Assembly: GCA_009927055.1 (NCBI GenBank)
Contig: RFNS01000106.1
Location: 1-43,907, forward strand
Direction: 5' to 3'
DNA: 43,907 nucleotides
Origin: Alphaproteobacteria bacterium
Lineage (GTDB): Bacteria; Pseudomonadota; Alphaproteobacteria; UBA9219; RFNS01
Both the position numbers and the translations under genes were made by a program. Position 1 is the first letter of the stretch; every line of letters starts with the position of its first letter. Positions 1 through 43,907 of the stretch are shown here, in pieces. Below the pieces are notes generated by a model that did not search any database, was not told the origin of the DNA, and saw only the letters and a list, made by a program, of their open reading frames with translations.

Positions 1-1
1 C

Positions 2-517
2 ATGGGGCTGGCCCCCACCACCAGCACCACCATGATGCTGGCGCTGGGCGATGCGCTGGCCGTGGCGGTGTTAGAGTTGAAGGGTTTTACAGCCGACGAT
101 TTTAGAAATTTTCACCCCGGCGGCCGTTTGGGTGATCGGCTAAAGCGCCTGAGCCAGGTGATGCTGAAAGAATCTGACATGCCGCTGATACGGCACACTC
201 AATCTATGAGTGATGCGCTGGTCGAAATGACCGCCAAGCGCCTGGGTTGTGTGGGCGTGGTGGATGATGCCGGACAATTGATGGGCATTATTACCGATGG
301 CGATATTCGCCGAAAAATGGAGCCTGATTTGCTGCAAAAAAATGTCTCTCATGTCATGACCGCCAACCCCATGACTCTCTCGCCACGCATTTTGGCGGAA
401 GAAGCGCTGCAAAAACTCAACGCCAGCAACCGCACGCAAGCCTTTGTGGTGGATGATGCGGGAAAACCCGTGGGCATTATTCATATTCATGAATTGCTGC
501 GGCTGGGGTTGGGGTGA
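2..517 (+). CDS. kdsD: Arabinose-5-phosphate isomerase (KpsF/GutQ/KdsD family), 3' part; SIS-domain end plus CBS pair, truncated at the window edge
   Basis: Translation has the GLAPTTSTTMMLALGDALAVAVLE..GF...DF..FHPGG.LG..L signature of KpsF/GutQ, followed by two CBS repeats (VVDDAGQLMGIITDGDIRR; FVVDDAGKPVGIIHIHELLRLG). Confidence 0.92.
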   Translation: MGLAPTTSTTMMLALGDALAVAVLELKGFTADDFRNFHPGGRLGDRLKRLSQVMLKESDMPLIRHTQSMSDALVEMTAKRLGCVGVVDDAGQLMGIITDGDIRRKMEPDLLQKNVSHVMTANPMTLSPRILAEEALQKLNASNRTQAFVVDDAGKPVGIIHIHELLRLGLG

Positions 518-596
518 TTGAGGCTGTCGATCGTACCATCGAACAACATTCATTTTATTTCTCCGCCGAACCTCACAGTATTTTTCAATGTCATCA

Positions 597-705
597 AAAG
601 AATACTATCGTGCCTGCGCAGGCAGGCGCCCATCACCTGAATGAAGCATAAGAAGCGACGTATGCGTGATGGGCTCCTGCTTTCGCAGGAGCTGCAGTTT
701 TTTTT
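597..705 (+). repeat. Dispersed ~100-bp imperfect palindromic repeat, copy A
   Basis: Nested inverted repeats (GCCCATCAC 628-636 / GTGATGGGC 666-674; GCTCCTGC 673-680 / GCAGGAGC 685-692). Closely matches the reverse complement of 41873-41980. Confidence 0.8.
673..705 (+). terminator. Rho-independent terminator at the end of repeat copy A
   Basis: GCTCCTGC-TTTC-GCAGGAGC hairpin followed by TGCAG and a run of 8 T; downstream of kdsD on the same strand. Confidence 0.7.
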
Positions 706-729
706 AATTCATCCGGCATGACGCATTGT

Positions 730-1686
730 TTACAGCCACGCGCACTCGGGCGGCATGCTCATTAAAATGGCTTCGGTGTTGCCGCCGGTTTTCAGGCCAA
801 ACAGCGTGCCTCTATCATAAAGCAAATTAAATTCCACATACCTTCCGCGGCGCTGCAACTGGTGCTGGCGTTGTTCGGCTGTCCACGGCGTGTTCATGCG
901 CTTCTCAACAATGGGTACATAAGCCTGCAAAAACGCGCGCCCCACACTTTGCGTATAATCAAAATCGCGCTCCCAATCTCCGCTGTCATGATAATCATAA
1001 AAAATGCCGCCCACGCCGCGCGGCTCGCCCCTGTGGGGCAGATAAAAATATTCATCACACCATTGTGTATATTTGGGGTACCACGCATCATCAAACCGAT
1101 CGCAACAATTTCTCAACATGTCATGAAAATGTTTTTTATCGTCGGCTGTTTCGGCGCTTTCAAAAAACATGGGCGTTAAATCGGCCCCGCCACCAAACCA
1201 GCCTTTTGTCGTCACAATCATGCGCGTGTTCATGTGCACAGCCGGCACCAGCGGGCTTTGCATGTGCGCCACCAACGATAGGCCGCTGGCCCAAAAGCGC
1301 GGATCAGCCTCAGCGCCCGGAATGTGTTTGCGAAATTCTGGCGAAAATTCTCCCCACACGGTCGAAACATTCACGCCCACTTTTTCAAACACGCGACCAC
1401 GCATGATGGCCATGGTGCCGCCCCCCGCATCGGCCGGATTAGACGTGTTGCGCTGCCAGTTTTTTTTCTCAAACCGCCCAGCTGGCCTGTCGGCATAGGT
1501 ACCCTGCAATCCACCTTCTAATTGTTCAAAGGCGGCGATGATCTGGTTCTGCAAATCAGAAAACCAGGCGCTGGCGCGTTCTTTGTTGCGCGCATCGTGG
1601 AAGGATGATGGAGGCATGTTGAGGGCTGCGTTGATCATGCCCCAAGACAAGACCAGCCAGCATAAAAATGCAAACGCACGCAACAA
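730..1686 (-). CDS. hemF: Oxygen-dependent coproporphyrinogen III oxidase (true start possibly about 1617)
   Basis: HemF signatures: [27 protein letters not shown]...T...[52 protein letters not shown]. Confidence 0.95.
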
Positions 1687-1710
1687 AAAAACGGACTGAA
1701 AAAGTGTGAT

Positions 1711-4239
1711 TTAATGCGCGCGCGCGATGGTGGCCAGCTCGCTCGCGCCACCTGCCGCATTCAGCGCCACACGCTGATCGAGCATGCGCGACACCAGTTC
1801 GCGCAGCTGCTTGGCATCGCCTTGCTCCACAAATTTTTCGCCCTTCATCACCATATCCTTAAATTCTTCCTGATCGGGGAAAAGGAACGGCTCATCCTTC
1901 AGGCGTACAAACCATGTGTGCACATAATCAACATCGCGCCATGCGGCGGCAAAGAAAATATCACGCATGTCTGAAAGGTTTTTCTCGGCATCTTGCAACG
2001 CCACTTCTTCCCCATCATCCAGAATTTTTTGCGCGTCGGCATATAATTTTTCAAAACGCTTCACTTCATCATCATCGGCATGCTGGCGCGCGACGCGGTT
2101 AAACACCGCCTGCAATTTTCCAATCTGCCGCTGCAACGCCACGGCCTGATGTTTTTTGCCAAGGCGCGCCAAATCTTGTCGAATAAAACGCACTTCTTCG
2201 GTTATTTTTCGCACCTGTTCGGGGTCGTGGGCACTTTCTTCCAAAATTTCTTTTTGTTCGGTCAGGCGCAGCTTCAGCAAATCAATTTCCTTGGCGCCTT
2301 GCGGGCCCAGCGCCGCCGCCAAATCGCCCCATTCTTCTTCGCCTTGCTGAATCATGCTGCGCGCGAAACTCAGGCCCTGTTCTTTTTCAAAATCAACTTG
2401 GCCGGCCTGCGGGCTGTAAAAGCGTGGCGTGCGCAACTCTAGCGGCTTGCCATCTTTCAGATCGGGAATGGTCACGGTTGCCTGCAAAATGCCGCTATCT
2501 GACATGCGCCAGTTAAATTGAACAATGTCGCCTTCTTTCAGCACGCTGTCATCGGGCAAATCGGTGCCCGCAATGCGAAAAACGCCCACGCACAAGTTCA
2601 ATTCCATGCGTTCAGGAAATTCGGCCTGATACACTTCCACGGCAATATGATCGGCCGCGCCGGCTTTAATGTTGCGCGCGCTGGCAAATTTTGCTTCGCC
2701 CCCCACGGGCAATTTTGTGCCTTTTTCCAAGATTACCTGCAGCACGTTTTTATCGCTGTTCAGTTTTTCCAGCGCCTTGATACCAATCGATTGCGCCGCC
2801 TTCACATCGGCCGTTGTGGCCACCGTGCGCGTCACCACAAAGGTGTGATCATGCGCATCTAAATGCCTGTCCTTATCATCAAACAATTTGATGGTATAGG
2901 AATTTTCCCCCATTTTTTTCACAGGACACGCTACCACTACACCATCGGCAATGTCCTTAAAATCACTGCTCCAGCCGTCGGCAGAGTCGATCTGAATTTG
3001 CGCGGCGTTGCCCAGCGCTCCGCCCACTTTCACCTTCACATCAATTTCATCCAACCCTGTGCGCACAGGATAATCATAACTCACCTGCGGTTTTTCGGGT
3101 GCTTCGGCGCTGGCTTGTTTTGGCTTGGCTGAGACATCGCCATCAGCGCCCCATTGGCGGCTTTCGGCATAATAGGCCGCACCCACGGCCACGGCAGTGA
3201 GCGGATCAAGCGACATATCGGTGGGGATGCCCAGTTCGTGCGCCACCATTTCACGGATCAGCGGCGTGCGGCTTGGCCCGCCAATAAACACCAGCCTGTC
3301 GATATCATCGTGCTTATAGCCGTTTTCTTTCAGCAACTCGCGCACGGTGTGAATGGTTTGATGGATCGGCTCCTTGATCAAGGCATCATACTGCGCGCGC
3401 GTCACCGGCACATCCAAGAAAATTTCGGTGCCGCTGGCATCTTGCAGGCGAAGCTCCTCATCGCTGGCAAAAATGCGCGCCTCAGGTTTCGATGATAATT
3501 CAATTTTCGCTTTTTCGGCGGCCAAATAAGCCACGCGAATAAGTTTGCGATACTGCGCATCGCGCTGAAAATTATCGGGCAGATCAAATTTTTCAGAAAG
3601 CCATGGGCGCACAACCTCGTTCACCAGCATGCGGTCAAAATCGCGCCCGCCCAGCATATTGATACCCTGATGCGCCAAAATAGAAATTTCGCCATTCAAA
3701 CTTTGCGCCAGCGCCAAATCGAACGTGCCGCCGCCCAAATCATAAATCAGAAACTGGCCCGATTTTTTGGATGATCCCCCCATGGCGGTCATGGCGGCGG
3801 CTACCGGCTCTTGCAGCAGCTCTACTTTCTCTAATCCCGCCAGCTTGGCGGCGCGCATGGTGGCTTCGCTTTGCAGCTGATTAAACGCGGCAGGAATGGT
3901 GATGACAGCCCCTGTCACCTTCTGCCCTTCTATGTGCGAGAGCAGTTGTTTGATAATCTCGGCTGAACATTCTTCGGGGCTGAGCGACATGCCAGCACCC
4001 GAAATTTGAATGGCCGTGCTGGTGCCCATCAGGCGCTTAAAACCCATGGCCACATTTTCGGGCTGCAACATGGCCTGATCATAGGCGCGGCGGCCATACA
4101 GCTTCATGCCCCGCTTATCGAAATAAATGACGCTGGGCAAAACTTCGGCATTGTCGGGCGTGCGAAAAACCTTGGGCTGACCATCGCTGAGGCCCACGAT
4201 CACGCTGTTAGAGGTGCCAAGGTCAATGCCAATATACAT
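1711..4239 (-). CDS. Hsp70-family (DnaK-like) molecular chaperone, non-canonical architecture
   Basis: N-terminal IGIDLGTSNSVI, YDLGGGTFDLAL and VFIGGPSRTPLIR Hsp70 ATPase motifs; extended linker and long divergent C-terminal region, 842 aa. Confidence 0.85.
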   Translation of the reverse strand: MYIGIDLGTSNSVIVGLSDGQPKVFRTPDNAEVLPSVIYFDKRGMKLYGRRAYDQAMLQPENVAMGFKRLMGTSTAIQISGAGMSLSPEECSAEIIKQLLSHIEGQKVTGAVITIPAAFNQLQSEATMRAAKLAGLEKVELLQEPVAAAMTAMGGSSKKSGQFLIYDLGGGTFDLALAQSLNGEISILAHQGINMLGGRDFDRMLVNEVVRPWLSEKFDLPDNFQRDAQYRKLIRVAYLAAEKAKIELSSKPEARIFASDEELRLQDASGTEIFLDVPVTRAQYDALIKEPIHQTIHTVRELLKENGYKHDDIDRLVFIGGPSRTPLIREMVAHELGIPTDMSLDPLTAVAVGAAYYAESRQWGADGDVSAKPKQASAEAPEKPQVSYDYPVRTGLDEIDVKVKVGGALGNAAQIQIDSADGWSSDFKDIADGVVVACPVKKMGENSYTIKLFDDKDRHLDAHDHTFVVTRTVATTADVKAAQSIGIKALEKLNSDKNVLQVILEKGTKLPVGGEAKFASARNIKAGAADHIAVEVYQAEFPERMELNLCVGVFRIAGTDLPDDSVLKEGDIVQFNWRMSDSGILQATVTIPDLKDGKPLELRTPRFYSPQAGQVDFEKEQGLSFARSMIQQGEEEWGDLAAALGPQGAKEIDLLKLRLTEQKEILEESAHDPEQVRKITEEVRFIRQDLARLGKKHQAVALQRQIGKLQAVFNRVARQHADDDEVKRFEKLYADAQKILDDGEEVALQDAEKNLSDMRDIFFAAAWRDVDYVHTWFVRLKDEPFLFPDQEEFKDMVMKGEKFVEQGDAKQLRELVSRMLDQRVALNAAGGASELATIARAH

Positions 4240-4330
4240 GAGCGCAAATCCAACCAGAAGAATTGATGTTTGAGTTTAACAACTTACAGTCAAAACATGA
4301 AGTTCAGGTTGGGATTTAGTTTCAGAAAAG

Positions 4331-4981
4331 TTAAAACTTAAAGCTCAGGCGGGCGCGCACACCCTGATCGGCATCATCACCCGCCAGGTTGATGGATTGA
4401 TAAAACTGCAAGTTGAGGTTTTTGGTGGCCTGATACCCCACATAGGCCAGCCCGCTGCTGCTATCTATTATTTTTCCCTGTTTGGCCGCGCTGGCAAAAT
4501 CATACCCCAGGCCCAGATGGAGGCTGTCTGTGACGCGATAAATCAACCCCGATTGGGCCATCACCACCTCGCGCAGCGGCAGGCTTTTTTGTACAAACTG
4601 TCGTGGCTGATAACCAGCCCCCGCATAGAGTGTGGCAGCCCCCACCTGGGTGCTGAGGCGGGTGAAAAGGCTGTATTCATAAAACTTGTTGCTGCCGCGC
4701 CAAAACCCCTCCACCGTGTCGCGATAGGGGTTGCCCACGGCCAGCGACACATCCCACCCCGCCCAGCTAAGCGTGGCCATATCAAACCGCTGGCGCTGTT
4801 TGGCCAGCTTCAGCTGCTGGGGGAGATTATCCAAGCCCATAAGCCTCAACTGCGGCTGTGAACGATTAATGGTGGGCGTGAGTTTTAACGTTTCGTTTTC
4901 AAGGGCATGGGCCTGCATCGCAGAAAGATTAATGCTGCACTGCAATAAAATCAGACAGATAATGCGTAAAAAAACCTTCAT
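4331..4981 (-). CDS. Hypothetical secreted or outer-membrane protein
   Basis: 216-aa ORF with N-terminal signal-like segment (MKVFLRIICLILLQCSINLSAMQAHA) and alternating beta-type C-terminus ending in aromatic F (RARLSFKF). Confidence 0.55.
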   Translation of the reverse strand: MKVFLRIICLILLQCSINLSAMQAHALENETLKLTPTINRSQPQLRLMGLDNLPQQLKLAKQRQRFDMATLSWAGWDVSLAVGNPYRDTVEGFWRGSNKFYEYSLFTRLSTQVGAATLYAGAGYQPRQFVQKSLPLREVVMAQSGLIYRVTDSLHLGLGYDFASAAKQGKIIDSSSGLAYVGYQATKNLNLQFYQSINLAGDDADQGVRARLSFKF

Positions 4982-5068
4982 TGTTAAACATTACACCCTT
5001 CAGGTTAATTCTGAATTGAGGATAGTGTAATCGTGAAAGTAAATTGTGCATAGAATTACTTTCAAAAA

Positions 5069-5485
5069 TTAACTTTTTGTTTGCCTTAAAAATTCACCCA
5101 GGCCCATCGCGGCGCTTGTCACCACATTCAGGCACCTAGCCCCGGCGGCCATGGGGATGGTGACCAGGGCCGTGCATTGGCGGGCAATCTCATCGGGCAC
5201 GCCGGCACTTTCGCGCCCGAACATCAGACAATCGGCGGAGTGAAAAGCAAAGCTGGTATAAGGCGTGCCAGCCTTGCTGGAGAACAGAACAATGCGCCGG
5301 CCCTGGGCCCACGCCACAAACGCCTCCCAGCCGGCATGGCGGGTCAGGTTGACCAGCGGTAAATAATCCATGGCCACCTGTTTTAATTTACGCTCGTCCC
5401 ATACAAAACCGCATGGCTCTATGATATGCAGACACACCCCCAGCCCCGCGCACAAACGCATGGCCGCCGCCGTGTTGGCGGCCAT
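5069..5485 (-). CDS. trmL: tRNA (cytidine(34)-2'-O)-methyltransferase, TrmL/SpoU-like; conserved N-terminus continues in frame to about 5515-5521 without an ATG
   Basis: SPOUT motifs: LVNLTRHAGWEAF, LMFGRESAGVP, IPM....RCLNVVTSAAMGLGEFLRQ. Upstream in-frame residues NLILFQPD precede MAANTAAAMRLCA. Confidence 0.85.
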   Translation of the reverse strand: MAANTAAAMRLCAGLGVCLHIIEPCGFVWDERKLKQVAMDYLPLVNLTRHAGWEAFVAWAQGRRIVLFSSKAGTPYTSFAFHSADCLMFGRESAGVPDEIARQCTALVTIPMAAGARCLNVVTSAAMGLGEFLRQTKS

Positions 5486-5591
5486 ATCGGGCTGAAAAAG
5501 GATGAGGTTAGGCAGGCTTATTTTGGGGAAAAAGTGAGCAGTATTGTGGTCCTAAGTTTGTATTCGGATAGTCGCTCAACATCAACTGCAT

Positions 5592-5921
5592 TCAGATTAT
5601 TGCATGTGCACCATTTGGATATAACAAATCAATGTCCAGTCGAGATCCCGATTGTTTGTTCCTCATGCTATTCGTAAGATGAAGGAAACCGTTCTTCAGA
5701 CGATCAAAGTTGAAAGCACGAGCGTCCTGTGTGTACACCTGATGCTTTGCAACTTCCTCTAAAAAAGCCTGCACAGAGATTTCTGCTGTTTCTGAAAGGT
5801 TTTGTGCTCCGTCTCTTGCTATGCGCAACAGAATTTCGGACGCAACAGCAGTAAATTGTTCGCGCGCTTGTTGTAACATCCCATACAAATCTAAGGTTTC
5901 CTCTGACATTTTTTTCTCCAT
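5592..5921 (-). CDS. Hypothetical protein
   Basis: 109-aa ORF with no recognised motif; intergenic position between trmL and petA. Confidence 0.4.
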   Translation of the reverse strand: MEKKMSEETLDLYGMLQQAREQFTAVASEILLRIARDGAQNLSETAEISVQAFLEEVAKHQVYTQDARAFNFDRLKNGFLHLTNSMRNKQSGSRLDIDLLYPNGAHAII

Positions 5922-6076
5922 TTCAAATAAGTTGTTTACCCTTGCTTTATATCGCCGCAGGATATTTTGTCAAATGCTTGCTTCGCAAAAAAATCACAGC
6001 AATTCTTAATTTTACTCCCCGCATTTACAGGCCCCAAAAGTTATCTATATTGTCTCCATCTGTTAAGGATTCTCTC

Positions 6077-6628
6077 ATGTCATCAACCACCCCTTCCGAC
6101 CCCTCGAAACGCGATTTTATTGTGCTGACCGGCCAGGCCATGATGGGCATCAGCGGTGCGCTTTTTGCGTGGCCGCTTGTTCATTCTATGAATCCCTCGG
6201 CCGATGTTTTGGCCCTTTCGACCACCGAAGTGAACCTTGAACCCATTACCCAGGGGCAGGCCATCACCGTCACATGGCGGGGCAAGCCCATTTTTATTCG
6301 TCATCGCACCGCGGCCGAGGTTGAGAGCGCCCGCGCCGATGACGGGGCCGATTTGCGCGACAAACAAACCGATGCCGCGCGCGTGAAAAGTTTTGAGGAT
6401 AAAGAACAATCGCAATGGCTGGTGGTGCAGGGCGTGTGCACGCACCTTGGCTGCGTGCCGCTGGGCCAAAAACCCACTGACATGAAAGGCGAATTTAAGG
6501 GCTGGTTCTGCCCCTGCCACGGCTCGCACTACGATACATCGGGCCGCATTCGCAAAGGCCCTGCCCCCAAAAATTTGGCAGTGCCCCCTTATCAATTTGT
6601 ATCAGCCACCCGCATCAAAATCGGCTAG
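6077..6628 (+). CDS. petA: Ubiquinol-cytochrome c reductase Rieske iron-sulfur subunit
   Basis: [10 protein letters not shown] and [28 protein letters not shown] Rieske boxes; N-terminal TM helix; first gene of petABC. Confidence 0.96.
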
Positions 6629-6636
6629 AGGTTATT

Positions 6637-7917
6637 ATGGCACACGGTGAACGCACCCCTTTTCAAAACCCCGTCATTGAGTGGGTCGATCAGCGCCTGC
6701 CCATCTTCACGCTGCTGAATAAAGAATATATCGTTTTTCCTACGCCCAAAAATTTCAACTTTTTGTGGAATTTTGGGGCCATTGCCATGGTCATGCTTGT
6801 CATCATGATCGCCACCGGCATTCTGCTGGCCATGCAGTATCAGCCCAATACCATGATGGCGTTTGATAGTGTTGAACGCATCATGCGCGATGTGAACTAT
6901 GGCTGGCTGTTGCGCTATATTCACGCCAACGGCGCCTCCATGTTTTTTATCGCCGTCTATATCCACACCTTCCGCGGGCTTTACTACGGCAGCTATAAAC
7001 AACCGCGCGAATTGCTGTGGATGCTGGGTGTTGTCATTATGCTGCTGATGATGGCCACCGCCTTTATGGGTTATGTGCTGCCGTGGGGACAAATGAGCTT
7101 CTGGGGCGCCACCGTCATCACCAATCTTTTCTCGGCCATTCCGCTGGTGGGCGAACATATTGTGACATGGCTGTGGGGTGGGTTTTCGGTTGATAATCCT
7201 ACCCTCAATCGTTTCTTTGCCTTGCATTATCTGCTGCCGTTTGTCATTTTTGCGGTGGTGTTTTTGCACGTGGTGGCCCTTCATGTTGTGGGCAGCAATA
7301 ATCCGCTGGGCGTTGAACCCAAAAGCAAGGCCGATACGGTGCCCTTCCACCCCTACTACACCACCAAGGATATTTTTGGCCTCACCATCTTCCTCATCTT
7401 CTTTGCGGCGTTTGTGTTTTTTGCGCCCAATTATCTTGGCCACCCCGATAATTATATTCCGGCCAATCCGCTGGTCACGCCCGCCCACATTGTGCCCGAA
7501 TGGTACTTTCTGCCCTTCTATGCCATTTTGCGCGCGGTGACATTCGATATCAGCATCCCCTTTACACATATTGTCTTGATCGAAGCCAAATTCGGCGGCG
7601 TGCTGCTGATGTTTGGGGCCGTGTTTGCCTTGCTGGTGCTCCCCTTCCTCGATCGCTCGCCCGTCAAAAGCGCCGAATTTCGCCCCATGTATAAAATCTT
7701 TTTCTGGGTGCTGATGCTGGATTGTATTTTGCTGGGCTTTGCGGGCGCCAAACCACCCGAAGGCGCATGGGTTTATATCGGGCAGGCAGCCACCGCGTGG
7801 TACTTCATCCACTTCTTTGTCATTGTGCCTAACCTTCACAAAATTGAAAAAACACTCCCCCTGCCCGACAGCATCGATGCCGCTGTGCGCGCGGCGCAGG
7901 CCCACAAAGCGTCATGA
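6637..7917 (+). CDS. petB: Cytochrome b subunit of the bc1 complex
   Basis: Cytochrome b signatures ([47 protein letters not shown]). Confidence 0.97.
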
Positions 7918-8684
7918 GGTTTTCGATGATCACGTATCTGCTGGCCTTTTTTCTTGCCTTTTCTGCCCCTGTTTTTGCCGCAGGCGGCGAGACGGCCAAA
8001 CCCCACGCCCCCATGGGTGGGTGGAGTTTTGATGGACCACTGGGCACGTTCGATCGGCACCAGCTTCAGCGCGGCTTTCAGGTCTATAAACAGGTTTGCG
8101 CAGCATGCCACAGTTTGCATTTGGTCAGCTATCGCCATTTGCAGGCGCTGGGTTTCTCGGAAGCCGAGGTGAAGGCGATTGCGGCCGAATATACCGTGAA
8201 AGACGGCCCCAACGATGAGGGCGAGATGTTCGACAGGCCCGCCTTGCCCAGCGATAGATTTGCATCTCCCTATGCCAACAATAACGCCGCACGCGCCGCC
8301 AACAATGGTGCCCTGCCGCCCGATTTATCCCTCATGGCCAAAGCACGCGCCGGCGGGCCCGATTATATCTATTCGCTCCTCACGGGGTATCAACAACCGC
8401 CGGCCGATGCCCACATGATGGATGGCATGAACTATAACCCCTATATGTCGGGCGGACAGATTGCGATGCCAGCCCCGCTTTCTGAAAATGCTGTCACCTA
8501 TGCCGACAACACGCCAGCCACGGTTGAGCAAATGTCGCAAGATGTTTCAGCCTTTCTTATGTGGGCAGCCGAACCAAAAATGGAAGAACGCAAGCGCATG
8601 GGCGTGATGGTGCTGATGTTCTTAGTTGCCTTTGCCTTTATCATGTACGGGGCCAAGAAAGCCGTGTGGCGCAATAAGCACTGA
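7914..8684 (+). CDS. petC: Cytochrome c1
   Basis: Signal peptide, [14 protein letters not shown] heme motif, [29 protein letters not shown] overlap with petB. Confidence 0.96.
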
Positions 8685-8765
8685 AAGAACCAACGAATGG
8701 TTATTTTGGGGTTAAAAAGTCGCTAACTTAATCATTGGTTCAGGGTTTTAATCCTATAAACGTTT

Positions 8766-9326
8766 ATGTCTGCAGCTGCCCTGACCGCCGAAGATGTGCT
8801 GAACTTCTGGTTTTTTGAACTGGGGGAAGGCCAGTGGTTTAAGCCTGATGCCGCCGTGGATGAAAAAATCCGCCACAAATTTCAATCGTTCTATGATGAT
8901 GCCCTCAACGGCAACCTGCGCGAATGGGAAAAAACCCCCACCGGCACGCTGGCGCTTTTGCTTTTCCTCAGCGCGTTTCCGCGCCGCATGTTTGCCGGCA
9001 CTGCCAAAGCCTTTGAGACAGATGCCCAAGCGCTCGAACTGGCGCGCACCGCCATCATCCGCCACTTTGATGACCGCATCGATGCCAGCTTCAAACTGTT
9101 TTTCTATCTGCCGTTTATGTATTCAGAAAATCTTGGCGATCAGCGGCTGGCATTGTTTTACATTCGCGAACGCACCAAAAATCCATCATGGCTGGCCATT
9201 GCCGAAGATCATTTCTTGCTCATCCAAAAATATGGCCGTTTCCCCGAACGCAACACCGTTCTCAAACGCGCCTCCACGCCGCTTGAAGCCGCCTACCTTC
9301 AAGAAAACCACAGGCAAGTGGCGTAG
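8766..9326 (+). CDS. DUF924 family protein
   Basis: VLNFWF.ELG..QWF......D..I...F; FYLPFMYSENLGDQ and FGRFPERN motifs of the DUF924 family. Confidence 0.85.
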   Translation: MSAAALTAEDVLNFWFFELGEGQWFKPDAAVDEKIRHKFQSFYDDALNGNLREWEKTPTGTLALLLFLSAFPRRMFAGTAKAFETDAQALELARTAIIRHFDDRIDASFKLFFYLPFMYSENLGDQRLALFYIRERTKNPSWLAIAEDHFLLIQKYGRFPERNTVLKRASTPLEAAYLQENHRQVA

Positions 9327-9478
9327 CGCTCTCCCCTTCTTCTCTCACATCATCAACACGGGGCCTGACACCCAAACATCTGACGTGTTTTGCGTGGAGC
9401 GGAGGTGAAACTGGAGCGGTGAAGGGAATCGAACTGAATGGCTTTGCGGGCGAGCATGCGAGCCCTGCAAAACATTCA

Positions 9479-9498
9479 CCCCGTGCCACGACACGGGG
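9479..9498. other. Perfect inverted repeat (7-bp arms) just outside the left att repeat
   Basis: CCCCGTG-CCACGA-CACGGGG. Confidence 0.6.
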
Positions 9499-9529
9499 CC
9501 CGGCACCAGAACGGCTGACGTGTTTTGCG

Positions 9530-9574
9530 TGGAGCGGGTGAAGGGAATCGAACCCTCATAGCCAGCTTGGAAGG
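9530..9574. repeat. att direct repeat (tRNA-Gly 3'-end remnant), left end
   Basis: TGGAGCGGGTGAAGGGAATCGAACCCTCATAGCCAGCTTGGAAGG, identical to 22639-22683. Confidence 0.95.
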
Positions 9575-9715
9575 ATTGTGGAAGAGAATCTGCGACCCGT
9601 CAAGATAGAAAATGAAATCAATTTATTATATTAAATATCAATAGTTTATGCCTTAATCATACTTTCACGCCACTGCACTCTTGCTTCCGAGAATCACCTG
9701 AAATACACTCGTATC

Positions 9716-9737
9716 TGCGACCTAGATGCGACCTAGA
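9716..9737 (+). promoter_or_regulatory. Candidate integrase arm-type sites, left end: two tandem TGCGACCTAGA
   Basis: TGCGACCTAGA at 9716-9726 and 9727-9737; the same motif pair with the same 11-bp period occurs at 22573-22594. Confidence 0.65.
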
Positions 9738-9746
9738 AGGTGAGGC

Positions 9747-11276
9747 ATGAAACACAAGCTGACAAAAAGCTACGTTGAAGGACTGCAACCCGCTGAGCGT
9801 GATTACCTTGTGCGGGATAGCGTACTACCTGGTTTCTTTGTGAAGATAACGCCGACCGGCAAGCGCGTGTACGGCCTTTATTACCGCACAGCGAACGGTA
9901 CAGAACGCAGGCCGTCCCTTGGCGAACATTCGCCGGGTTTCACGACCGATACAGCCCGCAAGAAAGCCGAGGAGTGGATTGGCCTGATCCGCAAGGACCA
10001 AGACCCCAGCAATGAACAGCAGCGCAAGCGCAAGGCTATATCGTTCAAGGAACTGGCGGGGCAGTATCTCGAAGAATATTCCCGCCACCATAAGACTCCG
10101 GAAACCGTCTTGAATGACGAATCAAATCTCAATAACCACCTGATCCCACTTCTGGGGCATTTGAAAGTGCCTGACATGGAAGCGACAGACATTGACCGAG
10201 CTATCCGTGCCATTGCCGACGGGAAAACAGCCAAGACCGAAAAGCTGGACAATGGCAGCCTGCGCCGTGTTCAAGGCGGTAAAGGTGCTGCAGCGCGGTG
10301 CTTGATCCTAATGAAACATATTATGGGAGCCTATGCCGAAAGCCGAGGCATCCGCCCGATGGGATCAAATCCCTGCCGCTATGTTAAAATGCCCGAAACC
10401 AAGTTTTCTAAGACTGGCCGCGCCCGGTTCCTGACCCCGAAGGAATTCGCCAAGCTGGGTGAATTGCTTGAAAAGCTGAAAACCGGACACGTTGCCCATA
10501 CCGTGACGCGCCGCGCCCTTTATGAAGAGATATGGACGATTTCAACAAAACAGGCGGCGGAAAATTACGGCCTGTCTGACCGTGGCTTAGCAAAAATCTG
10601 TGGGCGTTACGATATTCCGATTCCTGACCGGGGCGTATGGCAGAAATTCAAGGCCGGTAATGCAAAATTGAAAAAGCCGTTGCCGCTTTCACAGTATGCG
10701 CCGGAACAGGAAATTACGCTCCGCAGTCACGGCGTGAAAGTGGCAGGCGAGAACTCCGTTATCGTCAATGCGCTGGAACTGCTTCTGTTCACCGGGTGCA
10801 GAAAGAGTGAAATTTTAACTCTAAAATGGGAGTTTGTAGATTTTGACGCTCAATGCCTGCGCCTTCCAGAGAGCAAGACGGGCGCGAAAATCGTGCCACT
10901 GGGCGCGCCCGCTTTGCAGGTTATGGAAACGATCAAGCGTGAACCGAGGAATCCCTATGTCCTGCCGGGGAAAAAGCCGGGCCAGCATATCGCGGGAATT
11001 GATCTGGCATGGCAGCGCATCCGTTCGCAAATCGGTTTGGAGGACGTAACTATCCATGATCTACGCCGCTCTTTTGGCTCTGTCGGCGCCGCGCAGGGGC
11101 TTTCCCTGCTTATGATTGGCAAAGCGTTATCCCACAAATCCCAACGCGCCACGGCGGTTTACGCCCGCTTGCAGGATGATCATACGCGCCAGACAGTCGA
11201 TCTGATTTCAAATCAGGTCGCCGCATTCATGAATGCAGAAAAAGACAAACAGGCCAAGGTGGTGCCAATAAGATGA
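9747..11276 (+). CDS. int: Tyrosine recombinase/integrase (DUF4102 arm-binding type) with inserted HTH-like domain
   Basis: N-terminal DUF4102-like region (LPGFFVKITPTGKRVYGLYYR), catalytic TGCRKSEILTLKWE, HDLRRSFGS, LSHKSQRATAVYARL. Confidence 0.93.
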   Translation: MKHKLTKSYVEGLQPAERDYLVRDSVLPGFFVKITPTGKRVYGLYYRTANGTERRPSLGEHSPGFTTDTARKKAEEWIGLIRKDQDPSNEQQRKRKAISFKELAGQYLEEYSRHHKTPETVLNDESNLNNHLIPLLGHLKVPDMEATDIDRAIRAIADGKTAKTEKLDNGSLRRVQGGKGAAARCLILMKHIMGAYAESRGIRPMGSNPCRYVKMPETKFSKTGRARFLTPKEFAKLGELLEKLKTGHVAHTVTRRALYEEIWTISTKQAAENYGLSDRGLAKICGRYDIPIPDRGVWQKFKAGNAKLKKPLPLSQYAPEQEITLRSHGVKVAGENSVIVNALELLLFTGCRKSEILTLKWEFVDFDAQCLRLPESKTGAKIVPLGAPALQVMETIKREPRNPYVLPGKKPGQHIAGIDLAWQRIRSQIGLEDVTIHDLRRSFGSVGAAQGLSLLMIGKALSHKSQRATAVYARLQDDHTRQTVDLISNQVAAFMNAEKDKQAKVVPIR

Positions 11277-11713
11277 CAGAACAAACAGCCAAGAAACATT
11301 TAGCCCAGAAGCACTTTGACAGGCGGGTCGAAAAACTCGGGGAAAAGGCGTTGAAAATAATCAATGGCCGTTACCATACGCAGAATCGCACTCGCGACAC
11401 ATTACACCACTTATACAAAGAGGGGGTTTATGCCGAGAATGTCGCTCTTACTGAAGAGGCCTACGACAATCAGCTTTTTTCACGTGAGTGGTTATATTTA
11501 CAGCGTATTTTGTCTGACCCACCCTATTACATGACAAAAGAGCACAACAAAAGAAAGGTGGGCATTCTTATTGCCACCAACGGTATCACGGAGAATCTAA
11601 CAAAACAAAAAATCGCGAAGCGAGCAGGAACGAACCGACAAAACCTAAAGCGCTGGGAAAATGACCTCTTTCATAAAGAAGTTTATGGGATTTTTTGGGG
11701 CGATAAAAAATAA
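11273..11713 (+). CDS. Hypothetical protein, possibly HTH-containing
   Basis: ATGA overlap with int; C-terminal LTKQKIAKRAGTNRQNLKRWENDLF resembles a helix-turn-helix. Confidence 0.6.
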   Translation: MTEQTAKKHLAQKHFDRRVEKLGEKALKIINGRYHTQNRTRDTLHHLYKEGVYAENVALTEEAYDNQLFSREWLYLQRILSDPPYYMTKEHNKRKVGILIATNGITENLTKQKIAKRAGTNRQNLKRWENDLFHKEVYGIFWGDKK

Positions 11714-11736
11714 GTGCCAATGTGGAGAACTAAAAA

Positions 11737-11970
11737 ATGACGCAAGGATTCAAAGGGCTGTCCTTACAAGCTTATCAGCCGCTGTACAGCGTAGCCGAAA
11801 CGCTTGCTCTGATAAAAATAGGCCGAACGAAGTTTTACAAAGAAATTGCCCAGGGCCGCATTAAGGTCGTTAAATGTGGGCAGAAAACGCTTGTTACAGG
11901 GCAAGCCATACAAGATTGGATTGAAGCACTCCCGAGAGTCCCATCAAAAACCCAACAAAACTCTAATTGA
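11737..11970 (+). CDS. Excisionase/AlpA-like HTH protein
   Basis: YSVAETLALIKIGRTKFYKEIAQGRIKVVKCGQKTLVTGQAIQDWIEAL matches the small HTH_17/AlpA/Xis pattern. Confidence 0.75.
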   Translation: MTQGFKGLSLQAYQPLYSVAETLALIKIGRTKFYKEIAQGRIKVVKCGQKTLVTGQAIQDWIEALPRVPSKTQQNSN

Positions 11971-12379
11971 CCAATACATTCAGCTTTGCCCTACTTTCCA
12001 GGACAAATTGTTCCAGCTCTTCTGCCGTCATGTTCAATGGGTCTTTTTCCAATAGCGGCGTATCCTCGTCAGCTCTTTTGAAAAACCCTGCGGCTTCCAA
12101 AACAGCGCGTGACGCCGCAACCTTGGCGTTGGCGGGGGATTTGGGATTCTGCATCACATCTTTGAGCGTTCCGAAGGCGATACTGGTCAAGTCCCCGTTC
12201 AAAAGCGCCTGTTGTTCTGCACGGATGGCGCGAGCGATATTAGGCTTGCGAAGTAACTCATATCCGCGCTGGCGAGGATGTGCATAACCAGCGTTTTCTG
12301 CCGCTTTGGACGCGCTACACCGCTCGCGGACAAGGTAACGCACGAATTCCTTTTGTATGTCTGAAAGATCATTATTCAC
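11963..12379 (-). CDS. Phage terminase small subunit (TerS)-like protein; GTG start chosen at 12379, ORF track extends to a TTG at 12418
   Basis: LSDIQKEFVRYLVRERCSASKAAENAGYAHPRQRGYELLRKPNIARAIRAEQQA follows the Terminase_2 N-terminal HTH pattern. Confidence 0.75.
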   Translation of the reverse strand: MNNDLSDIQKEFVRYLVRERCSASKAAENAGYAHPRQRGYELLRKPNIARAIRAEQQALLNGDLTSIAFGTLKDVMQNPKSPANAKVAASRAVLEAAGFFKRADEDTPLLEKDPLNMTAEELEQFVLESRAKLNVLVN

Positions 12380-12382
12380 GGC

Positions 12383-12396
12383 GGTATTATAATACC
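12383..12396. promoter_or_regulatory. 14-bp perfect palindrome upstream of the terS-like start
   Basis: GGTATTATAATACC. Confidence 0.5.
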
Positions 12397-12405
12397 ACAA
12401 TAAAG

Positions 12406-12469
12406 GCTGGAACAACAACTGTACTATTGTAAATTAAGCTGGAACAACAACTGTACTATTGTAAATTAA
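12406..12469. repeat. Two perfect contiguous 32-bp tandem repeats
   Basis: GCTGGAACAACAACTGTACTATTGTAAATTAA at 12406-12437 and 12438-12469. Confidence 0.95.
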
Positions 12470-12570
12470 AGCGTCTAGTCTGGCTAACCTGTCTCGCTAG
12501 GTTCTATAGATTTTCTATACCTCATGCCCTATAGTTCTTTATCTTTTTTTATATTCTTATAAAAGCCAGA

Positions 12571-15153
12571 CTATATAGACTCCTCGGACGGATAATCAGG
12601 TTCCTCCCACGGAACCGCACCACCGATATACTTTTCAAACATCGCGCGCGCCGCATCTAAAGGAGCGAAACGATACCCATATGGTCTTTGACCTTCTGCG
12701 GTTGTAAGCCTGGGCTTTTGAAGAGCTTCCTCTAAAATAGTTTGCAATGTTTTTGAGAACTGCCCCACATCAACCGGACGATACTCACCATTGATCTTAT
12801 AACTTTCTGCATAGGAGTTATAAGCGTCAGTTTTCCGGATTTGTAAGGGTTGATTTCTGAGCCACGGTTGATGGGCCATTACACCAATTTGCAAGCAATG
12901 ATATAACCAAGCATCTGGCCCTCGGAGTGAACGAAGCTTTTGGTGCGTCAAGGCTCCAGTTTGAGGCACTTTGCGCACATTAAAATTTGAGAGATCATAG
13001 TTCAGAAGATCGTGTAGCATGGCCTCCGTGCCGCCACTGTCGATTTCCTTGTAAAGCGCTGCGAAGTATTCAGTGTTTTGCTTTTTTTCTTCGGAAACAT
13101 CGATAACGCAAAAGCGCCGTTCATCATGACCTGCTGGGATAATCCAGTTTTCATTAGAGGCCATCATAAGATGAATGTTATTTTTGGCCATAATTGCGTC
13201 TTTATATTTTCCTTCAACCAGTATATGTGGATCGGTGATAAGCCCTTTCAAAACGCTTTCGTGCGATTTATCACCCGCAAAAACGGCTTCATCGGCAAAG
13301 AGTAAAACAGCATCGCGCAAATGCGCATTAAAATTTCCGATCAAATGTTTTGCGTTCGTAATATACACATAATGTTGACCGAAAATCTTTCCGAATAAGT
13401 GAGCAAAGGTTCCTTTTCCTGTCCCCCGTCCTCCACGCAGAATTATTGCCACTTCACCCGGCTTATCAGGGTGCTGCACGGCTCTTGCCATCCAACCCAT
13501 CATATAATCAAACAACTCTTTGTTTTCCGAACAAATAACATCAAGTATGTGATTTTTTATTAAGTCCCAAGAACCGTGCGCCGGTGTTACGCCCCAACCG
13601 CGCCATAAATTGAACTGATCGGCACTCACGGTTTTACACGGAGAAAATACAACTCCGCCCAGATATTGGCGCCGTTTAGGATGGCTCAACCACGCTCTTG
13701 ATTTTGACAAAGGTTTTTCTTTGCCATTTGGAAGAGGCAAATAATCATTCATATACATTCTGTTGAAATCATCAAATTTAATGCGCTCTAAAACTTCTCG
13801 TTTTATCGCTTCATCAACATAGGGGCGAAATACGAAAACCTTTCCGCCTTCATTAACAATCATGAATTTTTCATTCATCTCCTGCACGTAATCGGGAATA
13901 TAGTCATTGCGCTCTTGTTTTGAGCGGAAATAGTATTTTATGCCGCCGTGCGCGTGAGAAAAAATCAGCGGCTCCGTGCAATTTTTGAGATAAGCGACAG
14001 CAATGCGAGTATCATTGCCGCCATAACCCGGCTCAAAAGGGTCTGCAAACCGTTTTTCATGCCATTCATTAGGATTAGCTCTAACCTGTGCAACGGAAAC
14101 TTTAGAACCATCATGGCACCTCAAAATCAGTTCATCTGGCAAAACATCACCTTCCACAAGTGCGCGGCGCAAGGATTCCTTGCATTTTTTTAGTTCTTCT
14201 TCAGTAGCCTTCTTGCCGACAAATTCCTTGGCCCGTTTTGCAATCCACTTCTCACGCCTGGACGCCGCTTCTAGTTTCTTTTCTTCGCGGGCATCGTCAA
14301 TCATACGGGCTAAATTTACCGTTTCCTCAGGCGTTAACGGACGCAAGTCATCGGCATTAATCTGTTGTTCTCCACCGCACAACAATTCCAGCTTCGCAGG
14401 GAAGATTTCCGGTTCCGGGAAACGCTGTTCAAGCCTGTCTTTGCACACCGCACCACCGAAAGCGAACCTTTCCGGTTGCCAAACCGCAGTATCGACGATG
14501 CTTCTTTCCAGCAAATTACCGTTTTCCGCTATGCGGATATATCCGTAACCAGCCAACCATAGGCGGCTATAAATAAGCTTTCCTATTTCAGGTATACGGC
14601 TAGCATCGCTGCAAACCATAAAGGCGTGCAAGCCCTTAATTCCAGAAATCTGAATTTCGCCGTCATAAATACAACTTGACGTGCTAGGCTTCACTCCGAT
14701 CGTTACTTGATTCAATTCAGGCATGGCCATACGGAGAATTTGTACGAACTCTTCAGCTGTAAGTGCTTCTTTACCCAGCTGTGGGTCATAATCTAAAAAA
14801 ATAACCCCTGGCTTTTTTGCCCAGGTAAAGTTTTCACGAGTACGGCTGATAACGCCCCTATACCTCGTACTGGCCTTTAACTTTGCTTCGCAAAGAACAT
14901 AATCGGCTTTGGTTTTTTGAACCCCAAATGCTACCGCCTCATGGAATGGCAAGCGGCACATAAATTGAAGTAAGGATTTCAGGTCGCGTAACTGTTCTTG
15001 CCTTATTTTTCCAGATATTAGATTAGCCCCGACTGTTTTCTTAATTTTCCTGTTTTTATCGAGGGATATGATTTTTGTTAGAGACTGTTTACTGTCATTG
15101 GTAATAACAGTAACTGTAAAATGAGTTTCTGTTGTTTTCTTAGCATTCAACAT
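12571..15153 (-). CDS. Primase-helicase (SF3/D5-like helicase, DUF5906-type)
   Basis: AIILRGGRGTGKGTFAHLFGKIFG Walker A; DAVLLFADEAVFAG Walker B; HLMMASNENWIIPAGHDERRFCVIDVS sensor region; long N-terminal primase-like region. Confidence 0.85.
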   Translation of the reverse strand: MLNAKKTTETHFTVTVITNDSKQSLTKIISLDKNRKIKKTVGANLISGKIRQEQLRDLKSLLQFMCRLPFHEAVAFGVQKTKADYVLCEAKLKASTRYRGVISRTRENFTWAKKPGVIFLDYDPQLGKEALTAEEFVQILRMAMPELNQVTIGVKPSTSSCIYDGEIQISGIKGLHAFMVCSDASRIPEIGKLIYSRLWLAGYGYIRIAENGNLLERSIVDTAVWQPERFAFGGAVCKDRLEQRFPEPEIFPAKLELLCGGEQQINADDLRPLTPEETVNLARMIDDAREEKKLEAASRREKWIAKRAKEFVGKKATEEELKKCKESLRRALVEGDVLPDELILRCHDGSKVSVAQVRANPNEWHEKRFADPFEPGYGGNDTRIAVAYLKNCTEPLIFSHAHGGIKYYFRSKQERNDYIPDYVQEMNEKFMIVNEGGKVFVFRPYVDEAIKREVLERIKFDDFNRMYMNDYLPLPNGKEKPLSKSRAWLSHPKRRQYLGGVVFSPCKTVSADQFNLWRGWGVTPAHGSWDLIKNHILDVICSENKELFDYMMGWMARAVQHPDKPGEVAIILRGGRGTGKGTFAHLFGKIFGQHYVYITNAKHLIGNFNAHLRDAVLLFADEAVFAGDKSHESVLKGLITDPHILVEGKYKDAIMAKNNIHLMMASNENWIIPAGHDERRFCVIDVSEEKKQNTEYFAALYKEIDSGGTEAMLHDLLNYDLSNFNVRKVPQTGALTHQKLRSLRGPDAWLYHCLQIGVMAHQPWLRNQPLQIRKTDAYNSYAESYKINGEYRPVDVGQFSKTLQTILEEALQKPRLTTAEGQRPYGYRFAPLDAARAMFEKYIGGAVPWEEPDYPSEESI

Positions 15154-15164
15154 GGCAAGTCCTT

Positions 15165-15380
15165 TCAGGCTTTTACCGTGCTGTAGCGCTCATTCTCGCT
15201 GATAAACTTCTCTAAAGCCACAATCTTGTAACGCACAGCACCACCAAGGCGTACGAAAGAAGGCCCCCGCCCGGATACACGCCAATTCTCTAAAGTTCTT
15301 TTCTCGATGCGTAGAAACTCTGCTGCTTCCAACGTGGTCAGAAGACTGTTGCCCAACATTTCTCTCGATTTCTTGTCCAT
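15165..15380 (-). CDS. AlpA/MerR-like HTH DNA-binding protein
   Basis: LLTTLEAAEFLRIEKRTLENWRVSGRGPSFVRLGGAVRYKIVALEKFI is the helix_turn_helix_17 pattern; directly upstream of the primase gene. Confidence 0.88.
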   Translation of the reverse strand: MDKKSREMLGNSLLTTLEAAEFLRIEKRTLENWRVSGRGPSFVRLGGAVRYKIVALEKFISENERYSTVKA

Positions 15381-15525
15381 CTCGCGACTTCCCGTGCAGT
15401 TGAAGTGATTAGGGCGAGCTTACATGCAGGATGGAGAGGTTACGACGAACAAGGCGCACCACGAAATGTTACATTTAGAGACTTTGAGTTGTTTGTTTCC
15501 AAGAAATTATGCTATTAATCGCCTT

Positions 15526-15711
15526 GTACATGACAAAATGTCATGTACGGGGCTTTTCATCCCCATCAAGTGCGGCAAAGACACTGCCGGAAGTGTGTCG
15601 CCCTCAGCTATGGCTGGGTGGCGATGTCATGTCCAAGCGCAAGCCAAAAGCATCGCGCCGTTTCACTTGATACGGATGAAAACACCCAGTCACCAGAGCG
15701 ATCTGGTGACT
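15526..15711 (+). ncRNA. Candidate structured RNA of three abutting helical modules
   Basis: H1 GTACATGACA-AAA-TGTCATGTAC (15526-15548); H2 long stem GGG/CCC + TTTTCATCC/GGATGAAAA + ATCAAGTG/CACTTGAT (15549-15687) enclosing further hairpins; H3 AGTCACCAGA-GCGA-TCTGGTGACT (15688-15711). Transcription not demonstrated. Confidence 0.55.
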
Positions 15712-15734
15712 GATTTTCGGCATGGAGATCAGGC

Positions 15735-16160
15735 ATGGAATATCAATATCAGATCCAAAAAGATTTACGCGATTTGCGCGTTTTTAGAAATTGCTTGGTT
15801 GGGCAGCTTACTGAACTTGCGTTAACCTTATGGTGTAATAAAACAGAAAATATTAAGAATAGAGATAGAAAAAAGCTTGAAGATGAAATTCAAAAAATTA
15901 AGGCACTATATGAAGACATTTCTGTAGTCATTTTTGCATTAGAAAACCATCATCGGGATTCGCATCTAATTTTTGAAAAAACTGAGATGGAAGCCAAAAT
16001 AGAATACGAAAGACGACAAAGATATTTTGACCAATGGCTCACAGAGCAAACCGGTCCTCTTCCCCAAAATTATGCTAACTTAATTAACTCATTATTTAAT
16101 GAGATTCATTCTATAAATGAAAATCTTGTAAAAATTGTCTCTAAGAAATGCACGCGATAA
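15735..16160 (+). CDS. Hypothetical coiled-coil-like protein
   Basis: 141-aa AT-rich ORF rich in charged helix (KLEDEIQKIKALYEDISVVIFALE; FEKTEMEAKIEYERRQRYFDQWL); downstream of the structured segment. Confidence 0.55.
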   Translation: MEYQYQIQKDLRDLRVFRNCLVGQLTELALTLWCNKTENIKNRDRKKLEDEIQKIKALYEDISVVIFALENHHRDSHLIFEKTEMEAKIEYERRQRYFDQWLTEQTGPLPQNYANLINSLFNEIHSINENLVKIVSKKCTR

Positions 16161-16231
16161 CGTGACTGCAATTGAGCAATAGAATTACTCAGACCTATTG
16201 ACCGATCTAGCTTAAGGAACAGGCTCAATAA

Positions 16232-17908
16232 TCACTCGATGCCGAGCTTGCTGAAGAATATCTTGTTACGCATCTCTGCATCACGCAACAGCTTCGTCCA
16301 GCTCAGCACTTCGATGTAGAGATTTATCTTGTCATACCAGTTGAACCAGCCTTGTCCATCCGGCATGGGGGTAAAATTCTTCTCGCGTAAAAGCCAGTCC
16401 GCAATTTTCTTGGGTATGTCGCAAACTACATAACCGTAGAACGGCGTCTTATCATTCACAAGAATGTCGCGCCCTTTTGGCGTTTTATATTCTCCGTCAC
16501 GAATTTGATTAACGTATCGCACGATCTGGGCAATCGGGTCTTCGTCAGAAGACAGATTTGCAAAGTCATGTCGCTGTGGTTTTTTAAATTCAAAAATTGT
16601 GATCGGGTTGCTGAGTTCATTATCTCCACGATAGGCGATTTTCTTGTTAAAGATCGTAATATCCGTTCTATCGCTTTTGTTGCCGTTGATTGGTTTATCC
16701 GATGATATGAATTCTGCAAAATTTAGCCGTTCATCAAGAATCCACAGGTTATGCGCCGAATAATCGATTTCATCGGAATCTTTCTTCCGTGGCATAATCA
16801 GATCATGCACGTCGCCCTCTGATTTATATTTTCCCGATTCATCGATTTCTAGAAATTTCCCGAATATGTCGAGCGCGCACTTGCGCGTTGAGACGTAATG
16901 AATCAGGTCGTTTTTGCTGGTTTCTGAAATGCTCTCGATGACTTGAGCTATTTTTCCATCCATCTCAGTGGTGGGTTCTGCGTTTAGGATGGCTTCCACC
17001 TGAGCGCGCGTTTGCACCTCCTTCTCGAATTTCTTGCGCTGAAGGTGCAGCTCTATTTCTTGATCGCTCGGCCGCATGGGAAGGGCGCTGAAATCCGCTT
17101 CCGTGCTAATTTTTCTATGCCAAGGTGCCTGCGATGAAATGTAGTCCGAGATTCTGGCGGCTTTACGCTGTTTGCGGTCGGCAATGTCACTGCCGACTGC
17201 GGCCTCTGCAATGCCCGCCGCTGTTTTCTCGATCTGGTTTTGTGAGATACCATTGAGAAGATCGGAATCAGCCTGGAAGCGGAATTCGCCACGCTCCAAC
17301 GAAACATTATCATTAAGATAGTCGCCAAAGACGTAAGCCTTAATGACAAAGTTTCGGCCTCTTGCCGGATTACCGCTTGGGTCAGGCTCATAGAACTCTT
17401 CTGCAAACTCTGGGATATAATCATGCAGATTGACACTCGTTACCTCGCGCCTGTGAGCAACCAGGCTGATTTTGCTTCGCTCAGTCTTCGGCGAGTAGAA
17501 TTTGAAAATGCGCACCAAAAATTCACGCGGCAGGCCGTGGGCCTGAAGTGAGAAGGTACCATTTTCTATCGGTATTTCGACAATCTGGCTGTCCTTCTTG
17601 CCAAGGTAATCGTTCAAATATGCCGGCAATCCTGATGCACTTGCATCTCGAATGGCTATCTTGGGGCAAGGTTTATCGGCGTCCACAAAGTAAGGCAGCA
17701 GGCGTTCCACGATGACGCGGCTGATAATGTCGATTCCCTTATCTGGAAATTTGACTGCCCTGATGCCAGAAATTTCAATTTTTGATCCGGTGTCGATTAT
17801 GGCTGTTTCATTGATATGCTCATCAATGATGATGTCCTCATCCAAGCCCATCCTGAATGTTCGTTCTTTATAATTTTCGCCGTCTGCAAAAATGCTGCTG
17901 ATTTTCAC
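16232..17908 (-). CDS. Restriction-associated protein with C-terminal PD-(D/E)XK-like region; appears to lack a GHKL ATPase module
   Basis: C-terminus DRTDITIFNKKIAYRGDNELSNPITIFEFKKPQRHDF...DPIAQIVRYVNQIR (D...E-x-K); GTG start 14 nt after the upstream restriction-modification gene stop. Confidence 0.6.
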   Translation of the reverse strand: MKISSIFADGENYKERTFRMGLDEDIIIDEHINETAIIDTGSKIEISGIRAVKFPDKGIDIISRVIVERLLPYFVDADKPCPKIAIRDASASGLPAYLNDYLGKKDSQIVEIPIENGTFSLQAHGLPREFLVRIFKFYSPKTERSKISLVAHRREVTSVNLHDYIPEFAEEFYEPDPSGNPARGRNFVIKAYVFGDYLNDNVSLERGEFRFQADSDLLNGISQNQIEKTAAGIAEAAVGSDIADRKQRKAARISDYISSQAPWHRKISTEADFSALPMRPSDQEIELHLQRKKFEKEVQTRAQVEAILNAEPTTEMDGKIAQVIESISETSKNDLIHYVSTRKCALDIFGKFLEIDESGKYKSEGDVHDLIMPRKKDSDEIDYSAHNLWILDERLNFAEFISSDKPINGNKSDRTDITIFNKKIAYRGDNELSNPITIFEFKKPQRHDFANLSSDEDPIAQIVRYVNQIRDGEYKTPKGRDILVNDKTPFYGYVVCDIPKKIADWLLREKNFTPMPDGQGWFNWYDKINLYIEVLSWTKLLRDAEMRNKIFFSKLGIE

Positions 17909-17922
17909 GTCGTCAAAATACT

Positions 17923-20900
17923 TTAGGCAAGTGAAGCGCCCAGCATGTCTTCCTGTTGATTGTCTTCCTCAGCTTCTTCCTCGTTAAAAAAATAACGAGC
18001 CAGACATAACCCATTTGAGTGCATTGCATACTCTGGGAGAGCGTCTGTCATTAATGCAGAAAATTCTAATCCTGTTCCAGGGCCATTTAATACGATACAG
18101 AGATTTCTTCTCCCAGAATAAGGAAAAATTTTTGGCATTTGATAGACACAGTTATTAAAGTGTCTATCAAAATAGGCCCATTGCTTAGAAAAGGGTCTAT
18201 ATGCACTTACTACAATATGCTTTTGATGGAATACACCCCTTCTACCAGCTTTCACGCTTGCAAAAGTCTCCCGTGTCCACTTCATCTTCGCTTCATTCTT
18301 ATCAACGATACCTTCAGGATCTGGTCGATTCTGTCGAGATGGGTATCTCGATTGATAATTTTCTAGCTCAATGTTGTAGTGAGCAATCATACGCTCCATA
18401 TTTGAACTTACTTCAACCTTTGATGAGTTATAGCACCATGGATCTCGGTTAGTTTTGATGCCACTCGATATATCGGTAAATAGTGTCACCGACAAAGTAT
18501 CATCCTTGGTAGCAGCAGCTATAAATTTCTCGAAAGACACATCTCGTTGTGCCACCCAATCGCCATGTTCGTTTGGGTTTATGGTGCGCCAGCAGTTCTT
18601 GCTGTTGATCCCTTCAATGCTGCCAAAATTTGTGATGATGGCCAGCTTTTGTTCGCGCGTCAGATAGTCGCCGATGTCATGGAAGCGGATAATACCATGC
18701 TCAGCCGCGTTTGGGTTTTTTACCAAAACTGTAATCGCAATAGGCGACCGACTGCCCTGCTCAAATACATTGTCTTTCTCTTTGCGTCGAATTTCACCTT
18801 TAGTTCTGGCGTTGCCCCGCAGGTGAAAAACGTGGATGTTTGTAAACTCATCCGCCAAGCTCTTGCGGAATCCATCAAAAGAGTTTCCGTTGATCCATCC
18901 AGCACCAGATACAAAGGCAACAACACCTTGTTGACCAATTCGATCGCTAGCCCAGCGGTAAGCGCGAACATAGCTATTAAACAGGCTATTTTGAAGCCCA
19001 GCGTTACTTAGTGCTCCATAAGTGCAACGAATGCGATTATCGAGTTTTGGATATTCAAGATTTTGAGCATCATCGTTTCCACTCTCCTGCCCCTCGGAAT
19101 AGGGTGGATTGCCAAAAATAACGCGAATATCCAGCTTGCGCTGCCGCTTCCGGCGGGCGCTGTTATCAGGCATAAGATCGCTGATAAGATCGCGTTCCTG
19201 CTCGTAAAGCTGGAAGGTATCGGTCAGACAGATGCCGTCGAACGGGACATATTTGCCGCCGGCCAGGCCGTGATAAGCGGCCTCGATGTTGATGGCGGCG
19301 ATGTAGTAGGCCAGCAGCACGATCTCATTGGCATGAATCTCATGCTGATATTTATGCGCCAGCTCGTCCGGCTTGATAAGGCCAGATTGCAAGAGGCGCG
19401 TGATAAAAGTGCCGGTGCCGGTGAAGGGGTCAAGAATGTGAACACCCTTGCTGCCCAAAGTCTGGCCGAATTCGCTTTGCAGCACTTCGTTGACGGAATG
19501 GATGATAAAGTCCACCACTTCAACAGGCGTATAGACGATGCCAAGGCGCTCGGTCATTTGCGGAAAAGCATTGCGGAAAAATTTGTCGTAAAGCTCGACA
19601 ATGATTTTTTGTTTGGACTGCGCATTATCGATACCAGTGGCGCGCCGCTTCACGCTCTCATAGAACTTCTGAAGGCTCTCGGATTCCTTTTCCAAGTTGT
19701 GTTCGTCCAGCTTGTCGAGAACGATCTGCATCGCACGTGAAACGGGATTATTTTTGGCAAAGCTATAGCCCTCGAACAGCGCCTCGAATACGGGGCGCGT
19801 GATGATATGCTGCGCCAGCATCTCGATGGCCTCGGCATCGGTGATACTATCATTCAGGTCGTCTTTTATTTCTGCCAGGAAGGCGTCGAATGCAGCGCGC
19901 TCCGGTGTGCCGTGTTTCTGCACCAATGCGGTGATGCGAGTGATGTGGGTCTGGGCGATTTTGGCAATATCAGCCGCCCAATCTTCCCAATAGTCGCGCC
20001 GGCCGCATTTCTTGACGATTTTGGCCATGATGGCTTTGGAAAATTCGTCAAAAGCAAAGCGGGTCTGAAACGGCGCAGCCGGTTTGCCGGTGTCAGGATC
20101 GCGTTCATCGTCATCGCCTGAGGCGTGGCCCTGGCCGATATTGGGGCCGGTGCCTTTATTCTCTTTGCGGGGCGGCAACTTGTTGCTGACGGCGATAACC
20201 TCGATGTGGTCGGATACGTCCACACCAAGATCGGCCTTGTTTATCATGGCGTCGAAGCGTTCATCGTGTGAGCGCAAGGCATTCAAAATCTGCCAAACGA
20301 CGCGGTAGCGGTCGTTGTCGTTCAAGGCGTCTTCCGGCGTCACGCCGGCAGGAACGCCGATAGGCAGGATCACATAACCCATGTTTTTGTCTTTGGCACG
20401 GCGCATGACGCGACCAACAGACTGCACCACGTCTATCTGTGAGCGGCGTGGGTGCATGAAGAGGATCGCGTCCAGGGCGGGAACGTCCACGCCCTCGGAC
20501 AAGCAGCGGGCATTGGTGAGGATGCGGCAAGCATGGTCGCTATGTTCATCCTTCAACCAATTCAGTAGTCGGTCGCGGGATTTGGCGTTGAAAGTGCCGT
20601 CCACATGCTCCAACTGGCAATCGAGCGGCAAGGCGTCGCCCTCAGCTTCCTTACCCTCGTCGGATGCCAGATATTCGGAAACGACGGCGGCGAATTCCTC
20701 CTGGATCATTTTCGATGTGGCAATGTCCTTGCAGAAGGCCAGGGCGCGCTTCATCGGCTGCGGATCGGTCAGCAGATCGTTTTTCAAGCCATGCTTGGCA
20801 AGAGCCTTGTAGCAGCCGATAATTTTGGTGGCGTCGTCCAGCTTCAGCTCGGATTTGTCGGCCAGGCGTTTTTGAACGCCGGTGCTGACCATCTGCTCGT

Positions 20901-22158
20901 CCACGGCCAGAACCAAAACCTTATAATCCGTCAGCAGCTTGTTTTCGACGGCCCAACCGAAACCACGGGCGAAAAGCGTTTCGCCGAAATAAGCCTCATT
21001 GTCCATGTCGTAAAGCACGGCGGATGCTTCGGTGGCCTTCGCGCGCACGGCCTCACCGAACACTTTGGGCGTGGCTGTCATATAGACACGCTTCTTGCCG
21101 GCAATCACCTTCTGGTCGTGAACCTTGACGAAATTGCTATCGTCCGCACCGTCTAGGGTCGCGCCGGTCGTGCGGTGCGCCTCGTCACAGATAATCAGGT
21201 CGAATTCTGGCAAGCCGTGCTTCTTTTGAGCGTCGGCAATCACCTGGATTGATTGATAGGTGGCAAAGATCACCGTCATTTGCTCGCCGGCCGACCGCTT
21301 GGCACTCGCGGCCAGCTTGGCGGCGTCAGTCGTCGCGGGGAATGCTAGGTCGAGGAAGTCGATCTCGGCCACGTCATCGGCATTCGCGCGCCGCTTCCCG
21401 ACTTGGGTATCAGAACAGACGGCAAAAGAGCGCAGCGGTGTTTGACTATCGGCCGTCCATTCGCGCACGGTTTGCGACATAAGGGCCAGGGATGGCACGA
21501 GGAAGAGAACGGTGCCGCCGGCTCCGATCAAGTCTTCCGCAATCTTTAGACTGGTGAAGGTTTTACCTGTGCCGCAAGCCATGATGAGCTTGCCACGATC
21601 CGCTGTTTCCAGTCCTTTGCGAACGGCCGCAACAGCATCCTTCTGGTGCGGCAATAGGGTTTTCTTTTTACTGAGAACGATCTCGCCCTTGGCGGCGAAG
21701 CGTTCCCATTGGATCGAGCTGGCTTCAAGGTCGGCAAGGCTCAAGCGCGTGGTGATGATCGCTTGGCCGCGCAACATGGTTTCAGCGTTTTCACTCCACG
21801 GCACGTCTGTGGTGTCGATGATAACGCGGCGCTTGAATGGTTCCTTGGCTGAGGCTGATATGCAGCTATCGATGTCAGCCTTCTGAATGCGGTATTTAGG
21901 GTCATAGAATTTGCATTGGATTGCGGCGAAGCCGTCCTCGCCGCGCAACTTGGCAACAAGATCAATGCCGGTATCTCGCCCGTCCCATCCGTGCGCAGCC
22001 GCCCAATCCTTATAGGTTTGTACAGCTTCATACTGTTGAATCTGAACGGGGTCATTAATGAGATAAGCCACGGCCAGGCGTTCAAAATACGTCCCCTTGT
22101 CGCGCTCGGTGCGCGCCACTTCACGGTATGAATTCAACAGTTCTCTGAGCGCAGTCAT
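17923..22158 (-). CDS. Type ISP-like single-chain restriction-modification enzyme (Mrr-like nuclease, SF2 translocase, N6-adenine methyltransferase, target recognition region)
   Basis: DTGIDLVAKLRGEDGFAAIQCKF (Mrr-type nuclease); ACGTGKT and DEAH helicase motifs; VQSVGRVMRR; DPFTGTGTFITRLL (AdoMet) and GNPPY (motif IV); 1411 aa. Confidence 0.9.
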   Translation of the reverse strand: MTALRELLNSYREVARTERDKGTYFERLAVAYLINDPVQIQQYEAVQTYKDWAAAHGWDGRDTGIDLVAKLRGEDGFAAIQCKFYDPKYRIQKADIDSCISASAKEPFKRRVIIDTTDVPWSENAETMLRGQAIITTRLSLADLEASSIQWERFAAKGEIVLSKKKTLLPHQKDAVAAVRKGLETADRGKLIMACGTGKTFTSLKIAEDLIGAGGTVLFLVPSLALMSQTVREWTADSQTPLRSFAVCSDTQVGKRRANADDVAEIDFLDLAFPATTDAAKLAASAKRSAGEQMTVIFATYQSIQVIADAQKKHGLPEFDLIICDEAHRTTGATLDGADDSNFVKVHDQKVIAGKKRVYMTATPKVFGEAVRAKATEASAVLYDMDNEAYFGETLFARGFGWAVENKLLTDYKVLVLAVDEQMVSTGVQKRLADKSELKLDDATKIIGCYKALAKHGLKNDLLTDPQPMKRALAFCKDIATSKMIQEEFAAVVSEYLASDEGKEAEGDALPLDCQLEHVDGTFNAKSRDRLLNWLKDEHSDHACRILTNARCLSEGVDVPALDAILFMHPRRSQIDVVQSVGRVMRRAKDKNMGYVILPIGVPAGVTPEDALNDNDRYRVVWQILNALRSHDERFDAMINKADLGVDVSDHIEVIAVSNKLPPRKENKGTGPNIGQGHASGDDDERDPDTGKPAAPFQTRFAFDEFSKAIMAKIVKKCGRRDYWEDWAADIAKIAQTHITRITALVQKHGTPERAAFDAFLAEIKDDLNDSITDAEAIEMLAQHIITRPVFEALFEGYSFAKNNPVSRAMQIVLDKLDEHNLEKESESLQKFYESVKRRATGIDNAQSKQKIIVELYDKFFRNAFPQMTERLGIVYTPVEVVDFIIHSVNEVLQSEFGQTLGSKGVHILDPFTGTGTFITRLLQSGLIKPDELAHKYQHEIHANEIVLLAYYIAAINIEAAYHGLAGGKYVPFDGICLTDTFQLYEQERDLISDLMPDNSARRKRQRKLDIRVIFGNPPYSEGQESGNDDAQNLEYPKLDNRIRCTYGALSNAGLQNSLFNSYVRAYRWASDRIGQQGVVAFVSGAGWINGNSFDGFRKSLADEFTNIHVFHLRGNARTKGEIRRKEKDNVFEQGSRSPIAITVLVKNPNAAEHGIIRFHDIGDYLTREQKLAIITNFGSIEGINSKNCWRTINPNEHGDWVAQRDVSFEKFIAAATKDDTLSVTLFTDISSGIKTNRDPWCYNSSKVEVSSNMERMIAHYNIELENYQSRYPSRQNRPDPEGIVDKNEAKMKWTRETFASVKAGRRGVFHQKHIVVSAYRPFSKQWAYFDRHFNNCVYQMPKIFPYSGRRNLCIVLNGPGTGLEFSALMTDALPEYAMHSNGLCLARYFFNEEEAEEDNQQEDMLGASLA

Positions 22159-22457
22159 GGGTCTTTTGTTCCTCTTATTCTAAATCATGGCAACGCATCC
22201 AGGTTGTTTTGCCAGAATCGTGGTACCCATAGTGTCTTTTTTAGCTCTTGATCTACCATGTCAGCCCCAATCAGATTTTCCTGATTTTTTATAGCGGGCT
22301 GGAGCGGTTATATAAAGGGTTAATGCCTGTTCGTTAATAAATACTCTGTCCGCTCGAACAGATGTCACCCTTCACTTACTTACTCAATAGACAGACACCC
22401 AATCAAAACAGGTACCTACATTTTGTGGGAACGTGATTTCAAAATACCACAAATTTT

Positions 22458-22510
22458 GTACGGCCGTACGATAGCGTTTCGGAATCCAAGAAGGGGTATA
22501 CCCCTAGGGG
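22458..22510. promoter_or_regulatory. Cluster of perfect palindromes in the right-end intergenic region
   Basis: GTACGGCCGTAC (22458-22469), GGGGTATACCCC (22493-22504), CCCCTAGGGG (22501-22510). Confidence 0.5.
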
Positions 22511-22572
22511 TGGGATGGGTACCAAAACAGGAAAGCAAAATCAGAAGAAATTTGACAGACGGATTGATTTAT

Positions 22573-22594
22573 TGCGACCTATTTGCGACCTAGA
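22573..22594 (+). promoter_or_regulatory. Candidate integrase arm-type sites, right end: TGCGACCTA x2 with 11-bp period
   Basis: TGCGACCTATT (22573) followed by TGCGACCTAGA (22584); mirrors 9716-9737. Confidence 0.65.
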
Positions 22595-22638
22595 GAAAGA
22601 GCGTGAGTTCATAAAATCATCTAAGCCATTGAAATCGT

Positions 22639-22683
22639 TGGAGCGGGTGAAGGGAATCGAACCCTCATAGCCAGCTTGGAAGG
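22639..22683. repeat. att direct repeat within tRNA-Gly, right end
   Basis: Identical 45 bp to 9530-9574. Confidence 0.95.
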
Positions 22684-22712
22684 CTGGAGCTTTACCACTA
22701 AGCTACACCCGC
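22639..22712 (-). tRNA. tRNA-Gly (anticodon TCC), CCA encoded
   Basis: Reverse complement GCGGGTGTAGCTTAGTGGTAAAGCTCCAGCCTTCCAAGCTGGCTATGAGGGTTCGATTCCCTTCACCCGCTCCA; acceptor GCGGGTG/CACCCGC, anticodon stem CCAGC/GCTGG, loop CTTCCAA. Confidence 0.96.
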
Positions 22713-22767
22713 GCGATGAACAGCATAGGCCCCAAACATAACCAAAACACAAACGCTGGTAAAGCGC

Positions 22768-25700
22768 TTAGGCCTGCTTCTGAAACCTTAAGACAAGCTT
22801 GCGCAGCACCACATAAAACACCGGAGTCATCAACAGGCCAAAGAACGTGACGCCGATCATGCCGAAAAACACCGCTGTTCCCATAGCTTGGCGCATTTCG
22901 GCCCCCGCGCCATGCGCAAACACCAACGGCAGCACGCCCAGAATAAACGCCAGCGATGTCATCAGAATGGGGCGCAAGCGCAGGCGGCAGGCCTCGATGG
23001 CGGCACCGACAGGATCGCGCCCATAAATTTCTTCCTGCTGGCGCGCAAATTCGACAATCAAGATAGCATTCTTGGCCGCAAGACCAATCAGCACCACCAA
23101 TCCAATTTGTGTCAGAATGTTATTATCCATGCCGCGCAGCCACACGCCGCTGAGCGCCGAAAGCACACTCATGGGGACAATTAAGAGGATGGCCATCGGC
23201 AGCGCCCAGCTTTCAAACTGAGCGGCCAGCACCATAAAAACAAACACAATGGCCAGCACAAAAACAATCACAGCGGTGTTGCCGGTCATTTTTTCCTGCA
23301 GGGCCAGCTCGGTCCACTCGGTGCGCACGCCTTCGGGCAACAAATCTTTCGCCAGCTTTTCCATGGTGGTGATGGCCTGCCCCGAACTGACACCAGGGGC
23401 CGCACTGCCGCTGACAGGAATGGCCGGATACATGTTATAGCGCTGAATTAAATCAGGCCCCGTGGTGTATTGAACATTCACCAGCGTGCCGAGTGGCACC
23501 AGATGGCCGTCAGTGTTGCGCACTTTTAATCCGGCAATGTCTTCGGGCTGAACTCTGAAGCGTTGATCGGCCTGCGCGCGCACCTGAAAAATGCGGCCGA
23601 ACATGTTAAAATCATTCACGTAACTTGATCCCAAAAAATCTTGCAGGGCTTCAAACACATTGCCCAGCGGCACATTCAGCATCTGCGCCTTGGTGCGATC
23701 GATATCGAGATACACCTGCGGCGTTTCAGCCGAAAAACTGGTATAAATGCCGGTCAGCGTGGGGGTTTGCCATGCGGCGCCCACCAACCCGCCAACCGAT
23801 TGCAGCAGCGGCTTCAGCCCCATGGCTGTTGTATCTTGTACCATCAGCTTAAAACCGCCGGCGTTGCCCACGCCACGCACAGGCGGCGGTGGAATGGTGA
23901 TGATAAACGCATCTTGGATGACTGACAGCCGTTGCTGCAGATCATCGATAATTTTTTGTGCGGTCTGGTGGTGGGGCACACGCTCAGAGAACGGTTTGAA
24001 GCCCGAAAAAATGGCCGCACCGTTAGAGGCGTTGGTGAACGTCGCACCCGAGAAACCCGCAAAACCCACCGCAAAATTAACACCCGGCGTTGCCTGAATA
24101 ATATCAGATGCTTTTTTCACAACCTCATCGGTGCGCGAAAGCGCGGCGCCATCGGGCAACTTGATGACGGTGATGGCGTATCCCTGATCGACCTGCGGGA
24201 TAAAACCCGTGGGCACGGTTGTGGCCAGCATCACAACGCCACCAACACACAGCGCATAAAAAATCAACACAAAAGAACGCATGCGCACAAGCCACGCCAC
24301 AACCCCGCCATAGGCGTGGCTGGTGCTCTCCATCAGCGTGTTAAAGCGCGTGGCAAACCCTTCGCCCCACCGCTGCATCAGGCTTTTTCCGCCCTCAACA
24401 TGCGGTTTCAGCAAAATGGCCCCCAGCGCGGGCGACAGCGTAAGTGAATTGATGGTGGAGATGATGGTGGCCACCGACAGCGTCAGGGCAAATTGCTGAT
24501 AAAACGCGCCCGATATGCCAGGCATAAACGCCGTGGGCACAAAAACGGCGGTGAGCGCGAGTGATGTCGCGATCAGGGCCGTTCCCACCTCGCGCATTGT
24601 TTTGTGGGCGGCTTCAAGCGGCGAAAAACCTTCGTGCAAATAACGCTCGATATTCTCGACAACCACAATCGCGTCATCCACCACAATGCCGATGGCCAAA
24701 ATCATGGCGAACAGCGTGAGCATATTTAATGAAAAACCAAAGGCCGCCATCACCGCAAACGTGCCCACCAGCGACACAGGAATGGTGAGGATGGGAATAA
24801 GGCTGGCGCGCCATTTGTGCAGAAAAAGAATGATAACCAACACCACCAGCAAAATTGCTTCGGCCAGTGTTTTCAAAACTTCTTCGATCGATTGCTGGAT
24901 AAAATCGGTTGGATTATAGACAATGCGATATTCAATGCCTTTAGGAAAGGTTTTTGAAATTTCCTGCATTGTTTCTTTCACGTCGCCCGCAATCGATAAG
25001 GCATTGCTGCCCGGACGTTGAAAAATGGCCAGCGCCACGGCAGGTTTGTTGTTCAGATAACTGTTGGTCACATAATCGCGCGCGCCCAGCTCTACCCTCG
25101 CCACGTCGCGCAAGCGTGTCAGCCGCCCATCATCGCCCGATTTGATCACCACGTTCTCAAACTGCTCTGGCTCCTCAAAACGCCCTTGCGTGGCGATGCT
25201 CAACTGAAAGGCGTTCTGCCCTGCCACAGGTGGCTCGCCCAGCGTGCCGCTGGAAACCTGAATATTCTGCTCGCGCAGCGATCGGATCACATCGCCCGAT
25301 GTCAAGCCAAGCCCCGATAATTTATCAGGGTCCATCCAAATACGCAGGCTATATTCGCGCAAACCAAACAACATCACGTTGCCCACGCCATCAATGCGCG
25401 TCAGCTGATCTTTGACCTTCAGCAGCGCATAATTGCTGATATACAGCTGATCAAAGCTATCATCGGGCGATAGCATATGCACGACCAGCATCAAATCGGC
25501 CCCGCTTTTGGCGGTGCTCACGCCAAGACGCCGCACTTCTTCTGGCAGGCGCGGCTCGGCTTGGGCAACCCTGTTTTGCACCTGCACCTGCGCCTTGTCT
25601 AAATCGGTGCCTGTGCGAAAGGTTACGGTCAGCGACATCGACCCATCGCTGGTCGAATACGATGACATATACAACATATTTTCCACGCCGTTGATCTGCT

Positions 25701-25923
25701 CCTCCAGCGGGGTGGCCACGGTTTTGGCCACTGTCTCGGCATTCGCACCCGGATAAGCGGCCCGCACATTGACCGTGGGCGGTGCCACTTCCGGGTACTG
25801 CGCGACAGGCAGCAGAAAATAAGAGACAGCGCCAACAACCAGCATAAACAACGCAATGACGCTGGCAAAAATGGGCCGCGTGACAAAATAATTGCCAATA
25901 TTATCGTGCTGATTTTTTGTCAT
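22768..25923 (-). CDS. RND multidrug efflux transporter, HAE1/AcrB family
   Basis: FVTRPIFASVIALFMLVVGAVSYFLLPVAQYPEVAPP; GIVVDDAIVVVENIERYL; 1051 aa. Confidence 0.96.
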   Translation of the reverse strand: MTKNQHDNIGNYFVTRPIFASVIALFMLVVGAVSYFLLPVAQYPEVAPPTVNVRAAYPGANAETVAKTVATPLEEQINGVENMLYMSSYSTSDGSMSLTVTFRTGTDLDKAQVQVQNRVAQAEPRLPEEVRRLGVSTAKSGADLMLVVHMLSPDDSFDQLYISNYALLKVKDQLTRIDGVGNVMLFGLREYSLRIWMDPDKLSGLGLTSGDVIRSLREQNIQVSSGTLGEPPVAGQNAFQLSIATQGRFEEPEQFENVVIKSGDDGRLTRLRDVARVELGARDYVTNSYLNNKPAVALAIFQRPGSNALSIAGDVKETMQEISKTFPKGIEYRIVYNPTDFIQQSIEEVLKTLAEAILLVVLVIILFLHKWRASLIPILTIPVSLVGTFAVMAAFGFSLNMLTLFAMILAIGIVVDDAIVVVENIERYLHEGFSPLEAAHKTMREVGTALIATSLALTAVFVPTAFMPGISGAFYQQFALTLSVATIISTINSLTLSPALGAILLKPHVEGGKSLMQRWGEGFATRFNTLMESTSHAYGGVVAWLVRMRSFVLIFYALCVGGVVMLATTVPTGFIPQVDQGYAITVIKLPDGAALSRTDEVVKKASDIIQATPGVNFAVGFAGFSGATFTNASNGAAIFSGFKPFSERVPHHQTAQKIIDDLQQRLSVIQDAFIITIPPPPVRGVGNAGGFKLMVQDTTAMGLKPLLQSVGGLVGAAWQTPTLTGIYTSFSAETPQVYLDIDRTKAQMLNVPLGNVFEALQDFLGSSYVNDFNMFGRIFQVRAQADQRFRVQPEDIAGLKVRNTDGHLVPLGTLVNVQYTTGPDLIQRYNMYPAIPVSGSAAPGVSSGQAITTMEKLAKDLLPEGVRTEWTELALQEKMTGNTAVIVFVLAIVFVFMVLAAQFESWALPMAILLIVPMSVLSALSGVWLRGMDNNILTQIGLVVLIGLAAKNAILIVEFARQQEEIYGRDPVGAAIEACRLRLRPILMTSLAFILGVLPLVFAHGAGAEMRQAMGTAVFFGMIGVTFFGLLMTPVFYVVLRKLVLRFQKQA

Positions 25924-27209
25924 GGCGATGATGTTTCTTCCATCGCGCCGGCAGAACCAGCCTGCGGCATCTCAGCCCCTGTGGCGTCAATGTTGGCACC
26001 AGTCGCCGTTTCTTCAGCGGCGCTGGTTGGTTCAGCCCCACGAGACGCCATGCTTTTAATCATCGGATGCGCGGGCGGCGACAACATCTGGTTTTCGGGC
26101 GAGACAACAAGCCCAGGGCGCACGCGCTGTAACCCGTTGATGACGATACGATCGCCGCTGGCAATGCCCGATTTGATGACGCGCATATCATCAATCGCGC
26201 GACCAATCTCAACAGGTTTTACCGTCACTTCGTTCTGGTCGTTCACCACATAAACAATGCGCCTGCCCTGATCCGATCCTACGGCTTCATCGGGCACAAT
26301 CATGGCCTGATACAGGCCGCTGCCCATAATGCGCACGCGCCCGAACATGCCGGGCGTTAACAGTAAATCGGCGTTCTGAAAAATGGCACGCCCCCGCATG
26401 GTGCCTGTGCCTCGATCAATATTATTATCAACAAAATTCATTTTTCCTTCGCGCAAAAAATCAACATCATCGCTCAGGGTGACAAAAACAGGGTTTTCAT
26501 GTTCGCGGCTACTGGGTCTTTCACCGGTGCCAGCCAGGCGGGTATATTTCAGATAAGTCTGCTCATCAATATCAAACACGAAATGAATAGGATCGAGCGA
26601 GACAATGCGGGTCAGCTTAGTCGACTCCGCCGTGCCGCCTGTCACCAAATTGCCTTCGGTCACAAATTTGTTACTGATACGGCCAGCGATGGGCGCCGTG
26701 ATGCGGGTATAATCGAGATTCAATCTTGCCTGATCACGCCTGGCGCGGGCGGCCGACAGCGTGGCCTTGGCTGTGTCATACTCCTGGCTTCTCAAATCAA
26801 CCGTTCTCTCGGCTGTGTTGCCTTTGGCGCGCAAATTTTTAGCACGCTCCAGTTCAGCTTCTGAAAATTTTTGTGCCGCTTCGGCGGCGGCCACATCGGC
26901 TTCGGCCTGCCTCAGTTCAGCCTGATAAGGGCGCGGATCAATCACAAACAGCAAATCGCCCTTGTTCACCATGGCCCCTTCTTTGAAGTGAACAGATTGC
27001 AAATATCCACTCACCCTGGCTCTGATCTCCACATCATCAATCGCCTCAAAACGGCCTGTAAACTCATCCCATTCCATCACCTCCGCCATCAGGGGTTGGG
27101 CCACGGTGACCTGGGGCGGGGGCGGCTGGCTGGCTGAATTCTCAGAACGACCGGCGTCATCGCACGCTGTCAGCAGAAAAAGAAGAAGAAGAATAGAAAA
27201 CGATCGCAT
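25920..27209 (-). CDS. RND efflux periplasmic adaptor (AcrA/MexE-like)
   Basis: Lipoprotein-like N-terminus, VSGYLQSVHFKEGAMVNKGDLLFVIDPRPY, YTRITAPIAGRIS; overlaps the transporter gene by 4 nt. Confidence 0.94.
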   Translation of the reverse strand: MRSFSILLLLFLLTACDDAGRSENSASQPPPPQVTVAQPLMAEVMEWDEFTGRFEAIDDVEIRARVSGYLQSVHFKEGAMVNKGDLLFVIDPRPYQAELRQAEADVAAAEAAQKFSEAELERAKNLRAKGNTAERTVDLRSQEYDTAKATLSAARARRDQARLNLDYTRITAPIAGRISNKFVTEGNLVTGGTAESTKLTRIVSLDPIHFVFDIDEQTYLKYTRLAGTGERPSSREHENPVFVTLSDDVDFLREGKMNFVDNNIDRGTGTMRGRAIFQNADLLLTPGMFGRVRIMGSGLYQAMIVPDEAVGSDQGRRIVYVVNDQNEVTVKPVEIGRAIDDMRVIKSGIASGDRIVINGLQRVRPGLVVSPENQMLSPPAHPMIKSMASRGAEPTSAAEETATGANIDATGAEMPQAGSAGAMEETSSP

Positions 27210-27258
27210 AAAACCTCTGCCAAGATTTAGGGCCTAGCCTTCAAAAATGCAACTTGCC

Positions 27259-28350
27259 CTATAAACCAAAAAATTCCTTCAGATGTTCGCAAACACGCCC
27301 AGCCGTTTTACCATCCCACAGGGGAATATTGGCGGGTTTTGTTTGGGCTGAAAGCACACCAGGCAAAACTTTTTGCACATCATCCAGCTTCACTAATTGA
27401 TTGGTGCCAAGCGAGACGGTCACAGGGCGCTCGGTGCTCTCGCGCAATGTTAAACATGGCACGCCCAAATAACTTGTTTCTTCCTGAATGCCGCCAGAGT
27501 CTGTGACAACACACCGCGCATTCATGACAAGGTTGATAAATTGCACATAGCCCAACGGCTCCAGCAAATGGATGTTTGAATTTTTCTCAAGCTTATCCAG
27601 CAGTTTTGTGGCCTGAAGTTTTTGCCGCGTGCGCGGGTGAACAGGGAAAACAACCTTTAATTCTTTTGCCATCCACAGTAAGGCATCCACAATTTTGCCA
27701 AGCTGCGTTTCATCATCAACGTTCACGGGGCGGTGCATGGTGGCTACCGCAAAACTTCCCTTGGCCAGCGACATGCTTTGGCACGTTGCATCCGCCTCTA
27801 TGGCGGGCAACATTTTCACCAGCGCATCAATCATAATATTTCCCACCATCCGCACATGCGGGCCACGAATATTCTCGCGCGCCAGCAACTCCATTTCAAT
27901 CGGCGATGGCGCCCAGTGAATATCGGCAATTGAATCGGTCACCAAGCGGTTAATCTCCTCTGGCATGGTACGGTCAAAGCTGCGCAACCCCGCCTCCATA
28001 TGCGCCACGGGCAGCAGGCGTTTTTTGGCGGCCAGCGCACATGAAGCGGTGGCGTTCACATCGCCCACCACCAGTGTCAAATCGGGCGATTGTTCTTCGC
28101 ACAGCGCATCATACTTCTCAATCACCTTCGCGTGCTGAAAGTTATGGCTTCCGCCGCCAACATTAAACTGCACATCGGGCACCGGCAGGCCCAACTGCTG
28201 CAAAAAAATATCAGACATATTCGCATCATAATGCTGGCCCGTGTGCACCAAAACAGGTTTAAGAAAACCAGATTGATTGAACGCATGCCACAGCGGGGCG
28301 ATTTTCATCATATTGGGGCGCGCCGCGGTGATGAGGTGGATGATTTTCAT
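27259..28350 (-). CDS. wecB: UDP-N-acetylglucosamine 2-epimerase (non-hydrolysing)
   Basis: TGQHYD.NMS, VVGDVNATASCALAAKK....HMEAGLRSFDRTMPEEINRL.D, VVTDSGGIQEETSYLGVPCLTLRESTERPVT. Confidence 0.96.
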   Translation of the reverse strand: MKIIHLITAARPNMMKIAPLWHAFNQSGFLKPVLVHTGQHYDANMSDIFLQQLGLPVPDVQFNVGGGSHNFQHAKVIEKYDALCEEQSPDLTLVVGDVNATASCALAAKKRLLPVAHMEAGLRSFDRTMPEEINRLVTDSIADIHWAPSPIEMELLARENIRGPHVRMVGNIMIDALVKMLPAIEADATCQSMSLAKGSFAVATMHRPVNVDDETQLGKIVDALLWMAKELKVVFPVHPRTRQKLQATKLLDKLEKNSNIHLLEPLGYVQFINLVMNARCVVTDSGGIQEETSYLGVPCLTLRESTERPVTVSLGTNQLVKLDDVQKVLPGVLSAQTKPANIPLWDGKTAGRVCEHLKEFFGL

Positions 28351-30956
28351 GGCGATGTTTTTTCTTTCTTAGAGGTTTTTTTTGTGACCGAACCTTTTGC
28401 CCGGCCGCGGGGTTGAGTTTTTTGGGTGGTGCTTTTTAATGTCTTTTTTTCTGAAATCTTTTTCTGTTTCGGTTTTTTCTGGCTCAACGTTTCATACACT
28501 GCACTCACATCGGCCGCAATTTTATCCCAGTTGCGGGTAGCCACCAGCCATTCACGCGCGGCAGCGGCATATTTTTGCCTTAACGCCGGTTTTGTAATCA
28601 TCACACGCAGCGCCTCGGCCAGGCTTTCTGCGTTATCTTTTTCGTGCACCAGGCCTGTTTTTTTGTGGGTTACAATTTCTTGTAGTGGACGCACACTCGA
28701 CACTACCACGGCCTTGCCCATTGCCATCGATTCAAACGGCTTCAAGGGGCTGACAATCTCACAAATCTCAAATCCCTTCCGCGGAAAAGCAGAGACATCG
28801 ACCAGACTGTATAAATTGGGCACTTCTTCAAACGGCTGCCGGCCCAGAGAGATGATCATATCATCTACGTTCAATTTTTTGGCTTGCGACATTAAGGCAG
28901 GCAGCACCACGCCATCGCCCACCCACAACAACCTGAAACAATCGCCCAACTCTTTTTTCAGTTGCGCGGCAGCGGTTACCAGCAAATCCAGTCCTTCATA
29001 AGCCACAAACGAGCCGATATAACCAATCACCACCTTGCCTTCGCAGCCCAGCTTTCTGGCCAGATTTTCGTTTTTAGGGCGCAGGGAAAATTGTTCAAGA
29101 TCAACCGCATTGGGGGCAATGGTCACCTTATGTTCATCAACCCCGCGCGCGACCAGATATTCCTTCAGTGCGCCAGTAATGGCCAACACATAATCGGCAT
29201 TCCTGGCGGCTTCAATTTCCAGCCGCTCGCACATTGCAAAATGTTCGGTCTGCCTATAATCGGGGTCTTTGGCACAGCGGGTGACATGCCACAGGCCGCG
29301 CATTTCATAAATGCTGGGAATTTTCAAACGCCGCGCCGCTTCCACCCCCACAACGCCACATAAATAATTTGATGCGCAATGGATCAGCGTTGCTTTTTGG
29401 GCGCCTGCTTCGGCCACCAGCGTTTTCACAGACTGTTCAAAATATTTTTGACCATCGGGGTTTTGGCGGCCCCATTCATCATCAGGGAAAAAGCGATAAC
29501 TTAATCCATCATGAATCTGCCGCGCGATAATTTTTCCTTTGTGTCCGGCATCTGCGGGGTAGCCCAATCGGGTGATCACCGAAAGCGGCCATCCGGCCTG
29601 ATGAAGTTTTTTGGCCAACCCATGCGTGCGGGTAGCATAGCCACTGGTATGAAAAGGAATGGTTTGATGCGCGTAATAGACAATGCGCGCATCGGCCGCG
29701 GCGCTTTTTGTTTTGGCCTTTGGCGTATAAACATAACCTTGTTGAAGCACGCGCTTCATGCCATTTAACCTAATCACCTCGGCCGCTGGCTGTTCGGCTT
29801 GCGGCAGTTTTTCAAGAAGATGCAGTGGTTGGGAAATATCCCCCGCTTGGCGTAGCAACTGAACAGACAGCTTGATCCCGCGCGGGTCTTGCATATCGGC
29901 CGACCACTGCCGCACAAAACCGGCGGCGGCCTTGGCGTTCATCGCTGCCATGTGGCGGGTGCCGGCCACAAACAAATTATTGCGTGCGCGCGTTAATCCT
30001 TGAAACGATCTGGCCAGTTCGTCTGAAAATTTTTCTGCTTCAGTGTCGGCATAGTTTTCTAAAAGTTTTTTCTGAAAATCGGCATAGGCCAGGTCTCGGC
30101 GAAGGGCCAGATCAAGAAGCGCTGTGCGAATTTTTTGTGGTGGCTGCTTGTCGGCCATTTTTTCTGATGCCGCGAGCAGATTTAACAAAGGCTCGATATG
30201 CTTTTTTCCAAAAAAATGCTGGGCCACGGCAGAGGCCGCCAATTGCTCTATCAGCGGTCGAGATACTTGATATATTTTTTTGCCAAACGCAATCATCTCA
30301 TCCGGCATGCGGCTGTCTAGTGCCAAGGCGCCGCCTTTGATGCCCAAAAATGTTTCAAGCGCTTCGGCTAGTTCGGTCGATGATACATGCGACAGCAGAA
30401 AAAGAACATCATGCGCGCCACACTTGCCAATCCAAAAACACTTGCCCTGAAAATCAGTTTTATAAAAATTGGTTTGAAATAAATAATTCAGCTCGTCCGT
30501 AACCCAGCCGGTGGTCATGCTGGCAGGAATTTTTTCCAAAAGCGCTTTGAATTCTGTTTCATCGCCCCTAATTCTCTCCCATTCCGAGGCGGGCAAAGCC
30601 TCTCTCACATACTGGTCAATCAGGCGGAGATGATGGCGCAGCGGATCATCAAGCCAGATGACAAACTTCAACCCCTTCCCTTCCGGCAAAATTTTTCTTA
30701 AAACCGTTTCGGCATTCTGCAACGTTTCTGGCACTTCTTCGTTTTTGCCGTACGATAACACCAGCGAACACACCTTCTGCGGCCGCAGTGTGTGAACATG
30801 ATAAACTTTGTTCTGGCCTTGTTTACTCAGCCATCCTGCCAAAGACGCCGCATGGGTGCATTCCTGTGTCAGCAGCACAATGTTGCGCCCAGCGGCGGCG
30901 GCGCCTCGCTTTGATGTTGGTGATTGTTTGGTGGTTTTTTTTGCTGCAGGAGCCAT
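28347..30956 (-). CDS. Large glycosyltransferase with N-terminal extra domain and GT4-type C-terminal domain
   Basis: C-terminal GT-B/GT4 pattern (HTSGYATRTHGLAKKL, VIGYIGSFVAYEGLDLLV, CEIVSPLKPFESMAMGKAVVVSS); about 400-aa N-terminal region unassigned. Confidence 0.85.
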   Translation of the reverse strand: MAPAAKKTTKQSPTSKRGAAAAGRNIVLLTQECTHAASLAGWLSKQGQNKVYHVHTLRPQKVCSLVLSYGKNEEVPETLQNAETVLRKILPEGKGLKFVIWLDDPLRHHLRLIDQYVREALPASEWERIRGDETEFKALLEKIPASMTTGWVTDELNYLFQTNFYKTDFQGKCFWIGKCGAHDVLFLLSHVSSTELAEALETFLGIKGGALALDSRMPDEMIAFGKKIYQVSRPLIEQLAASAVAQHFFGKKHIEPLLNLLAASEKMADKQPPQKIRTALLDLALRRDLAYADFQKKLLENYADTEAEKFSDELARSFQGLTRARNNLFVAGTRHMAAMNAKAAAGFVRQWSADMQDPRGIKLSVQLLRQAGDISQPLHLLEKLPQAEQPAAEVIRLNGMKRVLQQGYVYTPKAKTKSAAADARIVYYAHQTIPFHTSGYATRTHGLAKKLHQAGWPLSVITRLGYPADAGHKGKIIARQIHDGLSYRFFPDDEWGRQNPDGQKYFEQSVKTLVAEAGAQKATLIHCASNYLCGVVGVEAARRLKIPSIYEMRGLWHVTRCAKDPDYRQTEHFAMCERLEIEAARNADYVLAITGALKEYLVARGVDEHKVTIAPNAVDLEQFSLRPKNENLARKLGCEGKVVIGYIGSFVAYEGLDLLVTAAAQLKKELGDCFRLLWVGDGVVLPALMSQAKKLNVDDMIISLGRQPFEEVPNLYSLVDVSAFPRKGFEICEIVSPLKPFESMAMGKAVVVSSVRPLQEIVTHKKTGLVHEKDNAESLAEALRVMITKPALRQKYAAAAREWLVATRNWDKIAADVSAVYETLSQKKPKQKKISEKKTLKSTTQKTQPRGRAKGSVTKKTSKKEKTSP

Positions 30957-30971
30957 GGAAAAATTCTTCTG

Positions 30972-31451
30972 TTAGAGCATCCAGTCAACGTGATGCGTCA
31001 GACGCCATTTCCAGCACAAATGTGCCAGCCGCTCAAGCAAATATTCTTCCCCCACACTCAGGGTCGTTTGCTCATGAAAAAATTCATAAGGCCAGCCGCA
31101 CGCGCGCACGCTTCTTAAGTTCGGCTGATGCGTGATGATCACTGGCAGAAAATTTTTCTTTTTTTTCTGCAAAAGTTTCAAATGTGTCACAGTTTGTTCA
31201 TGATGTTCGGCATTCAAGCCAAACATAAAAACGCCCACGCGATAGAGAAAGAGCGATTGTTCAGGCGCCAAGCAGCCCGCGGCGCACACATCAATCTGCT
31301 GCTGGGTTTCAGTCACGGCGGGGTCATAAACCTTCAGCGTCATTTCTGTAAACAGCGGGCGATCGGCCAAAATTTTTCGCGCAACCACAACCAATGGCGA
31401 TACTACCTTAGATGATTTTTTTGCCATGAGGAAAGATGGTTTATCAAGCAT
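30972..31451 (-). CDS. Hypothetical protein within the polysaccharide locus
   Basis: 159-aa ORF, 8-nt overlap with the upstream glycosyltransferase gene. Confidence 0.6.
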   Translation of the reverse strand: MLDKPSFLMAKKSSKVVSPLVVVARKILADRPLFTEMTLKVYDPAVTETQQQIDVCAAGCLAPEQSLFLYRVGVFMFGLNAEHHEQTVTHLKLLQKKKKNFLPVIITHQPNLRSVRACGWPYEFFHEQTTLSVGEEYLLERLAHLCWKWRLTHHVDWML

Positions 31452-33468
31452 TCAGCGCATCCACGATATGTGATGCCAAACGCGCAGCCCCTTGCTGCTT
31501 GATCAGATCAGCCGGCGCATAAGCGCGGCGCACTGTTTCATATCTCTCAATAATGCTGGCAAGCGACGAAAGACAATCTTTGCGGCACAATCCCGCCCAT
31601 CCCTGTTGAAGGGCAAATGTCGCGCGCGCCAGCTGGTCATCCATTCTGGCATGTTCATTAGGAACAAAAATGGTGGGCGTGCGCGTGGCCATCAGCTCAT
31701 GAAAGCTGTTGTATCCTGCGGCACTAATGGCCAGATCAAACCCGCTGAACAGCGGCCTGAACGGATAATGACGAATAACCGAAAGATCACGAGGATAACG
31801 CGCGGCCTTGGCAATCATCCATTCGGCCAACACGGGCACATAACCTGCTTTTTTTACCTGCGCCAACACAAGTTTTAAGACGGCCTGGTGATCATCAAAA
31901 TAATCGCCGCCCAGCATCAGCAGGGCATATTTTTTATTTTTATTTAATCCAAGTTTTTTGCGCACCTTGGTGCGCGACATCAACGTTTCATCAGACATGA
32001 TGGGGGATGTTTGATGCTGCACAGAAGGCGGCACAAATTTTTTGCTGGCATTTTTTGTGGGGCCGGCATCGCAACGTCCGGCCCACTCTCCGGGCTCCAG
32101 CACAGCATCACACCACGCCTGCTGGGCCAGCGGAGAAGGCTCGGTGTGCCTTTGCCACATGCCGCGACGCAGCCAAAGCAGCCTAATCTCTGGCCTTTGG
32201 GCAAGCGCCATCATCAACGCAGACGGCAGCACATTGCCATCATACAGCACAGCGCACGATTGCGTGACATCTAAAACCGCGCGAATATCGGTGGCCTGAA
32301 GCAGCTGCCCAATGTGCTCGCGCACGCCCAGATATTTCAAGGAAGGAATATGAAAAACCAAATATCCCTTGTTCGCCACAGGCTCGATCGCGGCAGAATA
32401 ATTCATAAAAATACTTCGAAATTTATTTTTGCCCGCATCCGCAATGGCCAAAAGCCGCGTAAGATGCCCCATGCCCACGCCGTTACTGGCCATCAACATC
32501 ACCGTGGGTTGAGTGTTGGGCAAACGGCCGGCGGGTTTTGCTTTCTCCACCTTCCCCGCCGAAGAAAGACCAAGCGTTTTTCTAAATTCTTTGACCGAAT
32601 GGGTGGGGTGCAGTTTTAACAAAGCGGCCGTTGTGGTGCCTTTTTTCTTTTGGCCCAGTTTGGATGGCAACAAGACACCCGGCACGGTGTTTCTCAAATC
32701 ATCTGGCACGACGCATTGAACGCCATGGCGCAGCGCGCCATAGAGCATTCGGCGCGATAAACCAATTTTTTTGGGGTAATCATACAGCACCGCATGCTGG
32801 CTGCGCCTTAGCGCCCGCTCAGGAGAAATGAGAGGGCTGTGTATCCATGCCATCTGCGCGGTGTTGATTTTTTTGGGCTGATCCGGGCAGATAAGCCGCA
32901 CGTGCCTTGAAAATTTCTGCCACGCCACCAGGCATTTTTTTTCAACAACGCTGCCCGATATGGCCAACAGTGGCCATGGTTTCTTTTGAATGGTTGTTTT
33001 GGTTTCTTTCAGCGGCCATAGAAGATTTTTCTTGGCCAGCCTGCCGCGGCCGCCCTTAATCTTCTGCAAAATCTTCCGCGTGGCCTGACAGGCAGGGTAG
33101 ATGGGGCAGGGCTGCGCAAGGCTTTCAAGTTGCCTTAAAAGCTCGGCCACATAACGCGCAAAATGTTTTTGGCTTTCAAAATCTAAAATATCAAGGGCGA
33201 TGGCCAGTTCTCGGCCATTCAGGCCTTCACACAACCGCTGCACAGGCAGCGCGTGCTGAGGCACAGGGCTGGCCAGCAAGAGAACATGGGTGCTCTCTGC
33301 AGCATCTGGATGATGGACGATTTTCTCAAATGCTGCCTTTGGAGCAAGCCAAAGGCTCACTTCTGAAAAAATGGAATGATCTAAAAGAAAAGACTCAGGA
33401 AAATCAGCGAGTTTAGTATCATCCCACGACGCAAGACACCAAACTTTGGCAGACTTGCGTCGTGGCAA
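31444..33468 (-). CDS. Glycosyltransferase with MurG/GT28-like C-terminal half
   Basis: LMASNGVGMGHLTRLLAIADAG; FDLAISAAGYNSFHELMATRTPTIFVPNEHARMDDQLARA. Confidence 0.75.
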   Translation of the reverse strand: MPRRKSAKVWCLASWDDTKLADFPESFLLDHSIFSEVSLWLAPKAAFEKIVHHPDAAESTHVLLLASPVPQHALPVQRLCEGLNGRELAIALDILDFESQKHFARYVAELLRQLESLAQPCPIYPACQATRKILQKIKGGRGRLAKKNLLWPLKETKTTIQKKPWPLLAISGSVVEKKCLVAWQKFSRHVRLICPDQPKKINTAQMAWIHSPLISPERALRRSQHAVLYDYPKKIGLSRRMLYGALRHGVQCVVPDDLRNTVPGVLLPSKLGQKKKGTTTAALLKLHPTHSVKEFRKTLGLSSAGKVEKAKPAGRLPNTQPTVMLMASNGVGMGHLTRLLAIADAGKNKFRSIFMNYSAAIEPVANKGYLVFHIPSLKYLGVREHIGQLLQATDIRAVLDVTQSCAVLYDGNVLPSALMMALAQRPEIRLLWLRRGMWQRHTEPSPLAQQAWCDAVLEPGEWAGRCDAGPTKNASKKFVPPSVQHQTSPIMSDETLMSRTKVRKKLGLNKNKKYALLMLGGDYFDDHQAVLKLVLAQVKKAGYVPVLAEWMIAKAARYPRDLSVIRHYPFRPLFSGFDLAISAAGYNSFHELMATRTPTIFVPNEHARMDDQLARATFALQQGWAGLCRKDCLSSLASIIERYETVRRAYAPADLIKQQGAARLASHIVDALNA

Positions 33469-33474
33469 TGGAGA

Positions 33475-33996
33475 TTAACCAGTGTAGGCGTTATTTGTCT
33501 CGTCGCCTTCTTCTCGGGCCAACTGAATGGTTCTGCCCATGGCGTCTTCAATGCGTTGTTGCACAGAGTCGGCATACTGACGGCCACCGTCCATAAAGGC
33601 TTGCGAAACAACTTCAGGGGCCACATCGGGGATGGTGGAGCCAAAGCGATCAGCAATTTCTTGCAGCGCCGCCAACAAATCTGGTCCAGCCAGATCAGTT
33701 GAGGCAACCGCGCCCGCGAAATCGGCCATGGTGGCACCGCGCGATTGAAATTGTGTTAGCAGTCTTTCCCAGACAACCGACATGTCTGTGCCGCTGTTCT
33801 TGGCAGCTGCCGTATAGGCTGAAAGAATCTCTTGCGACATCGTGCTAGAGGTTGCAGCTACATTTTTGAAGAGTGGCGAGACGCTGTCATTTTGAAGATG
33901 ACCCGTCATCATCGCGGCATCGGCAACTTTCGCACCGGTACCTGAGATCAACGCCACCGAGCTGAGTGTGGCGAGTAGTTTGAGTAGTTTATTCAT
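33475..33996 (-). CDS. Hypothetical secreted protein
   Basis: Signal peptide-like MNKLLKLLATLSSVALISGTGAKVADA; no known family recognised. Confidence 0.6.
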   Translation of the reverse strand: MNKLLKLLATLSSVALISGTGAKVADAAMMTGHLQNDSVSPLFKNVAATSSTMSQEILSAYTAAAKNSGTDMSVVWERLLTQFQSRGATMADFAGAVASTDLAGPDLLAALQEIADRFGSTIPDVAPEVVSQAFMDGGRQYADSVQQRIEDAMGRTIQLAREEGDETNNAYTG

Positions 33997-34018
33997 GGCT
34001 TTCTCCGTTGTTTATCCC

Positions 34019-35245
34019 TTAAAATCTGAACTCGGCACCCATGCGACCAACATGGGTTGCATAGTCTCGTGTTGCAGCGTTACTCTCGTTGTTCGCATAC
34101 TCGTAGCCTGCAAGCAAGAAGATTCTTTTAAAAACTTCATAATCAGCACCGAAGCCGATGGTCATCAGGTCGTCAACACGCTCTTTTGCCGCAACACCGG
34201 TGGCGTTCTCATACTCATCACTCGCAAACTTAACAGAGCCATTTAAGGTTAACGGCTCCATCGCCTGATAGGTCAGCTTGGTGCTGACAACATCACGAAG
34301 ACGGAACGAATGAGTCGCCGCTGTCGCTTCTGCAATCGAACGACGGTAGGTGGCAAGGAAGTTCACATCTTCCGATATGTCCCAATCCGCCTGAGCCATG
34401 GCCGCAACCGTATCAGCGTCACGCAGGTTTGCCGCGTCATATTCTTGGCCAAGATAGCCCGCACCGGCCTCCAGCCTGACATTCTCAGTGGGGCGGAAAA
34501 GGACGCCGACAATCGATTCAATGCCCGATGAGTCACGCTTCACAAAACCAGCCACAGTTTTGTCATACTCGCGCCAGTTGCCCATGGTGCGATTAAACAC
34601 CTGCCACTGCGCATCAATATCATAGCCTATGCGCGCGCCGGCTTCATATTCTGTGCGGTCACGCTGATCTTGCGTATTGGTCAGACCATTCAGCTGACGT
34701 GTGTTGCGAAAATCAAGGTTTGTGATTTCTACAAGCGGATCAATCGACCATTGCGCCTGTCTGATTTCAAGACCAGCCCGGCCCGATGTTTCCCAGTAAC
34801 GTACGGGGCTTTTGGCAACAGCCGTGGGATCGGTCAAGCTTTCACCGCGGTTGACGTGGCGCTGGCGATATTCAGCCGAGAGAAACGCCTTCACAGCCTG
34901 TGAGATACGGCCTTCAACATCACCCATCACGTTAAAATTGGTGCGATCATCGCGGGGGCTATCAACATACCATTCATGCTCAACACCGCCGCCCACTGTG
35001 GCTTTGCCGGCTTTGAACTCTTTTGTCAGCGCAACATCACCACCCATGTTCTGGATGAAGTGACCTTGAGGGTTTTTATCCTGATCAAAAATGTTGCTGT
35101 CATACCGGGTGGATGTTCCGGCTTTACCCTGAAGGGTCATGTTGTCACCCACCTCCACCGCTGCGAGAGCTGAAGAAGAGAGGAAGAATGCGCTGAGCGC
35201 GACGAGCTTTGCGAAAGGTTTTTGTTTCATAGGGGCAAGATACAC
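34019..35245 (-). CDS. Outer-membrane beta-barrel protein, putative polysaccharide-export barrel
   Basis: Signal peptide followed by repeated beta-strand pattern and terminal aromatic F (HVGRMGAEFRF). Confidence 0.7.
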   Translation of the reverse strand: MYLAPMKQKPFAKLVALSAFFLSSSALAAVEVGDNMTLQGKAGTSTRYDSNIFDQDKNPQGHFIQNMGGDVALTKEFKAGKATVGGGVEHEWYVDSPRDDRTNFNVMGDVEGRISQAVKAFLSAEYRQRHVNRGESLTDPTAVAKSPVRYWETSGRAGLEIRQAQWSIDPLVEITNLDFRNTRQLNGLTNTQDQRDRTEYEAGARIGYDIDAQWQVFNRTMGNWREYDKTVAGFVKRDSSGIESIVGVLFRPTENVRLEAGAGYLGQEYDAANLRDADTVAAMAQADWDISEDVNFLATYRRSIAEATAATHSFRLRDVVSTKLTYQAMEPLTLNGSVKFASDEYENATGVAAKERVDDLMTIGFGADYEVFKRIFLLAGYEYANNESNAATRDYATHVGRMGAEFRF

Positions 35246-35375
35246 ACATCTGCCCCTTGGTCAACAGGCCCATCAAATATTTTTTAAGTATTCCAGAAAG
35301 CTGGCTTTTTAGTCACACTTTTTTTGGTTTGCTCGCATCCTGTTTTGGCCGCCCCCCCTGCGGTTTGGCGGCTTT

Positions 35376-36656
35376 TTATGTTGCCAACCACACAGGCAGC
35401 AAATCTTGCTGAATAACATCGGCCCAGCTGGGGCGATGATCGTCAATATCGCGCCTGGCGGCCAGGCCGATGGCTTCCAATACCTTGGGTTGCGCTGCAA
35501 ATCGGCCTATTTCAGCCGCCCATGTGGGGGGCAAAACATCGGGCAGAAGCACCGCATCGTGGCCAGAGCGGGCCACATACAGCGCGCTGCCCGATGCCAG
35601 CAAACAGGGCAGGCCGCTGGCCTTGGCCTCCAGCACCACATTGGGGGTGATCTCGTGCACGGCGGGGAACAGAAAAATATCGGCGCTGGCATAGGTTTTG
35701 GCCAGTTCCTTGCCCTCAATCATGCCGGGAAGCGTGATGTGAGGGCCAAGTTTTTGGCGCAGCGCCCCAGCCTCGGCCCCCTGCCCCACCGCCAGCCAAT
35801 GCACGGCCAGCCCGTTATCGCGCGCGATTCGCACCGAATCGGCCACCACATGAATGTTTTTACTGGCATCCAGCCGCCCAACCGACAGCAGAATGGTGTG
35901 ATGATCTGGCAATCTAAACCGCTGCCTCAGCCAGGCCTGATCACGGCGCGCGGGGTTGAAAAACTCCTTATCAATCCCGCGACGGAGATAAGAGGATGAG
36001 CGCAGGCCGTGCCGCGCGGGCGCGGGCATAGGGCCGGCCACAGGCCCGTGCCACACATGGCGGCATTTCTTCAAGTGATTTTGCAACTGTTGATCTTTAT
36101 TTTTTCCTGATTTTTCAGGCATTTGCACAAAATCATTCAACCATTTATTCAAGCCAAAAAACCCTAAATGACTGTCAATCAACTGTCGGGTAAAAATGCG
36201 CGTGTAATTGGGCGTATCGGTGTGGATGGAATGCACAAGCGGAATGTGATGTTTGGCGGCAACCTTTTCGGCCGTTTGGGCCATGCAGAAAAAAGCATCG
36301 GTGGTGTGAATAACCTGCGCCTTCACCAGCATGGCGGCCAATGCGGGGTGCCAGCCCGCCAAATCGGTTTCTGAGGGCATGGCGCGTAAAAAAGGCAGGT
36401 GATGCGATGACAACACAGGCGGCAGGCCAATGATTCGCACCTTGTCTGAGAGCGATTCTTCGCTCCTTTGCCGCGCCATGGTGATGAGGGTGAGATCGAC
36501 CGGAAGATCAGGCCTCGCAGCGGCGGTGGCGGCAAACTTCTCCCACACGCGCATGTGGCCGCCCCGCGTCTCATCACGCGGCAGATCGATAAGGACGAAA
36601 ACCTTTTTCAACACCCTAGAATCCATCTCTTGCGCGCGCATCTTCCGTTTCATCAA
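35376..36656 (-). CDS. Glycosyltransferase family 4
   Basis: HSIHTDTPNYTRIFT, ILLSVGRLDASKNIHVV, ADIFLFPAVHEITPNVVLEAKASGLPCLLA. Confidence 0.88.
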   Translation of the reverse strand: MMKRKMRAQEMDSRVLKKVFVLIDLPRDETRGGHMRVWEKFAATAAARPDLPVDLTLITMARQRSEESLSDKVRIIGLPPVLSSHHLPFLRAMPSETDLAGWHPALAAMLVKAQVIHTTDAFFCMAQTAEKVAAKHHIPLVHSIHTDTPNYTRIFTRQLIDSHLGFFGLNKWLNDFVQMPEKSGKNKDQQLQNHLKKCRHVWHGPVAGPMPAPARHGLRSSSYLRRGIDKEFFNPARRDQAWLRQRFRLPDHHTILLSVGRLDASKNIHVVADSVRIARDNGLAVHWLAVGQGAEAGALRQKLGPHITLPGMIEGKELAKTYASADIFLFPAVHEITPNVVLEAKASGLPCLLASGSALYVARSGHDAVLLPDVLPPTWAAEIGRFAAQPKVLEAIGLAARRDIDDHRPSWADVIQQDLLPVWLAT

Positions 36657-36657
36657 T

Positions 36658-36750
36658 CGTCATCCCCGCGGAGGCGGGGATCTCAGGCGGCAATCACAAA
36701 CCCAACAGCTTCTTGGGTGGCCCTAAATTCCCGCTTTCGCGGGAATGACG
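36658..36750. repeat. Palindromic repeat with CGTCAT...ATGACG terminal inverted repeats and two GC-rich hairpins
   Basis: ATCCCCGC-GGAG-GCGGGGAT (36662-36681) and ATTCCCGC-TTTC-GCGGGAAT (36727-36746), flanked by CGTCAT and ATGACG. Confidence 0.75.
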
Positions 36751-36812
36751 CCGTTCTTTTGTTGATATTGCTTGAAATTTTATTGGTCCTGAACCTATTG
36801 CGCTTATCTTAA

Positions 36813-37790
<978 letters not shown>

Positions 37791-37847
37791 TCAAGTTGAT
37801 TCTCAGAACGTTTTAATGCGAAAGCGCCCCCCCAGCAAGCAACCGGC

Positions 37848-38138
37848 TTATTCATCCTTTTGCAGGGCGCGGGCGAAATGAATATCGCGCGACGAAACAC
37901 CACCGCAATCGTGCGTGGTCAACATCAGGGTCACTTGGCCATAGCTGTTAAAAATATCGGGGTGATGGTTGTGCGCCTCGGCCAGGGCCGCGACGTGAGA
38001 TAAAAAAGCCCAGGCTTCGGCAAAATTCTTAAACTGCCAGGTGCGCGAAAGTTTCTGCGCATCGCTGTCATATCGCCACTGGGGAACATCGCGCATCGCT
38101 GCGTCAATCTCATCGGCCGAGAGGGGTGTTATTGCCAT
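37848..38138 (-). CDS. phhB: 4a-hydroxytetrahydrobiopterin (pterin-4a-carbinolamine) dehydratase
   Basis: F.F..F..AW.F...VA.LAE.HNHHPDIFNSYG.V...L.THD.GGVS..D characteristic of PCD. Confidence 0.93.
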   Translation of the reverse strand: MAITPLSADEIDAAMRDVPQWRYDSDAQKLSRTWQFKNFAEAWAFLSHVAALAEAHNHHPDIFNSYGQVTLMLTTHDCGGVSSRDIHFARALQKDE

Positions 38139-38166
38139 TTCATTCTCACTTTGGCACACTTGGCGC

Positions 38167-38580
38167 ATGGAACAAACCCTTGCAACCTTCCCTTATGCTT
38201 ACACTGGCCTTGTCACCCTGGCGGCCGTGCTGATGAAATTTGTCTTTGCGTGGAATGTGGGCCAGGCGCGCCGCAAACACGGTGTGGCCCCGCCGCTGAC
38301 CCACGGGCCTGATGAATTTAACCGCGTGCTGCGCGTGCAATCCAACACCACCGAGCAGATGATTATTTTTCTGCCTGTCCTGTGGCTTGTGGCCGTTGTG
38401 AACAGCGATACGGTGGCGGCCAGCCTTGGCCTTGTGTGGGTGCTGGCGCGCATTTGGTATGCTTTTGGCTATCTGGCCGGCGATGGCAAGCGCATGCCAG
38501 GTTTTCTGATTAACATCGTAGTGTCTTCCATTCTGTTTGTTTACGCCGCGTGGGGTTTGCTGGCCCAGGTGATGGGCTGA
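38167..38580 (+). CDS. MAPEG family membrane protein
   Basis: NRVLRVQSNTTEQMIIFLPVLWL....AA..GLVWVLARIWYAFGY matches the MAPEG pattern. Confidence 0.88.
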   Translation: MEQTLATFPYAYTGLVTLAAVLMKFVFAWNVGQARRKHGVAPPLTHGPDEFNRVLRVQSNTTEQMIIFLPVLWLVAVVNSDTVAASLGLVWVLARIWYAFGYLAGDGKRMPGFLINIVVSSILFVYAAWGLLAQVMG

Positions 38581-38599
38581 TTTTACCGCCCTGCCCCGC

Positions 38600-39715
38600 A
38601 TGAAAATTCTGTTTGTCTATAAAACCTGCTTCACTGAAAGTTTTGGCGGCATCGAGCAATTTTTACACCAACTGGCCTTGCCGCTGGCGGCCAACGGCCA
38701 TCATGTCACCATTCTGACGCTTGCCGATATCAAAGAGAGCAATGAGTTGACGGTGGCCAACGTGCGCGTGGTGCGCTGTCCCATTTCTTTGTCTATTTCA
38801 TCGAACAGCATCTCGCTTAAAGCGCTGGGCATTTTTAGGCAGATGGCCGCGCAGCACGATGTTGTGCATTTCAATTATCCGTGGCCGTGGGGCGATGTTT
38901 TATCGCTGCTGCTGCCCCACAATAAACCTTATATCGTCAGCTATCACAGCGATATTGTGCGGCAAAAGGTGTTGCGTTTTGTCTATTGGCCGCTGGAGCA
39001 GGTTTTTCTGGCACGCGCCCGCGCCCTTGTGGCCACCTCGCCCGCGTATGCCGAAACCAGCGCGAACCTGAACAACCATCGGCACAAAACACACGTGGTG
39101 CCCATTGGTTTGGCCGATCAATCTCAAACCCCTGTGCCAGAATCTGTGATGACCCACTGGCGCGCGGTGACGCATCATAAAAAATTTTTCCTGTTTGTGG
39201 GCGCGCTGCGATATTATAAAGGCCTGCACATTGTGCTGGAGGCCCTGAAAGATCACGATTGGCCGGTGGTGATTGCGGGCACAGGCCCCGAAGAAAAAAA
39301 ACTGAAAGCGCGTGCGGCGCAGCTGGGCTTAAAAAACATCGTGTGGGCCGGGAAAATAACCGATGATGATAAGTGGGCGCTGCTGCGGTTGTGTCATGCG
39401 TTTGTGTTTCCATCGCACCTGCGGTCAGAGGCGTTTGGCATTTCGCTGCTGGAAGCCGCCATGGCCGGTAAACCGATGATCAGCGCCGAACTTGGCACCG
39501 GCACCAGCTATATCAACGCGCACAACGAAACGGGTCTTGTTGTGCCGGCGGGTGATGCCGGCGGTCTGGCACAGGCCATGCAAAAAGTTTTTGATGACGA
39601 TATTTTTGCGCACGACTGCGGAACCAAAGCGCGCGCGCGATATAAAAATCTTTTTACAGCTGATGCGATGGTCAAGTCATTTGAAAAAATTTATGGTCAG
39701 GCCCATCACGCGTAA
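38600..39715 (+). CDS. Glycosyltransferase family 4
   Basis: GGIEQFLHQLALPLAANGHHVTIL; FLFVGALRYYKGLHIVLEAL; FPSHLRSEAFGISLLEAAMAGKPMISAELGTGTSYI. Confidence 0.93.
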   Translation: MKILFVYKTCFTESFGGIEQFLHQLALPLAANGHHVTILTLADIKESNELTVANVRVVRCPISLSISSNSISLKALGIFRQMAAQHDVVHFNYPWPWGDVLSLLLPHNKPYIVSYHSDIVRQKVLRFVYWPLEQVFLARARALVATSPAYAETSANLNNHRHKTHVVPIGLADQSQTPVPESVMTHWRAVTHHKKFFLFVGALRYYKGLHIVLEALKDHDWPVVIAGTGPEEKKLKARAAQLGLKNIVWAGKITDDDKWALLRLCHAFVFPSHLRSEAFGISLLEAAMAGKPMISAELGTGTSYINAHNETGLVVPAGDAGGLAQAMQKVFDDDIFAHDCGTKARARYKNLFTADAMVKSFEKIYGQAHHA

Positions 39716-40515
39716 AGCGGGCCGGTGAGGATGCGATGAATTTCCTTGGCCAGTTCCTTGGCCAGGCGCGCACGCTGTGTTTTGCTGGCCAGCATCGTGG
39801 CATCTTGCGTGTTACTTAAAAAACCGCTTTCCAGCAGCACCGATGGCACATCGGGCGCGCGCAACACCACAAAATTGGCCGAGCGTATGGGGTTGGTCAG
39901 AATGGGCCAATCGCCCGTCATGCCGCGAATAATCCGCTCCTTCACGCCCGCCGAGAGTTGCCGCGTGCGCTTGGTGGTCAGATCAAGCAAAATGGCCGCC
40001 ACTTCGGGGTCAACATAATCGGGCAAGGTTTTTTGTTCTGGCTCGGCCTTAATTTCCTGCTCGACCAGCGATTTGGTCAAATCATCTGATGCGCGATCAG
40101 AAAGAGAATAAACCGAAAGCCCGCGCGCCTTGGGGTTGGGTGCGCTATCGGCATGAATAGATACAAACAAATCGGCCCCCAGCGCGCGCGCAAATTTTAC
40201 CCGATCCTGCAAAGGAACAAACGTATCGGTCTCACGCGTCAGGCGCACCTGAATTTTCTCCTGCCCCCGCAGCAGGTTGGCCAGGCGCAACCCCAAATCC
40301 AGCGTAATGGTTTTCTCTAAAACACCATTCCGCCCTATGGCGCCTGGGTCTTTACCGCCGTGACCGGGGTCGAGCACCAAAAGCCTTGGCGGGCGCGGTT
40401 TTCGGGGGGGGAGCGGCACGTTGGCGATGGCCGGCGAGGCCACGCACACCAGGCCAAGGCCCAGCATGCCGCCCAGCATTTCTCTGCGTGTCAACAATTC
40501 CTGCCAGCGATTCAT
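39706..40515 (-). CDS. N-acetylmuramoyl-L-alanine amidase (AmiA/B/C family) with Tat-like signal; ORF track extends to 40650
   Basis: LTRREMLGGMLGLGLVCVASPAIA signal; VLDPGHGGKDPGAIG; FVSIHADSAPNPKARGLSVYSLS; VLLESGFLSNTQDA. Confidence 0.93.
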   Translation of the reverse strand: MNRWQELLTRREMLGGMLGLGLVCVASPAIANVPLPPRKPRPPRLLVLDPGHGGKDPGAIGRNGVLEKTITLDLGLRLANLLRGQEKIQVRLTRETDTFVPLQDRVKFARALGADLFVSIHADSAPNPKARGLSVYSLSDRASDDLTKSLVEQEIKAEPEQKTLPDYVDPEVAAILLDLTTKRTRQLSAGVKERIIRGMTGDWPILTNPIRSANFVVLRAPDVPSVLLESGFLSNTQDATMLASKTQRARLAKELAKEIHRILTGPLYA

Positions 40516-40717
40516 GCCCTCATCATAGTGCATTTTTGATGATGGGTCAGTGTTGAAAAATTCGCCGCCTGTGGGGTGCGGCACGGGGTGGCGTTCGATA
40601 AAATTTATGATAATTGCTGCGCAACATGGTGAAGATGTTTTATTCATCAACGCGCATGAACCAACGCGTATGCGATATATTTAACGACATTTCAACAGCG
40701 CTTAGCATAATAACAAC

Positions 40718-41842
40718 ATGCACTCGTTTTCAGATATGATAGATGCTACCGCCCTTCACCGCAGTCGCGTGCTGATCATCGATGATGATCCGCTGTACCT
40801 AGAGCTGTTAGAAAAACTTCTGGGCAAAATGGGCGTGGGGCAAATTATTGTGGCCAGCAATGGCGATGAAGGAATTTTGCTGGCGCATGAACATCAGCCA
40901 GAATTAATTTTGCTAGATATTTTGATGCCCGGCATAGATGGGTTCGAGGTGTGCCGCCAACTGCGGGCCGATCCTGCTTTTGCCAACACATCCATCCTTA
41001 TTCAAACCGCCCTGCAAGATGAGCACGAGCGTGTGAAATGTTTTGATGTGGGTGGGAACGATGTGGTCAGCAAGCCGCTTTCAGTGCCCGAATTCAGCGC
41101 GCGTGTGAAAAATCATTTGAAGCAGGCGGTGCAGACACGCACGCTGTACGATTTTCAGCAGCGCATGAATATTCATCTGAACATGGCGCGCGGTTTTATG
41201 TCCAGCCTGCCGCCCACGCTGATGGCCGCACAAAAAGCGGCGAAAAAATTTGGCATGACGTTCGATCTTGCGCAACATTCAGGCGATGATGTGCCCAGCT
41301 GCGTGTGGTATATGAATGAGTTGAACGAGGCGCAGCTGCTGTTTGTTCTGGTGTCGGCGTCGGCCCCTGGGCTTTCGGGCGCGCTTGGCATTTTACGCAT
41401 CGATGGTTTGCTGCGCGAGTTGATCCCCCACACCAAAACCCCAGGCGATTTGATTGCCCAGCTTGATCAGCGGCTGGGACAAACGCCCGATAACGCCATT
41501 TTTGTGGGCATATCGGCCTTGATGCTGCAGAAGGAGAGCGATGTCATCACCTATGCTGTGGCCGGACATCCTGCGCCGCTGATTGTGAAAAAAGACGGCG
41601 CCACCAGTTTGGGCGCGGGGTTGCCGCCTTTGGGCAGCGGCCTCATTAACGGGCAAAACCAGACGTGGAAAAAATCGAAAGACGAAACAATGATGGTGCA
41701 CACCGCGGGCCTTCACCTGCACCAAGAGCAAAACGCCCAGCGGCTTTTGGCCCTGCATCAGGCCCAGCAGCTGACAGCACACGCCTGCATCACCATCATG
41801 CAACACGACACAGAAGAATGTACGCTGGCGTTGATACGGTGA
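40718..41842 (+). CDS. Response regulator fused to a degenerate PP2C/SpoIIE-like domain
   Basis: Intact receiver (LIIDDDPLYLELL, LILLDILMPGIDGFEVCR, VSKPLS); C-terminal half aligns with RsbU/SpoIIE pattern but metal-binding Asp positions are changed. Confidence 0.8.
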   Translation: MHSFSDMIDATALHRSRVLIIDDDPLYLELLEKLLGKMGVGQIIVASNGDEGILLAHEHQPELILLDILMPGIDGFEVCRQLRADPAFANTSILIQTALQDEHERVKCFDVGGNDVVSKPLSVPEFSARVKNHLKQAVQTRTLYDFQQRMNIHLNMARGFMSSLPPTLMAAQKAAKKFGMTFDLAQHSGDDVPSCVWYMNELNEAQLLFVLVSASAPGLSGALGILRIDGLLRELIPHTKTPGDLIAQLDQRLGQTPDNAIFVGISALMLQKESDVITYAVAGHPAPLIVKKDGATSLGAGLPPLGSGLINGQNQTWKKSKDETMMVHTAGLHLHQEQNAQRLLALHQAQQLTAHACITIMQHDTEECTLALIR

Positions 41843-41872
41843 TGAGTTCAGGCCATCCTTCAACAGGAATAG

Positions 41873-41904
41873 AAAAAAACTGAAGCCCCTGCGAAAGCAG
41901 GGGC
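41873..41904 (-). terminator. Rho-independent terminator at the end of repeat copy B
   Basis: On the minus strand GCCCCTGC-TTTC-GCAGGGGC followed by TTCAG and a 7-T run; downstream of secD. Confidence 0.7.
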
Positions 41905-41980
41905 CCATCACACATCGGTTTTCTTTGATGGTGCCTTCAGGTGATGGGTGCCTGCCTCCGCAGGCACTGCAGTATTCTTT
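41873..41980 (-). repeat. Dispersed ~100-bp imperfect palindromic repeat, copy B
   Basis: Reverse complement AGAATACTGCAGTGCCTGCGGAGGCAGGCACCCATCACCTGA...TGATGGGCCCCTGCTTTCGCAGGGGCTTCAGTTTTTTT matches copy A at 597-705. Confidence 0.8.
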
Positions 41981-42004
41981 CTACTCTTTCAATAAAACGT
42001 GCAC

Positions 42005-43582
42005 CTAAACAAAAAGCTGTTTGGGTTTTGTGGCCTTCACCCACCACACCACCAGCAACCGCGTGACCATAATGGCCGTAAACATGCTGGTGAGAGTGCC
42101 AATAGACAGCGTGATGCCAAACCCTTTAATAGGCCCGCTGCCCAGCGCGAACAAAAGCACCGAAGCGATCAGGTTGGTCACGTTCGCATCAATCACCGCC
42201 GACAGGGCATTGCTGTAACCGGCATCCAGTGCGGCAAAAACCGTGCGCCCGTTGCGAATTTCTTCGCGGATCCGCTCAAAAATCAGTACATTCGCATCCA
42301 CCGCCGTGCCAATAATCAGCACAATGCCCGCAATGCCGGGCAGGGTCAGGCTGGCCCCCAAAACCGAGAGCAGCGCAAAAATCATGGCGATGTTAATCAG
42401 CAGGGCAATGTTGGCAAACAACCCAAACAATTTATATCGGCCCAACATCAGCGCCAGCACCAGCACAAGGCCAGCCAGCGCAGAGAGCCGGCCCGCTTCC
42501 ACTGAATCAGCGCCAAGGCCGGGGCCTACCGTACGTTCCTCAATCACCTGAATGGGGGCGGGCAAGGCGCCAGCGCGCAGCAAAATGGCCAGCTCGTTCG
42601 CGCTTTCGGCGGTAAAGTTGCCCGAAATGACGCCGCTGCCGCCCAAGATGGGCTCACGAATAACGGGCGCGCTGATCACTTTGTTATCCAGCACAATGGC
42701 AAACTGCTTGCCCACGTTGTTGCGCGTCACCTCGCCAAATTTTTTGGCCCCCAAACTATCAAACGCAAACGCAACTACGGGCGCCCCTTGCTGATAGCTG
42801 ACAGCGGCCGAGGTCAGCTGATCGCCCCCCAGCATCACGCGCCTGTTCACGGCATGATACCCCCCTTCGCGCTCGACATCGGGCAACGCTTCAAACCCTG
42901 CGGGCGCGCGGCCCATGGCCAGATCATTCGGGTTGGCGGTGTCATCGACCAAGCGGAAGGTCAGCTTGGCCGTTTGCCCCAAAAGCCGCTTGAAGGTCGA
43001 TGGATCATCCACCCCCGGTAGCTGCACCATAATGCGGTCATCGCCCTGGCGCTGAATAGTGGGTTCGCGCGTGCCCGTTTCATCGATACGCCTGCGCACA
43101 ATTTCAATCGATTGTTCCAACGCCTGCTGCCTACGGGTTAACGCCGATTCTTTACGAAATGAAAGGCTTATACGCCTGTCTTCAGAGATCACATTAAATT
43201 CTTGACGCAGATCGGCCAGCGCTTGTTGCGCTTTCTCCATCTGGCCCGATTCGGTGATGATCACGCTCACCGTGCCCGATGCCTGACGCAAATCGGTATA
43301 TTTAATTTTAGCATCGCGCAGGCGGCGGCGTACATCATCCACCATCGTGTCCAGCGCATCGTTCAGCACGGCCTCTGTCTGCACCGCCAGCAGCAAGTGG
43401 GCGCCGCCCCGCAAATCCAACCCAAGGCTGACCGCCTGCTGCGGAAACCAGCTGGGCATTTTCTGCATCCACACCAACGCCGAGTTTGGCAAAATATTGG
43501 GCAGCGCATACAGCAGCGCCCAAAGCGATAGAAGAATAATCAGCCCCTGCTGGCCGCGGCCCAGATTAATCATTCCCAGCAT
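42005..43582 (-). CDS. secD: Protein translocase subunit SecD
   Basis: LGLDLRGGAHLLLAV; SGNFTAESANELAILLRAGALPAPIQVIEERTVGPGLGADSVEAG; GTAVDANVLIFERIREE. Confidence 0.97.
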   Translation of the reverse strand: MLGMINLGRGQQGLIILLSLWALLYALPNILPNSALVWMQKMPSWFPQQAVSLGLDLRGGAHLLLAVQTEAVLNDALDTMVDDVRRRLRDAKIKYTDLRQASGTVSVIITESGQMEKAQQALADLRQEFNVISEDRRISLSFRKESALTRRQQALEQSIEIVRRRIDETGTREPTIQRQGDDRIMVQLPGVDDPSTFKRLLGQTAKLTFRLVDDTANPNDLAMGRAPAGFEALPDVEREGGYHAVNRRVMLGGDQLTSAAVSYQQGAPVVAFAFDSLGAKKFGEVTRNNVGKQFAIVLDNKVISAPVIREPILGGSGVISGNFTAESANELAILLRAGALPAPIQVIEERTVGPGLGADSVEAGRLSALAGLVLVLALMLGRYKLFGLFANIALLINIAMIFALLSVLGASLTLPGIAGIVLIIGTAVDANVLIFERIREEIRNGRTVFAALDAGYSNALSAVIDANVTNLIASVLLFALGSGPIKGFGITLSIGTLTSMFTAIMVTRLLVVWWVKATKPKQLFV

Positions 43583-43584
43583 GG

Positions 43585-43893
43585 TTATTTCTTCTCAATG
43601 GCCTTGGGCGATGGTTGGTTATTGTTCGCAGGCTCGGTTTTTGATAGCACATCCTGCACATGCGCGCGCGCCAGCTTAATGTGCACGCCCTCGGCAATAT
43701 CAACCACCAGATAATCATCGCCATCCAGTTTATGGATGGTGCCCACAATGCCGCCCGATGTGACGATTTTATCGCCCCTGCGCAGGTTATCCAGCATGGT
43801 TTTATGCTCTTTCATTTTCTTTTGCTGCGGGCGCAGAAGCAGAAAATAGAAAACGATCAGAATAAAAAACAGCGGCATAAACTGCATCAGCAT
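43585..43893 (-). CDS. yajC: Preprotein translocase subunit YajC
   Basis: FFILIVFYFLLLRPQQKKMKEHKTMLDNLRRGDKIVTSGGIVGTI. Confidence 0.95.
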   Translation of the reverse strand: MLMQFMPLFFILIVFYFLLLRPQQKKMKEHKTMLDNLRRGDKIVTSGGIVGTIHKLDGDDYLVVDIAEGVHIKLARAHVQDVLSKTEPANNNQPSPKAIEKK

Positions 43894-43907
43894 ATCCTGC
43901 CCTGTGG

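Follow-up and report, generated by a model that had tools for sequence, protein, structure and literature searches.

A predicted leader RNA with several pseudoknots in an alphaproteobacterial integrative island, and its relation to sRNA-Xcc1

What is the 186-nt intergenic segment at 15526–15711 of the window (the whole 43,907-nt stretch of alphaproteobacterial DNA analysed here), which lies between an AlpA-like gene and a gene for a 141-aa protein, and which a first-pass annotation made from the letters proposed to be a new structured RNA? Its surroundings, listed with the other features in Table 1, are those of an integrative island that also carries two orphan genes and whose right-hand 45-bp repeat lies inside a tRNA-Gly. 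Judged from its genes the island is a P4-like island or satellite, with integration at a tRNA site, an integrase, an AlpA-type regulator and a P4-type primase; the primase scores below the cut-off of the P4-type primase model TIGR01613. Family and homologue searches with the 141-aa protein found none, searches of viral contigs with this protein and with the primase gave no match, and the AlphaFold model of the 141-aa protein is a four-helix structure of low confidence (pLDDT 69). The minimum free energy of the segment is −94.2 kcal/mol, whereas dinucleotide shuffles lie at −53.7 ± 4.4 kcal/mol and none of 200 reached so low a value (z = −9.2), in agreement with the folding that the annotation had predicted, and the helices that it named are present in the fold at their positions. 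The reverse complement folds equally well (z = −8.9), so folding energy alone carries no strand information for this segment, and the RNA is placed on the plus strand from gene context. A promoter scan made no call on that strand.

Do homologues preserve the pairing? A plain MAFFT alignment of 27 relatives including the window was scored against a proposed structure of 47 pairs in eight helices, pseudoknots included. In this alignment 86% of the cells pair and 36 of the 47 pairs change on both sides; both-side changes number 204 cells compared with 67 in shuffles (0/500), and the signal is lost when the partners are slid by one to three columns. The compensatory changes by which the annotation had asked to be judged are therefore there. 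The helices of this structure are Px (GGGG/CCYC, with a loop that forms the P1a strand), P1a, P1b, PK1, P3 with its cap P3b, and b/b', which abuts P1; the window copy keeps P0, Px, P1, PK1, P3 and b/b' intact. A second alignment held 92 distinct sequences and was made with a model that lacked Px, S2 and b/b', and here these same elements covary again (16 of 18 pairs, 208 cells versus 72). From this comparison we conclude that the segment is, as predicted from its relatives, a folded RNA that belongs to a widespread, barely described class of leader RNAs in bacteria.

Table 1. Elements of the predicted leader RNA and of the island that carries it (window coordinates).
Feature	Position	Strand	Remarks and basis
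Integrative island carrying the RNA, ~13.1 kb	9530..22683	.	45-bp direct repeats 9530-74 and 22639-83
Integrase	9747-11276		Phage_integrase domain
Primase	12571-15153		DUF5906/VapE-like domains
AlpA-like	15165-15380		HTH_17
P0 hairpin (first named H1)	15526..15548	+	10 bp, AAA loop; fold; adjoins core in 59% of homologues
Px, GGGG 15549-52/CCCC 15561-64	15549..15564	+	Loop contains P1a 5' strand; covariation
P1 5' strand: P1a 15554-62, P1b 15565-72	15554..15572	+	Partner 15664-82; P1a and P1b covary
PK1, H-type pseudoknot	15573..15599	+	S2 covaries in 5/5 pairs
P4 local hairpin	15599..15623	+	Competitor of b/b' and P3; fold; weak covariation
b, 5' strand of b/b' pseudoknot, TGGCTGGGTG	15611..15620	+	Covariation
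P3 with conserved internal loop (ATGTCCAA.../AAA), cap P3b 15637-44	15621..15656	+	6/8 P3 pairs covary; presumed sensing site
P1 3' strand: P1b 15664-71, P1a 15674-82	15664..15682	+	Covariation
b', 3' strand of pseudoknot, CACCCAGTCA	15683..15692	+	Overlaps H3 at 15688-92; covariation, fold
H3 terminator-like hairpin, 11 bp, GCGA loop, then ATTTTCGG	15687..15712	+	Fold; homologue hairpins
Small hairpin pairing Shine-Dalgarno GGAG (15724-27)	15712..15730	+	Fold
141-aa orphan gene, presumed leader target	15735..16160	+	No family or homologue
Type ISP restriction enzyme, 1411 aa	17923-22158		

The covariation also revises several helices of the first-pass annotation. The inner parts of its long helix H2 stand and correspond to P1a and P1b, but the outermost step, GGG 15549–51 with CCC 15685–87, is not a set of covarying pairs; the G-run covaries instead with the C-run of Px, and CCC 15685–87 is a pseudoknot strand. 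The helix given as ACACT/AGTGT is a real pairing, which proves to be one half of the H-type pseudoknot PK1 (S1, CGGCA 15573–77 with TGCCG 15585–89; S2, GACAC 15580–84 with GTGTC 15595–99) rather than a simple hairpin. The pairing of CGCCCTCAGC with GCTGGGTGGCG is present in the fold as the local hairpin P4, which competes with the b/b' pseudoknot and in which only 4 of 11 pairs covary; P4 was considered as the off-state and rejected for this poor covariation. H1 belongs to a conserved kind of hairpin, found in 59% of homologues against 1.8% of mononucleotide shuffles, and a hairpin like H3 stands at the same place in half of the homologues, without conservation of the GCGA loop that had drawn attention to it. 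In the window H3 (−20.1 kcal/mol) and b/b' (−16.6 kcal/mol) have AGTCA in common and are partly mutually exclusive; a consensus scan did not call H3 a plus-strand terminator, and its T tract is short. The helices P1 and b/b' tolerate complete sequence change while pairing is kept, and the P3 loop keeps its sequence itself, which is why we take that internal loop as the putative sensing site; the exact-pattern search described below selected for this loop, and the model searches carried no such requirement.

Is this RNA already known under another name? A scan of the window with Rfam found tRNA only, with sRNA-Xcc1 (RF02221) unmatched at its gathering threshold of 53 bits, and a permissive search of 15400–15800 (E up to 5) gave nothing relevant, neither RF02221 nor C4 (RF01695) nor isrK (RF01394). 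By blastn against the 33 genomes of the window's order, three relatives were recovered outside the window's own genome. Two of the three match sRNA-Xcc1 below the cut-off (39 and 35 bits); in the window's relatives such sub-threshold matches, of 30–39 bits, lie at the right place. When RF02221 was searched through the order it marked about 48 places in 20 genomes, two of them with many copies, and these have one common architecture. An exact-pattern scan for the core added members on contigs of Sphingomonadaceae, Phenylobacterium, Caulobacter, Hyphomicrobium and Bradyrhizobium, on Magnetococcales, Legionellales and Bilophila contigs and on IMG/VR contigs; part of its matches were coding sequence and were removed by hand before modelling. 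The covariance model R1 was then built from the 27 relatives, without Rfam sequences and with the window among its training sequences.

Within the order, 24 of the 33 genomes have R1 matches, with as many as 25 in a single genome; the corresponding figures are 23 of 142 genomes for the class and 40 of 249 for the phylum, and the RNA occurs on viral contigs and Ti plasmids as well. The window, itself a training sequence, scores 103.5 bits and is the one R1 match of its genome; a second, weak RF02221 match there (32.2 bits, G000:C78:46304-46391, locus L046) has no R1 match. Applied to loci from 30 genomes with strong RF02221 matches, R1 matched 26 of 30 over the whole model (E up to 0.01), and several of these sRNA-Xcc1 loci were places that R1 had already found independently. 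Because a model built without Rfam sequences matches these loci end to end, RF02221 corresponds, by this homology, to the 3' half of this RNA. The homology covers the core (b, P3, P3b, the P1 3' strand and b'), whereas RF02221 covers the 3' 87 positions only and lacks P0, Px, P1, PK1 and the relation of the b/b' pseudoknot to P1. The P3 internal loop comes in two forms, AUGUCCAA...AAA in type I, to which the window belongs, and AAUACAAUA...AAUA in type II, the RF02221 consensus, and it is this difference of subtype that makes Rfam miss the window. The class has so far been known through sRNA-Xcc1, and the window RNA is one of the type I representatives of this class. The novelty first claimed for it thus falls for the 3' half, which is homologous to RF02221, and stands for the full architecture, the core subtype of the window and the leader role, which are absent from Rfam and from the searchable papers; compared with the earlier claim the structure is stronger and the name is less new.

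Cloning and mapping showed sRNA-Xcc1 to be an 88-nt RNA in Xanthomonas (PMC2996969), where it lies upstream of symE in integron cassettes (PMC12444791); all seven homologues in Xylella are transcribed and five are clustered, and C4, isrK and sRNA-Xcc1 are direct neighbours in another Xylella strain (PMC12189769). TraM, whose gene is considered below, is reduced when hfq is mutated in A. tumefaciens (PMC4201532). The full RNA and a leader function are described in none of these four papers, and a search of the available papers found no link of sRNA-Xcc1 to leader control or to traM.

Several individual copies may be described here. The closest relative of the window RNA, in another genus (L006:7985-8134, ~80% identical), has no H3-like hairpin and no clear co-directional gene downstream, and is possibly a decayed copy. 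A viral contig (L051:138-886) carries three tandem copies with 297-nt spacing, which may be compared with the five-copy sRNA-Xcc1 cluster in a Xylella genomic island (PMC12189769), and at five further loci (L074, L080, L087, L150 and L251) the RNA, or its P3 core, occurs twice within a few kilobases. In two genomes, G005 with 25 places and G025 with 16, families of short secreted proteins follow the RNA (e.g., L017-L032 and L034-L039), long adhesin- or tail-fibre-like proteins often come next, and the arrangement is seen near many contig ends; these copies are possibly a dispersed gene family that moves together with its leader. A DNA search of plasmid and phage collections with the window segment gave no match. 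Many enterobacterial plasmid matches of one other query proved to be a 27-nt match, several within an IS1182-family transposase, and were rejected as not being the RNA.

What does the RNA stand in front of? Of 155 loci, 128 have a start codon on the same strand no more than 65 nt beyond the RNA, where start codons in unannotated loci were picked by a simple score devised for this analysis; annotated plasmid records agree, with gene starts ~47–62 nt past the RNA. The downstream proteins fall into 86 clusters and include P22_AR_N and Bro-N antirepressors, HEPN/nucleotidyltransferase proteins, a DNA methylase, a PD-(D/E)XK nuclease, HTH, GGDEF and acyltransferase proteins and many orphans; some sRNA-Xcc1-type members precede Rha-, P22_AR_N-, KilA-N- and SymE-like proteins, as judged from the sequences by eye. 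On pTiBo542 and pTiC58 the annotated gene after the RNA encodes the TraM repressor, and on other plasmids HTH regulators and small proteins follow it. The traM gene product is the quorum-sensing antiactivator of Ti plasmid conjugation. The traM leader copies lie at L254:4956-5110 (pTiC58) and L252:1936-2086 (pTiBo542); a 241-base query that includes the traM leader matched 341 plasmid records, and leaders related to that of traM lie on hundreds of rhizobial plasmid records.

This arrangement bears on several explanations. An RNA that precedes dozens of unrelated proteins is unlikely to be a partner of the 141-aa protein, as had been suggested. The further suggestion of a hairpin DNA origin, or of a recombination site of the island, would suit the nearby AlpA-like and primase genes and the good folding of both strands, but we find it scarcely credible for an element that a single genome may carry up to 25 times in front of unrelated genes, with a fixed orientation relative to those genes and with alternative pairing partners that are Shine-Dalgarno regions (below), in an island whose att repeats are elsewhere. 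Earlier papers, as cited in PMC12444791 and PMC12189769, treat sRNA-Xcc1 as a trans-acting sRNA, which would make each locus an independent sRNA gene with an incidental upstream position; the RNA keeps one place and one direction immediately ahead of start codons and co-varies with the Shine-Dalgarno region at its own locus, which leaves this very improbable.

The pairing with Shine-Dalgarno regions was measured as follows. The end of P1 together with b' matches the Shine-Dalgarno region of its own locus with a mean score of 15.3, compared with 13.4 ± 0.25 for other loci (z = 7.7, 0/5000 permutations), and the match holds in short- and long-spacer loci separately; near-duplicates were dropped before the permutation, which does not entirely remove relatedness. 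In sRNA-Xcc1-type members the pre-ATG sequence often nearly repeats the P1 5' strand, except that the Shine-Dalgarno sequence replaces the internal loop, and pairing of the P1 3' strand with it is stronger than in permuted loci (−18.8 versus −13.7 ± 0.6 kcal/mol, 0/5000). The same test was negative in type I long-spacer loci (350/5000), and the idea that this pairing occurs in all members was dropped, since it holds only for the sRNA-Xcc1-type group. A terminator-like hairpin whose 5' arm overlaps b' accompanies 63% of the long-spacer loci, often with a T-rich tail, and 10% of the short-spacer ones, compared with 1.7% of shuffles. Comparison reveals, class-wide, a contiguous 3' segment (the P1 3' strand plus b') that is complementary both to the core and to its own Shine-Dalgarno region, and, at most long-spacer loci, a terminator-like hairpin overlapping b'. 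These would be two interchangeable outputs on one core, as is typical of leader switches, and the class looks built for switching genes on and off.

We consider it probable that the 141-aa gene has this segment as its 5' leader and that the segment acts in cis as a switch, in a cis-regulatory class with multiple pseudoknots of which sRNA-Xcc1 is a fragment. With the core folded, P1 and b/b' would be formed, the 3' segment occupied and the gene expressed; with the core unfolded, b' would be free, H3 and the hairpin over GGAG would form and expression would stop. A small molecule or a protein that binds the conserved P3 internal loop would choose between these states. The least certain part is the off-state of the window itself, which is weakly supported because b' has no match to its own Shine-Dalgarno region, the match of the P1 3' strand to the pre-ATG sequence is average (rank 21 of 101) and the T tract of H3 is short.

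How does such a leader compare with known RNAs? In the P4 CI and P1/P7 C4 RNAs one segment is complementary to upstream and downstream segments near a phage gene start. The first-pass annotation had pointed to P4 CI in proposing a structured regulatory RNA, and that proposal is supported by the abundant compensatory changes, by the plus strand taken from gene context and by a similar logic of dual complementarity in the 3' segment, which is clear in sRNA-Xcc1-type members and weak in the window. The window has no sequence match to these RNAs (C4, RF01695), and the class differs from them in a larger conserved core with pseudoknots and in far more diverse downstream genes. isrK (RF01394) is similar as a leader-type RNA of prophage genes and as the neighbour of sRNA-Xcc1 in Xylella (PMC12189769), but it has no match to the window.

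The main rival of a cis-acting switch is an antisense RNA of the C4/P4 CI kind: rather than sensing a signal in cis, the leader could be processed to a stable sRNA, like the 88-nt sRNA-Xcc1, that acts in trans on the leader it came from or on those of sister copies, serving perhaps as the island's immunity RNA. Accumulation of sRNA-Xcc1 at that length (PMC2996969) would agree with it, as would the complementarity of the sRNA-Xcc1-type P1 3' strand to both an upstream segment and the pre-ATG region, the resemblance of several downstream genes to phage antirepressors, the adjacency of C4, isrK and sRNA-Xcc1 in one Xylella strain (PMC12189769) and the P4-type primase of the window's island. Specific antisense pairing does not, however, require a P3 loop conserved across unrelated genes; the pairing segments differ among copies of one genome, the window's genome has one R1 match without strong complementarity to its own gene start, and the C4 and isrK models do not match. 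On balance we regard antisense action as unlikely.

The cis-acting switch resembles riboswitches in its conserved core with an unpaired loop, its variable covarying stems and its strand exchange into a terminator-like hairpin or a ribosome-binding site, and across the class the 5' leader contains a conserved, covarying core whose strands can pair alternatively to form an expression platform. It differs from them in that the downstream genes have no common pathway and suggest no ligand candidate; Rfam riboswitch models have no match in the window. That the class is an undescribed and very widespread riboswitch-like sensor, with the AUGUCCAA/AAA and AAUACAAUA/AAUA subtypes binding different cellular signals and gating accessory and mobile genes that range from phage antirepressors and SymE-like proteins to traM, is a possible but still doubtful extension.

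sRNA-Xcc1, a small RNA family without a known function, is here recast as half of a larger, covariation-supported leader RNA, and the question of its role gets a concrete, testable answer. Dozens of accessory genes that are unrelated to one another have this predicted leader in front of them; they belong to Alphaproteobacteria, magnetotactic bacteria, phages and conjugative plasmids, and the quorum-sensing gene traM of pTiC58 is among them. If one cellular signal is sensed, the same signal would gate conjugation, lysogeny and many surface and defence genes.
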